DNA from: Anaerolineae bacterium
GTDB taxonomy: Bacteria; Chloroflexota; Anaerolineae; Aggregatilineales; Phototrophicaceae
Direction of reading: 5' to 3'
Assembly: GCA_013360465.1 (NCBI GenBank)
Contig: JABWBO010000064.1
Coordinates: 1 to 52,097 of the forward strand
Length of the DNA stretch: 52,097 bases
Positions within the stretch are counted from its first letter, which is position 1. Each line of letters opens with the position of its first letter. Made by a program: the position numbers and the translations under genes. This document shows, piece after piece, positions 1 to 52,097 of the stretch. The notes beneath the pieces are model-generated. The model was not told where the DNA came from. It did not search any database and saw only the letters and a list, made by a program, of their open reading frames with translations.

Positions 1-169
1 GGATGGCGGCGGCGATCACCGCGCCGATGCCGGGGACGCGCCGCAGCGCTGCTTCGTCCGCCTTCAGCGCCGCGCCGGCGCTGCCGAACTGATCGAGCAG
101 GGCGCGCATACGGGTCATGCCCATGTGTTCAACGAGGCTGAGCGTCAGCCATGCCGGATCGACCGACAC
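1..169 (-). CDS. dprA: DprA-like DNA processing protein, N-terminal fragment
   Basis: The gene runs off the left edge, so only about 56 N-terminal residues are visible. They form a helix-hairpin-helix-like segment with LTLSLVEHMGMTRMRALL near residue 8 and RVPGIGAVIAAAI at the edge, with FGSAGAAL between. This order matches the N-terminus of DprA/Smf proteins, which load RecA onto incoming single-stranded DNA during natural transformation. I chose the GTG at 167-169 because it follows the stop codon of the upstream regulator by only 3 bp, implying co-transcription. The Rossmann-like DprA core is outside the window, so another HhH protein is possible. Confidence 0.6.
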   Translation of the reverse strand, partial: MSVDPAWLTLSLVEHMGMTRMRALLDQFGSAGAALKADEAALRRVPGIGAVIAAAI

Positions 170-172
170 GCT

Positions 173-796
173 TCAGTCTTCCTGGTAGTATTCGATGATC
201 GACAGCAGCATGGCGTGGATGAAGGCGTTGATCTGGCGGATCAGCATCGCCCATTCCGGGGAATTGCTCGGCGGGGTGATCTCCGACCAGGTGAGGGCGG
301 CGTTGGTCACGAAATCACTGAAGTAGAAGAAGGCGCGCACCGCCTGGGGCAGGGTCATGCCGTCGGCGAGGAGTTCTTCGGCGTAATCCTTGCCGATGCG
401 GATGGCGTCGCTCAGCCGGGCGTCCGGCGCGCCTGCGCCCAGGTAGCCGCGCAGCGCTTCCAGCACCACATGCCCCCGATTGCGCATATGCTGGCGGACG
501 GATTCGCTGAGCGCCTGATACCAGGGTTCATCGCGCAGCCCGCCGCCGCTGACCTGCATACGCGCCTGTCCCAGGGCGTTCTGGATGATCACCTGCACTT
601 CGAGCGGCTGGAGTTCGCCCTGCGATTCGGCGTAATGCATCAGGTCGGCTTTGCGAAAGCGGCGGTGTCCCCCCGGCGTGCGGCGCGCGAGAATTTCGCC
701 CTTGTCCGCCCAGTTGCGCACGGTCGCCGGGTGGACGCCCAGCAGCGCCGCCGCCTCTCTCAGGCTCACCCATTCTGTGTCGTGTGGTCCCTGCAT
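173..796 (-). CDS. MerR/excisionase-type HTH regulator with RsbRD-like C-terminal domain
   Basis: A 207-residue protein. Residues about 9-50 form a MerR/excisionase helix-turn-helix: VSLREAAALLGVHPATVRNW followed by the wing RRTPGGHRRF. The remaining ~150 residues are helical and resemble the RsbRD/PucR-type N-terminal sensor fold (WYQALSES, GKDYAEELLADGM, FFYFSDFV), so it is probably a one-component regulator with a helical sensor. An upstream start at 853 is possible, but the ATG at 794-796 begins just before the conserved HTH and is preceded by AAGGGG. The gene is 3 bp upstream of the dprA-like gene and likely shares its transcript. The ligand is unknown. Confidence 0.7.
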   Translation of the reverse strand: MQGPHDTEWVSLREAAALLGVHPATVRNWADKGEILARRTPGGHRRFRKADLMHYAESQGELQPLEVQVIIQNALGQARMQVSGGGLRDEPWYQALSESVRQHMRNRGHVVLEALRGYLGAGAPDARLSDAIRIGKDYAEELLADGMTLPQAVRAFFYFSDFVTNAALTWSEITPPSNSPEWAMLIRQINAFIHAMLLSIIEYYQED

Positions 797-1259
797 GGCT
801 TGCGCGCGCCCCTTAGGTGACAATCTTGAAATGATTATAGACAATGACCGCAAGTTTTACTTGCGAGCGTTTGCCCGGCGCAGGATGGGCGCAGGACGGA
901 TGATCCTCTCAGTGAATCACGATTCTGACCCGGCATGCTTGATTCGCGAGCGCCGCCGAGGGCTAAAGCCATGTCTCGCATCTTTTCAACGGACGAGCCA
1001 CCGGCTCGCCCCTAGGGCACGTCGGTTGTAGGGGAGACCCGCCGGGTCTCCCGTTCGTGGATTGCTTTCGAGACTTCACTTAAGCAAAGACCAGCGCGCT
1101 AAAGGCGCTCCTTTATCCCCTTCAGTGGGATAGTCTCTGCGCTTAGCCGGGGCGCTTTAGCCTCCGGCGAACTGCCAAATGGAGTGCAATCTGTGATTCA
1201 CTGATCCTGGCGATTTCTCGGCGGCGTTGAGGCACTTTGCACTAAAAATCGCCAACCCC
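797..1259. other. Gene-free stretch with palindromic repeats
   Basis: No credible gene lies between the divergent HTH regulator and the LacI gene. The stretch holds a type B dispersed repeat at about 983-1018, built around CGAGCCACCGGCTCG. It also holds a perfect 9-bp inverted repeat GGGAGACCC/GGGTCTCCC at 1032-1040 and 1044-1052 with a 3-nt loop. A looser pair, GCTAAAGGCGC at 1098-1108 and GCGCTTTAGC at 1152-1161, is also present. The short open frames here follow the repeats and do not look coding. Confidence 0.6.
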
Positions 1260-1289
1260 TTGACAGCGGTTTCAACCTCATGTTATGGT
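1260..1289 (+). promoter_or_regulatory. Sigma-70-type promoter of the LacI regulator
   Basis: TTGACA at 1260-1265 is a perfect -35 hexamer. TATGGT at 1284-1289 matches four of six -10 positions with an 18-bp spacer. Transcription would start near 1296, about 65 bp before the ATG at 1362 and immediately before the operator at 1301-1314. Confidence 0.6.
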
Positions 1290-1300
1290 ATCCATAAGTC

Positions 1301-1314
1301 TGGGAACGCTCTCA
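1301..1314. promoter_or_regulatory. LacI-family operator, autoregulatory
   Basis: TGGGAACGCTCTCA is a near-palindrome with the central CG of LacI-family operators. It differs at two positions from TGGGAGCGCTCCCA, the operator described for the cellobiose regulators CebR/CelR of actinobacteria. It sits just downstream of the predicted -10 box, where bound repressor would block transcription of its own gene. The resemblance suggests, but does not prove, a beta-glucoside or cello-oligosaccharide effector. Confidence 0.6.
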
Positions 1315-1361
1315 GAGATCGCTCCCAGAAAATGGCTCAGAGCCTTTTTGGATAGTGTTTT

Positions 1362-2366
1362 ATGAACCTGGAAGACATTGCCGAAAAAGCCGGGGTATCT
1401 CGCTCGACCGTCTCGCGCGTCATCAACAACGAGCGCTACGTCAGCGAAAAGGTGCGCCAGCGCGTGCTGCAGGTGATCGCGGAAGAGAACTTCCGCCCTA
1501 ACCCCGCAGCGCGAACCCTGGTCACGCGCCGTTCTGGCATCATCGGCACTGCCATCCCGCAGACCACCAACGTCTTCTTCGGCGACAACTCCTACTATCC
1601 CATGCTCCTTCAGGGGGTCGCCGAGGCGGTCAACCAGCGGGATTATGCGCTGCTGCTGTATCTCGCCGAAGAACAGGAAGAGCGCGAAAACTTCGCCGAG
1701 CGCGTCGTCCGCCAGCGCCATGCCGACGGGCTGATCCTCAGTTCGGTGATCGAGGGCGACCCGCTCTTCACCTATCTCCTCAAACATGACCGCCGCTTCG
1801 TGATGGTGGAAACGCCGCCGCGCCACGAGGAGCGGGTCAGCTATGTGACGGTCGATAACGTCGCCGCGGCAGAGACGGTCGTCAATCACCTGATCGCCAT
1901 CGGACGGCGCAGGATCGCCAAGATCACCGGGCAGATCAACATCATGGACGCCGTCGAGCGCCTGGAGGGCTACCAGAACGCCCTGCGCGCGCACGGGCTG
2001 CCGGTCGATCCTAATCTGATCGTGCATGGACGTTTCCACCGCGCTGCGGGCTATGAAGGCATGAAGCAGCTTCTGCCGCACAAGCCCGACGCGGTCTTCG
2101 CCGGCGGCGATACCATCGCCCTCGGCGCCCTCGACGCGCTGACGGAAGCCGGGCTGTGCGTGCCCGAAGATGTGGCGTTGGTGGGCTTCGACGACCTCGA
2201 TGTCGCCGAGCGCGCCCAGCTGACCACCATCAACCATTCCGTCCAATACGTTGGTTCTCGTGCTGCCACCTTGCTGATGGACCTCATCGAGGGGCGGCTG
2301 GAACACCCGCAGCATATCGTCCTCCCTACGCGCCTGGTCATTCGGCGTTCGACGGTAGGGTCCTAG
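1362..2366 (+). CDS. LacI/GalR family transcriptional regulator
   Basis: A 334-residue protein of normal LacI-family length. Residues 1-50 are the HTH with hinge helix (IAEKAGVSRSTVSRVINNE, then NPAARTLVTRRSGIIG). The rest is the periplasmic-binding-protein-like effector core, with typical blocks ADGLILSS, VTVDNVAAA, PDAVFAGGDTIALGAL and VALVGFDDLDVA. It begins the carbohydrate locus and lies directly upstream of a sugar-binding protein, two permeases and a glycoside hydrolase, so it most likely represses that set until an oligosaccharide inducer arrives. An operator overlaps its own promoter region. The effector cannot be read from sequence. Confidence 0.93.
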   Translation: MNLEDIAEKAGVSRSTVSRVINNERYVSEKVRQRVLQVIAEENFRPNPAARTLVTRRSGIIGTAIPQTTNVFFGDNSYYPMLLQGVAEAVNQRDYALLLYLAEEQEERENFAERVVRQRHADGLILSSVIEGDPLFTYLLKHDRRFVMVETPPRHEERVSYVTVDNVAAAETVVNHLIAIGRRRIAKITGQINIMDAVERLEGYQNALRAHGLPVDPNLIVHGRFHRAAGYEGMKQLLPHKPDAVFAGGDTIALGALDALTEAGLCVPEDVALVGFDDLDVAERAQLTTINHSVQYVGSRAATLLMDLIEGRLEHPQHIVLPTRLVIRRSTVGS

Positions 2367-2481
2367 GAAAGGAGAGCGCCAGGAAGATTGACTGATCAAA
2401 CACCGGGGTTCACCTGCCTACGGATGGTACGCTGCAAGAACTGTGCAAGTGCAAATCCTATATAGAAGGACGTTAAACAAC

Positions 2482-3846
2482 ATGTCGAAGAAGCTCCTCC
2501 TCACTCTCGTCGCGCTGCTGGCGCTTTCCGCGCTGGCGCTCGCGCCGGTCTCCGCCCAGGACCCGGTCGTCGTGCAGTGGTTCGTCGGTCTTGGAACCGG
2601 CACGAACGAACAGCAGATCGCCGCTCAGCAGCAGGTCGTCGCCGACTTCAACGCCGCGCACGACGACATCGAATTGGAACTGATCCTCGCCGCCAGCAAC
2701 CAGGTCGCCCCGGACACGCTCAGCACGCTGATCGCCGGCGGCACGCCCCCGGACATCGTCGGTCCGGTCGGCGTCAGCGGCTCCAACCTGTTCAGCCGTC
2801 AGTGGCTCGACCTGCAGCCCCTGATCGACGCGGCGGGCTATGACCTGTCGGTCTATCCGGATGCGCTGGTCGGTCTGTATCGCACCGATGATGGTCTGGT
2901 CGGCATCCCCTTCGCCGTCTATCCGTCGCTGATGTTCTACAACATCGACCTGTTCGACGAAGCGGAAATGAACTACCCGCCGTCGGAATTCGGCGCGCCC
3001 TACGTCATGCCCGATGGCAGCGAAGTGGAATGGAACTGGGACACCGTCGCCGAAATCGCCAAGTTCCTGACCGTCGACGCCAACGGCAACGACGCGACGA
3101 TGGACGGCTTCGACCCCGCCGCCGTCGAGCAGTTCGGCTTCATTCAGCAGTGGAGTACCCAGCGCGCCGACTTCTCGACCTTCGGCGGCTACGCTTTCTA
3201 TGATGCCGAATCCGGCAGCGTGACCATCCCCGAAAACTGGCGCGCCGAGGCGGAGTGGATGTGGAAAGGTCTGTGGGAGAGCTACTTCATCCCCAACAAC
3301 ACCTATGTGAACAGCCAGCTCTTCTCGCCCACGCCGATGGCGTCGGGCCGCGTGGCGATGGCGCGCGTGCCGCTGTGGTACACCTGCTGCATCGGCGACC
3401 AGGTCAACTTCGACTTCGCGCCCGTGCCGGCTTACGAAGGCGGCTACTATGCGCCGACCGACGTGGACACTTTCTACGTCCATGAGACGACCAACAGCCC
3501 CGCCGAAGCCTTCACCGTCCTGAGCTACCTGCAGGGTGAAGCTGCCGCTTCGCTGCTGAGCGTCTACGGCGCGTTCCCGGCGCTGCCCGAACTCCAGGAA
3601 CCCTACCTCGCCGAGCGCGCGGTGACCTTCCCCAGCGTCACCAACTGGGGGCTGATCAACGAGAGCCTGGCGTACGCCGCCGTGCCGCATCATGAGTCCG
3701 ACAATCCGAACTACGCCCGCACCCAGCAGCGCTTCGCGGATTTCGCCACGCTGCTCCTGGGCGATACCGGTGCCACCATCGATCTGGCGGCGGAACTCGA
3801 CACGCTTCAGGCTGACCTGCAGGCGATCATCGACGAAGCCGGCTAG
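2482..3846 (+). CDS. Extracellular sugar-binding protein of an ABC importer (family 1)
   Basis: A 454-residue MalE-like solute-binding protein. Residues 1-25 form a signal peptide (MSKKLLLTLVALLALSALAL, cleavage near VSAQ) with no lipobox cysteine, so it appears to be released or otherwise retained rather than a lipoprotein. Typical family-1 features follow: QQQVVADFNAAHDDIELEL near the start, a PPDIVGP block, and GIPFAVYPSLMFYNIDLFDE in the first lobe. I chose the ATG at 2482 over an upstream in-frame ATG because AAGGA at 2466-2470 is well placed and the signal peptide begins there. It captures substrate for the two permeases that follow after a 312-bp repeat-filled gap. Confidence 0.92.
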   Translation: MSKKLLLTLVALLALSALALAPVSAQDPVVVQWFVGLGTGTNEQQIAAQQQVVADFNAAHDDIELELILAASNQVAPDTLSTLIAGGTPPDIVGPVGVSGSNLFSRQWLDLQPLIDAAGYDLSVYPDALVGLYRTDDGLVGIPFAVYPSLMFYNIDLFDEAEMNYPPSEFGAPYVMPDGSEVEWNWDTVAEIAKFLTVDANGNDATMDGFDPAAVEQFGFIQQWSTQRADFSTFGGYAFYDAESGSVTIPENWRAEAEWMWKGLWESYFIPNNTYVNSQLFSPTPMASGRVAMARVPLWYTCCIGDQVNFDFAPVPAYEGGYYAPTDVDTFYVHETTNSPAEAFTVLSYLQGEAAASLLSVYGAFPALPELQEPYLAERAVTFPSVTNWGLINESLAYAAVPHHESDNPNYARTQQRFADFATLLLGDTGATIDLAAELDTLQADLQAIIDEAG

Positions 3847-4158
3847 TCTTCTACCCCACCCCCTGCCCCCTTTCCACTGCATGGAGAGGGGGTTGGCGGG
3901 GTGAGGCTGTGCAACTCAACAGAATTCTTTTGAAGAGTCCCACAATCGCGCGCATACTCTTAGTCACCCCTAAATTCCCTCTCCCACGCGCGCGGGGCGA
4001 GGGGACTTGACTCTCCCTTCTCCCCGTTTCTGTGCGAGAAGGGGGCTGGGGGGTTGAGGGGAGAAGAGTTCAACACAGGCTCTAGACCAAAGCTCTTGTT
4101 TTCAGCAAAGCGCTCATCCCAAAAAATGTCCGCCCGTCCAGTTGAAAGGTAGTCCGCC
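3847..4158. repeat. Two REP-like palindromic elements between binding protein and permease
   Basis: No gene fits in this 312-bp gap. It holds a CCCCACCCC...GGGGTGAGG element at about 3854-3906, with GGAGAGGGGG inside, and a longer element at about 3964-4063 (CACCCCTAAATTCCC through GGTTGAGGGG). Both can fold into long GC-rich stems. The position, immediately after a solute-binding protein gene and before its permease, parallels the REP sequences between malE and malF in E. coli, where they help keep binding protein more abundant than permease. That role here is inference. Confidence 0.65.
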
Positions 4159-5112
4159 GTGGCAGCCCAAGATGTGACCGCATATTCCTCCAGCGCCGCG
4201 CCGCCCCGCGCCGGGACGCTCACCATGATGCAGCGCCAGCGCCGCTGGGGAATCGTCTTCCTCTCGCCCTGGGTCTTCGGCTTCCTGGTCTTCACCCTCT
4301 TCCCGATGCTCGCCTCGCTCTACTTCAGCTTCACCAACTTCAAGATCGGCGAGCCGATCGAATTCATCGGGCTGACCAACTGGGCGCGTCTGTTCACCGA
4401 ACAGAACACCAGCCAGGCGCTCTTCGTGACCTTCCGCTTCGCGCTCATCTCCACGCCCATCGCCATCGGGCTGCCGCTGCTGATGGCGTCGCTGCTTAAT
4501 TCCAAGATGCTGGTCGCCAAGCCGCTGCTGCGTGTGCTGTTCTATATGCCCTATATGGTCCCGGCGGTCTCCAGCATTTTCATCTGGCAGAGCTTTCTGA
4601 ACGGGCAGACCGGCTGGCTGAACCGCCTGCTGCGCCTGATCGGCATCGCCGATCCGCCCAACTGGCTGTTCGATCCCACCACCCTCACCTGGGGGCTGGT
4701 GCTGCTCGGCTTGTGGGGCGTCGGCAACGCCATGCTGACCATGCTGGCGTCGATGCAGGGCGTGCCCACCGAATTGTACGAAGCCGCCGATGTGGACGGG
4801 GCGAACACCTTCACCAAGTGGTATCGCATCACCCTGCCGCTGATCTCGCCGGTCATCCTTTACAACCTGGTGCTGGCGGTGATCGGTTTGATGAACTACT
4901 TCCTGCCGGCGTACGTGCTGAGCAACACCACCCGTTCTAACCCGGAGACCAACTTCTTCAACCTCAACCTCTACCGCACGGCGTTTCAGTTCAACGAGAT
5001 GGGCTTCGCTTCGGCACAGGCATGGTTCATCTTCCTGATCGCGCTGCTGCTGACGGTGGTCATCTTCGGCACTTCGAATCGTTGGGTCTACTATTCCGGC
5101 GGAGACCGATAA
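4159..5112 (+). CDS. Sugar ABC transporter permease, MalF-like
   Basis: A 317-residue integral membrane protein with about six helices, beginning WGIVFLSPWVFGFLVFTLFP. The cytoplasmic EAA loop that contacts the ATPase is clear: ELYEAADVDGANTFTKWYRI, followed by TLPLISPVILY. The start is a GTG at 4159 preceded by GAAAGG at 4144-4149. The downstream permease begins 3 bp after the stop, so the two are co-translated. No ATPase gene is present in the window; importers of this family often share an MsmK-like ATPase encoded elsewhere. Confidence 0.93.
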   Translation: MAAQDVTAYSSSAAPPRAGTLTMMQRQRRWGIVFLSPWVFGFLVFTLFPMLASLYFSFTNFKIGEPIEFIGLTNWARLFTEQNTSQALFVTFRFALISTPIAIGLPLLMASLLNSKMLVAKPLLRVLFYMPYMVPAVSSIFIWQSFLNGQTGWLNRLLRLIGIADPPNWLFDPTTLTWGLVLLGLWGVGNAMLTMLASMQGVPTELYEAADVDGANTFTKWYRITLPLISPVILYNLVLAVIGLMNYFLPAYVLSNTTRSNPETNFFNLNLYRTAFQFNEMGFASAQAWFIFLIALLLTVVIFGTSNRWVYYSGGDR

Positions 5113-5115
5113 ATC

Positions 5116-6210
5116 ATGGCAGCCACATCCGCGACATCGCCCGTTTCCCCGGCGGTCAATACCTCGCCCTTTTACGGCATGCAGCTGCGCAAGTTCACGA
5201 CGCGCGCCCTGGTCACGCTCTTCGCCTGCATGATGCTGGGCGTCTACCTGCTGCCCTTCGCCAACATGGCGATGGTGGCGCTTTCCACGCCGGAGCAGCT
5301 TTCCCAGGCGGCGAACGAGTCGGTCATCCCCAGCCGACCGATCACCTTCACCTACGAAGGCGAAGCCTACGATGTCTATATCGTACCGCTGGAAGACGGG
5401 ACGACGGCGCGCTACGCGCTGATCGATCCGGGTCGGCGCAACAGCGACATGATCGACATCAATAACCCGGACGCCGGCGTTTTCGAATGGGAAGGCAACT
5501 GGCGCACGCTGACCCCGGTGCGCGAAGTCTCCTTCGCCTGGGAAAACTTCGGCATCGCCTACGAAGCCATCGACTTCCCCCGGCTGTTCGGCAACACCCT
5601 GTTCATCGCCGTCGCCGGCATGATCGGCACGCTGCTGTCGTGCATCGCCGTCGCCTATGCCTTCGCCCGCTTCCCCATCCCCGGCAAGAATATCCTGTTC
5701 ATCATCCTGATCGGCACGATCATCCTGCCCACGCAGGTGACGCTGATCCCGACCTATGCCTTCTTCGCCGCCATCGGCTGGACCAATTCCTGGCTGCCGC
5801 TGATCGTCCCGCACTTCTTCGCCAACGCCTACAACGTCTTCCTGCTGCGCCAGTATTTCATGACGCTGCCGCGCGAGCTGGATGAAGCAGCGATGATCGA
5901 CGGGGCGGGTCCCTTCAAAATTCTGCTGCGGGTGATCATCCCGCAGTCCTGGCCCGCCATCATCGCCGTCGCCGTCTTCCACTTCGTCTGGGCGTGGAAC
6001 GACTACTTCGGACCGCTGATCTACCTGATCGGCAAGCCGGAGCTTCACCCGGTGTCGGTCGGCGTGCAGGTCTTCAACTTCCAGTATGGACCGCGCCCTG
6101 AACTGGTGCAGGCAACCTCGATGATGGCGCTGATCCTGCCGCTGATCATCTTCTTCCTGGCGCAGCGCGTCTTCATGCGCGGCGTGGTCATCACCGGCGT
6201 GGAGAAATGA
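5116..6210 (+). CDS. Sugar ABC transporter permease, MalG-like, with enlarged first loop
   Basis: A 364-residue permease partnering the preceding gene. The EAA loop is ELDEAAMIDGAGPFKILLRV, and helices such as NTLFIAVAGMIGTLLSCIAV are typical of MalG. It is longer than usual because roughly 90 residues are inserted between the first and second helices (about 60-150). That insert is polar and strand-like (FTYEGEAYDVYIVPLEDG, then FEWEGNWRTL) and would lie outside the membrane facing the binding protein. The frame is intact, so the insert is a genuine part of the protein. It may be a docking element. Confidence 0.93.
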   Translation: MAATSATSPVSPAVNTSPFYGMQLRKFTTRALVTLFACMMLGVYLLPFANMAMVALSTPEQLSQAANESVIPSRPITFTYEGEAYDVYIVPLEDGTTARYALIDPGRRNSDMIDINNPDAGVFEWEGNWRTLTPVREVSFAWENFGIAYEAIDFPRLFGNTLFIAVAGMIGTLLSCIAVAYAFARFPIPGKNILFIILIGTIILPTQVTLIPTYAFFAAIGWTNSWLPLIVPHFFANAYNVFLLRQYFMTLPRELDEAAMIDGAGPFKILLRVIIPQSWPAIIAVAVFHFVWAWNDYFGPLIYLIGKPELHPVSVGVQVFNFQYGPRPELVQATSMMALILPLIIFFLAQRVFMRGVVITGVEK

Positions 6211-6238
6211 CCTGCCACCCGCCGAAAGGGTTCAACAT

Positions 6239-6306
6239 CCTCACCTCTGCTGCGCTTCGCTTAGCTTCCCCTCTCCGTTGCATGGAGAGGGGACCGAGGG
6301 GTGAGG
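6239..6306. repeat. REP-like palindromic element (type A)
   Basis: A CCTCACCTC...GAGGGGTGAGG unit with the core CCCTCTCCGTTGCATGGAGAG and a GCGCTTCGCTTAGC stretch. It lies between the permease and glycoside hydrolase genes. An open frame runs through it in phase with the hydrolase, but those residues are repeat-derived and not likely translated. Confidence 0.7.
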
Positions 6307-6326
6307 CGTTTCGTGGCGAATCTTCG

Positions 6327-7616
6327 ATGACTGGCTTCTTTTCCGCCGCGTCTCTACTGCTGCTCATGGGGTTGATGGTCTTTGGCGCTGCCGCCCAGGA
6401 GCCGGCGCTGCGCGTCGATGCCGGGCAGCCGCTCGGCGCGATCAACCCCGCCGTCCTGGGCGCGAATTACGGTCCCTGGGCGCTGGTCTCGGTGGACATG
6501 ACCCCTGCCGCAGCCGAGTCCGGGGTGACGCATCTGCGCTTCCCCGCCGGCAGACATGGCGACACGCACGGGTTCACCCGGCAGCAGCTTGACCTGTTCA
6601 TGATGCAGGTGCGCGCCTGGGGCGCTGTGCCCAGCGTGAGTGTGCGGCTGGAAGGCGGCACGCCGGAAGAAGCCGCCGAGATGGTGCGCTACGCTAATCT
6701 CGAAAAAGGCTACGACATCCGCCATTGGAGCATCGGCAACGAGCCGGACCTCTATGTTGGTTACACGGTCGAGCGTTTCAACGCCGAATGGCGCGCCTTC
6801 GCCGAAGCCATGCGGGCGGTCGATCCCGACATCGTGCTGATTGGTCCCGAAGTCAGTCAGTTCCCTTACACGCCGGAGGGCGACGCCTACACCAACCTGC
6901 GCCGCGAGTGGGTGCGCGCCTTTTTAGAGGCGAACGGCGATCTGGTCGATATTGTCGCCGTTCACCGCTATCCCTTCCCCCTGTCGGCGAATTTGCCGCC
7001 GACGACCGTCGAAGACCTGCGCCAGAATGCGCCTCAGTGGGAGGTCGTGATCGACAATCTGCGGACCGTGATCCGCGAGACGGTCGGGCATGACATGCCG
7101 ATGGCGCTGACCGAGATCAACAGCAACTGGACGCACGTCATCGGGGGAGAAGCCTCGCCCGATTCGTTCTATCACGCCATCTGGTGGGCGGACGTGCTGG
7201 GGCGGATGATTCGGCAGCGCGTCGACGTGGTGGACTATTTCGTACTTGCTACGTCCGGGTCCGATGGCGCGTTCGGGCTGATCAGCCGCTACGAGGTGCG
7301 CCCGACCTACTACGTCTATCCACTCTACCGCCGCCTGGGGAGCGCACTGATCGCCTCCGAGTCGCCCGACCCGGACGTGACGATCACGGCGGCGCTGCGC
7401 GATGACGGCGCGCTGACGCTGATCGTGGTCAACCGCGCGCCGGACGCCAGAGCCTACCCGCTGGCGCTGACCGGTTTCACCCCGGCGGGAGATGCCCAGG
7501 TCTGGCGGCTGGATGCCGAACACAACGCCGCGCCGGTCGCGCCGGTCGTGGTCGCTGACGGGTCCGTCCTGGAACTGCCGGCGCAGTCCGTGACGCTGTA
7601 CATCCTGCCGCGGTGA
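6327..7616 (+). CDS. Secreted glycoside hydrolase, clan GH-A (GH39/GH51-like)
   Basis: A 429-residue predicted exported enzyme. Residues 1-24 are a signal peptide (FFSAASLLLLMGLMVFGAAA). A TIM-barrel glycosidase follows: THLRFPAGRHGDTHGF near the N-terminus, the acid/base motif HWSIGNEPDLY with E139, and the nucleophile strand MALTEINSNW with E263. Two glutamates at the ends of strands 4 and 7 define clan GH-A, and the layout resembles GH39 or GH51 enzymes. The C-terminus is a beta-sandwich-like segment. The start at 6327 excludes a repeat-derived N-terminal extension. It probably releases the sugars taken up by the adjacent importer; the substrate is not identifiable. Confidence 0.82.
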   Translation: MTGFFSAASLLLLMGLMVFGAAAQEPALRVDAGQPLGAINPAVLGANYGPWALVSVDMTPAAAESGVTHLRFPAGRHGDTHGFTRQQLDLFMMQVRAWGAVPSVSVRLEGGTPEEAAEMVRYANLEKGYDIRHWSIGNEPDLYVGYTVERFNAEWRAFAEAMRAVDPDIVLIGPEVSQFPYTPEGDAYTNLRREWVRAFLEANGDLVDIVAVHRYPFPLSANLPPTTVEDLRQNAPQWEVVIDNLRTVIRETVGHDMPMALTEINSNWTHVIGGEASPDSFYHAIWWADVLGRMIRQRVDVVDYFVLATSGSDGAFGLISRYEVRPTYYVYPLYRRLGSALIASESPDPDVTITAALRDDGALTLIVVNRAPDARAYPLALTGFTPAGDAQVWRLDAEHNAAPVAPVVVADGSVLELPAQSVTLYILPR

Positions 7617-7626
7617 ATCCTGTTTC

Positions 7627-7711
7627 GAGCGTGTCTGCAAACTCACTGGACCTCACCCCTCGGTCCCCTCCTCCACGCGGAGAGGGGAAGCGAAGCGCAG
7701 CAGGGGTGAGG
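7627..7711. repeat. Palindromic element with one MITE-like end
   Basis: The unit opens with GAGCGTGTCTGCAAA, matching the left end of the miniature element at 29428. It then carries the type A palindrome CCTCACCCC...CAGGGGTGAGG with GCGGAGAGGGGAAGCG inside. No matching right terminal repeat follows, so this looks like a partial or rearranged copy. Confidence 0.65.
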
Positions 7712-7794
7712 TTCTCATCGGCGGCGATGCGCATCATGGTCGACATTTTGCTTCCAGCTTCGCCATCAGGCGCGCGCGCACTCCACCGACCGGA

Positions 7795-7800
7795 TATAAT
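7795..7800 (+). promoter_or_regulatory. -10 box (TATAAT) of the ankyrin gene
   Basis: A perfect TATAAT lies 35 bp before the ATG at 7836 and leaves a short leader with AAGGGA just before the start. No good -35 hexamer is seen. Confidence 0.5.
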
Positions 7801-7835
7801 CGACCGCGCCGACTGCCTCAATCGAAAGGGAACCG

Positions 7836-8315
7836 ATGACCGCTTTGATGCAAGCCGTCAACGCCAACGACGCCGCCAGAGTGCGCGCGCTGATCGCCCA
7901 GGGCGTGAACATCAACGAGTACGACTCCGCCGGCGATGCGCCGCTGGTCATGGCGGCGTACCAGGGGCATGCCGAGATCGTCAAACTGCTGCTGGAAGCC
8001 GGGGCGGACCTCACCGTCGTCGATCCGGGCATGAAGGCGACGGCGCTGCACGCCGCCTCCTACGCCGGGCGCACCGAGGCGGCGCGACTGCTGGTCGAAG
8101 CCGGCATCGACATCGACAGGCAGGGACCCTATAACGGCTACACCGCCCTGCACGATGCTATCTGGCAGAACAACATCGACACGGCGAAGGTGTTGATCGA
8201 GGGCGGGGCGTCGCTGCATCTGAAGAACCACGATGGGCAGACCCCGCTCGATTTCGCCAGGGCGAAGCACCGGGACGAGATCGCCCGCATGATCGAGGCG
8301 AAGCTCAAGGGCTGA
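7836..8315 (+). CDS. Ankyrin repeat protein
   Basis: A 159-residue protein made almost entirely of ankyrin repeats, about four. Repeat signatures are ALMQAVNANDAARVRALIAQ, APLVMAAYQGHAEIVKLLLE, TALHAASYAGRTEAARLLVE and TALHDAIWQNNIDTAKVLIE, with a capping TPLDFARAKHRDEIARMI. There is no signal peptide or membrane segment, so it is probably a cytoplasmic protein-binding scaffold. AAGGGA precedes the start. It converges with the acyltransferase gene, whose stop codon abuts its own, the two stops together forming TGATCA. Its partner is unknown. Confidence 0.88.
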   Translation: MTALMQAVNANDAARVRALIAQGVNINEYDSAGDAPLVMAAYQGHAEIVKLLLEAGADLTVVDPGMKATALHAASYAGRTEAARLLVEAGIDIDRQGPYNGYTALHDAIWQNNIDTAKVLIEGGASLHLKNHDGQTPLDFARAKHRDEIARMIEAKLKG

Positions 8316-8933
8316 TCACTCGTAGTAGGCGATGTCCTCGACGCGCTTGATCAGCCGGGCGGGGTTGCCGATCATAACCGCGCCGGGGGCGACATCCTTC
8401 GTCACCACCGCGCCCGCGCCGATCAACGCCCGCGCGCCGATGCGCACGCCCGGCAGCAGCACGGCAGCCGCACCGATGATCGCCCCGGCTTCGATGTGTA
8501 CGCCCTCTAGGCGGTCTTTCGCCCCCCGGCTGATCGGGTAGCGGGCGTTGGTCACCATGACGCCGGGACCGAGCCAGCAGCCGTCTTCCAGCACCGAAAA
8601 TTCCGGCACGAAGACGCGCGTATGCAGGCGCACCCGGCTGCCGATGCTGACGTGATGCTCGACCACGCTCTGCGTACCGATGCTCACATCGTCGCCGATC
8701 ACATTCTCCTCGCGGATCATGACGCTGTGCCCGGTCTGCAAGCGCTCGCCGATGCGGTTGCCGGCGTAGATCACCGTGTGCGAACGGATGACGCAGCCCG
8801 CGCCGAGGTAGAGCGGCAGTTCACCGGGCGCTTTGGCGCGCGGCGGCTTGCCCAGGATGACGAACTCCTCGATCTGAGCATCGGACGGCAGATAGACGTT
8901 GGGATAGAAGCGCACAAAGTCGAATTCGGGCAT
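8316..8933 (-). CDS. Hexapeptide-repeat acyltransferase (left-handed beta-helix)
   Basis: A 205-residue protein with isoleucine-patch hexapeptides through most of its length (IGDDVSIGTQSVVEHHVSIG, VHIEAGAIIGAAAVLLPGV, IGARALIGAGAVVTKDVAPG). It ends GAVMIGNPARLIKR, the usual end of WbbJ/MaeA-like O- or N-acetyltransferases. Such enzymes transfer acetyl or acyl groups to sugars, often amino-sugars of surface polysaccharides. I prefer the ATG at 8933 over the one at 8942 because AGGA sits 8 nt upstream of the former, whereas AGG touches the latter. The acceptor sugar is unknown. Confidence 0.85.
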   Translation of the reverse strand: MPEFDFVRFYPNVYLPSDAQIEEFVILGKPPRAKAPGELPLYLGAGCVIRSHTVIYAGNRIGERLQTGHSVMIREENVIGDDVSIGTQSVVEHHVSIGSRVRLHTRVFVPEFSVLEDGCWLGPGVMVTNARYPISRGAKDRLEGVHIEAGAIIGAAAVLLPGVRIGARALIGAGAVVTKDVAPGAVMIGNPARLIKRVEDIAYYE

Positions 8934-8960
8934 AAGGAACATCCTGGTGAGCAGTAGATC

Positions 8961-9001
8961 CCCTCACCCGCGTCTGCGGGTGAGGGGACCAGGGGTGAGG
9001 G
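8961..9001. repeat. REP-like palindrome downstream of the repeat-protein gene
   Basis: CCCTCACCCGCGTCTGCGGG followed by TGAGGGG forms a near-perfect hairpin and is followed by CAGGGGTGAGG. It lies between the repeat-protein stop and the acyltransferase start, both on the minus strand, and could act as a transcript-stabilising or attenuating stem. Confidence 0.65.
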
Positions 9002-10744
9002 TTAGCGAATGGTCGGATCGCTGATCCAGACATCCTGCGAGAAGAGCGTCTCGCTCTCGATCAGCAGGTTGGTGGTGTAGCCGTAGATGAATTCATACAC
9101 GTTCAAGCCGTTGAACTGCGAGATCACCTGCTTCTGCGTGTTGGTGGTGTTGTCGAAGACCTGCATCACCGATTCACAGGTGATCTCCGGGCGCGCCGCT
9201 TCGGGGCACAGTTCCAGCGTCACCTGCGCCGTCCGCGCCTGCAGGTTGTCGAAGACGTAGGTCACACGCACGTTGTTCCACGAGACCTGCCGCTTGGTCC
9301 CCGCCAGCACGCTCTGGTTGGGAGCGCTGACCGCGGTCGTCTGCACCAGGATCGACAGCAGCGGTCCGCTCCCGGTCGGGGTCGGCGTCGGACCGGGACC
9401 ATTGCACCAGTAGGCGTCGCAGTACGCCAGCGGGTTCGCGTCGTTCAGCGTCGGCAGTCCCCGGAAGGTGGTCTCTGGCAGGGTGGTGAAGCGCCGATCC
9501 ACATAGACCGCGAAGTTGTCGCCCTGCACGAACATCATGGTCGATTCGTTGTAGTTGCGATAGAGCGCGCGGAAGCGGATGCCCGCCGGCATCACGCCCA
9601 TGTAGTCGATCGCCCCGACATCCAGATAGCTGAAGGCGTAGCGCGACTCGGCGGTGTACAGGATTTCTTCGGCGACGACATCCAGCACCGGCGGGTTTTC
9701 CACCAGGCTGTTGACGGCGGTACTCACGTCGGCGCAGAAGTTGGGCGACGCCGGGTCGAATTCGGCGATGGAGAAGTCCAGGGAGTCCTGGACGATGAAC
9801 GCCAGGCTGCGCACCAGCGGTTCGCAGCGTTCGATGGCGTTCGCGCCCTGCCAGCCGGTCGGGCGGGTTTCGATGCCCAGCAGCACATCCGCCAGCAGCT
9901 CCAGATCGAAGCGCAGATTGAGATAGGTAGACGCCGGGCTGCCGGCATTCAAGCCAATGTAGCCGCCTGGGCGAGTCCCGATGCCGGTCTGATCATCCGC
10001 CAGCAGCTCCAGGTCGAGCCGCAGGTTGCCGGTGAAATTGGGCGTGTTCGAGTCGCGTTCGCCGTTCCAGCCTTCGGGGCGCGTTTGCAGACCGAGCCGC
10101 TCATCTGCCAGCCGCTCCAGGTCGCCGCGCGCCGCCCCCAGCAGGTCGAACGGATTCGGCAGATTGCCGTTGGCGTCCGCCGTGCCGAAGACGATGTTGA
10201 TCAGCTCGTCTTCGATCTCCGACTGGATGCTGAAGCAGAAGTTGAGCGCCGAATCGGGGGTAGCCGGGCGGATGTTGTAGAAGCGATCCAGCACCGTCAG
10301 CGTGTTTTGCAGGATGCGGGAGCAGCGCAGGACCGGGACGGCACCGCGCCATTCGGCGGGACGCTGATCGATGCCGAACTCCTCATCCGCCGCCAGTTCC
10401 AGATCGTGACGCACATTACGGGCGATGATCTCGTTGATCGGCACAGTCACGCCGATCCACTCCGCCGGGCGGCTTTCGGGTCCGAAGACGGCATTGGCGA
10501 GCTGTTCGTTGTCGTACCATAGATCGGTCACGACCGTCTCAGAGGCGAGGTTGATATTGCCCGCCCAGGAGGGAGGGCGAATGGTTTCGCCGAGGACCTG
10601 ATCTGCCAGCAGCTCCAGGTCTGCGCGGGCGTCGAACACCAACGCCTCGAAGGGATTCGACTGCGCGGTGAGCGCTGACGGCAGGGTCAGTCCAAGCGCA
10701 GCGCACAGGAGAACTGCCATCAGCTTCAAGATGTGCCGTCGCAT
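9002..10744 (-). CDS. Secreted protein with six DLELLAD...RPxGWxG repeats
   Basis: A 580-residue predicted exported protein. Residues 1-28 are a signal peptide (HILKLMAVLLCAALGLTL). A 23-24-residue unit then recurs six times, at about 39-62, 76-98, 111-134, 205-228, 241-264 and 277-300. Its pattern is DLELLAD, four or five residues, G, three or four residues, RP, two residues, W or Y, one residue, G. Stretches between repeats carry cysteines (VLRCSRILQNTL, IERCEPLV) that may pair. After about residue 350 comes a strand-rich region (GIRFRALYRNYNES, DNFAVYVDRRF), a PTPTPTGSG linker and a second strand-rich domain. I recognise no known family. The transcript seems monocistronic with its own TATAAT. 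Confidence 0.85.
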   Translation of the reverse strand: MRRHILKLMAVLLCAALGLTLPSALTAQSNPFEALVFDARADLELLADQVLGETIRPPSWAGNINLASETVVTDLWYDNEQLANAVFGPESRPAEWIGVTVPINEIIARNVRHDLELAADEEFGIDQRPAEWRGAVPVLRCSRILQNTLTVLDRFYNIRPATPDSALNFCFSIQSEIEDELINIVFGTADANGNLPNPFDLLGAARGDLERLADERLGLQTRPEGWNGERDSNTPNFTGNLRLDLELLADDQTGIGTRPGGYIGLNAGSPASTYLNLRFDLELLADVLLGIETRPTGWQGANAIERCEPLVRSLAFIVQDSLDFSIAEFDPASPNFCADVSTAVNSLVENPPVLDVVAEEILYTAESRYAFSYLDVGAIDYMGVMPAGIRFRALYRNYNESTMMFVQGDNFAVYVDRRFTTLPETTFRGLPTLNDANPLAYCDAYWCNGPGPTPTPTGSGPLLSILVQTTAVSAPNQSVLAGTKRQVSWNNVRVTYVFDNLQARTAQVTLELCPEAARPEITCESVMQVFDNTTNTQKQVISQFNGLNVYEFIYGYTTNLLIESETLFSQDVWISDPTIR

Positions 10745-10788
10745 GGGCGCGTCCGTTTCCTAATGAGTCCGAATCTTTTATGGCTTCC

Positions 10789-10794
10789 ATTATA
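10789..10794 (-). promoter_or_regulatory. -10 box (TATAAT, minus strand) of the repeat-protein gene
   Basis: Read on the minus strand, TATAAT lies 45 bp before the ATG at 10744, and AGGAAACGGA precedes the start. No convincing -35 hexamer is seen. The opposite side of this 268-bp gap, about 10900-10965, is AT-rich and probably carries the kinase promoter, but I cannot fix its boxes. Confidence 0.5.
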
Positions 10795-11012
10795 GCCCGC
10801 GCCGTCGATCTGACCAGTGACCCGACGGTCCCGCCCGACGGATGCGGTGACATATCCCAGAATCGTAAAAGAGAGCGCCGTCCGCCGCCGATCAAGCTGT
10901 GAAAAAGTTGTGAATTTTGTCTGTCATTGTGCTTTTTAAACGAAAAACCTGTTAATTTTGAGATCGGCGTTTGGTCGCGCCCTTTGACCTCTACAGGAGT
11001 GAGGCTGTTCTT

Positions 11013-12452
11013 ATGAGCGTAGCTTTGGCACCCGATCCTGCGGCGCAGCTTGCCGCCGCCAATGCCCGTATCGCCGAATTGGAAACCCGCCTCCTGGGGA
11101 TTGAAGAGGAGCAGGCGATGCGCGAGCAAGTCCTGGAGGAGGCGCTGCGACAGGCTGCCAATATCATCGATCTCAGCAGCGCGCTTTCCGTCGTTTCCAG
11201 CAATGCCGAGATGCTGCGAGCAGTCACCCAGTTCTCGTTCGCCGGCGGCTATGCTCATGCCGCTCTGCTCTACTTCGATCTGGATGTTGAAGGGCAGCCC
11301 AGCGCACTGGAGATCGTCGAGATTCGTTCCGCGCCGGGTGCGACTGGCAGTGCGCCGAGGGTGGGGACACGCTTCCAGCTCACCGAATTCCCCATCACCG
11401 ATCTGATCGTCAATACGCCGCAGTCGGTGCTGCTGATCGGCGAAGTCGATTCCGATCCGCAGCTGGACGACGGCGCGCGCGTCATCCTGCGCCATCTGGG
11501 CATCGCCAGCGCTATCGTCATCCCGCTTTACGCCGGCGGACGCTTCATCGGGCTGGTCTTCGTTGCTTTCGAACAGCCGCACTTCTGGACGGATGAAGAA
11601 ATCGCGCTCCTTCAGACCGTGCCGAACCTGGTCATCCCGGTGGCGGATAACGTCCGCCTGGTCGCCAGTCTGGAAGACAACGTGAACGAACTCAATGCTG
11701 CGCTCGTCTTCAAGGATCAGTTCCTCGCCATCATGAGCCACGAGCTGCGCACGCCGCTGAACGCCATCCTGGGTTATTCCAGCATCGCGGCGACGACGGC
11801 TTCGGCGGCGGATGACACCTTCCTGACGCCCGAGAAGCTGCGGCACATGATGAACCGCATCGTCGCTAACAGCGACCGCCTGCTCAAGCTGATCAACAGC
11901 ATCCTCGACCTGTCGCGCATCAACGCCGGGCGGTTGGAGATCGTCAACGCGCCTTACGAACTGCATCAGATAGCGCGCGCCTGGCGCGACGACTTCGCCA
12001 GGCGGGTCAAAGAGAAAAATCTGGAATTCAAGTTCAGCCTGGATGAGACGCTGCCCAAACATGTGATCGGCGACGTTGAGCGGCTGACCCAGATCATCAA
12101 CAACCTGCTGGAAAATGCCGTCAAGTTCACCGAGGCGGGTGAGATCGATCTGAAAGTTGGACGCGCCGGCGACCACCTGACCATTCAGGTACGCGACACC
12201 GGCATCGGCATTTCACCGACCTGGCATCATCTGATCTTCGAGGAATTTCGCCGGGTCGAAATGGACTCGGTGCGCAGAACGAGCGGTGCCGGGTTGGGAC
12301 TGTCCATCGTCCAGCGATTATGCAAGCTGATGGGCGGGTCGGTTGGCGTCGAAAGCGAGCTTGGCAAGGGCAGCACCTTCACGATCACTCTGCCTATCGT
12401 GGAAGCTGCCTCTGAACCGGAACCCGCGCCGCCGGCGGAACCTACTCCCTGA
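11013..12452 (+). CDS. GAF-domain sensor histidine kinase
   Basis: A 479-residue soluble kinase with no membrane segments. Residues 10-60 are a probable coiled coil (AAQLAAANARIAELETRLLG), about 65-220 a GAF-like sensor (LGIASAIVIPLYAGGRFIGL), and 233 onward the HisKA domain with H-box IMSHELRTPLNAILG, phospho-acceptor H243. The ATPase domain carries the N box NNLLENAVKFTEAG, the G1 box VRDTGIGISPTW and the G2 box GAGLGLSIV. I chose the ATG at 11013 because CAGGAGTGAGG lies just upstream. The two REC genes that follow are the likely phosphoryl acceptors. The signal is unknown. Confidence 0.93.
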   Translation: MSVALAPDPAAQLAAANARIAELETRLLGIEEEQAMREQVLEEALRQAANIIDLSSALSVVSSNAEMLRAVTQFSFAGGYAHAALLYFDLDVEGQPSALEIVEIRSAPGATGSAPRVGTRFQLTEFPITDLIVNTPQSVLLIGEVDSDPQLDDGARVILRHLGIASAIVIPLYAGGRFIGLVFVAFEQPHFWTDEEIALLQTVPNLVIPVADNVRLVASLEDNVNELNAALVFKDQFLAIMSHELRTPLNAILGYSSIAATTASAADDTFLTPEKLRHMMNRIVANSDRLLKLINSILDLSRINAGRLEIVNAPYELHQIARAWRDDFARRVKEKNLEFKFSLDETLPKHVIGDVERLTQIINNLLENAVKFTEAGEIDLKVGRAGDHLTIQVRDTGIGISPTWHHLIFEEFRRVEMDSVRRTSGAGLGLSIVQRLCKLMGGSVGVESELGKGSTFTITLPIVEAASEPEPAPPAEPTP

Positions 12453-12483
12453 CTGCCGAATTCAGGAAGAGACGCAAACCAAT

Positions 12484-12939
12484 ATGCAAACCATCACTGA
12501 TTCGAAACATCCGCTTCTTAACTGGGTGGTCATGGTTGTCGATGACGAACCAGACAGCCGCGACGTTGCTCAGATGATGCTGGAACTCGCCGGGGCTGCC
12601 GTCCACACCGCCGAGGATGGCAGACAGGCGCTCGACCTGATCAAAGGGCAGCACGTCCGCCCGGATTTCATCCTCAGCGATCTCTCCATGCCGGTGATGG
12701 ATGGCTGGCAGCTGATGTATCACCTGACCGATAACCGCGCCACCAGTGAAATCCCGGTGATCGCGCTGACGGCACACGCCATGCGCGGCGACCGTGATCG
12801 CGCGCTGGCGGCAGGCTTTCGCAATCACATCACCAAGCCGCTCGACGCTTCTAAGTTCATGGATGAGCTGCTGCGCATCCTGATCGATATTCCTGAATTC
12901 GAACGCGCCTTTGCCGACGCCAAGGCTCCCAGCGCCTGA
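12484..12939 (+). CDS. Single-domain response regulator (REC only)
   Basis: A 151-residue receiver protein. VVDDEPDSRD supplies the acidic pocket, FILSDLSMPVMDG the phosphorylation site at D66, ALTAHAM the conserved Thr, and ITKPLD the conserved Lys. No output domain follows; the tail after about 135 is short and charged. The ATG at 12484 follows AGGAAGAG and lies 31 bp after the kinase stop, so the two are co-transcribed. It probably acts as a phosphorelay intermediate or by binding a partner, as other stand-alone receivers do. Confidence 0.9.
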   Translation: MQTITDSKHPLLNWVVMVVDDEPDSRDVAQMMLELAGAAVHTAEDGRQALDLIKGQHVRPDFILSDLSMPVMDGWQLMYHLTDNRATSEIPVIALTAHAMRGDRDRALAAGFRNHITKPLDASKFMDELLRILIDIPEFERAFADAKAPSA

Positions 12940-13083
12940 ATAACGTCTCGCAGGAAACTGACAGCCGCGCGACCCGACGGGGCGCCCCGCAAGGCATTGG
13001 ATATAGGGTCGAGCCGACGGCGCGACCGCCGCTGAGAAGATACGAGAGAGTCGTGCTTAACTTGAAAGCGAAGGGATCAGGTC

Positions 13084-13458
13084 GTGTCAAATCTGCATCT
13101 GCTCATCGTCGATGACGAGCCGGACAGCGCCGAAGTCGTCGAGATGATGCTCGCCCCGGCGCGCATCGCCACGACGGTGGTCGGCGACGCTTACCAGGCT
13201 ATCGAAAAGCTGCAAGAAGACCCGGAAAGGTATTCCGCCGTCATCATCGACCTGGCGCTGCCGGGCATGGACGGTTTCGGACTGCTGAACGAACTGCGCG
13301 CCGCCGCCGCGACTTCCGATAAGCCGCTGATTGCCATCACCGCCTATCACACGCCGGAACTCAAAGCGCGGGCGCTCAAAGCCGGTTTCAACGCCTATTT
13401 CCCCAAGCCGCTGGATACGACGGTCTTCCTGGGCACGCTGTCGCGCATGTTCGGCTAA
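13084..13458 (+). CDS. Single-domain response regulator (REC only)
   Basis: A 124-residue receiver domain. LIVDDEPDSAE gives the acidic pair, VIIDLALPGMDGFG the acceptor D56, AITAYHT the switch Thr, and YFPKPLD the conserved Lys. It starts with a GTG preceded by AAGGGATCAGG. The 144-bp gap from the preceding receiver holds a GC-rich CGGGGCGCCCCG palindrome at about 12976-12987. It is the third gene of the kinase-receiver cluster and again lacks an output domain, so the cluster may form a phosphorelay rather than a direct transcriptional switch. Confidence 0.9.
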   Translation: MSNLHLLIVDDEPDSAEVVEMMLAPARIATTVVGDAYQAIEKLQEDPERYSAVIIDLALPGMDGFGLLNELRAAAATSDKPLIAITAYHTPELKARALKAGFNAYFPKPLDTTVFLGTLSRMFG

Positions 13459-13530
13459 AGACGGGACGACGGGTGGGCGGACGGACGAGCCGCCCCCCTG
13501 ACATTGCGGGACGTAGGGGGATCCTGCCGC

Positions 13531-14367
13531 CTACGTCGGCTGCGCCGCCAGTGCCACGCGCAGCGCAAAAGTGACGAACGCCTGTGGGCTGCCCGGCGGG
13601 AACTGGATCGTCAGCGGGCGGTCGCTCGCGCCGTAGATGAACGGGAAAGTCATCGAGTCGCCGCAGCGCAGCAGCGGACTGCCGACGATTCCCCAGCGCA
13701 GCGCTTCGCCGCCGGTCCCGGCGCATTCCAGACTGAGCGTGAATTCACGAAAATTATTCGGCGGGGCGGTGTAGAGGTTGATCACCCGCACCCACACCAG
13801 GTCTTCCGGGTCGCCGCCCGGTGTGCTGATCGATTCGCGGAAGGTCCCCGCGCCGTCACGGTCGATGGCGATGACATGCGCGGGTGGATCGGCGGGCGCA
13901 TCGGGCACGAGCGGGTTGCGGATGGCGGGCAGCGCCTGGCAGTCGCCCGCCAGCAGCCCGGCGCTTTCGGCGATCCACCCGCGCCGCTCGGCAAACCCGA
14001 CCGCGAACCAGACCGGCTGCGTGGTCGTTCGCCCAAGCGCCTGCACGCCTGCTCTGGCAGAGAGCATCCCCAGCGGGGCGAAACCCTCATCCGGCGCGCT
14101 GCGCACCAGCAGGTCGGTGTCGGCGGGGTTTGTCACCCGGCATTTGAGCGCCTGGATCGGCGTATCGATGAGCGTGGGTTGGGCGGTAGGCATCATGGCG
14201 ATGGGCGCGGCGGTGGGGATGGACGTAGCGGCGGCGGGCAGAGGCAGCGCGCCGATCATGGCGAACAGGGCGACCGCCGCGCCGAAGCCCAGCAGCGCCG
14301 CCAGGGGCAGGGCGATCAGCGCCAGATTGAAAGAAGAGGCGGAAGGGGCAGCGCGTGCGGTTTGCAT
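13531..14367 (-). CDS. Membrane-anchored protein with SH3-like segment
   Basis: A 278-residue protein with one membrane segment near residues 12-45 (ALIALPLAALLGFGAAVALF) and a Pro/Thr-rich stalk (SIPTAAPIAMMPTAQPTLI). An extracytoplasmic region follows in which TDLLVRSAPDEGFAPLG, then VWFAVGFAERRGWIAESAG, resembles a bacterial SH3 fold. The C-terminal half (VWVRVINLYTAPPNNFREF, FALRVALAA) looks like a beta-sandwich. I preferred the ATG at 14367 because GGGGAG lies about 9 nt upstream. It is convergent with the receiver gene. No enzymatic motif is seen, so wall or ligand binding is only a guess. Confidence 0.7.
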   Translation of the reverse strand: MQTARAAPSASSFNLALIALPLAALLGFGAAVALFAMIGALPLPAAATSIPTAAPIAMMPTAQPTLIDTPIQALKCRVTNPADTDLLVRSAPDEGFAPLGMLSARAGVQALGRTTTQPVWFAVGFAERRGWIAESAGLLAGDCQALPAIRNPLVPDAPADPPAHVIAIDRDGAGTFRESISTPGGDPEDLVWVRVINLYTAPPNNFREFTLSLECAGTGGEALRWGIVGSPLLRCGDSMTFPFIYGASDRPLTIQFPPGSPQAFVTFALRVALAAQPT

Positions 14368-14727
14368 CCTGTCGAACTCCCCGAAGCGATGTTCCACCCA
14401 TGCCCTTTGTGCCGGTCAGGAGGTGAGCATGACGCCGACAATCGCTTGACAATTTCAGCTTACCCCCGCCCGCTGAAATGTTCATAGACGCCACCCGCAC
14501 GATGAGGATACGCTCGCGAAACCGCGACCCTACGTCAGCCCTATGCCCGTCCACCGCAGGGGACGGTAAAGCTCGGTATCGGCAGGAGAGCCGCCGGTTC
14601 CTCCCTACACTTCCCCCGCCGGCGTGTCCAGGAATTCCCGCTTTATCACGGAGGGACATTAGGAAATTGTTCGACTCTTCCGTGCCGCATGTTATGATTC
14701 AGATCGTCAGTGAGAGGAGGGGACCCT
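14368..14727. other. Gene-free stretch carrying a type B repeat trace and the left island repeat
   Basis: No credible gene is seen. At 14588-14600 is a type B repeat trace (GAGCCGCCGGTTC), followed directly by the left copy of the 39-bp direct repeat at 14603-14641. GAGGAGGGG just before 14728 is the ribosome-binding site of the Uma2 gene. Confidence 0.5.
14603..14641. repeat. 39-bp direct repeat, left copy (att-like)
   Basis: Identical over 39 bp to 16504-16542. It contains the final 11 codons and stop codon of the class V aminotransferase gene, here detached from that gene. A repeat of a gene's 3' end on the far side of an inserted segment is how attachment-site duplications look. Confidence 0.85.
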
Positions 14728-15339
14728 ATGGACGACAGCAGGTTGATCGACCGCGATTCGCCAGTGATCGCCGCAGTGCCGATTCGGCGTCTCACCGTCG
14801 CCCAGTACCACGCCATGATCGACGCAGGAATCCTCACGGAAGATGACGACCTCGAACTGCTGGAAGGCTGGCTGGTCGAAAAGATGACGAAGAATCCGCA
14901 GCACGTTACGACTGCCGAGTTGATTGCCGAAGCATGGCGCGCGATCCTGCCGACCGGTTGGTTTGTCCGTCAGCAGGACCCGGTTACCACGACTGACAGC
15001 GAGCCAGAGCCGGACGTGATGATTGTCCGTGGCGCCATTCGCGATTATCGCGACCGCCACCCCGCGCCGCAGGAGATCGGGCTGGTCGTAGAGGTCGCCG
15101 ATTCCACGCTGCGCACCGACCGGCAGTGGAAAGCGCGCATCTATGCCCGCGCCGGCATCCCTGTCTACTGGATCGCCGATGTGAACGGGCTGCAGATTGA
15201 GGTGCTGAGCGCACCCGCCGGCGTCGCCGAGGCGGCGAGCTATACGATCCGCGTCGTGTATGACATGGGCGAGGCGATCCCGCTGGTGCTGGAGGGGCAG
15301 GAGATCGGGCGAGTGAGCGTTGACGCGGTGATGGCGTAG
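14728..15339 (+). CDS. Uma2 family putative endonuclease
   Basis: A 203-residue PD-(D/E)XK-fold protein of the DUF820/Uma2 family, abundant in Chloroflexota and Cyanobacteria. Family marks are YHAMIDAGILTEDDDLELLE at the start, the metal-binding aspartate in SEPEPDVMIV, and LVVEVADSTLRTDRQWKARI carrying the E and downstream K, then GIPVYWIADV. An upstream GTG is in frame, but the ATG at 14728 is preceded by GAGGAGGGG with ideal spacing. It is cargo of the 39-bp-repeat island, convergent with the broken restriction gene. Uma2 function is not established; nuclease activity is inferred from fold. Confidence 0.88.
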   Translation: MDDSRLIDRDSPVIAAVPIRRLTVAQYHAMIDAGILTEDDDLELLEGWLVEKMTKNPQHVTTAELIAEAWRAILPTGWFVRQQDPVTTTDSEPEPDVMIVRGAIRDYRDRHPAPQEIGLVVEVADSTLRTDRQWKARIYARAGIPVYWIADVNGLQIEVLSAPAGVAEAASYTIRVVYDMGEAIPLVLEGQEIGRVSVDAVMA

Positions 15340-15370
15340 GGGTTATGTCCCGACATGTGGGATGTTGCCA

Positions 15371-16382
15371 CTATTCTACATCAACCTTCCAATCTTCATC
15401 GGATAGACCGACGAAGTCCATCACATATCTGCAAAATCGGTATATGTCTTCTGCTGAACGATTCAACTCCACATAGTATCCATTGCCCAGCTGACGATTT
15501 CTACGAAAGCGCGGTTCGCTACTGATGAGGTTAGGGTGCTTGATCGCGAGTTCATCGAACTTGTCTGGTTCAAGGTAGGCGATTCGATCAAGGGTAGTCG
15601 TGTAGACTTTGACCCAACTATCGACTATAGATGATACCCCTAGCACGTAGACTGTGGTCGGTGTCCGACCTCGCACACTATTCGCATTTCTCTCGTCCGC
15701 TTTTCGGTCGCCGAATGAATTCCATATGTCGAGACAAGCCTGCGCAAGCATTTCACCGCGCTTCTCAATGTCAGCTTTCCGCCATGTCATCGTGGTGGAG
15801 AAATAGAGATTAAGCTGGAGATGGCTAGACGCAAACCAGTTGCATTTCTGGGGAAAAGAACTATTCGACAATTCACTGTTGTAGCCAGTGAGCGTTAGAT
15901 TACCAAGAGTGTGCAGCAAAACTTCATGATCGGTTTCCCAATCCTCTCCAAGATGTTCCTTCCACCAATCTGTTATTGTCTGCGGCATGACATGTTCTAT
16001 GGTCAAGTCTTCTAGCTCTACAGGCTCTTTGTGCCCATAAGCGCATTCAATGGTGTCCAGAACGAACTTTGCTTTCTGCTGTTTTTCTCCTGTACCGTAG
16101 AGACGAGAGGTAAGCAGGCTTTCATAGAATTCACGATCGGACGGATAGCCGCGCGTGGCTAGCGCTTTTCGAATTCCGTCGACGCGATCTTCCAAGTTCT
16201 GCCCTAATGCTTGGCGATATAGTTGTGGAAATATCTTGTTGAGATCGCTGCTGCGCCTGTTGCATATGAAGCGACGTACCAAATAGTTCTCGATCATCCG
16301 TAATATCGTAAGAAGTTGATCGCGCGATATCTGCTTTTGTGCCTTCAATTATCGACTGGAATGTTGTCTCGGATGCTTTCAT
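15371..16382 (-). pseudogene. DUF262/DUF1524 (GmrSD-like) restriction gene with internal deletion
   Basis: An ATG at 16382, preceded by AGGAAA, opens with MKASETTFQSIIEGTK, the usual first residues of a DUF262 (GmrS-type) protein. The frame then leaves the family and soon stops. From about 16348, one base out of phase, a second frame reads QISRDQLLTILRMIENYLVR and a complete DUF1524 (GmrD-type) nuclease region with IEHVMPQ and LGNLTLTGYNSELSN. So roughly 300 codons of DUF262 are missing and the join is out of frame. GmrSD proteins are type IV enzymes cutting modified DNA. The remnant is unlikely to be active, although the C-terminal frame is still open for 325 codons. Its base composition is more AT-rich than the neighbours. 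Confidence 0.82.
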
Positions 16383-16503
16383 CGACAATATTTCCTGTAT
16401 GGATAGCTATAGGAATTCTCACTTTGAGCCGATACTAGCATGTGAACCGCTGGACGAACAACGCAGAGCGTCAAATGTCAAATCGTCAACGTCAAATTGT
16501 GCC

Positions 16504-16542
16504 CCCTACACTTCCCCCGCCGGCGTGTCCAGGAATTCCCGC
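16504..16542. repeat. 39-bp direct repeat, right copy, at the gene 3' end
   Basis: This copy is the native 3' end of the aminotransferase gene, including its TAG at 16506-16508. It is identical to 14603-14641 and differs at the flanking base on each side, so the repeat is exactly 39 bp. Confidence 0.85.
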
Positions 16543-17942
16543 GCGAACGCCGCGAAGGCGTACACGTCGGCGAAATTGGTCACCATCCCCACCGAGATGC
16601 GCATCGCCCCCAGCACCCGCTCCATGACCGCCATCAGGTCGGGCAGCGTCATGCGCTGATCGGCGGCGAGCGCCGTCTCGATCTCCGCCTCTGTCAAGCC
16701 CATCGCCGTCTCACCTGCCCCAGGGTTGCAGAAACAGCCGGATCGCAGCGAGATGTGATGCCCGTTCGCCCGCGCTTCCACCCGCCGGTAATCCAGGATC
16801 ACCCCGTCGGGGTCGCAGAAGTTGAAGGCAATCGTCCCGCCCCGCCCCTCGACGCTGATCGGTCCATAGATGACCGCCGCCGGCGCGCCATTGCTGTGCC
16901 GCAGCCCCGCCAGCTGATCCAGCAGCCAGCCGGTCAGGCAGACGACGCGCTCGTGAATCAGGCGCACGTTGACGGCTTCCAGGTGCTTCAGCCCGATCTC
17001 GACGGCGGGCAGGTTGAGATAGTTGATCGTCCCATCCTCGAACCCCTCCGATCCGTCATGGAGATAGTGCTTGTTGGGCGCGACGGTGGCGAGCGTGATC
17101 GTGCCGCCGGCGAACCAGGGGCGGCGCAGCCGGGCGATGGCGTCGCGCCGGGCGATCAACGCCCCGACGCCGGTTGGATAGCCGAACATCTTGTAAAAGC
17201 TGAGCGAGACGAAATCGGGCTGCACGGCGCTCAGGTCGAGCGGGTTGGAGGGCGCGAAGGCGGCAGCGTCGAGCAGCACATCCCAACCGAGCGCCTTCGC
17301 CTTTGCCACCCAACCCAGATCATGCTGCACGCCGGAGAAATTGGACTGCGCCGGATAGGCGAAGAGATGCGGGTGCGCCGGGTCAAGCGCCGCCAGATTT
17401 GCCTCTAAACGGGCGGCGTCCAGGCGCAGATCGGGCGGGATAACCGACGTGTAGACCACCTCCGCACCGTGATGGGCGGCGAATTCGCGGATGCCGTTGA
17501 CGCTGTTGTGGTTATCGTAGGTGAGCAGATACTTGCCGCCCGGCTCGAACGGGTAAGATTCGCCGACCAGCTTGAGCGCCCCGCTGGCGTTGGCGGTGAA
17601 GACGACTACGTAGTCGGCAGGATCGGCGTTGAAGTAGCGCAGGACGTAGGCGCGGGCGCGCTCGTCGAGCTGTGTCGCCGCCTGCGAGGTCGGGTTGCTG
17701 CTGTGCGGGTTGCCATAAACGCCGCCCGCCAGCAGGCGCATGTGCTGTTCGACCTGTGACATAGCATACAGCCCGCCGCCGGTGTAATCCAGGTAGATTT
17801 CGCCCAGTTCATCCAGGCGTTGATACTCGCGGGCGCGCAGTTCGTCCAGGGCGGCGGTGGCGGCATAGGCGGGATGAGCCTGGCGGAAACAGGCGTATTC
17901 TTCGTCCAGGCTGGCGAGGGGGTTTTCACGCATCGGCGTCAT
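16506..17942 (-). CDS. Class V aminotransferase, molybdenum cofactor sulfurase-like
   Basis: A 478-residue PLP enzyme of the cysteine desulfurase superfamily. The N-terminal signature IYLDYTGGGLY, then GNPHSSNPTSQA, VVVFTANASGALKLVGESYP and SFYKMFGYPTGVGALIARRD with the PLP lysine, follow the order seen in the NifS-like domain of eukaryotic Moco sulfurase. SLRSGCFCNPGAGE contains the candidate sulfur-carrying cysteine. The MOSC domain of full Moco sulfurases is absent. Start 17942 was chosen because GAGG sits 8-9 nt upstream. The 3' end overlaps one copy of the 39-bp repeat. The physiological sulfur acceptor is unknown. Confidence 0.82.
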   Translation of the reverse strand: MTPMRENPLASLDEEYACFRQAHPAYAATAALDELRAREYQRLDELGEIYLDYTGGGLYAMSQVEQHMRLLAGGVYGNPHSSNPTSQAATQLDERARAYVLRYFNADPADYVVVFTANASGALKLVGESYPFEPGGKYLLTYDNHNSVNGIREFAAHHGAEVVYTSVIPPDLRLDAARLEANLAALDPAHPHLFAYPAQSNFSGVQHDLGWVAKAKALGWDVLLDAAAFAPSNPLDLSAVQPDFVSLSFYKMFGYPTGVGALIARRDAIARLRRPWFAGGTITLATVAPNKHYLHDGSEGFEDGTINYLNLPAVEIGLKHLEAVNVRLIHERVVCLTGWLLDQLAGLRHSNGAPAAVIYGPISVEGRGGTIAFNFCDPDGVILDYRRVEARANGHHISLRSGCFCNPGAGETAMGLTEAEIETALAADQRMTLPDLMAVMERVLGAMRISVGMVTNFADVYAFAAFAREFLDTPAGEV

Positions 17943-18053
17943 CGGGCTGTCCTCAAGGCAATTGTACATCCTCCATTGTAACAAAGGCGCGCGTCCGACG
18001 CCTGCCTGCTGCACCGCAGCGCATGGGGGAGAGTCTGCCGCGAGCAGATGCGC

Positions 18054-18059
18054 TATAAT
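18054..18059 (+). promoter_or_regulatory. -10 box (TATAAT) of the epimerase gene
   Basis: A perfect TATAAT 41 bp before the ATG at 18095. The -35 region is weak. Confidence 0.5.
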
Positions 18060-18061
18060 GA

Positions 18062-19039
<978 letters not shown>

Positions 19040-19073
19040 AGGTGCAGCGTTTCAGCGAAAGGAGGGTGTGAAC

Positions 19074-19682
19074 ATGGCGCTTCCTCACAACAGACGGTAT
19101 ACACCGGATGAGTATCTCGCGCAGGATCGCGCTTCGGAGTTCAAGCACGAGTACCTCGACGGCGAGATCACCATGATGGCGGGCGCAAAGCCAGCGCACA
19201 GTTTGATCGCCATGAATGCCGGCACAAGCCTGAACAACCGCATTGGCGACCGTGACTGCATCGTCTACGGCAGCGATCTGCGGGTGTCGGTGAGGCACGC
19301 CGGGCTGTATGCCTATCCCGATCTGACCGTCGTCTGCGGACCGCCGCTCTACGACGAGTGCGGCGAGACGCTGCTCAACCCGACGCTGATCGTCGAGGTC
19401 CTCTCGCCGACCACCGAGACTTACGACCGGGGCGAGAAGTTCCGCCGCTACCAGCAGTTGGAAAGCCTTCAGGAATATGTGCTGATCGACCAGGGACGTC
19501 CGGTGATCGAGGTCTTCACCCGCCAGCCGGGCGGGAAATGGCTGTACGTCGCCGCCATCGGCTTGGAGACATTGGTGACGCTGGAATCGGTCGGCTGCAC
19601 GCTGGCGCTCGCCGATGTCTACCGGCGGGTGACATTTGCCGAAGATGCGGCACAATCGGACGCTGCGCAGGATCAGCATTGA
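19074..19682 (+). CDS. Uma2 family putative endonuclease
   Basis: A 202-residue Uma2/DUF820 protein of common length. YTPDEYLAQDRASEFKHEYL, then DGEITMMAGAKPAHSLIAMN, AYPDLTVVCGP with the metal-binding Asp, and NPTLIVEVLSPTTETYDRGE with the catalytic Glu are all standard. YRRYQQLESLQEYVLID-type spacing follows. The start is fixed by a strong GGAGG before 19074. It lies 34 bp after the epimerase gene and 14 bp before the Gfo/Idh/MocA gene, so the three may share a transcript, although Uma2 genes usually have no functional link with neighbours. Confidence 0.9.
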   Translation: MALPHNRRYTPDEYLAQDRASEFKHEYLDGEITMMAGAKPAHSLIAMNAGTSLNNRIGDRDCIVYGSDLRVSVRHAGLYAYPDLTVVCGPPLYDECGETLLNPTLIVEVLSPTTETYDRGEKFRRYQQLESLQEYVLIDQGRPVIEVFTRQPGGKWLYVAAIGLETLVTLESVGCTLALADVYRRVTFAEDAAQSDAAQDQH

Positions 19683-19696
19683 GGGAGAACTCACAC

Positions 19697-20680
19697 ATGG
19701 CAGAGGTCACACGCTGGGGCATCCTAGGGACCGGCTTCATCGCCCACCAGTTCGCGCGGGGGCTGGCGGCGGCGGACGGCGTGAAGCTGGTCGCGGTCGG
19801 GTCGCGGACGGCGAAAGCCGCCGAAGCGTTCGGCGAAGAATTCAACGTCCCGCGCCGCCACGCCGGCTATGCGGCGCTGGCGGAGGACCCGGAGGTTGAT
19901 GCCATCTACGTTTCGACGCCGCACCCGTTCCACAAATCCAACACCCTGCTCTGCCTGCGAGCCGGCAAGGCGGTGCTGTGCGAGAAGCCGTTCGCCATCA
20001 ACCGGCGGGAAGCCGAGGCGATGATCGCTTTCGCCCGCGAAAAGCAGGTCTTCCTGATGGAGGCGATGTGGACGCGCTTCACGCCGATCATGGGTAAGGT
20101 GCGCGATCTGCTCCGCGACGGAGCCATCGGCAGCGTGCGCATGATCAGCGCCGATTTCGGCTTCCGCACCGACTTCAACCCGAAAAGCCGCCTGTTCGAC
20201 CTGGACCTGGGCGGCGGCGCGCTCCTCGACGTGGGCGTCTACCCGGTGTCGCTGGCGTCGATGATCCTGGGCGAGCCGGCGAACATCGTCTCGACGGCGC
20301 AGCGCGGCGCGACCGGCTCCGACGAACAGAACGCCATGCTGTTCAGCTATCCCGGCGGCGAGATCGCCATCCTCTACAGCGCTACGCGCACCAGGACCCC
20401 CTGGGAGGCGACGATCATGGGGACGGAGGGCAGCCTCCGCATCCACGCCGACTGGTGGCGTCCGCATACGCTGACGGTGAAGCGCGACGGCGCGCCGGAA
20501 GAGACGATCCACCTGCCGTTCAAGGGCAACGGCTACGAATACGAGGCGGAGGAAGTGGGGCGCTGTCTGCGCGCCGGGCTGCTGGAAAGTCCGCTGCTGA
20601 ACCACGCCGAGACGCTCGCCATCATGGGCGCGATGGACACGGTGCGCCGGCAGTGGGGGCTGGTCTACCCGACGGAATGA
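19697..20680 (+). CDS. Gfo/Idh/MocA family oxidoreductase
   Basis: A 327-residue NAD(P)-dependent dehydrogenase. The N-terminal Rossmann fold begins WGILGTGFIAHQFARGL, the EKP motif is VLCEKPFAINRREAEAM with the catalytic Lys, and VFLMEAMWTRFTPIM is the marker of the dimeric dihydrodiol dehydrogenase/D-xylose dehydrogenase branch. GGALLDVGVYPVSLASMIL completes the substrate pocket. A long in-frame extension upstream is a shadow of the Uma2 gene; GGGAG before the ATG at 19697 fixes the start. It probably oxidises a sugar or cyclic diol, and the substrate is unknown. Confidence 0.9.
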   Translation: MAEVTRWGILGTGFIAHQFARGLAAADGVKLVAVGSRTAKAAEAFGEEFNVPRRHAGYAALAEDPEVDAIYVSTPHPFHKSNTLLCLRAGKAVLCEKPFAINRREAEAMIAFAREKQVFLMEAMWTRFTPIMGKVRDLLRDGAIGSVRMISADFGFRTDFNPKSRLFDLDLGGGALLDVGVYPVSLASMILGEPANIVSTAQRGATGSDEQNAMLFSYPGGEIAILYSATRTRTPWEATIMGTEGSLRIHADWWRPHTLTVKRDGAPEETIHLPFKGNGYEYEAEEVGRCLRAGLLESPLLNHAETLAIMGAMDTVRRQWGLVYPTE

Positions 20681-20704
20681 AACGGAATCTCGAAGCGAAT
20701 CCGC

Positions 20705-20745
20705 AAGCGGGAGAGCCGCCGGCTCGCCCGTTGAAAAGAGGCGAC
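20705..20745. repeat. Type B palindromic repeat between convergent genes
   Basis: GAGCCGCCGGCTCGCCCGTTGAAAAG is the reverse complement of the unit at about 983-1018. GAGCC/GGCTC gives a short stem that could serve as a two-way terminator between the oxidoreductase and the SGNH hydrolase. Confidence 0.6.
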
Positions 20746-20754
20746 ACCTTATCT

Positions 20755-21879
20755 TCAAGATAGGAGCTGTTCCACGAAGGGCAGGATCGCCTCGGCGGCG
20801 AGGGCGTGCCCTGCCGGCGTCCAGTGTCCATCGCAGGCGTAGCGGACCAGCATCCCGCCCTGTTCGGCGCTCTGGAAGACGGGCAGCAGGCTGAGATGGT
20901 CAATGCCGCGCGCCGTCAGCCCCGCCGCGATTTCGGCGTGGACGGCGGCGCGTTCGCTTTCCGCCAGCAGGCTCTGATCGATGACCACGCCGAAGCGCGC
21001 CCCGTCTGCCTCGACCGCGTCGCGCAGCGCCGTCAGTTGGGCGAAGGTCCAGGTCCAGCTTTCGGCGCGCGCCGCCTCATATTCCGGTCCGATCAGGCTG
21101 ACCGGCGGCTGAAACTGCCGGGCGCGCAGCGACAGCAGGCGGTACAGCCGTGACCATTCGAGTAGGAAACGGTGCAGCGGCGGCATTGGCGCGGCGCGCG
21201 GCGGTTCGGCGACCAGCACGCCGGTCTCATCCGGGCGAAAATACGGTCGGGTGTACACCCAGTCGATGGACATCGCTGCGAAAGCGGGGTGGTTGTCGGC
21301 GAAATCGTTGTGCGGCGTGAACAGCAGCAGCACCACGTCCGGCGCATAGCGTCTGCCCCCCCCCTCGTAGAACAGCATCTCCTGCGCCGTGCCATAGCCG
21401 GCGAACCCGAAGCCAATCACTTCTGTGACCCCCTCTGGGACCCCTCCCGCGCCCGCTCGCGCCGACAGCAGGCTTTCTAAGCGGCGGAAGAACAGCGCCT
21501 CGGTCGGGACTTCCAGCGCGGCGACCAGCGAGTCGCCCAGGACGAGGACGCGCGGCGTTCCCGCCGGTTTCTCGACGACGTGTTCGACATCGTGCGCGCC
21601 CTGGCTGTTCATCGCCACCTGATTGGTGAATTCGCGCGGGCAGCCGGCGTTGAACCAGGCACCGGCGGCGTTCGGCTGGTAGCGCCAGCCCAGCGCATCG
21701 TCGGGGATGGCGAAGCTGTCCGGGTAGAGGGGAATCTGCCGCACCAGCACCTCCAGCGCGCCGAAGGTCGCCAGCAGGGTCAGCAGGATCACCAGCAGCA
21801 GACGGCGCGCCCGGCGGAATGCCCGCTGCGGCGATGCAGGGTGGGCTGCGCCGCCTGCTTTCCGATCCGCTTCAGGCAT
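20755..21879 (-). CDS. Membrane-anchored SGNH/GDSL-like hydrolase
   Basis: A 374-residue protein with one N-terminal membrane segment at about 26-45 (RLLLVILLTLLATFGALEVL). The SGNH fold follows: block I VLVLGDSLVAALEV with the nucleophile Ser, a Gly in GFGFAGYGTAQEML, an Asn block LLLFTPHNDFADN, and block V YACDGHWTPAGH with the catalytic Asp and His. The fold is used by AlgX/DltD-like O-acetyltransferases and by esterases acting at the cell surface. Its ATG overlaps the cyclase stop in ATGCCTGA, so translation is coupled to that signalling gene. The substrate is unknown. Confidence 0.82.
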   Translation of the reverse strand: MPEADRKAGGAAHPASPQRAFRRARRLLLVILLTLLATFGALEVLVRQIPLYPDSFAIPDDALGWRYQPNAAGAWFNAGCPREFTNQVAMNSQGAHDVEHVVEKPAGTPRVLVLGDSLVAALEVPTEALFFRRLESLLSARAGAGGVPEGVTEVIGFGFAGYGTAQEMLFYEGGGRRYAPDVVLLLFTPHNDFADNHPAFAAMSIDWVYTRPYFRPDETGVLVAEPPRAAPMPPLHRFLLEWSRLYRLLSLRARQFQPPVSLIGPEYEAARAESWTWTFAQLTALRDAVEADGARFGVVIDQSLLAESERAAVHAEIAAGLTARGIDHLSLLPVFQSAEQGGMLVRYACDGHWTPAGHALAAEAILPFVEQLLS

Positions 21880-23437
21880 CGGGCGGCGTCCCGGCGACCT
21901 CGTGGGCGCGCGCCGGGGCGACTCGCCCGCGAATCTTCAGCTCGCCCAGCGATTTCGCCGTCACCGCCGGGGGCAGGTCTGCCGCCACTGCGTCATCGAC
22001 CAGGATTTGCCCGGCGCGGGCGGCTTCGGTCAGCCGGCGCGCCACGTTGACCACATCGCCGATGGCGGTGTAGTTGACGGCGCTCTCTGTGCCCACGTAG
22101 CCGACGATGGCTTCGCCCGCGCCGATGCCCACCCCGAACAGGATCTGCTCGCCGCGCTCAGCATTCATCTGCTGAATGGCAATTTGCAGCATCAGGGCGG
22201 CGTTGACCGCCGAATGGGTGGGCAACGGCTGGGAATCCGGGGCGTTGAAGATCGCCATCAAGCCGTCGCCCATGTATTTGTCGATGGTTCCGCCGTAGGA
22301 CAGGATGACGTTGGCTGCCAGGCTCAGGTAGGCGTTCAGGACTTCCAGCAGCGCCTGTGGGCTGAGCCGCTCCGCCAGGGTGGTATAGCCGCGCATATCG
22401 GCGAACAGCACGGTGATCTCGCGGCTTTCGCCGCCGGGGCGCGCCGTCTCCGGCTGAGCGACGACTCGTTCCACGACGCCGGGCGAGACGAAGCGACCGA
22501 AGGTGTTGACGATCTGCGTCTTCTCGCGCTCGGTGTTTTCGCGCAGCTGCTGGTAAAGGCGGGAATTCTCGATGGCGATGGCGGCGTAGTCGGAAAGGGC
22601 GCTCAACAGCGCGCAGTGGTGTTCGCTGAACGCCGCCGACCCGCTGCTCTGGTTGGTCACTTCCAGCACGCCGATCACCGTCTCATGCAGGATCAGCGGC
22701 GCAGCAGCGGCGGGCGACGCTCCGCGTTCGCCGCTGTTGGGCGGGTAGACCAGCGGCTTACGTTCGCTGACCACCTGCATGGCGAAAGCGTCTTTGACCG
22801 GGGTCTGCGCCGCCGTCGCCCGCCCTGCGCCGCGCTTGCGCAGCGCCCGGCAGATCAGCCCCCCGTCTTCGACCAGATGCAGCGCCCCTTCTTCGGCATC
22901 GGCGATCTTGATCGCCGCTTCGACGATGCGCGGCAGCAGTTGATCCAGGTCCAGCAGGCTGGTCACGCTCTTGCCGATGCTGTACAGGATGTTCAGCTCG
23001 TTCAGGCTGCGCTGAAGCTGCCGGTTCGACTGGATCAGTCGTTCGGTCAGCGCCTCTTTTTCGCGGCGCAGCCGCACATCGCCCAGGCTGCGCTCAATCG
23101 CCATCAGCATCTCTTCGACGGAAAACGGCTTCTTGACGTAATCCTTGACGCCCAGCCGGTAGACCTCGACGGCGATCTCTTCCGACCCGTAAAACGTCAT
23201 CAGGATGACCGGGATATCCAGGTTCTGCTGCGCGAGCGCCTGCAGGACCTCCACGCCGGTCATGCGCGGCATCTGAAGATCGAGCAGAATCAGGTCCGGC
23301 TTGTGCTTGACCGCCAGTTCCAGACCTTCGCGCCCGTCTTTGGCGGTCAGGTAGTCATAGCCGTTGGGTTTCAGGATGTAATCGGCGATGAAGTCCCGAC
23401 TTTCGCGCCCATCATCCACGATCAGGATGCGTTCCAC
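21872..23437 (-). CDS. Response regulator with GAF and class III nucleotide cyclase domains
   Basis: A 521-residue cytoplasmic signalling protein. Residues 1-120 are a receiver domain (LIVDDGRES, DLILLDLQMPRMTG with D53, VKKPFS). A coiled coil at about 120-150 leads to a GAF domain at about 150-295 (DYAAIAIENSRLYQQLREN end). The cyclase domain spans about 330-510, with metal-binding VLFADMRGYT, DKYMGDGLMAIF, the turn FGVGIGAGEAIVGYVG, and NYTAIGDVVNVARRL. It therefore probably makes cAMP in response to phosphorylation and a GAF ligand. The start is a GTG with AGAGG upstream. It overlaps the SGNH hydrolase gene by 8 bp. Confidence 0.92.
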   Translation of the reverse strand: MERILIVDDGRESRDFIADYILKPNGYDYLTAKDGREGLELAVKHKPDLILLDLQMPRMTGVEVLQALAQQNLDIPVILMTFYGSEEIAVEVYRLGVKDYVKKPFSVEEMLMAIERSLGDVRLRREKEALTERLIQSNRQLQRSLNELNILYSIGKSVTSLLDLDQLLPRIVEAAIKIADAEEGALHLVEDGGLICRALRKRGAGRATAAQTPVKDAFAMQVVSERKPLVYPPNSGERGASPAAAAPLILHETVIGVLEVTNQSSGSAAFSEHHCALLSALSDYAAIAIENSRLYQQLRENTEREKTQIVNTFGRFVSPGVVERVVAQPETARPGGESREITVLFADMRGYTTLAERLSPQALLEVLNAYLSLAANVILSYGGTIDKYMGDGLMAIFNAPDSQPLPTHSAVNAALMLQIAIQQMNAERGEQILFGVGIGAGEAIVGYVGTESAVNYTAIGDVVNVARRLTEAARAGQILVDDAVAADLPPAVTAKSLGELKIRGRVAPARAHEVAGTPPDA

Positions 23438-23610
23438 GTTGCTCTACCTCTGCCCTTGATCTGCTGGTGCAAGGACCCGCCCGTGCATAACCACATCCTG
23501 AAGTATAGTACATCGTCGGCGGATGCGCTCCCGAACATCTGAGCGACTCAAATCATCCTGTGCTGAACCCTCATTTTCGAAGTCGCCCTGAAAGCCTCGA
23601 CGCACTATTC

Positions 23611-23800
23611 CTGAAGTCAGGCATATATCAGGCATATAATTGAGAGACTGTTTGCAAACTGCTCACCTCACCCCGTTTCGCTGCGCTCAACCGCCCCTCT
23701 CCAATTGGAGAGGGGCAGGAAACCGTCAGGTTTCCGGGGGGGTGAGATTGTGTGAAAATCGGCTTTTCAAACAGTCTCTGAAGTTAGGCATATAATTGAG
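23611..23800 (+). promoter_or_regulatory. Promoter segment duplicated on both sides of a miniature element
   Basis: GGCATATAATTG occurs at 23631-23642 and again in GAAGTTAGGCATATAATTG at 23780-23798. Each copy contains TATAAT. The left copy has an extra 11-bp tandem unit TCAGGCATATA. The right TATAAT at 23791-23796 is 77 bp upstream of the first subtilase gene. It looks like an ancestral promoter -10 region copied when the element between them was inserted. Confidence 0.55.
23643..23779. mobile_element. 137-bp MITE-like element, copy 1
   Basis: Perfect 12-bp terminal inverted repeats AGAGACTGTTTG and CAAACAGTCTCT bound a non-coding unit. Inside is the CCTCACCCC...GGGGTGAG palindrome with a CCCTCTCCAATTGGAGAGGG core and GGAAACC/GGTTTCC arms. 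An inverted near-copy lies at 29428-29561. No transposase is in the window. Confidence 0.8.
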
Positions 23801-23872
23801 GATGTTCGACGCCGCATTGAATCGCTGCCGCCCGGTTGAACCTGAAATTTCCATATTGAAGAGGATTGCCTC

Positions 23873-26611
23873 ATGACACTGCGTTTCGGCACACGCACCT
23901 GCTCTCTGCTGCTATTCATCGCCCTGGCAGCGCTGCTTTCGATCATGCCAGCGGCGGCGCAGGACACCGACAGCGGAGATACCGCGCGTTCGGAAGTGGT
24001 GACGGATGGACCTTATTACTATGCCAGCGGGGAGCGCGTCGCCGTCGGCGTTTCGACGGAACTCGTCGCCATCCGCCTCGCGCCCATCGCCGCTGTCGGC
24101 GCGCCGGCGGATGCCCTGGCGCGTCTGGAGTCGCTGGCGCAGGTCTTCCCGAATCTGGGCGATTCCGCTGCCGCCACTCAGCCGGCGCTTCTTGCCGGGT
24201 ACGACTTCTACCTGGTCCCCCTGACAGGCGTGGCGACCGGCGATCAGGCGCTCGCCCTGGTTGAAGCGCTGCGCGGTTCCAGCGCGCTCGCGGCGTGGGT
24301 CAACCCGGTCTTCACCTATGATCAGGCGAAGCTGGTGCTGAACGACGAGATCATCGCCGGCTTCCCGGCAGGGACTCCGCAGAGCGTCGTGGACGCCTAC
24401 AACGCCGCCAACGGCGTCGAACAGGTGCGCGTCCTCTCGCCCGATGTCTACGTGCTGCGGGTGACCGCCGCCGCCGGGGTAGATGCCCTGGAGATGGCGA
24501 ACCGCTACGAAACCGGCGGGGTGGCAAGTTATGGTGAGCCGAACTTCGTGCAGCTGCTCCCGCCGCCGGACGGACGTTCGCGCGACGCCTTCGGACCGGG
24601 CGATGCGCGCCCGCCGCAGCCCGCCGCACCCGGCGGATCGGCATCTGCCGACGGTATCGGACCCCTGTTCGTGCCCAACGACACCTATGCGACCTGGAAC
24701 TGGCACATCAACAATACCGAGCAGACGCCGCACGCTTCGTACGTCGGGCTGACCAGCGACGCCGATATCGACGGTTACGAAGCCTGGGACATCACCCAGG
24801 GGTCGAACACCGTCATCATCGCCGTCCTGGACGACGGCATGCAGCTCGCCCACCCCGATCTGAACGACAAGGTGGTCTTCCCGCGCGATGTCGCCGTCAG
24901 CCCGAACGACGATGACCCGTCGCCCACCGACACCGCCGAGCAGCGCGCCGAAGATGCGCACGGCACGCACGCCGCCGGCGTCGCCGCCGCCGAGACCAAC
25001 AACGCTGCCGGCGCGATGGGCGTCTGCATCAACTGCAAGCTGATGCCGATTCGCATCGCCTACACCTCTGGCGGCAACTGGGTGGCGACCGATGCCAACA
25101 TCGCCACCGGCATTGACTGGGCGCGCACCCATGGCGCGCACGTCCTGAGCAACAGCTGGGGTGGCGGTTCGCCTTCGACCAGCGTCACCAACGCCTTCAA
25201 GAACGCCGTGATGAATGGGCGCGGCGGCTTGGGGTCGGTGGTGGTCATCGCCGCCGCCAACACCTATCAGGCGACCGTCGCTTATCCCGGCAGGCTGTCC
25301 AACATGCTGGGCGGCATCGTCACCGTCGGGGCGAGCAACTGGTGTGACACCATCAAACAGCCGGACCCGCCCGGCGACTGCTCCGGCGAATACTGGTGGG
25401 GCAATAACTGGGGCACAGAGGTCGTCGTCACCGCGCCGGGACACTCCATCACCTCCCCCGACCTGCTGGGCACGGACGGCTATTCGGGCAGCGGCGGGCC
25501 GATCCCCAGCGATGACTACACCCAGTTCAACGGGACGAGCAGCGCCACGCCGCTGACCGCCGGCATCGCCGGGCTGCTGGTCTCGCAGAACCCCGGCTGG
25601 ACCGCCGACCAGGTGCGCGACCGACTCGCCACCAGCACCGACCCGATCTACGCCGCCGGCTATGACATCGCCTCTGGGTGGGGGCGGGTGAACGCCCAGA
25701 AGGCGCTGAACAACACGACCACCAACAGCGGCACGCCCAACGATCACCTGAACAGCGCCCTGGTGATCAATACCGTACCCTTCACCACCACCCAGGCGGT
25801 CTCCGGCACGTTCATGGACCGCACCGATCCGCTGTTCGCCTGCCTGCCCGCCGACGAGATCGGCTCGAACAGCGTCTGGTTCAAGTTCGTCCCGCCGTAC
25901 AGCATGACGGCGACCATCGACACCATCGGCAGCAGCTACGACACCGTGCTGGGGGTCTACAACACAGCGCTCACCTCGCTGGCATGTAACGATCAGTTCA
26001 GCGGCAACCAGTCGCAGGTCTTGGTCGCGCTGACCGGCGGCACGACCTATTACATCCAGGTCGGCGACTGGACGTCGACCGGCGGAATGTATGGCACGAT
26101 GGGCAACAGCAGCCTGACTCTGAACATCACCACCGTCACCCCCGCGCCCGGCCCCAACCTGAGCGGCACGGTGGTCTTCCAGGGACGCCCGGCAGCGCCC
26201 AACCCGCTGCTGTCGGTCCCGCTGCACGTCATCATCAAGCCGACGGGCGGCGGCGCAGCCGTTTTCGACGGCATGGTGGCGTCTAACAACAGCGGCGTCT
26301 TCAGCCTGAACGTGCCGGCGGGCAATTACAACGTCTGGGTCAAAGGCGCGCACACGCTGGCGAACATGAGTACGATCAACCTCGCCGGCAACGTGGCGCA
26401 CAACTTCGGCACGCTGAAGGAGGGCGACGCCAACGACAACAACGTCGTCAACATCAGCGATTTCTCGCTGCTGGCGTCGGCGTTCGGCTCGTGGGTCGGA
26501 CAGCCGGGGTATAACGCGGCTGCCGACTTCAACGGCGACAGCATAGTCAACATCAGCGACTTCTCGATACTGGCGTCGAATTTCGCGCAGAGCGGCGCGC
26601 CCGCGCCATGA
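23873..26611 (+). CDS. Secreted subtilase (S8) with dockerin-like C-terminus
   Basis: A 912-residue exported protease. Residues 1-29 are a signal peptide, about 30-250 a prodomain, and about 265-625 the S8 catalytic domain. The triad is complete: D320 in VIIAVLDDGMQLAHPDL, H363 in EDAHGTHAAG and S556 in NGTSSATPLTAG, with an oxyanion Asn in IAAANTYQ. A pre-peptidase C-terminal-like domain follows (VWFKFVPPYSMTATIDTIG), then a carboxypeptidase-regulatory-like sandwich, and finally two dockerin-type calcium loops (GDANDNNVVNISDFSLLAS and DFNGDSIVNISDFSILAS). No cohesin is seen nearby. A tandem paralogue lies 115 bp downstream. Confidence 0.94.
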   Translation: MTLRFGTRTCSLLLFIALAALLSIMPAAAQDTDSGDTARSEVVTDGPYYYASGERVAVGVSTELVAIRLAPIAAVGAPADALARLESLAQVFPNLGDSAAATQPALLAGYDFYLVPLTGVATGDQALALVEALRGSSALAAWVNPVFTYDQAKLVLNDEIIAGFPAGTPQSVVDAYNAANGVEQVRVLSPDVYVLRVTAAAGVDALEMANRYETGGVASYGEPNFVQLLPPPDGRSRDAFGPGDARPPQPAAPGGSASADGIGPLFVPNDTYATWNWHINNTEQTPHASYVGLTSDADIDGYEAWDITQGSNTVIIAVLDDGMQLAHPDLNDKVVFPRDVAVSPNDDDPSPTDTAEQRAEDAHGTHAAGVAAAETNNAAGAMGVCINCKLMPIRIAYTSGGNWVATDANIATGIDWARTHGAHVLSNSWGGGSPSTSVTNAFKNAVMNGRGGLGSVVVIAAANTYQATVAYPGRLSNMLGGIVTVGASNWCDTIKQPDPPGDCSGEYWWGNNWGTEVVVTAPGHSITSPDLLGTDGYSGSGGPIPSDDYTQFNGTSSATPLTAGIAGLLVSQNPGWTADQVRDRLATSTDPIYAAGYDIASGWGRVNAQKALNNTTTNSGTPNDHLNSALVINTVPFTTTQAVSGTFMDRTDPLFACLPADEIGSNSVWFKFVPPYSMTATIDTIGSSYDTVLGVYNTALTSLACNDQFSGNQSQVLVALTGGTTYYIQVGDWTSTGGMYGTMGNSSLTLNITTVTPAPGPNLSGTVVFQGRPAAPNPLLSVPLHVIIKPTGGGAAVFDGMVASNNSGVFSLNVPAGNYNVWVKGAHTLANMSTINLAGNVAHNFGTLKEGDANDNNVVNISDFSLLASAFGSWVGQPGYNAAADFNGDSIVNISDFSILASNFAQSGAPAP

Positions 26612-26652
26612 GCGGCGGCATATCGACCATGATCTGATTCGGGTTTCACCAT

Positions 26653-26658
26653 TACAAT
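26653..26658 (+). promoter_or_regulatory. -10-like box (TACAAT) of the second subtilase
   Basis: TACAAT in ATTACAATGAGG lies 69 bp before the ATG at 26727, and GAGGAA is well placed before the start. The same ..TTACAATGAG context precedes the HEAT-protein gene at 30950. No clear -35 box. Confidence 0.4.
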
Positions 26659-26726
26659 GAGGGCGGGGCGGCGCAGGATGCCGCACCCGCTCTTTTTTCA
26701 GGACGTGATGGTTGAGGAACCGGCTC

Positions 26727-29408
26727 ATGGGTGTATGGATTTTACGGGCGCACGGCGCTGCCTGGATGATGCTGACGGCGCTGCTGCTCATCTCGATTTC
26801 GGCGTTCGGCGCGGCGGCGCAGACCCCCGAACTTTACTACTATGCGCTGGGCGAACCGGTTTCGCTCGCGCTATCTGCTCGCTACGTCGCGATCGGCGGC
26901 GCAGTCGCACCGGACGGCGGTCAGGCGCTTGCCCTGACCGCCGCGTTCACGGCGCTGGAAAGTGACGCGCTGCCCTTGCAGCCGGGCATACACGCCGGGA
27001 TGAATTTCACGCTGCTGCCGCTCGCCGGCGGGACTTCGGAACGGGAGCGCGCCGCCCTGGTGGACGCGATGCGCGCGGCGGCGCTGCCCGTCGAGTGGGT
27101 CAATCCGGTCTTCGAGCGGGCGGGGTCGCTGCTGGTGCTGACCGACGAATTCCTGGCGACGTTTCCCGCCGGTACGCCCCGCACCGGCATTGACGCCCTG
27201 AACACCGCCAACGGGGTCGAAATCGCCCGGCAGATCGACGGCGGCGCGGCGGGCGATGTGTACCTGCTGCGCGTCACGGCGGGCACGGGCGTCGATGCGC
27301 TGACGATGGCGAACCGCTATCACACCGGCGGAGTCGCCCTGCACGCCGAGCCGAACTGGGCGATCCTCACCCAACCGCCGACGGTTGACGCCTTCGAGGC
27401 AATGCCCACCGAGACGGTCGGGGCGGCAGCCGCGCCGGGCGCGCAGTTCGTCGTCGAACCGCAGTACACGCCCAACGATACCTACTATGCCAACGGCTGG
27501 CATATGAACAACTATCAGCAGTTCGTCCAGTATCAGTCGTCGATGGTCTACGACGCCGACATCGACGCCAAGGAAGCCTGGGACACGCAGCGGGGGTCGG
27601 CATCGGTGATCATCGCCATCCTCGACGACGGCGTACAGACCAGCCACCCCGACCTGGACGACAAGATCGTCTTCCCCTACGACGCCATCGGCGGCGACAC
27701 CGATCCACAGCCTTACGACGACGCCATCACCCGCGACTGGGACGCGCTCGGCACGCATCTGGCGGGCTTGGCGGCGGCGGAATCGGATAACAGCCAGGGC
27801 ATCACCGGGGTGTGTCACGCCTGCAAGATCATGCCCATCCGCATCCACTACAGCTATTTCGACGGCGCGGACCGCCTGCTCTTCACCACCATCGAAGCCA
27901 TCGTCGCCGGCATCAACTGGGCGGAAGACAACGGCGCGGCGGTGCTGAACAACAGTTGGATCGACCCCAACCCTTCGACGACGGTCGCCGATGCGCTGCG
28001 CAGCGCATCGGTCAATGGGCGCGGCGGGTTGGGGTCGGTGCTGGTTTTCGCGGCGGGCAACAGCTACCAGTTCCTCGTCTCCTGGCCCGGCAAGCTGGCG
28101 TCGGTCCTGCCCGGCGCGATCACCGTCGGCGCGAGTACCTGGTGCGACACCGTGAAGGTGGACAGCGTGAACACCCCGGAGAGCGACGACTGCACCACCG
28201 ATCACGGTTGGGGCAACAACTGGGGGACGGAGATCGGCTTGTCCGCGCCGGGGCATTTCCTGCCCTCCACCGACCTGACCGGGACGGACGGCTACGTCAA
28301 CGGCGACTACACCGGCAATATCGGCGGGACGAGCGTGGTAGCGCCGATTGTCGCCGGCGCTGCCGGGCTGGTCCTTTCCCAGAACCCCGGCTTCACCAAT
28401 GATCAGGTGCGCGACCGCCTGCTGACCAGCACCGATCCGCTGCACACCGACGGCTACGATACGGCATCGGGCTGGGGGCGGCTGAACGTGCAGAAGGCGG
28501 TGACCAATACCATCACCAACGCCGGCACGCCCAATGATCACCTGGACAGCGCCGTCAGCATCACGACGCTGCCCTACAGCACGTCGCAGACCGTCGTCGG
28601 GGCATTCACCGACCGCACCGACCCGGCGCTGGCGTGCCTGACCAGCAGCCAGCTGGTTTCGAACACGGTCTGGTTCAAATTCACGCCGGCGTACACCATG
28701 ACGGTCAACGCCTTCACCTTCGGCTACAACACCGTGATGGGCGTCTATGACCCCGCCATGACCTCGGTCGCCTGCAACAACGATGTCGCGCCGGGCGTCA
28801 CCTGGTCGCAGTTCAACTTCACGGCGGTGGCGGGCACGACCTACAGCTTCCTGATCGGCGACCTGACCCCCGCCTCCAACCCCGACGGCTCCAGCCCGCC
28901 GGCGCAGCTGGTCTTCAGCCTGTCCACCACCACCCCGCCGCCGACGGGCAGCCTCAACGGATCGGTGCTGCTGGAAGGGCGTCCCGCGCCGCCGGACCCG
29001 GTGTGGAGTGTGCCGCTGCACGTCGTGGTCAAGCCGACCAGCGGCGGCGCGGCGGCGTTCGACGGGACGATCACCACCGGCTTGAGCGGCGAATTCATTG
29101 TCAGCAATCTGGCGGTGGGCGAATATGACATCTGGGCGAAGGGCGCGCACACCCTGTCGAACAGGGTCACGGCGGCGATCAGCGGCGAGACGCCGGTCAG
29201 CGTCGGCACGCTGAAAGAAGGCGACGCCAACGACGACAACACGGTCGGTATCGGCGACTTCTCGATCCTGGCGGCGGCATTCGGTTCGACGGAGGGCGGA
29301 GCGAATTACGACGCCCGCGCCGACTTCAACGCCGATGGGGCGGTGAACATCGCCGACTTTTCGCTGCTGGCGGCGAATTTCGGTCAGTCGGGCGTGGCGC
29401 AGCCCTAG
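26727..29408 (+). CDS. Secreted subtilase paralogue with catalytic His replaced by Leu
   Basis: An 893-residue tandem paralogue of the preceding gene with the same order: signal peptide to about 32, prodomain, S8 fold, C-terminal beta domains, dockerin-like loops (GDANDDNTVGIGDFSILAA, DFNADGAVNIADFSLLAA). D300 (VIIAILDDGVQTSHPDL) and S536 (NIGGTSVVAPIVAG) are kept, and the oxyanion Asn in FAAGNSYQ. At the histidine position, where the first protein reads AHGTHAAG, this one reads ALGTHLAG, so the catalytic His is L341 (codon CTC at 27747-27749). The rest of the fold is intact and the frame open, so it is probably an expressed pseudoprotease. The ATG at 26727 was chosen for GAGGAA upstream. Confidence 0.92.
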   Translation: MGVWILRAHGAAWMMLTALLLISISAFGAAAQTPELYYYALGEPVSLALSARYVAIGGAVAPDGGQALALTAAFTALESDALPLQPGIHAGMNFTLLPLAGGTSERERAALVDAMRAAALPVEWVNPVFERAGSLLVLTDEFLATFPAGTPRTGIDALNTANGVEIARQIDGGAAGDVYLLRVTAGTGVDALTMANRYHTGGVALHAEPNWAILTQPPTVDAFEAMPTETVGAAAAPGAQFVVEPQYTPNDTYYANGWHMNNYQQFVQYQSSMVYDADIDAKEAWDTQRGSASVIIAILDDGVQTSHPDLDDKIVFPYDAIGGDTDPQPYDDAITRDWDALGTHLAGLAAAESDNSQGITGVCHACKIMPIRIHYSYFDGADRLLFTTIEAIVAGINWAEDNGAAVLNNSWIDPNPSTTVADALRSASVNGRGGLGSVLVFAAGNSYQFLVSWPGKLASVLPGAITVGASTWCDTVKVDSVNTPESDDCTTDHGWGNNWGTEIGLSAPGHFLPSTDLTGTDGYVNGDYTGNIGGTSVVAPIVAGAAGLVLSQNPGFTNDQVRDRLLTSTDPLHTDGYDTASGWGRLNVQKAVTNTITNAGTPNDHLDSAVSITTLPYSTSQTVVGAFTDRTDPALACLTSSQLVSNTVWFKFTPAYTMTVNAFTFGYNTVMGVYDPAMTSVACNNDVAPGVTWSQFNFTAVAGTTYSFLIGDLTPASNPDGSSPPAQLVFSLSTTTPPPTGSLNGSVLLEGRPAPPDPVWSVPLHVVVKPTSGGAAAFDGTITTGLSGEFIVSNLAVGEYDIWAKGAHTLSNRVTAAISGETPVSVGTLKEGDANDDNTVGIGDFSILAAAFGSTEGGANYDARADFNADGAVNIADFSLLAANFGQSGVAQP

Positions 29409-29427
29409 AGCGCCTCTGAGGTATCTA

Positions 29428-29561
29428 AGAGCGTGTCTGCAAAGCCGGTTTTCACACAACCTCACCCCGGAAACCTGACGGTTTCCTGCCCCTCTGCAAT
29501 TGGAGAGGGGCGGTTGAGCGCAGCGAAACGGGGTGAGGTGAGCAGTTTGCAAACAGTCTCT
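29428..29561. mobile_element. 134-bp MITE-like element, copy 2 (inverted)
   Basis: This is the reverse complement of copy 1 at 23643-23779 over nearly its whole length, ending in CAAACAGTCTCT at 29550-29561. Its other end reads AGAGCGTGTCTG, three changes from the perfect terminal repeat. The two copies bracket the subtilase pair. Confidence 0.8.
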
Positions 29562-29750
29562 AAGGCTTTTCCAGACAAAAGACGCGCCAGCGGTTGCAGG
29601 GGCGAACCCACGTGTTCGCCCGTGAACGGCGGGCGGAGACACAGCTCCGCCCCTACAACTGCTCGATTATTTTCTTGGAACAGCCTAACGCGGCGAAACG
29701 GGGTGAGGTCAGGCTGCCCGTGAGTCACTGAATTTGAACGCGCTTCTTCG
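29562..29750. other. Gene-free tail with further repeat debris
   Basis: Contains GGGGCGAACCCACGTGTTCG and CGGGCGGAGACACAGCTCCG, two short palindromic units, and a GAAACGGGGTGAGGT fragment at about 29696-29710 matching the edge of the miniature element. No gene seen. Confidence 0.5.
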
Positions 29751-30668
29751 CTACTTCTGGAGCGTCAGTTTGAAGTGATTCGCCGCCGCCCACGCCGACT
29801 TGGTGACGTTCGGCTCCTGGTCGTAGAAATCGAACTGAATGCCCGGCATCCAGTAGATTTCCTTCGGCGCGGTCAGGCGGGCATAGAACTTGCGCGCGCC
29901 TTCGGGGATCGCCGCGTTTTCGCCGTGAATGATCAGCGTGGGGACGCGCACGTCGTCCGCCGCGACCGTGCCATCAAATTCCAGCCAGGGACGCCATGAC
30001 ATGATGTTGAACTGGTTGGGCCACTGCGGAACCGCGCCCCGGTTGGAGTTGAGATAGTAGTCGATGAATTCCGCCGGGAAGTTCATCCCCGCGCGGGCGT
30101 CGGTCGGGCTGGCGGCAGGGACATATTCCTCTTCGCCCGTCGTCTCGTATTTCTCCTTTGCCGTATCCGCCAAACTGATGCGCCAGGCGACGCCTTCCGC
30201 CCCGCCGTAGACCGAGCGCATGATCTCGATGTCGTGCAGCCAGGGGGCGAGCAGGGTCAGCGACTTGATGCGCGCGTCGCGCCCCGCCGCATACGCCATG
30301 TAGCCGGAGCTGGCGCACACGCCCAGCCCGCCGACGCGCTCCGAATCGACGAAAGGGAGCGTCTGCGCGAAGGTCACGGCGTTGAGGATGTCCTGAATCT
30401 TGTCCGGCGGGTATTCGTACTGGCGCGGCGCGCCGCCGCTTTCGCCCCAGTGCCGGAAGTCGAAGGTGAGCGCGGGAATCCCTTCGGCAGCCATGCGGCT
30501 GGCGTAGAGGTTCGCCATCTGTTCCTTGACCGTCGTCCAGGACCCGGTGACGAGGACGATGGGATAGCGGCGCGTGGGGTCGAAATCGGTGGGCAGAAAA
30601 AGGCTGCCTTTGAGCGTGACGCCCTCGCTTTCGAACGTCACCTCATTCTTGCCACTCGTCCACTGCAT
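29751..30668 (-). CDS. Alpha/beta hydrolase, dienelactone hydrolase/YcjY-like
   Basis: A 305-residue cytoplasmic alpha/beta hydrolase. The first strands read VTLKGSLFLPTDFDPTRRYP and IVLVTGSWTTVKEQ, followed by ALTFDFRHWGESGG. The nucleophile-elbow region is GLGVCASSGYMAYA, a GxCxSxGY form seen in YcjY/dienelactone-hydrolase-like proteins, so it is not obvious whether Cys or Ser attacks. PTLIIHGENAAIPEGARKFY carries the acid loop. The canonical catalytic His is not obvious near the C-terminus. GGAGG lies just before the ATG at 30668. The substrate is unknown. Confidence 0.85.
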   Translation of the reverse strand: MQWTSGKNEVTFESEGVTLKGSLFLPTDFDPTRRYPIVLVTGSWTTVKEQMANLYASRMAAEGIPALTFDFRHWGESGGAPRQYEYPPDKIQDILNAVTFAQTLPFVDSERVGGLGVCASSGYMAYAAGRDARIKSLTLLAPWLHDIEIMRSVYGGAEGVAWRISLADTAKEKYETTGEEEYVPAASPTDARAGMNFPAEFIDYYLNSNRGAVPQWPNQFNIMSWRPWLEFDGTVAADDVRVPTLIIHGENAAIPEGARKFYARLTAPKEIYWMPGIQFDFYDQEPNVTKSAWAAANHFKLTLQK

Positions 30669-30769
30669 GATGGCTGCCTCCTGGCTGTCTATGATGACAT
30701 CGGTATCGTTGAATCAGGGTGTTGGAGCGCCCGGGGTGGGCAGCAGAGGATACTAGGCTATCTTACCCG

Positions 30770-30800
30770 CCTTTTCAACGGTCGAGTCGCCGGGCCTAGC
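30770..30800. repeat. Type B palindromic repeat, degenerate copy
   Basis: CCTTTTCAACGGTCGAGTCG followed by CCGGGCC matches the unit at about 983-1018 with several changes. It lies in the 281-bp gap between two divergent genes, with nothing else recognisable besides the TACAAT at 30883-30888. Confidence 0.5.
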
Positions 30801-30882
30801 GCGCGTGAATCTCTATCAAGATTTCACTTGCGAAGCTGCCGATCCTTTCACCGCCTCCAATGAAAACCATCGCTGTTTGCGT

Positions 30883-30888
30883 TACAAT
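30883..30888 (+). promoter_or_regulatory. -10-like box (TACAAT) of the HEAT/membrane gene
   Basis: TACAAT in GTTACAATGAG lies 62 bp before the ATG at 30950. No clear -35 hexamer. Confidence 0.4.
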
Positions 30889-30949
30889 GAGTCTTCAGCT
30901 CGTCATCTTCACAACCGAACCGAGAGCATGATGGGGGGGACGAACCGCG

Positions 30950-32290
30950 ATGTTCAATGATCTGCTTCGCCAGCTTCAGGATTTTGACCCGCACGCGCGC
31001 CGCGCGGCGATCATTGCGCTGGGCAAGACCAAAAACCCCGAAGCGCTTCGCCCGCTGGCGGATGTCGTCCTCAAAGACCCCGATCCTGAGCTGCGCGAGC
31101 TGGCGCGCAAAGCCGGCATCTACATCCAGCGCGAGAACAGTTCCAAGGTCGAGGAGTCAATCCGCCCCCGGCGGCGCAGCGCTCAGCCGGAGCCTGCCCC
31201 TCAGCCGCGGGGTCCGCGCCCCCGCGCCGCCGTCTTCCTGGAACCGGAGGTCGAGGACCCTGGCAGCACTGAGCTGGACCTCAAGGAGCCGCAGGAACCC
31301 GGCAGGGGACCGGTGCGCGGTAAGAAGTACAACGTGCCGCCGGAAAACCGCCAGCGCGCCCGCGCCTACACCGAAAATGCCCTGTCCGACCATCTGGATG
31401 GCAAGGCGGCGCGCGCCATGAAGAATCTGACCGAGGCGCTCAGCCTCGACCCCAACCTGGTCAACGACGATTACTACACCAACATCGCCGCCAACATCAC
31501 CGGGCTGCCCGCCGATCAGGCGGTGCAGCAGATCGTCGACAAATCCTCGCGCGACCGCTTCATCGGCGAAGCGTCGCGGGCGGAGAAGCAGAAGAAAGTG
31601 GACGATCACCTGAACGTCGTCCGCAAGACCACCTCGACCGATTTCGCCTTCGAGATGTTCATCTTCAGCGTCATCATGGTCGTCGGACCGATCATCGCGC
31701 TGGTGATCTTCCTTCAGGGCATCAACGGCTTCCTCAACACGGTCGTCCAGTCGGCGGCGACCCGCCCGGTCGAACTGGACCCCGCCATCTACGAGTTCCA
31801 GACGCAGCTCGCCGGCGTCTCGGTGCTGGCGCTGATCCCGGTCGGCGTCGCCGCGCTGGTCGGTTCGCTGATCAGCCTGGGCATCCAGATGGGGCTGGTC
31901 CATCTGATCGCCACCCGCCTGCTGCGCGGCGTCGGCACGTTCCAGCACCTGCTGACCACCGTCCTGAGCTTCTACAACCGCCTGCTGCCCGTGCTTTTCC
32001 TGGTCCTCGCCCTCACGCTGGTCGTCACCTTTTTCTCGCAGTTTTCGATTGTCACCCTGTGCCCGGCGCTGGTGCTGGTCGGCTTGTCGCTGTACATCCT
32101 GGGCAAGACTTCCGGCAAGGTCGGCGAAGCCTACGGGTTTGGCGGGGGCATGGGCTGTCTGGCGGTGACCGGCAGCACCCTGGTATTGATGATCCTCAAC
32201 GGCGTCGCCAGCTATCTGGTGCTTCAGGCGATGGGCGTCGTCCTGCAGGACCTGCTGTCGCTGCCCAGTCTGCTGCCGCTGCCCGGCTGA
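30950..32290 (+). CDS. HEAT-repeat protein with polytopic C-terminal membrane domain (Yip1-like)
   Basis: A 446-residue protein in three parts. Residues 1-60 are one or two HEAT repeats (DPHARRAAIIALGKTKNPEA, then DPDPELRELARKAG). A Pro/Arg-rich linker (about 70-115) leads to a helical TPR-like stretch (ALSDHLDGKAARAMKNLTEA). From about 225 there are five or so membrane helices, including MFIFSVIMVVGPIIALVIFL and LLPVLFLVLALTLVVTFFSQ, resembling Yip1-type membrane domains. GGGGGGA upstream supports the start. HEAT repeats would face the cytoplasm and bind partners. No enzymatic motif is seen and the function is unknown. Confidence 0.8.
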   Translation: MFNDLLRQLQDFDPHARRAAIIALGKTKNPEALRPLADVVLKDPDPELRELARKAGIYIQRENSSKVEESIRPRRRSAQPEPAPQPRGPRPRAAVFLEPEVEDPGSTELDLKEPQEPGRGPVRGKKYNVPPENRQRARAYTENALSDHLDGKAARAMKNLTEALSLDPNLVNDDYYTNIAANITGLPADQAVQQIVDKSSRDRFIGEASRAEKQKKVDDHLNVVRKTTSTDFAFEMFIFSVIMVVGPIIALVIFLQGINGFLNTVVQSAATRPVELDPAIYEFQTQLAGVSVLALIPVGVAALVGSLISLGIQMGLVHLIATRLLRGVGTFQHLLTTVLSFYNRLLPVLFLVLALTLVVTFFSQFSIVTLCPALVLVGLSLYILGKTSGKVGEAYGFGGGMGCLAVTGSTLVLMILNGVASYLVLQAMGVVLQDLLSLPSLLPLPG

Positions 32291-32315
32291 CCTGAAACAG
32301 CGCATGAACACCTTC

Positions 32316-32396
32316 GTTGGGCGGGCGAGCCGGCGGTTCGTCCCTAGGGAAGATGGAATGCGGGCGGCAGCCCGCCCAACCGCCCGCACGCCTGCT
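32316..32396. repeat. Type B repeat plus GGGCGGGC palindrome
   Basis: GGGCGAGCCGGCGGTTCGTCCC followed by TAGGGA, then GGGCGGCAGCCCGCCC. It occupies most of the gap between the HEAT protein and the phosphoesterase. Confidence 0.55.
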
Positions 32397-32401
32397 GGAT
32401 C

Positions 32402-33274
32402 ATGAACGGAGCCGCCTTGTCCACGCTTTCTACCCTGATCAAAGCCGCCGCGCTCGCCTCCGCAGGGGCGGCGGGCGCGCTGATCTACGCGCATCGCGCC
32501 GCCGACCGCCTGACGGTCACGCCGAAGAGCTTTCTGCATTCCGCCGTGCCGCGCGCCTTTCACGGCTACAGGATCGCCCAGTTCAGCGATATTCACATCG
32601 ACGAGACGCGCCGCTCGGTCGAACGACTGCATCGCGCCGTCGACGCCATCAACGCCGCCGCGCCGGATTTGATCGTCTGCACCGGCGATTTTGTGACTCA
32701 GCGCTTTCGCCTGCATCCTCACGATCTGACCGAGGCGCTGCGCCGGCTGCGCGCCCCGGACGGCGTGCTGGCGATCCTCGGCAACCACGATCACCGCTAC
32801 AACCGGCTGATCACGCAGCGGGCGCTGGCGGAAGTCGGCATCACCGAACTGGAAAACGCCTTCACCACGCTGCGGCGCGGTGCAGACGCCCTGCACATCG
32901 CCGGGGTGGACAGCATGGTGCGCCAGCGCGCCCGCCTGGACGCCGTGCTGGCGGCGCTGCCTGCCGACGGCATGGCGATCCTGCTGGCGCACGAGCCGGA
33001 TTACGCCGACATCGCCGCCGCTTCCGGGCGCTTCACCCTTCAGCTTTCCGGGCATACGCACGGCGGGCAGATCAACCTGCCCCTGGCGAGGCAACTGGGG
33101 CTGCCGGTCTATGGGCGGCGCTATATCGGCGGTTTCTACAACGTGCGCGGTATGTGGCTGTACGTCAACCGAGGGATCGGCACCAGCGGCGTGCCGCTGC
33201 GGCTGCGCGCCCGCCCGGAGATCACGATCTTCACATTGGGATATATGAACCTTTTGCAGGAGCAGAAAACATGA
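32402..33274 (+). CDS. Membrane-anchored calcineurin-like metallophosphoesterase (YkuE-like)
   Basis: A 290-residue phosphoesterase with a hydrophobic N-terminus (LIKAAALASAGAAGALIYAH). All metal-binding blocks are present in order: FSDIHID, CTGDFVT, ILGNHDHRY, LAHEPDY and LSGHTHGGQINLPL. GHTHGGQ and the anchor place it with YkuE/LpxG-like enzymes, which act on UDP-sugar lipids or other phosphoesters at the membrane. No strong ribosome-binding site is visible, so the start could be slightly different. The next gene begins inside its stop codon (ATGA at 33271-33274), so the two are translationally coupled. Confidence 0.9.
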   Translation: MNGAALSTLSTLIKAAALASAGAAGALIYAHRAADRLTVTPKSFLHSAVPRAFHGYRIAQFSDIHIDETRRSVERLHRAVDAINAAAPDLIVCTGDFVTQRFRLHPHDLTEALRRLRAPDGVLAILGNHDHRYNRLITQRALAEVGITELENAFTTLRRGADALHIAGVDSMVRQRARLDAVLAALPADGMAILLAHEPDYADIAAASGRFTLQLSGHTHGGQINLPLARQLGLPVYGRRYIGGFYNVRGMWLYVNRGIGTSGVPLRLRARPEITIFTLGYMNLLQEQKT

Positions 33275-34107
33275 CCTTGACCACATCGACCCTTCGCGCC
33301 GCCGACGGCACACAGCTGCACGTCGCCCATCAGCTTCCCCAGAGCGCGCCCAAAGCCGTCGTCCTGCTGGTGCATGGCTATGCCGAACATTCCGGGCGCT
33401 ACCAGCACGTCATCGACGCGCTCAGCGGCGCGGGCTACGCCGTCTACACGCTGGATCACCGGGCGCACGGCAGAAGCCAAGGCGTGCGCGCCTACGTCGA
33501 GTCCATCCACCAGGTCGCCGCCGATCTTTATCTGTACTTCCAGGAGATCAAAGCCGCCCACCCCGGCAAGAAATGCTTCGTCTATGGGCACAGCATGGGC
33601 GCGCTGATCAGCCTGGTCTTCGCCATCGAACATCAGCGCGAGATCGACGGCTTGATCACCAGCGGCGCGCCCGTCCTGGCGGATGCCAACGTCGCGCCGG
33701 CGATGGTGACGCTGGGTAAAATCCTGCACCGCATCGCCCCGAAACTGGCGCTGCTGCCCTTCGGCGATGAAGGCGTCCTCTCGCGCGATCCGCAGGTGGA
33801 CATCGCCGTGAACGCCGACCCGCTGCACTACACGGGCAGTATGCGCGTCGGCACCGGCATGGCGATCAACTCGGCGGCGGTGTGGGCGCGCGACCGCCTG
33901 GAAGAGCTGCGCCTGCCGCTGCTGGCGTTTCACGGCGCGGCGGACCCGCTGGTGACGCCGAAGGGCAGCGAGATGCTCCACGCCCGCGCCCGCTCCGCCG
34001 ACAAGACGCTCACCCTCTACCCGGACATGCGGCACGAGCCGCATAACGAGATCGGCAAAGAGCAGGTGATCGCCGACGTGATCGCCTGGCTGAACCGGCA
34101 CGTGTGA
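33271..34107 (+). CDS. Alpha/beta hydrolase, monoacylglycerol lipase-like
   Basis: A 278-residue serine hydrolase of the lysophospholipase/monoacylglycerol lipase family. VLLVHGYAEHSGRYQHVIDA holds the oxyanion HG, YTLDHRAHGRSQGVRAYVES is the family signature, FVYGHSMGALISLVFA carries the nucleophile Ser in GHSMG, FHGAADPLVTPKGSE the catalytic Asp, and DMRHEPHNEIGK the His. Membrane lipids or monoglycerides are the expected substrate. AGGAG precedes the ATG, and overlap with the phosphoesterase stop suggests a shared role at the membrane. A longer frame running in from upstream is a shadow of the phosphoesterase. Confidence 0.92.
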   Translation: MTLTTSTLRAADGTQLHVAHQLPQSAPKAVVLLVHGYAEHSGRYQHVIDALSGAGYAVYTLDHRAHGRSQGVRAYVESIHQVAADLYLYFQEIKAAHPGKKCFVYGHSMGALISLVFAIEHQREIDGLITSGAPVLADANVAPAMVTLGKILHRIAPKLALLPFGDEGVLSRDPQVDIAVNADPLHYTGSMRVGTGMAINSAAVWARDRLEELRLPLLAFHGAADPLVTPKGSEMLHARARSADKTLTLYPDMRHEPHNEIGKEQVIADVIAWLNRHV

Positions 34108-34167
34108 CATGTCGATCCTGCGATTCAACTGCTTCCATCATCGCTTCAGTCATCGAAGGGGATGCTC

Positions 34168-34617
34168 ATGACGCCGAATGCATCGCTTGAAGGATTTCGC
34201 CATCAGATCGCTGTCCCGGTGCGCTGGGGGGACCTGGACGCGCTGGGGCACGTCAACAACGCCACTTATCTGACCTATCTGGAGCAGGCGCGCATCACCT
34301 ACTTTCGTGATCTCGGCTTGTGGGACGCCGCGCCGGGCAAGATCGGACCGATCATGGCGCGCTGCGAGATCGACTACCGCGCCCCGCTGCGCGCCGAGGA
34401 TCAGGTCGTCGTCTTCACCCGCTGCGCCCGCCTGGGCACGCGCAGTTTCGACACCGAACAGGTGATCGCCCGGCTCAAAGGGGACGAGCTGGAGATCGCC
34501 GCGCAGTCGCGCATCGTCGTCGTGGTCTACGACTACGCCGGCGGCAAATCCGCCCCCATGCCGGAACTGTGGCGCGAAAAACTGCGCGGCTACGAGATCG
34601 TCCCGCCTAAGGAATAA
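34168..34617 (+). CDS. Acyl-CoA thioesterase, 4HBT hotdog family (YbgC-like)
   Basis: A 149-residue hotdog-fold thioesterase. The family signature VRWGDLDALGHVNNATYLTY contains the catalytic Asp in the D..GHVNN arrangement of 4-hydroxybenzoyl-CoA thioesterases, followed by LEQARITYFRDLGL and CEIDYRAPLRAEDQVVVFTR. Such enzymes release acyl groups from CoA. Two in-frame ATGs lie six bases apart; AAGGGG at 34156-34161 has better spacing to 34168. The substrate chain length cannot be read. Confidence 0.9.
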   Translation: MTPNASLEGFRHQIAVPVRWGDLDALGHVNNATYLTYLEQARITYFRDLGLWDAAPGKIGPIMARCEIDYRAPLRAEDQVVVFTRCARLGTRSFDTEQVIARLKGDELEIAAQSRIVVVVYDYAGGKSAPMPELWREKLRGYEIVPPKE

Positions 34618-34621
34618 CCGC

Positions 34622-34703
34622 GCCCCTGTCCCGCGCGCGGCAGGGGATATGCCTCCCCTTCTCCCGCACGAACCGCGAGAAGGGGGGCGAAGGATGAGGG
34701 AGC
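34622..34703. repeat. REP-like palindromic element (type A)
   Basis: CCTCCCCTTCTCCCGCACGA, then ACCGCGAGAAGGGGGGCGAA, forms a long imperfect stem and ends in GATGAGG. A CCTGTCCCGCGCGCGGCAGG palindrome precedes it. It separates the convergent thioesterase and frameshifted gene. Confidence 0.65.
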
Positions 34704-34708
34704 GCGGC

Positions 34709-35208
34709 TCAGCTTCCCAGCCCACCCAAGCCGGCGGGCGTCGGGGTGGGCATCGCACCCAAGCTCCCCAAGCCGCCGCCGGCAGGCGCCTCCGCTTCGG
34801 CGGGGACGCGCACCGAGGATGACGTGGCGAACATATCGGTCGCCAGGACGGGCGTCCAGAGGTTGGGCGTGCCGGTGGCGGTGACGTAGGCGATCTGATC
34901 GCCAAACGCCATCAGCGCCAGATACCCCTGCTCGGTCCCCTTGATCAGCGCGTAATGCCCCACCAGCGCCGGATCGGTGAAGGGCTGCGCCGCCGCTTCG
35001 ATGGTATAGCCCTGTCCCTGAAGCCGGCGGCGGCGCGCGACACCCACCCCTCAGGCAGGCGCGCCGAGATCTGCCCGTCCAGCGAGCGGGCAACCTGGGT
35101 CAGCGCGGGAGTCTGGCTTTGGACGGGGCGGACGAGCAGCAGCAGGGCGATCAGCAGGACGAGGATGATCCAGAAGGTCAAACGATACGGATTGTCACGA
35201 GTGAACAT
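34709..35208 (-). pseudogene. Small membrane-anchored protein, frameshifted
   Basis: The ATG at 35208, preceded by AAGGAG, opens MFTRDNPYRLTFWIILVLLI, a membrane anchor, then ALTQVARSLDGQISARLPEG and WVSRAAAG. Near 35020-35035, within a GC-rich run of GCC codons, the reading shifts by one base. The second frame continues sensibly as LQGQGYTIEAAAQPFTDPAL and GYLALMAFGDQIAYVTATGT to a stop at 34709. The two halves look like one secreted protein of about 165 residues ending in a Pro/Gly-rich tail. A real frameshift or an error in a GC-rich run would look the same here. No family is recognised. Confidence 0.65.
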
Positions 35209-35321
35209 AGGATGCTCCTTGCCGACAAATCCATTCAACTGTACCTGTCATTGTAAATCTTTTTCGTAATTTGTGCTTGATTTCACAAGCGGCGTCATTC
35301 GCGCGAGCGGCGGTTGGCGCG

Positions 35322-35327
35322 TATAAT
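35322..35327 (+). promoter_or_regulatory. -10 box (TATAAT) adjacent to a start codon
   Basis: TATAAT ends only 7 bp before the ATG at 35335, so initiation at the usual distance would begin at or beside the start codon. No ribosome-binding site lies between. Confidence 0.5.
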
Positions 35328-35334
35328 CGCCGTC

Positions 35335-35907
35335 ATGAACAATGACACCCCTTTTCCCGATGACCTGACGCTTGCCAGCCGCGACCGGCTCGCCCAGACG
35401 CCCGCGCCGCCGGACGTGATCCCCTGGGCGCTGCTCGGCTATTTCGAGGGCGAGCTGGACCTGATCCAGGACCTGGCGGGGCGCTATCCGCAGATGGCGA
35501 TCATGTCGCTGTTCAGCGCCCGCGTCGTCGGCACGCGCGCCCCGCGCGGAATCGCCACCATCGCCACCCAGGACGGCGCGGCGAGCCTGATCGTCGAGGT
35601 GGACGCCCCTTCACAGGCGGTGCAGTTCACCTTCATCGTCGGATCGCTGGTCGGGGTGCGCTTTCGCCCCGGCGCGCTGTCGCCGCTGGACCGGGCGGCG
35701 TGGCTGGAGCCGATGCGGCGCGAACAGGGGGAGGTGGCGTTTCTGTGGAACGCCCACCGCTGGTCACAGGATTACCTGATCGGCGCGGTGACCAGGACCT
35801 CGGCGCATCTCTTCGCCTTTTCCCCCAGTGGGGTGCAAGCCGCCGCCCGGCTGACCCCGGAGGTCAACCGCAAGCTGACGGAGTGGCTGGCGGGCTACTG
35901 GCGCTGA
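35335..35907 (+). CDS. Hypothetical protein, possibly leaderless
   Basis: A 190-residue soluble protein that I do not recognise. It has a compact mixed alpha/beta look: IPWALLGYFEGELDLIQDLA and YPQMAIMSLFSARVVGTRAP at the front, QFTFIVGSLVGVRFRPGALS in the middle, and AARLTPEVNRKLTEWLAGYW as a C-terminal helix. No signal peptide or metal-binding cluster is seen. I chose the ATG at 35335 rather than an upstream GTG because the -10 box would otherwise fall inside the gene. No operon partner: the neighbours are a divergent frameshifted gene and a MITE-like element. Confidence 0.72.
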   Translation: MNNDTPFPDDLTLASRDRLAQTPAPPDVIPWALLGYFEGELDLIQDLAGRYPQMAIMSLFSARVVGTRAPRGIATIATQDGAASLIVEVDAPSQAVQFTFIVGSLVGVRFRPGALSPLDRAAWLEPMRREQGEVAFLWNAHRWSQDYLIGAVTRTSAHLFAFSPSGVQAAARLTPEVNRKLTEWLAGYWR

Positions 35908-35980
35908 ATCGGGTGCGCCGCCACCCCGTCCTGAGCCGTAGGGACGCGCATTGGCGCGTCCGCCGACCGGGTTCCTGGGC

Positions 35981-36102
35981 AGGGTGCATTTCAATATTTT
36001 GGGTACTTCAACGGACGATGCAGGCATCGTCCCTACGGAGGCACATTTTGGGACAACGCGGGCGTTGTCCGCCCGTATCCCCAATAATCTGAAATGTACC
36101 CT
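35981..36102. mobile_element. 122-bp MITE-like element with ~23-bp terminal inverted repeats
   Basis: AGGGTGCATTTCAATATTTT at the left and AATAATCTGAAATGTACCCT at the right pair as imperfect inverted repeats of about 23 bp. Inside are two small palindromes, GACGATGCAGGCATCGTC and GGACAACGCGGGCGTTGTCC. It is non-coding and lies in the 309-bp gap before the YyaL-like gene. A clear target duplication is not visible. Confidence 0.7.
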
Positions 36103-36216
36103 ACTACCGCCTAATGATAGAACAAATCGATGGAATCCCCCTATGCGCATCGTGTTTTCGGCGCTTTTGCGCGATAATCTGCCCCTATCCGAACACAGAG
36201 GCGGCAGACACCCTTC

Positions 36217-38268
36217 ATGAACCGACTGGCGAACGAGACCAGCCCCTATCTGCTTCAACATGCCGGTAACCCGGTGGACTGGTATCCTTGGGGCGATGAA
36301 GCCTTCGAACGGGCGCGCCGCGAAAACAAGCCGATCCTGCTCAGCGTTGGCTACAGCGCCTGTCACTGGTGTCACGTCATGGCGCACGAGAGCTTCGAGG
36401 ATGATGCCACCGCCGAACTCATGAACGGTCTCTACATCAACATCAAGGTGGACCGCGAAGAGCGCCCGGACGTGGACGACATCTACATGAACGCGGTGCA
36501 GCAGTTCAGCGGCGGGCACGGCGGCTGGCCCATGACCGTCTTCCTGCTGCCGGATGGTCGCCCGTTCTACGGCGGCACCTACTACCCGCTTCAGCCGCGC
36601 TACGGTATGCCGTCCTTTCAGCAGGTACTCGCCGGCGTCTATGACGCCTACCGCAACCGGCGCGATCAGGTCGAAGGGGCGGCGGCGCAGGTGACCGGGC
36701 TGCTTCAGCGCGACCGCCTGGGCATCGGCGGGACGCCGAGCGATCTGACGGCGGACCTGCTGGACGCCGCCTACGCCAGGATGCGCGAGAACTTCGACCC
36801 GCGCAGCGGCGGCTTCGGCGGCGCGCCCAAGTTCCCCAACCCGATGAACCTGGAATTTCTGCTGCGGACGGCGGCGCGGGCGGGGTCGCAGGAAGCGCTC
36901 GACCACGCCATGCTGACGCTCGTCAGCATGGCGCGCGGCGGCATCTACGATCAGCTCGGCGGCGGGTTCCACCGCTACAGCGTCGATGCCGTCTGGCTCG
37001 TGCCGCACTTCGAGAAGATGCTCTACGACAACGCCCAGCTCAGCCGCGTCTACCTGCACGCCTTCCAGCAGACGGGCGATCCGTCCTTCAGGACCATCGC
37101 CTGCGAGATCTACGACTACGTGCTGCGCGAGATGACCGCCCCGGAAGGCGGCTTCTACAGCACCACCGACGCCGACAGCGAAGGCGAGGAGGGCAAGTTC
37201 TTCGTCTGGAGCCAGGCGGAACTGCAAGCGCTGCTGGGCGACTCGCCTACGGGCGACGATGCCGCCATCGCGGTCGAATACTGGGGCGTGACCCCGCGCG
37301 GCAACTTCGAGGGGCATAGCATCCTCTTCGTGCCCAACGACGACGCCGTCGCCGCCGAACGGCTGAACCTGAGCGTCGAGGATCTGCGGGCGCGGCTGGC
37401 GGCGATCAAGGATAAGCTGTTCGCCGCGCGCACCCAGCGCGTGCCGCCCGGTCTGGATGACAAGGTGCTGACCGCCTGGAACGGCATGATGCTCGCCAGC
37501 CTCGCCGAAGCCGCCCGCGTCCTGGACCGCGACGACTACCGGGCGGCGGCGCTGCGCTGCGCCGAATTCTTCGACCGGGCGATGCGCGGGGACGGCAGTG
37601 CGCTGCGCCGCACCTACAAGGATGGACAGGCACGCATCGAAGGCTTCCTGGAAGACTATGCCGGCTGGATCGACGGGCTGCTGGAGCTGTACCAGACGAC
37701 CTTCGACCGGCGCTGGTTCGCCTGGGCGCGGGCGCTGGCGGATCACGCGCTGGCGGTCTTCCGCGCCGAAGACGGCGGCTTTTATGACGTCGGCGCGGGG
37801 CACGAGCAGCTGATCGCCCGTCCGCGTTCGCTGCAAGACAACGCCACCCCGTCGGGCGCGTCGATGTTCGCCCGCTGCCTGATCCGCCTCAACGCCTATA
37901 CCGGCGTCGATGCCTATGCCGAAGCGGCGCAGCGCACCCTGGCGCTGCTGACGGCGGCGCTGCGCGAATATCCACAGGCGTTCGGCGAAGCGCTCAACGC
38001 CGTCGATATGCTGGTCGGCGGGCTGGCGGAAGTGGCGGTGATCGGCGCGCCGGACGCCGCGCGGGCGCTGCTCGACGCGGCGCGCAAACCGTATCGCCCC
38101 AACCTGATCACGGCGCTGGCGGCGGCGGATGTGGACGGCGACGACAATCTGATCCCCCTGCTCAGCCATCGCACTGCGCGTGCGGGACAGCCGACGGTCT
38201 ACGTCTGCCGCCATTTCGCCTGTCAGATGCCGGTCACGACGCCGGAGGCGCTGGCGGCGCTGCTGTAG
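36217..38268 (+). CDS. Thioredoxin-domain protein of the YyaL/SSP411 (SPATA20) family
   Basis: A 683-residue protein matching this family over its full length. The N-terminal signature [20 protein letters not shown] is followed by [16 protein letters not shown], then a thioredoxin-like domain with the CxxC site [37 protein letters not shown] is the second hallmark. From about 180 onward an alpha/alpha-toroid region resembles glycan-processing barrels ([39 protein letters not shown]). The molecular function is not settled for the family. The start has only a weak ribosome-binding site. GATAAT at 36173-36178 may be its -10 box. Confidence 0.93.
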
Positions 38269-38309
38269 GGGCGTGTTTCGCAGTATGCGAGTCCAGGAGG
38301 GACGGTCGA

Positions 38310-38475
38310 TGGCTGAAACCGAATACGGCGAGACGAACCGGGTGCGGCGCGGGTCTTCATTCATGCGGGCATTGCCGACTCGTCGATGTGGGACCCGCAG
38401 ATCGAGGTCTTTCAGGTGTTCAACCAGATTCTCGGCGAATTCCTGGAAAGCCTGCCCGCTGGCGGGGATGAGTGA
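38310..38475 (+). pseudogene. Alpha/beta hydrolase remnant with large internal deletion
   Basis: An ATG with AGGAGGG upstream starts a short frame MAETEYGETNRVRRG. One base out of phase, VFIHAGIADSSMWDPQ appears, the N-terminal strand-and-oxyanion block of a common alpha/beta hydrolase subfamily. It joins directly to VFQVFNQILGEFLESLPAGG, the C-terminal helix of such proteins. The middle of the protein, including the nucleophile elbow, is gone. Too short and broken to be active. Confidence 0.7.
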
Positions 38476-38488
38476 GTGAGATATTCGT

Positions 38489-38974
38489 ATGACGCCGATG
38501 GATCATGAAACGCCGCAGGGGGCGTTCCGCCGCGTGCTGCTGACCGTCGTCGATCAGGCGTACGGCGCGGCGGGCTATGCGCTCGACGAACGCCCGACGC
38601 AGTGGGCGGGCGGACTGTTCCGCTTCCTCAAGCCGCTGACGGCGGGCGCGTTCGCCGGCATGTTCGGCGTGATCGAGTACCAGCACCTCTACTACCCGGA
38701 AGACGGCTTCGGGCGCTTCCGCATCACCCTGGCGCGCACGGCGCAGCCCGGTCAGGCGGTCCCGCCGGGGCAGCAGCCGACCCGCCGCCTGCTGAGCGTC
38801 CTGGTCGGCGGCGACTTCGGGGTGCGCCTCCTGCCTGAACTGGAATACTGGTGGAGCTATGCCGGCGTGCCGGAGATGGGCGAAGCGCTGGCGGAATCGG
38901 GCAGGCTGGCGGTCGGCTATGGCATCCCCTGGCTCGCCGGCGACCTGCTGCCGCCCGGCGGAGGCAGCAGGTGA
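38489..38974 (+). CDS. Hypothetical protein
   Basis: A 161-residue soluble protein that I do not recognise. It starts MTPMDHETPQGAFRRVLLTV with a helix, then AGGLFRFLKPLTAGAFAGMF, strands FRITLARTAQPG and RRLLSVLVGGDFGVRLLPEL, and ends in a Pro/Gly-rich tail. No signal peptide. Its stop overlaps the GTG start of hicA (GTGA at 38971-38974), so it is cotranscribed with the toxin-antitoxin pair. It lies in a patch of gene remnants. Confidence 0.7.
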   Translation: MTPMDHETPQGAFRRVLLTVVDQAYGAAGYALDERPTQWAGGLFRFLKPLTAGAFAGMFGVIEYQHLYYPEDGFGRFRITLARTAQPGQAVPPGQQPTRRLLSVLVGGDFGVRLLPELEYWWSYAGVPEMGEALAESGRLAVGYGIPWLAGDLLPPGGGSR

Positions 38975-39249
38975 CAAAACGTGAAAAACTCAGGAACAAG
39001 CTGCGGAGTAACCCCAGCGCTGCAACGATGCATGATGTCGAGACGATGCTGGGGCATTTCGGCTTTTCTCTGGTACGGATACGCGGCAGTCATCATGTCT
39101 TCGAGTATGATGATGGCGAACGAACGATGCAGATTATAGTTCCAATGCATGGACGCAAAGTGAAAAGTGCGTATGTGAAGCGTGTCATAGAACTCATCGA
39201 TGGGCTATTCCCCGAGTCTTCAGAGGATTCAGGAGTAGGTCAGGAGTAG
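38971..39249 (+). CDS. hicA: HicA family toxin
   Basis: A 92-residue protein with the double-stranded-RNA-binding-like fold of HicA mRNA interferases. The core is MHDVETMLGHFGFSLVRIRG, then SHHVFEYDDGERTMQIIVPM, with the catalytic His in GSHH, and HGRKVKSAYVKRVIEL. It cleaves mRNA when unneutralised. The start is GTG, overlapping the previous stop, with GGAGG upstream at 38960-38964. HicB follows 3 bp after the stop. The N-terminal extension KREKLRNKLRSNPSAATM is common in this branch. Confidence 0.9.
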   Translation: MTKREKLRNKLRSNPSAATMHDVETMLGHFGFSLVRIRGSHHVFEYDDGERTMQIIVPMHGRKVKSAYVKRVIELIDGLFPESSEDSGVGQE

Positions 39250-39252
39250 TTG

Positions 39253-39477
39253 ATGAAGAAATCTCTCGCCTATTATCTGTCGCTGCCCTACGCCATTGAA
39301 ATCATCCCGGACGACGGCGCTTGGTTCGCGCAGATCAAAGAACTTGAAGGCTGTATGACCGAGGTAGACACCTGGGAGGAAATCCTCCCTGCCATTGAGG
39401 AAGCTAAGCGCCTGTGGCTTGAAGTCGCGCTCGAAAAGCAGCGTCCGATTCCTGAACCCGTAGGCGCGATAGGTTGA
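39253..39477 (+). CDS. hicB: HicB family antitoxin
   Basis: A 74-residue antitoxin with the partial RNase-H-like HicB fold: YYLSLPYAIEIIPDDGAWFA, QIKELEGCMTEVDTWEEILP and AIEEAKRLWLEVALEKQRPI. This short form lacks a C-terminal DNA-binding domain, so autoregulation would need another protein. AGGAG at 39242-39246 precedes the ATG at 39253; a TTG three bases earlier is in frame but poorly spaced. It binds and neutralises HicA. Confidence 0.9.
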   Translation: MKKSLAYYLSLPYAIEIIPDDGAWFAQIKELEGCMTEVDTWEEILPAIEEAKRLWLEVALEKQRPIPEPVGAIG

Positions 39478-39496
39478 TCTTCCGTTGTCCTCCCTG

Positions 39497-39652
39497 ATGC
39501 CGCGCAAGCGGATGGTCCACGCGCACGGGCGCAAGATGGTGATCGCGCAGGGGCTGCGTGAAAGCGCCGAACACGTCATCATGACGCGCGTCCTCGACGC
39601 CGAGGGCAGCGTGGCGCTCACCGTCGAGGACGTGGAGCGCGTGCGGGTGTAG
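39497..39652 (+). CDS. Small ORF or gene fragment
   Basis: A 51-codon frame beginning MPRKRMVHAHGRKMVIAQGL and ending LTVEDVERVRV. Base usage at third positions is GC-rich, as in neighbouring genes, so it may be the C-terminal remnant of a lost gene. No family is recognised and no ribosome-binding site is clear. The next 127 bp hold nothing I can identify. Confidence 0.35.
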   Translation: MPRKRMVHAHGRKMVIAQGLRESAEHVIMTRVLDAEGSVALTVEDVERVRV

Positions 39653-39779
39653 CGGTTAGTTGAGCGCCTGGTGGTTCCCGTGCAAGCGGCGCAGCGCGAC
39701 CGGAAAAGATCGCCGGGTCGGGATGCTTTAGGATACCCCGGATTGGTGAAGTTGGACAAATGGGGGGCGAACCGTCATC

Positions 39780-40218
39780 TCACCCCTCCACGGGCCACAA
39801 TTCCCGCACCGGCACGGAGAAGCCCGGCAGCACCGCGCCGCCGGTCAGGGTGTCGTTCACCGTCAGCAGATGGCGATCCGTCGGCGTCAGCACCTCGATG
39901 ATCTGCCGCGTCGAATAGAGGATCCAGACCATGTGCGATCCGCCGCGCAGATAGAGATGCGCCTTGTCCGCCATAAAACGGTCGCTCTGCCCCTCCGACT
40001 GCGCCTCGACCGCCAGATCGGGCATGTAGGGCGCTGCGCACCAGCGGACCGCGCCCGTTGGCGACGAACGAGCGATCGGGGATCAGGTCGTTTTCGGGGT
40101 CATGGGGCAGCCGGTAGCGCGCCTTGATCAGCGCATAGCCGATAGGATGCTCGCGCAGGAACACGAAGAGGAATCCGCTGAGCATGTGGATGAAGTAGGC
40201 ATGAAGCTGCGAAGGCAT
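39780..40218 (-). pseudogene. Uma2 family gene, truncated and frameshifted
   Basis: The downstream frame (39780-40025) reads MPDLAVEAQSEGQSDRFMAD, KAHLYLRGGSHMVWILYSTR and AVLPGFSVPVRELWPVEG, the C-terminal two-thirds of a Uma2 protein. The upstream frame (to 40218) supplies GFLFVFLREHPIGYALIKAR and DLIPDRSFVANGR, the middle of the same family. They join near 40030-40040 through a one-base loss at GCGCCCTAC. The first ~50 residues of a normal Uma2 are absent. The product is not expected to be functional. Confidence 0.75.
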
Positions 40219-40241
40219 TGTCTCGACAACCGCCTGTTACT

Positions 40242-41072
40242 TCACGCCGATGGCGCCCCTTCCAGAAGGGTCTGCCCGACGGTCGTCAGCGCGTGGAAGG
40301 TCATCTGCGGAAAGCGCTCGGAGAGTTCGCCCGCATAGGCGTTCACGTCGATGAAGGGCAGATGAAACAGGTTGCGCCAGGGGCGGTGCGCTTCGTAGAT
40401 GTAGACCTGCCGGGGATCGAGGATCTTTACCCAGTGGGGAATCGTCTCGGCGTCGTCCGGCTCGACCGCGAACAAGAGCATATCCGCCGGCAGGGTCTTG
40501 GCGATCTGCCGGACCTCCGCAGCGTCGGTCAGCCGATGTACCCCTTCGGAGTAATTCAGCACCGTCTTGCCGTCCGGGTAGGTGATGTGAAAACCGAGCT
40601 GCGGCGCGTTCGCCGGCAGGCTCAGCCCCATGGTGCCGATGCGCACCAGATCGACCGGGTGCAGGACGAGCTGGGCGATATATTCAGCCTTGGGGAGCAG
40701 CCCCGGCGGCAGCAGCGGCATATGCACCCAGGTGAACGCCGTCACCGTGATGCCGGCGATGGAAAGGCTTCCGCCATGCTCGATGGGATGGAGGTTCGCC
40801 TCGGCAAGGATGTGATGCCGGTTGATGTGCCGGATGACCTGGGCAGAGGAGACCAGGTGGATGTTCGGCAGGTATGGGCGAACCTCTGCCGTTTCCAGGA
40901 AGTCGCGCAGCGACCCGGCATGTTCGGGATGCCCGTGCGTCAGGCACAGGACGATGATCGGTTCCTGTGCGACCACATCCCAGGACACCCCGTCGCCGAA
41001 CAGGTCGAAGCCGATCAGCGTGCCGCTGTGCCGCAGGGTGATTCCCGACCAGCCGAGATAACGTATTTCCAC
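40242..41072 (-). CDS. MBL-fold metallo-hydrolase-like protein
   Basis: A 276-residue metallo-beta-lactamase-fold protein. It opens VEIRYLGWSGITLRHSGTLI and carries the metal motif as LCLTHGHPEHAGSLRDF, an HxHxxH with Pro-Glu where HxHxDH is usual. Then come IEHGGSLSIAGITVTAFTWV and MLLFAVEPDDAETIP. The Asp of the standard HxHxDH is replaced, so metal binding may differ. GTG at 41072 is fixed by AGGAGG upstream, which excludes a longer in-frame start. It begins 10 bp after the radical SAM stop, forming an operon. Substrate unknown. Confidence 0.85.
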   Translation of the reverse strand: MEIRYLGWSGITLRHSGTLIGFDLFGDGVSWDVVAQEPIIVLCLTHGHPEHAGSLRDFLETAEVRPYLPNIHLVSSAQVIRHINRHHILAEANLHPIEHGGSLSIAGITVTAFTWVHMPLLPPGLLPKAEYIAQLVLHPVDLVRIGTMGLSLPANAPQLGFHITYPDGKTVLNYSEGVHRLTDAAEVRQIAKTLPADMLLFAVEPDDAETIPHWVKILDPRQVYIYEAHRPWRNLFHLPFIDVNAYAGELSERFPQMTFHALTTVGQTLLEGAPSA

Positions 41073-41082
41073 GACGCGCCTC

Positions 41083-42516
41083 CTAAGGAAGTACTCTGTC
41101 GGCTTCGGCGGGATGGAGCGCCTGCACTTGCGGGACAGGCACACGGGTCTTCTCGTGCGCCCGCCGCATCATCAACGCGACTCGGAGCGCGCCGAGGATC
41201 AGCTTGAAGATGTGCGGTTTCAGGGCGTAGCGGGGGCGGTACAGGCGCAGCCGCCGAATCGCCCGCCAGACCACGCGCCAGTAGTACTTCCGCAGCAGGC
41301 GGTACAGCTCTTCCTGGGGGAGCGTCGTCGGGACGATGAAGTGCGCCAGATCGTAGACCTCGCGGTGATCGGTCAGGAGGTTGCCCTGCTGCTCGCGATA
41401 CAGGTCGGTTCCGGGAAGCGGCGTGAGCGGCGTCAGCTCGCTCAGGACGATGGCGGGGCGCGCTTCGACGTATTTATCGATGCGCTCGAAATCCTTCTCG
41501 GTGAAGTCGGGCAGGACGACGAACCCGGCGCTGACCCCCACTCCACAGCGGTGCAGAATTTCCAGCGCCCGCTCGTTGATCTCGACGTTAGAGCGCTTGT
41601 TGAGCGAACTCATGTCGCTGTCGTCCACCGCTTCCAAGCCGGTCATGACGATCTCGACGCCCAACCGCGCCCACTTCTCGAACAGTTCCGGGTTCTGCAC
41701 CACGCAGTCCGCCCGGCTGTACACGAAATAGTGCTTGCGGATGCCGCGCTCGCGGATCAGGTCGTGCAGCTTCTCCATCCGGCGCACGTCGATGAAGGAG
41801 TGATCATCGCAGAACAGCACGAACTCTTCGCGAATGCTGCTCAAATCTTCGACGATCAGCTCCGGAGAACGGGCGATGAAATGCCGCCCGCTGAACTTCT
41901 GACACGAGCAGAAGTTGCACGGGAAGGTGCATCCCATCGAGGTCTGAATGGAGGCGACGGGCGATTCAAACAGGTAGTAGTATCTCGAACGATAGGCGGC
42001 AGTCAGTGATCGATTGGGGAAAGGTTGATGATCGAGTGAGCGGGGGAGGGGACGTAACTGAGTGAGACTGAGGGCGCCATTTACGGGCAGCGCCAGCCCT
42101 GCAATATCGGCGAAGCTTCGCTGCTGCCGCCGTCGTTCGACAATTTCCTGAAATGCCGGGACCCCTTCGCCCAGGACGATGGCGTCGATGTAAGGGGCGT
42201 TGAAATCCTGGGGGCACAAGGTCGCGTGGTGTCCGCCAATGACGGTGAGGACATTCGGGTTGAAGTCCTTCGCTGTCTTCATCACCTGGTGCGCCGTATA
42301 GGTCTGCACGATCTGGCTGCTCGCCCCGACGATGTCCGGCTGAAAACGCTCCAGCGTCCCGGCAAGGTCGGTGTCCAGCTCCATATCCAGCAGCTCTACC
42401 TGATGATCTGGGACGGCTGCGCCGATGATCTCCAGACCGAGCGGCTCCACCTTCGAAAGGTGTTTTAACCCCATCGTCAATTCGCCGCTCGGCGGATTGA
42501 CCAGCAGGATTTTCAT
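41083..42516 (-). CDS. B12-binding-type radical SAM protein
   Basis: A 477-residue radical SAM enzyme. Residues 1-140 form a cobalamin-binding-like Rossmann domain (MKILLVNPPSGELTMGLKHL, QPDIVGASSQIVQTYTAHQV, VLTVIGGHHATLCP) but show no DxHxxG motif, so cobalamin binding is uncertain. The cluster motif is SMGCTFPCNFCSCQ with C196, C200 and C203. A TIM-barrel-like core follows (VEIVMTGLEAVDDSDMSSLN, ITPLPGTDLYREQQ-type loop LTPLTPLPGTDLYREQQGN). GAGGAAACTGTC precedes the ATG. Co-transcribed with the MBL-fold gene. The substrate is unknown; relatives act in tetrapyrrole, hopanoid and lipid modification. Confidence 0.9.
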   Translation of the reverse strand: MKILLVNPPSGELTMGLKHLSKVEPLGLEIIGAAVPDHQVELLDMELDTDLAGTLERFQPDIVGASSQIVQTYTAHQVMKTAKDFNPNVLTVIGGHHATLCPQDFNAPYIDAIVLGEGVPAFQEIVERRRQQRSFADIAGLALPVNGALSLTQLRPLPRSLDHQPFPNRSLTAAYRSRYYYLFESPVASIQTSMGCTFPCNFCSCQKFSGRHFIARSPELIVEDLSSIREEFVLFCDDHSFIDVRRMEKLHDLIRERGIRKHYFVYSRADCVVQNPELFEKWARLGVEIVMTGLEAVDDSDMSSLNKRSNVEINERALEILHRCGVGVSAGFVVLPDFTEKDFERIDKYVEARPAIVLSELTPLTPLPGTDLYREQQGNLLTDHREVYDLAHFIVPTTLPQEELYRLLRKYYWRVVWRAIRRLRLYRPRYALKPHIFKLILGALRVALMMRRAHEKTRVPVPQVQALHPAEADRVLP

Positions 42517-42568
42517 GACAGTTTCCTCTGCATTTCTTGTGCAGCCCCCAGTGAGACGAGCCAAAACC

Positions 42569-42586
42569 GGGTATATTGACATACCC
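42569..42586. promoter_or_regulatory. GGGTAT/ATACCC palindrome with an embedded TTGACA
   Basis: GGGTATATTGACATACCC is a perfect 6-bp inverted repeat with a 6-bp centre. The centre holds TTGACA at 42576-42581, a possible -35 box on the plus strand, but no good -10 box lies at 17 bp. It sits between the divergent radical SAM and fusion genes. Confidence 0.4.
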
Positions 42587-42624
42587 CCATCACTTTCATG
42601 GTAGCGGGCATTGGGGCGGCAGAA

Positions 42625-42640
42625 TGTGACCCACGTCACA
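42625..42640. promoter_or_regulatory. CRP/FNR-type palindromic site
   Basis: TGTGACCCACGTCACA is a perfect TGTGA-N6-TCACA palindrome, the consensus bound by CRP. It lies 107 bp before the HATPase-LuxR gene and 109 bp upstream of the radical SAM start. The window encodes a nucleotide cyclase at 21872-23437, so cAMP control is plausible but unproven. Confidence 0.55.
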
Positions 42641-42657
42641 TGCCGTTGCAGATGTGG

Positions 42658-42693
42658 ATCAGCAGAGAGAAGGCGCGCCCTCTCTCTGCTGAT
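42658..42693. promoter_or_regulatory. Perfect 13-bp inverted repeat hairpin
   Basis: ATCAGCAGAGAGA and TCTCTCTGCTGAT pair perfectly across a 10-nt loop AGGCGCGCCC. It ends 38 bp before the ATG at 42732. No T-run follows, so it is not a standard terminator; an operator or an RNA stem is more likely. Confidence 0.5.
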
Positions 42694-42731
42694 GGTCAGA
42701 CGCCGATCATGGCTGCTCAGCGCGGCGCGGC

Positions 42732-43283
42732 ATGTTTCGCCAGTGGCAGAGCGTGCATCGCATCCACATCGATGCGGCGCTGATGCGAACCGGCAGGACC
42801 CTTCCCGCCGCCGTCGAAGACGCCCCGTTTCAGATCACCCATGAAGCGCTGAGCAGCGTCGCCCGACACGCTCAGGCGTCGCTGGTGGAGGGGCAGCAGC
42901 GCCTTGTTCTGAGCGTCAGCGACAACGGGCGCGGCTTTGACGCGACCTTGCCGCCGCGAATCGCCCATTTCGGGCTGATGAGTATGCGCGAACGCGCTCA
43001 GATGTTGGGCGGCGACGTGAAGATCGAGAGCGAAATCGGCAGGGGGACGACGCTTCAGATCACGCTGCCGTTGGACGCCCTCACCCCCCGCGAACGTGAG
43101 GTCTTCGATCTGCTGGCGCATGGCGTCAGCAGCCCACAAATCGCCAAGAAACTCGTCGTCAGCGAGGCGACGGTGCGGACGCACATCACCAGCGTGCTGG
43201 ACAAACTGCGGCTGCGCGACCGCACCCAGGTGATGGTCTATGCCCTGAAACGGGGCATCGTGCGCCCCCAGGACTTGCCCTGA
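42732..43283 (+). CDS. HATPase-LuxR fusion regulator, missing the kinase core
   Basis: A 183-residue protein. Residues about 1-115 are the ATP-binding domain of a NarX/LiaS-type histidine kinase, with N box FQITHEALSSVARHAQ, G1 box VSDNGRGFD, FGLMSMRERAQMLGG and GRGTTLQITLPL. Residues 116-183 are a LuxR/NarL HTH: LTPREREVFDLLAHGVSSPQ and IAKKLVVSEATVRTHITSVL. The dimerisation helix with the phospho-acceptor His and the receiver domain are both absent. It looks like a kinase joined to the output end of its response regulator by deletion. It could be a remnant or a one-component ATP-responsive regulator. No strong ribosome-binding site is seen. Confidence 0.8.
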   Translation: MFRQWQSVHRIHIDAALMRTGRTLPAAVEDAPFQITHEALSSVARHAQASLVEGQQRLVLSVSDNGRGFDATLPPRIAHFGLMSMRERAQMLGGDVKIESEIGRGTTLQITLPLDALTPREREVFDLLAHGVSSPQIAKKLVVSEATVRTHITSVLDKLRLRDRTQVMVYALKRGIVRPQDLP

Positions 43284-43293
43284 CCTACCGGGA

Positions 43294-46200
43294 TCATCCG
43301 CTGAATTGGGCGACCAAGGTCTGCGCCGTCGAAGCCAGCGCCGCGCGTCCGTCCCCTTCGAACGCCGGGATCGCCGCGCCGGCGTCCGCCAGCCCGTGCA
43401 GCACTTCGCCGAGTTCCAGATAGTTGTCCGGCGTCATCGTCTCCACCGCCAGCACGACCGACGCCAGCCGCGCCGCCGGTTCGGTCTGTCCTTCAGCGAG
43501 GAAGCGCCGGGCAAAGCCGAGCAGCGCCAGCGTGGCAGCGGGGATCGAGCGGGTCGGGTTGACCGTCGCCAGCAGGCGGACCAGCATCCTCAGCGCTTCG
43601 TCGCCGTCGCCCTGGTCGATCAGGACATGCGCCAGGTTCGCCAGTGTCCGGTTCATCCCCGCCTGATTCCCGATCTGCCGGTACAGCTCCAGGCTTTGCT
43701 CGAAGTAGGCGCGCGATCCATTCGTGTCGCCGAGCGCGCGGCAGAGCTTGCCCAGGCTGCTCAGGCTGGCAGCCATGCCGCGCTGATCGCCGATTTCGCG
43801 GTACATGTCCAGCCCACGCTGATGCGCGGCGCGGGCAGCGTCGAAGTCGCGTTTGACCTGATACAGCCCGCCGATGTTGTTGTACACCATCGCGATGCCA
43901 CGAAAGTTTTCCAGCGCCACGTTGATGGCATAGCATTCCTCGTAGAGCTGCAATGCCTGATCGATCCTGCCCTGGTGCAGTTCGATATTGCCCAGGTTGT
44001 TGAGCAGGGCGGCGATCTGCCGCTGGCTGCCCAGGCTGCGAAACAGCGCCAGGCTTTCGCGATGATGAACTTCCGCTTCCGCCAGGTGCCCCATGCCGAA
44101 GTAGGTATTGCCCAACATGTTGAGCAGCTCGGCGGTGTTCAGGGTATCCCCGGCGCGCTGCGCTGCGCGCAGCCCCTCTTCGGCGTGCTTCAGTGCGGCT
44201 GTCTCATCGCCGAGCCGCCAGGCGGTTCGCGCTTTCAGCCGCGCCAGGATCGCGGCGGACGCTTCGTTTCTGCTCAGCAGTGGGGCGACGCGCTCGATGA
44301 GGCGCTGCATACGCTGATATTCCGCCGTGATGTCCAGCATACGCTCGGCAGTGCGTTCCAGATAGCGCACGGTGTTTTTGATATCCCCTGCCTGATGCCA
44401 GTGGACGAGCAGCATCTCGCTGTAGTCCTCATCGCCGGAGTGGGCGGCTTCCAGGGCGGCGGCGACCTGCCCGTGCAGCGCGCTCAACTGATCTGTCGGG
44501 ATGTCCCGGATGACCGCCTCGCGCAGTTGATCGTGAGAGAATCGCCACTGCTCATCGCGAAAGACCAGCACGGCGGCGTCTTCGCACTGAAACAGCCAGT
44601 CGTTGACCCGCGCCGCCCCAAAGTATTCGCCCAGCAGCGCCCGGTCGATGATCCTGCCGGCGACCGCCGCAAAACGGGTCAGGGCGTGATTCTCGGCGGG
44701 CACGCGGGCGATGCGCTGCTGAAGGATGCGCTCCATACCGCCGGTCAGCACGCGCGCCGGCAGCGGCTGCTGCCCGATCTGGCTGAGATCGCCGGCAGCT
44801 TCGGCGAGCGCCCGCACCACCTCGACGACGAAGAAGGTGTTGCCCTCCGTCTCCTGGCGGATCAGCGGACCGATGCGGTCCATCGGCGCGCCGCTGCCGA
44901 TCATCGACTGAACCAGCGCCGCCAGCGCGTCATCGTCCAGGCGCTCCAGCTTCATCTGCATCATCGGCGCGAGCATCGCCGGCAGGTCGCGCCCGGCATC
45001 GTCGCGATAGGTGGCGATCACCAGGAGATGGCGCTGTTCCGACGCCCGATTCAACAGGCGGCGCAGCGGCAGCAGGCTTTGGCGCGCCCAGTGCAGGTCT
45101 TCCAGGATGAGCAGGATGGGAAACTCTGCCCGCTGGATCAGGGCGACGATGACGTTCACCAGACGGCGCTGCTCCGCCTCGTCGCTCGGCGCAGCCCCGC
45201 CGGGGACACTCCGCCCGATCAGCACAGCGATATCGGGGACCAGATAGCGCAGCACCGACGCCTGGGCGTTATCGACCGGGACCGAAAGCAGCAGGCGGCG
45301 GACAATCGGACGCCACACCTCGAACGGTGTGCCGCCGGCGCTGCCGATATCGCCGCGCAGCGCCGTCATGCCGCTGACGAGCGCCTGAGCGGCGGCTTCA
45401 TCGACCAGACGCGATTTGCCGACGCCCGATTCTCCGCCGATCAGGATGAAGCGCGCCGCGCCCGCCGTCGCTTCGCCGATGGCGCGGGTGATCACCGCCA
45501 TCTCGGCGTCTCGTCCGACGAACGCCGCCCCCTGCAGGAAGCTTTCGCGCTGCACGGCATCCTGCTGATCGGGCAGCCCGGCGACAAGGCGGATGGCGCG
45601 GATAGCTTCATCCGCCGTCGCGTAGCGGTCTTCGGGTTGTTTCAGCAGCAGCCGCTGGATGACCAGTTGAAGCGGATGATCAGCCAGGGGGGCGATGTCG
45701 GGCGCGCGGCGCAGGATGCCTACGATGTCGAACGGGTTGAAGGGCAGCCTGCCCGTCGCCAGTTCGTACGCCATGACGCCGATGCTGTACAGATCGGACT
45801 GCGGGGTCGCCTCGGCTTTGCTCAGCACCTCAGGAGCCATATAGCCCATCGTGCCGACGCGTCCGCCCGTGCGGGTGACGGCGGCGCTGAGTCCGAAATC
45901 CAGCACTTTGACCGCGCCATCGCGCGAGACCAGGACGTTGGCGGGCTTCAGATCGCGATGCACGACGCCGCGCCGGTGCAGGTAGGCGGTTGCCTCCAGC
46001 AGTTGGATGAGCAGCGCCGCCTGGGCGCCCGGTCTTTGCCCGAAGCGCGCTGCATGCAGGGGCGCGGCATCCTCCAGCAGTTCCATCGTGAAGAACGGTG
46101 ATCCGTCGTCGATGCCGTAATCGTAGACGCTGACGATGTGCGGGTGGCGCAGCGAGGCGAGGATGCGAAATTCGCGCGCCAGATTCAGCAGCGAGTCGCG

Positions 46201-46365
46201 CAGATCACCGCCATCATCAGGGGCGGCTGTCTGCGACGCGATATCCACCCATTTCAGAGCGACCGTCTCGCCATTGAGCAGATCGAGGGCGCGGTAGACG
46301 GCGCTCGTCGCCCCGCGCCCGATCAGCGCCTGGATGTGATAGCGGCGGTTGAAGAGGGTCTTCAT
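43294..46365 (-). CDS. Ser/Thr protein kinase with AAA-type ATPase and TPR domains
   Basis: A 1,023-residue cytoplasmic regulator. Residues 8-265 are a complete Hanks-type kinase: glycine loop GRGATSAVY, K38 in VALKW, HRDLKPANV with D138, DFG at 156-158, and MGYMAPEV. About 283-530 is an STAND/AAA-like ATPase with Walker A GGESGVGKS at 310-318 and Walker B LLILEDLHWA. From about 700, six or seven TPR repeats (LLNMLGNTYFGMGHLAEAEV, LLNNLGNIELHQGRIDQALQ) serve as the sensor or partner platform. The same order appears in Chloroflexota and cyanobacterial signalling proteins. No HTH is present, so output is by phosphorylation. The start has a poor ribosome-binding site. Confidence 0.93.
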   Translation of the reverse strand: MKTLFNRRYHIQALIGRGATSAVYRALDLLNGETVALKWVDIASQTAAPDDGGDLRDSLLNLAREFRILASLRHPHIVSVYDYGIDDGSPFFTMELLEDAAPLHAARFGQRPGAQAALLIQLLEATAYLHRRGVVHRDLKPANVLVSRDGAVKVLDFGLSAAVTRTGGRVGTMGYMAPEVLSKAEATPQSDLYSIGVMAYELATGRLPFNPFDIVGILRRAPDIAPLADHPLQLVIQRLLLKQPEDRYATADEAIRAIRLVAGLPDQQDAVQRESFLQGAAFVGRDAEMAVITRAIGEATAGAARFILIGGESGVGKSRLVDEAAAQALVSGMTALRGDIGSAGGTPFEVWRPIVRRLLLSVPVDNAQASVLRYLVPDIAVLIGRSVPGGAAPSDEAEQRRLVNVIVALIQRAEFPILLILEDLHWARQSLLPLRRLLNRASEQRHLLVIATYRDDAGRDLPAMLAPMMQMKLERLDDDALAALVQSMIGSGAPMDRIGPLIRQETEGNTFFVVEVVRALAEAAGDLSQIGQQPLPARVLTGGMERILQQRIARVPAENHALTRFAAVAGRIIDRALLGEYFGAARVNDWLFQCEDAAVLVFRDEQWRFSHDQLREAVIRDIPTDQLSALHGQVAAALEAAHSGDEDYSEMLLVHWHQAGDIKNTVRYLERTAERMLDITAEYQRMQRLIERVAPLLSRNEASAAILARLKARTAWRLGDETAALKHAEEGLRAAQRAGDTLNTAELLNMLGNTYFGMGHLAEAEVHHRESLALFRSLGSQRQIAALLNNLGNIELHQGRIDQALQLYEECYAINVALENFRGIAMVYNNIGGLYQVKRDFDAARAAHQRGLDMYREIGDQRGMAASLSSLGKLCRALGDTNGSRAYFEQSLELYRQIGNQAGMNRTLANLAHVLIDQGDGDEALRMLVRLLATVNPTRSIPAATLALLGFARRFLAEGQTEPAARLASVVLAVETMTPDNYLELGEVLHGLADAGAAIPAFEGDGRAALASTAQTLVAQFSG

Positions 46366-46423
46366 CGCAGTAGGCAGCGATCAACCAACGATGCCACAAT
46401 CTTACAGCGTTACAGGGCTGCAT

Positions 46424-46906
46424 TCACAGTTTGTAGCCAAACCGGCGCAGCAGCGCCTTGCGGTCGGCGATGTCGGCTTCCGTCTCGATGCCCTTCGACG
46501 CCATGCCGTCGATCACGCCGAGGATGCCCCGTCCCTGGGCGGTCTGCGCGACGATCACCTCGACGGGGTTCGCCGTCGCGCAGAAGACGCGGCAGACCTC
46601 CGGGACCTGCTTGACGGCATTCAGGACGTTCACCGGGAAGCAGTTTTCCAGGAAGAGGATGAAGCTGTGCCCGGCGGAAAGGGCGAGAGCGTTCTGCTTC
46701 GCCAGGGCGATCATGGCGTCGGAGGTCCCACTGAAGCGGATCAGCGCCGGACCGGACGCCTCGCAGAAGGCGAGTCCGAACTGAATGCCGGGCACGGCGG
46801 TCACCAGCGCCTCGTGCAGGTCTTCGACGGTCTTGATGAAGTGGGACTGTCCCAGGATGAAGTTGATGTTTTCGGGTTTCTGAATCGCTACGGTCAGGAG
46901 TTCCAT
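46424..46906 (-). CDS. Adenosine-specific kinase
   Basis: A 160-residue protein matching the small adenosine-specific kinase family (COG1839/PF04008) over its full length: KPENINFILGQSHFIKTVED, GIQFGLAFCEASGPALIRFS, GHSFILFLENCFPVNVLNAV and VFCATANPVEVIVAQTAQGR. Family members were described as binding AMP or adenosine; the physiological role in bacteria is unclear. AAGGGA precedes the ATG. It lies 58 bp upstream of the kinase-TPR gene on the same strand and may be co-transcribed. No membrane or export signals. Confidence 0.85.
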   Translation of the reverse strand: MELLTVAIQKPENINFILGQSHFIKTVEDLHEALVTAVPGIQFGLAFCEASGPALIRFSGTSDAMIALAKQNALALSAGHSFILFLENCFPVNVLNAVKQVPEVCRVFCATANPVEVIVAQTAQGRGILGVIDGMASKGIETEADIADRKALLRRFGYKL

Positions 46907-47022
46907 TGTGGTTCCCTTTCACACGCCTTTGCCCCTATTCTGGATCATTATCCCCGGCTCGGCATTGGATTAATGCTAGAATGTGGGAAAGAAGGTCTGC
47001 TGTTGGCGCATGAGCATAGGGC

Positions 47023-47051
47023 TTGCGCAGTGCTGCGCAAAGTGCGCAAAG
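47023..47051. promoter_or_regulatory. TGCGCAA palindrome upstream of the DUF299 gene
   Basis: TTGCGCA and TGCGCAA are a perfect 7-bp inverted repeat with a 4-nt centre, followed by another GTGCGCAAAG. It lies 15-43 bp before the ATG at 47066. A related TTTGCG/CGCAAA palindrome and a GTGCGCAAAGG lie before the polymerase gene at 50023. Confidence 0.5.
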
Positions 47052-47065
47052 AAAGAAGCTCAGCC

Positions 47066-47881
47066 ATGACTCGAATCATCGTCGTCTCCGGCGGGACCGG
47101 CGCCAGCGGTCGGCAGTTGGTGCGGACGGCGCTCGCCCAGTTCGCCGGCGGAGATGCGCAGGTAGAAGTCGCCCCGCTGGTCCGCAAGCCCGCCGAGCTT
47201 GAAGCCGTCGTGGAGCGCGCTGCCGCCGCCGGCGCGCTGATCGCCCATACGCTCGTCGATGCCGCCCTGCGCCGCGAACTGGTGGCGCTCGCCCGGCGGC
47301 ATCAGGTGGTGGAGATCGATCTGATGGGCGGGCTGCTCGATCAACTGGCGCAGCAGTTGGGACAGAGTCCGCTGGGGCAGCCGGGGCTGTACCGCAAGCA
47401 GAACGAGGAGGACCTGCGGCGCATCGAGGCGATCAACTTCACGGTCGATCACGACGACGGCAAGCGCGCCTACGAGCTGGGGCAGGCTGAAATCGTGCTG
47501 GCGGGGGTTTCACGGGTGGGCAAGACGCCTCTCAGCATGTATCTGGCGACGTTGGGCTGGAAGGTCGCCAACATCCCGCTGATCAAGGATATTCGCCCGC
47601 CCAAGGAACTGTACGAGATCGACTCGCGCCGGGTGATCGGGCTGACCATCCAGCCGGGGCAGCTGCTCCTGCACCGCAAGCTGCGCGCTCAGCACATGGG
47701 GGCAGGACGGATGGCGAGCTACGCCGAGGCGGAAACTTCTACCGAAGAACTGGACTATGCCCGGCGGCTCTTCCGTATGGGGCAGTTCCGGGTGGTCGAG
47801 ACCACCGACAAGCCCATCGAGGAGACGGCGCAGGAGATCCTCAACCTGGTGCGCCCCTGGGAGCTGGTGGTTTCGCGCTGA
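47066..47881 (+). CDS. Pyruvate, phosphate dikinase/PEP synthase regulatory protein (DUF299)
   Basis: A 271-residue bifunctional Ser/Thr kinase-pyrophosphorylase. The N-terminus is IIVVSGGTGASGRQLVRTAL; the nucleotide-binding P-loop is GVSRVGKTPLSMYLA; IEAINFTVDHDDGKRAYELG and IDSRRVIGLTIQPGQLL are DUF299 hallmarks. The enzyme inactivates PEP synthase or PPDK by ADP-dependent phosphorylation and reactivates them by phosphorolysis. Neither target is in the window, so I do not assign the symbol. A long upstream extension in the same frame is a shadow; AAAGAAG before 47066 supports the start. An unusual TGCGCAA palindrome lies just upstream. Confidence 0.9.
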   Translation: MTRIIVVSGGTGASGRQLVRTALAQFAGGDAQVEVAPLVRKPAELEAVVERAAAAGALIAHTLVDAALRRELVALARRHQVVEIDLMGGLLDQLAQQLGQSPLGQPGLYRKQNEEDLRRIEAINFTVDHDDGKRAYELGQAEIVLAGVSRVGKTPLSMYLATLGWKVANIPLIKDIRPPKELYEIDSRRVIGLTIQPGQLLLHRKLRAQHMGAGRMASYAEAETSTEELDYARRLFRMGQFRVVETTDKPIEETAQEILNLVRPWELVVSR

Positions 47882-47994
47882 GCGCTGCCGCTCATGACAA
47901 ATGAGGCTGAAGCGCGGAATATGCTATAGTAGGCACATCGACATGCGTTCCTAGCGCAAGCCTCCTTCAAACGCGATCCTGAGGTTGAAAAGCC

Positions 47995-48840
47995 ATGTCC
48001 AAGAGCATTGCTTTCGGTTGGTATGGCGGTAAGTTCAGCCACCTTGACTGGCTGCTGCCGCTCCTGCCACAGGCGACGCATTACTGCGAGCCTTTTGGCG
48101 GGTCGGCAGCCGTGCTGATCAACCGTGAGCCTGCCCCCGTTGAGACTTACAACGATCTCGACGGTGAGGTCGTCAACTTCTTCCGGGTCCTGCGCCAGGA
48201 CAAGGGAGCGCTGCTTGAGGCGATAGGGCTGACGCCGTTCTCGCGGGAAGAATTCGAGCTTGCCATCGAAGACGCGGGAACCCCCGTTTCCGATCTGGAG
48301 CGGGCGCGGCGGTTCTTCATCCGAGCGCGTCAGGTCAGGACGGGGCTTGCGCAGACCGCCAGCAGCGGACGCTGGGCGCACTGTGTGCTGACCAGCCGGG
48401 CGGGCATGGCTGGCGCGGTGTCGCGCTGGTTGGGCAGCGTCGAGGGGCTGGCGGAGATCGCCCAACGCCTGCTGCGGGTGCAGATCGAAAACGCGCCGGC
48501 GACCGCAGTCATCCAGCGTTACGACAGCGCGGAAACGCTCTTCTACTGCGATCCACCCTATCCGCATGAAGCGCGCGGGGACAGCAAGGCGTATGGCTAC
48601 GAGATGACCGACCACGATCACCGCGAACTCGCCGAGGTGCTGCACGGCGTTCAGGGGAAAGCGGCGATTTCCGGGTATCCGTGCGATCTGATGGATGCGC
48701 TGTATGGGGATTGGACCTGCACTGTTGCGCCGGCAAAGTTCGCCCATTCCATCAAGAAGCTGCGCACCGAGGCGCTGTGGACGAATTACAATCCTGTTGA
48801 GGCATCATGGAGCGCACACCAGCTGACGTTCTCGGATTAG
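47995..48840 (+). CDS. D12-class DNA adenine methyltransferase
   Basis: A 281-residue N6-adenine methyltransferase of the Dam-like alpha class. It opens FGWYGGKFSHLDWLLPLLPQ; the SAM motif is YCEPFGGSAAVLI (F34-G36), and the catalytic motif FYCDPPYPHEA has DPPY at 186-189. KLRTEALWTNYNP is the C-terminal DAM element. It modifies adenine at a specific site to protect host DNA from the cognate nuclease. The restriction gene begins 34 bp before its stop, so the pair is translationally coupled with methylase first. Confidence 0.92.
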   Translation: MSKSIAFGWYGGKFSHLDWLLPLLPQATHYCEPFGGSAAVLINREPAPVETYNDLDGEVVNFFRVLRQDKGALLEAIGLTPFSREEFELAIEDAGTPVSDLERARRFFIRARQVRTGLAQTASSGRWAHCVLTSRAGMAGAVSRWLGSVEGLAEIAQRLLRVQIENAPATAVIQRYDSAETLFYCDPPYPHEARGDSKAYGYEMTDHDHRELAEVLHGVQGKAAISGYPCDLMDALYGDWTCTVAPAKFAHSIKKLRTEALWTNYNPVEASWSAHQLTFSD

Positions 48841-49949
48841 CATTCGACGCTGCATCCAGGCGGATGTCTGAGCCACACATCCAAGACGCAGGAATTCAAG
48901 CGAAGGTTGAGGCAGTTTGTCGCGATCTCAGAAACCGTGCCTGCGCGCGTTTCATCCTGGCAACAGCGCTCATGAAGGCATACCGCCCAGAGGTAGATAT
49001 TCGAAAACCTTATACGGAGATCGGCGACGCTGATGCTTACTCAGGACGCTCCATTGATGAAGTGTACATCTCTCCATTTGTCGCCCAGTATGCGCTTCCC
49101 TGTAATCCAACAACCGCTTTTCTGACACCCGCCTTTCGTAACTGGAATGCAACGCTCACGCCCGATCTGGTCATGGTGGGGCGACCGGCAAGCCTGTACA
49201 AGGCGACGCTGGAACTCCTTGCGGCAGTGCAGGAAGGGCGCGTGTCTGCTTTCGAGACACTTGCCGAGTCGATCCGTCAACTGCTCATGCTCCGTGACGA
49301 ACAGAAGGAACAAATCTCCAGCCTGTTGGCGAGTCTGAAACGACTCGGCGGGAAGAGCGAACTCTCCTCAGAAGCGGTGGTCAATCTTGTTCAGCAGCAT
49401 CTCGCTATCAGTCATTCCAGCCGTCTGCCGGTCCTTGTGGTCGCAGCAGCGTACAGCGCCGCCGAGGCGCATCTAGGCGAACGTGTTCTTCCTCTTGCTG
49501 CACACAACGCTGCCGATGAACAGACCGGCGCTCTTGGAGATGTCCAGATCGCGCTCATCGACGAAGATCGGGTCGTCACGGGCTATGAGATGAAGACGCG
49601 CTGTGTCACTGTGAACGACATCGACCGCGCCCTGGCGAAGGTCGCTGCATCGGGAGAACCGGTTGACAATTACATTTTCATCACGACCGAACCCATAGAG
49701 CAATCGGTCAAAGATTATGCGAAGGCAGTTTATGAGCAGACGGGAAGTCTGGAGGTCGTGATTCTCGACTGCATCGGGTTTCTCCGGCACTACCTCCATC
49801 TGTTCCATCGACTGCGAGGCGAATTCCTTGACGCCTATCAGCGATTGGTACTTGATGAACCCGCCAGCGCGGTTGAGCAGCCGCTCAAGGTCGCCTTTCT
49901 GGCGCTGCGCCAGGCAGCCGAAAGCGCGTCGCAGCCTCTCTCTGATTGA
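48807..49949 (+). CDS. Type II restriction endonuclease, SacI-family-like
   Basis: A 380-residue nuclease overlapping the methylase gene. The sequence resembles the SacI restriction family: DIRKPYTEIGDADAYSGRSI, PCNPTTAFLTPAFRNWNATL, then HNAADEQTGALGDVQIALID. The PD-(D/E)XK site is D245 (GDVQ) with E261 and K263 in GYEMKT. YGLCxDFLDA-type ends are replaced by DCIGFLRHYLHLFHRLRGEF. GAGG precedes the ATG at 48807. It cuts unmethylated DNA; the site cannot be read from sequence and need not be GAGCTC. Confidence 0.85.
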   Translation: MERTPADVLGLAFDAASRRMSEPHIQDAGIQAKVEAVCRDLRNRACARFILATALMKAYRPEVDIRKPYTEIGDADAYSGRSIDEVYISPFVAQYALPCNPTTAFLTPAFRNWNATLTPDLVMVGRPASLYKATLELLAAVQEGRVSAFETLAESIRQLLMLRDEQKEQISSLLASLKRLGGKSELSSEAVVNLVQQHLAISHSSRLPVLVVAAAYSAAEAHLGERVLPLAAHNAADEQTGALGDVQIALIDEDRVVTGYEMKTRCVTVNDIDRALAKVAASGEPVDNYIFITTEPIEQSVKDYAKAVYEQTGSLEVVILDCIGFLRHYLHLFHRLRGEFLDAYQRLVLDEPASAVEQPLKVAFLALRQAAESASQPLSD

Positions 49950-49963
49950 GTACGCTGGGCGGG

Positions 49964-49980
49964 TTTGCGAAATGCGCAAA
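49964..49980. promoter_or_regulatory. TTTGCG/CGCAAA hairpin before the polymerase gene
   Basis: TTTGCGAAATGCGCAAA has a perfect 6-bp inverted repeat and a 5-nt loop, 43 bp before the GTG start and only 15 bp after the restriction gene. A further GTGCGCAAAGG lies at about 50007-50017 around the ribosome-binding site. Confidence 0.45.
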
Positions 49981-50022
49981 TCCGTGCTATTTTGAGCGAC
50001 AGTTCGTGCGCAAAGGACGCCG

Positions 50023-51903
50023 GTGCAGCAGCTGCCGCTCTTCCAGGAAACCCACCCGACCGATCTGCCGGCGCTGGCGCGCTGCCTCGCCGCCGGCGTC
50101 GTCGCCGTCGATGTCGAGACGCAGACCCGCTGGCAGGGCGTCGGTCCGCGCATCGATTTCGGGCTGAGCTACTCCGCCGACGTGACGGTGATCGCCCTGG
50201 CGTGGCAGGAAGACGGGGCGATCCAATCCACCGCCGTCGCCGCCCCTTTCGATGAACCCCTCCGCGCCTTCCTGATCGCGCTGTTCGACACATCGGCGCT
50301 GATCATCGCCCACAACGCCGTCTTCGACATGCGCCAGCTCAGCAAACTGACCGGCGGGCGTATCCCCCGGCGCATCTGGGATACCCAGTCGATGGCGCGC
50401 CTGCTTTCGCCCAGGGTGGACGCCAGCTACAGTCTGCTGGGGGTGGCGCGCGCGCTGGATATTCCTGTGCCGGAACAGCAGCAGGCGCTCAAGGCGCAGC
50501 GCGGTAAGCTCCACCTGCTGCCGCTCGATCTCACCGTGCAGTATGCCCAGGACGACGCCCGCCTCAGCTTCGAGATCTACCGGCGGCAGCTGCGCCTGCC
50601 CCAGGACGCCGCGCTGATCGACTGGGAGTGCCGGGCGGTGTTCGAATACTGCGCGATGGCGGCGCGCGGCATGCGCCTGAACACGCCGTTCGTCGAACGA
50701 CGCCTGGAAACGCTGCGCGGCGAGCGGGAGATCGCCGCCGAGCGTCTGCGCGCCGACGGTCTGCTGACGCCGGGCAGCCCGAAAGCGCGGGCGGAATACC
50801 TCTACCGGACCAAGGGGCTGCCCCTGCCCAAATGGGACCCCCGGTCATGGCATTTCACGCGCGCCGGACGCCGGCGGCTTTCGGCGAAGCCCGGCGCGCC
50901 GGTAGAACTTGCCGACCTCAGCACCGGCTCGCACGTCATCGAGTCTTACCTGTCGGCTGTGACCGTCGGCAGCCCCTACCTGGAGCCGCTGCGCGATCTG
51001 GCGGCGTACCTCGAAGTGGACTGGCTGATCTCGGCGCTGGAGGGGCTGATCGACCACGCGGCGACCGACGGGCGGCTGCACAGCCTGGTCACCACCGCCA
51101 CCGAGTCCGGCAGGCGCGCCTCCAGCTATCCGCACATGCAGAACTGGAAGATGCCGGCGATGGCGGGCGTCGCCATCGGCGATGAGGGCTTCACGCTGGT
51201 GGAGATCGACTACAGCAACGCCGAAAACGTCATGGCGGCGCTGATCAGCAGCGACGACGCGCTGGCGGCAGCCTGCCGGGCGAAGGATTTTCATGCGACG
51301 ATGGCGGCGCAGTACTTCGGCGCGGCGTGGGAAGCGGCGGACGCCGACGAACGCCGGCGGCTGCGCGGTATGTCCAAGAAGATCACCTACGGGACGGCGT
51401 ACGGCATGGGCGCGGAACGTCTGGGCGAGAGCATCGGCGTCTCGCTGGAAGAAGCGCAAAGGCTGATGCGCGCCAAGGACCGCGCCTTCGCCAGAGTCAC
51501 AGCGGCGCGCGCCGCCGCTCAGCGTCAGGTGCGCGCGACGAATCAGCTGCGCCTGTGGACCGGGCGACCGGTCGCCGTGCCGACGGCATTCGTCGCCTGG
51601 AACTATCTGTGTCAGGGGGGCGTCAGCGAGGTGGTCAAGCGCGCCATCGTCCTGGTCTCAGAAGCCTACCGGGAGCGCGGCATGCGGTCACGGGTGGCGC
51701 TGGACATGCACGACGCGCTGATCCTGGAGGTGGCGCATGACGAATGGGCGGCGGCGCTCGATCTGGCGAGCGGCATCATGGCGCACATCACGCCGGAGGC
51801 GCTGATGCAGCGCACCCACCCGCCGATCCGCTGGGTGGCACAGCCGGATCTCGTCGAGAACAGTCACAAGTGGGGGGCGGAGCAGCCGCTCCCGGAACCC
51901 TGA
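50023..51903 (+). CDS. Family A DNA polymerase with 3'-5' exonuclease domain, no 5' nuclease
   Basis: A 626-residue polymerase. Residues about 20-205 are a DnaQ-like exonuclease: D30/E32 in VAVDVETQT, HNAVFDMRQLSK, and YAQDDARLSFEIYR. The polymerase domain carries motif A VEIDYSNAENVMAA (D396, steric-gate E401), motif B with R448, K452, Y456, Y460 in RGMSKKITYGTAYG, and motif C DMHDALILEV (H563, D564, A565). The PolI 5'-3' nuclease domain is absent, and PolI's F762 is Tyr (Y456), as in T7 polymerase. Motif C is HDA rather than HDE. It resembles phage or accessory repair polymerases. GTG start with AAAGGA upstream, 73 bp after the restriction gene. Confidence 0.9.
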   Translation: MQQLPLFQETHPTDLPALARCLAAGVVAVDVETQTRWQGVGPRIDFGLSYSADVTVIALAWQEDGAIQSTAVAAPFDEPLRAFLIALFDTSALIIAHNAVFDMRQLSKLTGGRIPRRIWDTQSMARLLSPRVDASYSLLGVARALDIPVPEQQQALKAQRGKLHLLPLDLTVQYAQDDARLSFEIYRRQLRLPQDAALIDWECRAVFEYCAMAARGMRLNTPFVERRLETLRGEREIAAERLRADGLLTPGSPKARAEYLYRTKGLPLPKWDPRSWHFTRAGRRRLSAKPGAPVELADLSTGSHVIESYLSAVTVGSPYLEPLRDLAAYLEVDWLISALEGLIDHAATDGRLHSLVTTATESGRRASSYPHMQNWKMPAMAGVAIGDEGFTLVEIDYSNAENVMAALISSDDALAAACRAKDFHATMAAQYFGAAWEAADADERRRLRGMSKKITYGTAYGMGAERLGESIGVSLEEAQRLMRAKDRAFARVTAARAAAQRQVRATNQLRLWTGRPVAVPTAFVAWNYLCQGGVSEVVKRAIVLVSEAYRERGMRSRVALDMHDALILEVAHDEWAAALDLASGIMAHITPEALMQRTHPPIRWVAQPDLVENSHKWGAEQPLPEP

Positions 51904-51916
51904 GCGCCGCCCGCCC

Positions 51917-52097
51917 TCAGCCCCGCAGCGCCTCGCGGGCGAGCCAGGCGCTCCCCAGGATCGGACCGACATCGCCCAGCGCCGAAGCGGCGATCTGCAC
52001 CCGTGAGGCGACGGCGGCGAAGGCGTAGCGCGGCACGGTCCGCCGCGCCGGCTCGATCAGCAGGTCGCCGGCTCTGGCGACGCTGCCGCCGATGATG
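51917..52097 (-). CDS. ROK family protein (sugar kinase or regulator), C-terminal fragment
   Basis: The gene enters from the right edge; only about 59 C-terminal residues are visible. IIGGSVARAGDLLIEPARRT is the glycine-rich C-terminal block of ROK proteins, followed by VPRYAFAAVASRVQIAASAL and GDVGPILGSAWLAREALRG, the usual terminal helix. ROK members are glucokinase-like kinases or NagC/XylR-type repressors, which differ at an N-terminus outside the window. It is convergent with the polymerase gene, 13 bp between their stops. Confidence 0.75.
   Translation of the reverse strand, partial: IIGGSVARAGDLLIEPARRTVPRYAFAAVASRVQIAASALGDVGPILGSAWLAREALRG

Follow-up and report, generated by a model that had tools for sequence, protein, structure and literature searches.

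How a subtilase that has lost the general base of its catalytic triad can persist beside an intact copy is the question raised by two tandem genes in a stretch of 52,097 nucleotides from an Anaerolineae bacterium of the Phototrophicaceae (assembly GCA_013360465.1, contig JABWBO010000064.1, positions 1 to 52,097 of the forward strand), referred to here as the window. Gene B (26727..29408, forward strand) encodes a secreted S8 protein of 893 residues, and gene A (23873..26611, same strand), directly upstream, a tandem S8 protease of 912 residues with an intact triad and the same architecture; the two proteins are 50% identical over 886 columns (BLASTP). Judging from its sequence, gene A would be proteolytically active. 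The frame of gene B is open for 893 codons from its ATG, as initially annotated, and an alternative TTG start at 26712 would add five codons. Its product begins with a signal peptide-like stretch (residues 1-32, 26727..26822), recognised by eye as a hydrophobic run ending in AAAQ, followed by a propeptide region (residues 33-246, 26823..27464) lying ahead of the stretch, beginning at residue 248, that matches a solved mature subtilase. Pfam profiles then match a Peptidase_S8 domain (PF00082; residues 293-584, 27603..28478; E=1.6e-38, 133.1 bits against a cut-off of 21.8, profile positions 3-288 of 288) and a dockerin type I domain (Dockerin_1; residues 832-882, 29220..29375; E=1.2e-6, 29.0 bits against a cut-off of 22.9); the dockerin of gene A lies at 26423..26578. 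Only these two full-length members of the family were found in the window's own genome. On the reverse strand, open frames at 23912-26791 and 26871-29642 (959 and 923 residues) cover both protease genes and probably result from GC-rich codon usage.

Residues were matched to positions 32, 64, 96, 155 and 221 in subtilisin numbering. The initial annotation had pointed to a leucine in gene B where its upstream twin has the catalytic histidine, with the other catalytic residues retained, and both observations were confirmed. BLASTP aligns DALGTHLAG of gene B with DAHGTHAAG of gene A, so that Leu341 (codon CTC, 27747..27749, in the context gac gcg CTC ggc acg cat) stands opposite the histidine codon CAC at 24959..24961 of gene A, and the alignments place the catalytic Asp300 (27624..27626), the oxyanion-hole Asn445 (28059..28061) and the nucleophile Ser536 in the motif GTSVVAP (28332..28334) at their expected sites. 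Three alignments with solved subtilases were printed. Those with AK.1 protease and thermitase, whose own catalytic histidines are intact, put Leu341 at the histidine, as do the profile and family alignments; the third, with the best solved chain by sequence, Mirolase (8ehe, E=1.2e-22), opens a gap at this site and leaves the Mirolase histidine inside it, opposite gene B. Mirolase is an active protease, and gene B differs from it and from other secreted subtilases of known structure in having no catalytic histidine. By fold gene B is an S8 protein, with the oxyanion asparagine in place and the Asp/His/Ser order broken by Leu341. The S1 loop of gene B (SWIDPN, against SWGGGS in gene A) was considered as a second sign of decay and rejected; it carries no weight, because the triad-intact members C, D and E differ there as well (SYVTVP, SWGQTP and SWTWDD, respectively).

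A sequencing or assembly error at position 27748 could have produced such a leucine, CAC and CTC being a single base apart. A genus search of 15 genomes, including the window's own, found one other genome (G006; contig JAEURA010000296.1, Anaerolineae bacterium MAG-265) with a close orthologue of B, 92% identical, which was also the one locus returned by a scan of genome contigs with the single B protein. The orthologue has leucine at the histidine site too, encoded by CTT instead of CTC. Since a second species, represented by a different genome, has the leucine by way of a different codon, a read error fails to explain Leu341, and this explanation, whose probability we regard as negligible, was ruled out. 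Whether the leucine is fixed in orthologues, a point raised in the initial annotation, can be answered for the two orthologues found in the searches made, both of which have it; the simplest history is therefore that the histidine was lost before the two species split, the two B genes having diverged by 0.166 at synonymous sites. Gene A adjoins gene B upstream in both species, and the A-B order, the intergenic stretch and an upstream response-regulator gene are conserved between them. Similarity stops about 10 bases past the B stop codon (29409-29418; 8683-8692 of L063), and the downstream genes differ. G006 also has a third paralogue, C (L046, G006:C103), with an intact triad.

The wider family was then considered, with members supplied by the genus search and by a family search that covered 98 genomes. 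The catalytic domain of B was aligned with 15 other members (A from the two species, C of G006 and genes of other genomes), five of which are close to each other. Among the 48 columns invariant in the 15 non-B members, B differs in a single one, that of the catalytic histidine, and keeps the other 47, including Asp, Asn, Ser and the GTS motif. Under the same test, between 1 and 4 columns were altered in other lineages and 11 in the five-member group, with the triad and the oxyanion asparagine unaffected in every case. The sole altered invariant column of gene A, in both species, is an alanine in place of the otherwise invariant glycine just before the oxyanion asparagine (25256-25261; AAAN instead of AAGN).

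In a broader survey, limited to the loci retrieved for the present analysis and hence to a subset of the S8 genes of the group, the histidine was present in 90 of the 92 domains covering its column, and the remaining two, both with leucine, were the B orthologues. The 92 were reached from 163 domain rows, after removal of 46 that were identical or contained in others (leaving 117) and of 25 without a residue in the histidine column; 26 of the 92 lack an aligned residue at the serine, and in a few cases the row is a second or partial S8 domain from a single protein. Four relatives (L040, L069, L080 and L082) carry two S8 domains in one frame, with complete triads in both. A sample of the class (396 genomes, E<=1e-60) yielded, besides the window's own genes, six S8 relatives with 35-46% identity, all of which keep the histidine. 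In a tree of 11 catalytic domains B sits inside the family and all nine non-B members have the histidine, which indicates that histidine is ancestral and leucine derived on the B stem. The histidine-bearing paralogue C groups weakly with B as its sister (support 82/80). The B stem, with a length of 0.49, does not exceed the branches of several intact members, and the B tips (0.0085 and 0.025) are not longer than those of A (0.053 and 0.031).

Loss of a catalytic residue could mark a gene recently inactivated and on its way to decay, and selection was compared along both genes, using Nei-Gojobori estimates with 300 codon bootstraps on one genome pair (the window's and G006). In gene B, dN/dS was 0.535 (bootstrap interval 0.324-0.981) for the propeptide (residues 1-246, signal peptide included), 0.097 (0.047-0.190) for the catalytic part (residues 247-590) and 0.180 for the C-terminal part; the corresponding values in gene A were 0.169 (0.069-0.317), 0.223 (0.130-0.363) and 0.309. 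In six Fisher tests, done on rounded counts and left uncorrected, the propeptide of B differed from its own catalytic part (p=2.7e-4) and from the propeptide of A (p=0.0027), and the two catalytic parts differed weakly (p=0.040); no significant contrast was seen between propeptide and catalytic part in A (p=0.20), between the two C-terminal parts (p=0.16), or between the C-terminal part of B and its catalytic part (p=0.22). The excess of change in the propeptide of B extends beyond the signal peptide and the linker, since between these two elements amino acid changes affect 23 of 182 codons in B and 10 of 198 in A. The catalytic domain of gene B is under strong purifying selection and its propeptide is relaxed, a contrast absent from gene A. 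The relaxed propeptide would suit a decaying gene; however, both frames are open, the catalytic domain is strongly constrained, no second invariant site of the 48 has been lost, and the presence of leucine in both species places the loss probably before their split, all of which makes decay very unlikely.

Gene B combines the two features by which an S8 pseudoprotease can be recognised, namely a residue loss common to its orthologues (both of those found) and purifying selection. The proposal of a maintained pseudoprotease in the initial annotation is supported by these results, together with the histidine of the 15 other members. The roles suggested there for gene B, as a binder, an inhibitor or a scaffold of the active neighbour, are more speculative. 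Gene B is probably, if by no means certainly, a maintained S8 pseudoprotease, which most likely would bind without cutting beside its twin A. The combination of a constrained catalytic domain and a relaxed propeptide would be expected if selection acted on a binding surface and not on self-processing.

The conserved part of the protein might instead be its C-terminus, gene B being kept for its dockerin and linker domains with the S8 domain as a passive spacer. Proteins A and B both end in a shared C-terminal module of about 155 residues that includes the dockerin (28938-29405 in B), and this module, constrained in B, has 17 further matches in the genome, mostly in large proteins (including loci L003-L015). 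The genome has 18 dockerin matches, A and B accounting for two of them, and four cohesin matches over the cut-off. Against this, dN/dS among the three parts of B is lowest in the catalytic domain, although its difference from the C-terminal part is not significant, and 47 of the 48 columns invariant in other members are unchanged there. We consider this explanation improbable.

A different objection to a non-cutting B comes from a second histidine. The initial annotation had stated that an alternative histidine in the active site would speak against a pseudoprotease, and at the level of sequence there is a candidate, His374 (codon CAC, 27846..27848). Its column corresponds to Leu96 of subtilisin in the profile alignment and in the alignment with thermitase (VRVL in thermitase, IRIH in B). 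Histidine occurs in this column in two of the 92 surveyed domains, the two B orthologues, both with codon CAC, and in none of the 15 non-B family members; Leu96 of subtilisin is described as lining the substrate groove, at the S4 pocket (PMC5118797). B might then be a rewired protease with His374 as general base, cutting through Asp300/His374/Ser536 with altered specificity. That His374 appears only in the two proteins without the normal histidine, at a position on the groove, and that Asp, Asn, Ser and their surrounding motifs are all kept, would agree with such a rearrangement. Against it, the S4 pocket is where the cited work places Leu96, and the assignment of the column comes from the profile, thermitase and Mirolase alignments (Mirolase having phenylalanine there), while that with AK.1 puts His374 in a gap. 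His364 is likewise found only in B among the catalytic domains of the family, which makes chance a fair explanation of His374 and of its location in the groove; His493, for its part, is absent from A and present in C. The relaxed propeptide also fits a loss of self-processing better. Two AlphaFold models, built from alignments of four sequences, had mean pLDDT values of 29.5 and 29.7, too low for the geometry of the site to be read from them. In the open-licence literature nothing was found on an S2 pocket with L96 and H64 together. A rewired B is unlikely in our judgement, and the fuller claim, that of a natural subtilase with its general base relocated to His374, a working Asp/His/Ser site and a new specificity beside a conventional twin, would be more doubtful. 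Reading B as a dead enzyme nonetheless leaves His374 in the groove unaccounted for.

The effect of losing the histidine alone can be gauged from engineered subtilisin, in which the His64Ala change is reported to lower kcat/KM by six orders of magnitude, and a histidine at P2 of the substrate to raise the activity of the H64A enzyme 400-fold (PMC12018205). B lacks the same residue, with the rest of the triad intact, and differs in being natural, in having leucine instead of alanine and in the presence of His374. The 400-fold gain suggests that B could be silent on most substrates and cut those that supply their own histidine, particularly as Asp, Asn and Ser are kept. Leucine is bulkier than alanine, however, and may occupy the space needed by a substrate histidine, and we hold substrate assistance to have a small chance of being correct. 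Complete retention of Asp, Asn and Ser exceeds the needs of a pure binder, which leaves room for some residual chemistry in B. With so large a drop in kcat/KM (about six orders of magnitude) when subtilisin loses this histidine, B should bind ordinary substrates and not turn them over.

Taking B as a pseudoprotease, the following course of events may be proposed. B would have arisen by duplication among secreted S8 proteases that carry a dockerin. The sequences show that the change from histidine to leucine took place on its stem branch, with the catalytic domain otherwise unchanged at its invariant positions. Without its general base, B would cut far less efficiently, and neither release of its propeptide nor digestion of ordinary substrates would be expected; peptides could still be bound by the groove, the oxyanion hole and the serine. 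Displayed next to A by means of the common C-terminal dockerin, B might capture substrates or protease inhibitors, or bind A itself, without turnover. B may interact with A and might affect it.

A terminator-like hairpin whose 3' end runs into a stretch of T lies between genes A and B (26659..26694, forward strand; -27.2 kcal/mol, z -4.50). Its core is found nowhere else in the window, and by eye its stem is unchanged at the orthologous locus. On account of this strong terminator-like hairpin, the pair is not described here as a simple two-gene operon. A consensus scan of 23440-29760 found no promoter; it gave four terminator-like sites, as many as in shuffled sequences, and the hairpin at 26659-26694 was not among them. 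Only 32 bases separate the hairpin from the ATG of B, which gives a promoter little space; B may rely on read-through, and its amount could fall below that of A. Co-expression of A and B is uncertain, given the strong intergenic hairpin.

Subtilisin-like pseudoproteases are already known from spores of Clostridioides difficile and, as a putative case, from malaria parasites, and the loss of histidine only, in a protein with a dockerin, is a variant of this theme, here in an Anaerolineae-type bacterium. In C. difficile, CspA and CspC are reported as subtilisin-like pseudoproteases with critical non-catalytic roles in germination, alongside the active CspB. In CspC the His and Ser of CspB are replaced by Thr170 and Gly485, and the prodomain stays uncut; the same account describes a jelly-roll insertion, about 130 residues long, in Csp proteins and the production of CspB and CspA as a fusion (PMC6636752). 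Like these, B is a candidate subtilisin-like pseudoprotease with a prodomain, encoded beside a triad-intact member of its family (gene A, in both species). Unlike the Csp proteins as described there, B has lost only the histidine and keeps the serine, is encoded by a gene of its own and has a dockerin. Nor does it have the jelly-roll, since its S8 match spans 292 residues over profile positions 3-288, too short to hold one; without this insertion, and with the serine and the GTS motif, B is not a Csp protein. PIMMS2 of Plasmodium is a subtilisin-like putative pseudoenzyme whose gene lies between SUB1 and SUB3; the orthologues described in that report all lack the GTS motif, most variably lack one or more triad residues, and some have no catalytic histidine (PMC5520436). 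In contrast to these, GTS is intact in B and the same leucine is found in both orthologues. An atypical plant subtilase is also described as acting without protease activity. By analogy, B may in principle work like the Csp and PIMMS2 pseudoproteases. In the open-licence literature nothing was found that joins subtilase, dockerin and Chloroflexi, which does not imply absence from print, and none of the papers found there on pseudoproteases and subtilisin dealt with a dockerin or with Anaerolineae.

Gene B is a clear natural example of a subtilase that has lost its catalytic histidine, with the other 47 invariant positions tested kept and the domain still under strong selection. Together with its twin, it is well suited to asking how a dead subtilase persists, be it through substrate capture, as an inhibitor sink or as a partner of the intact copy, and also whether a subtilase may work with a relocated or borrowed histidine.
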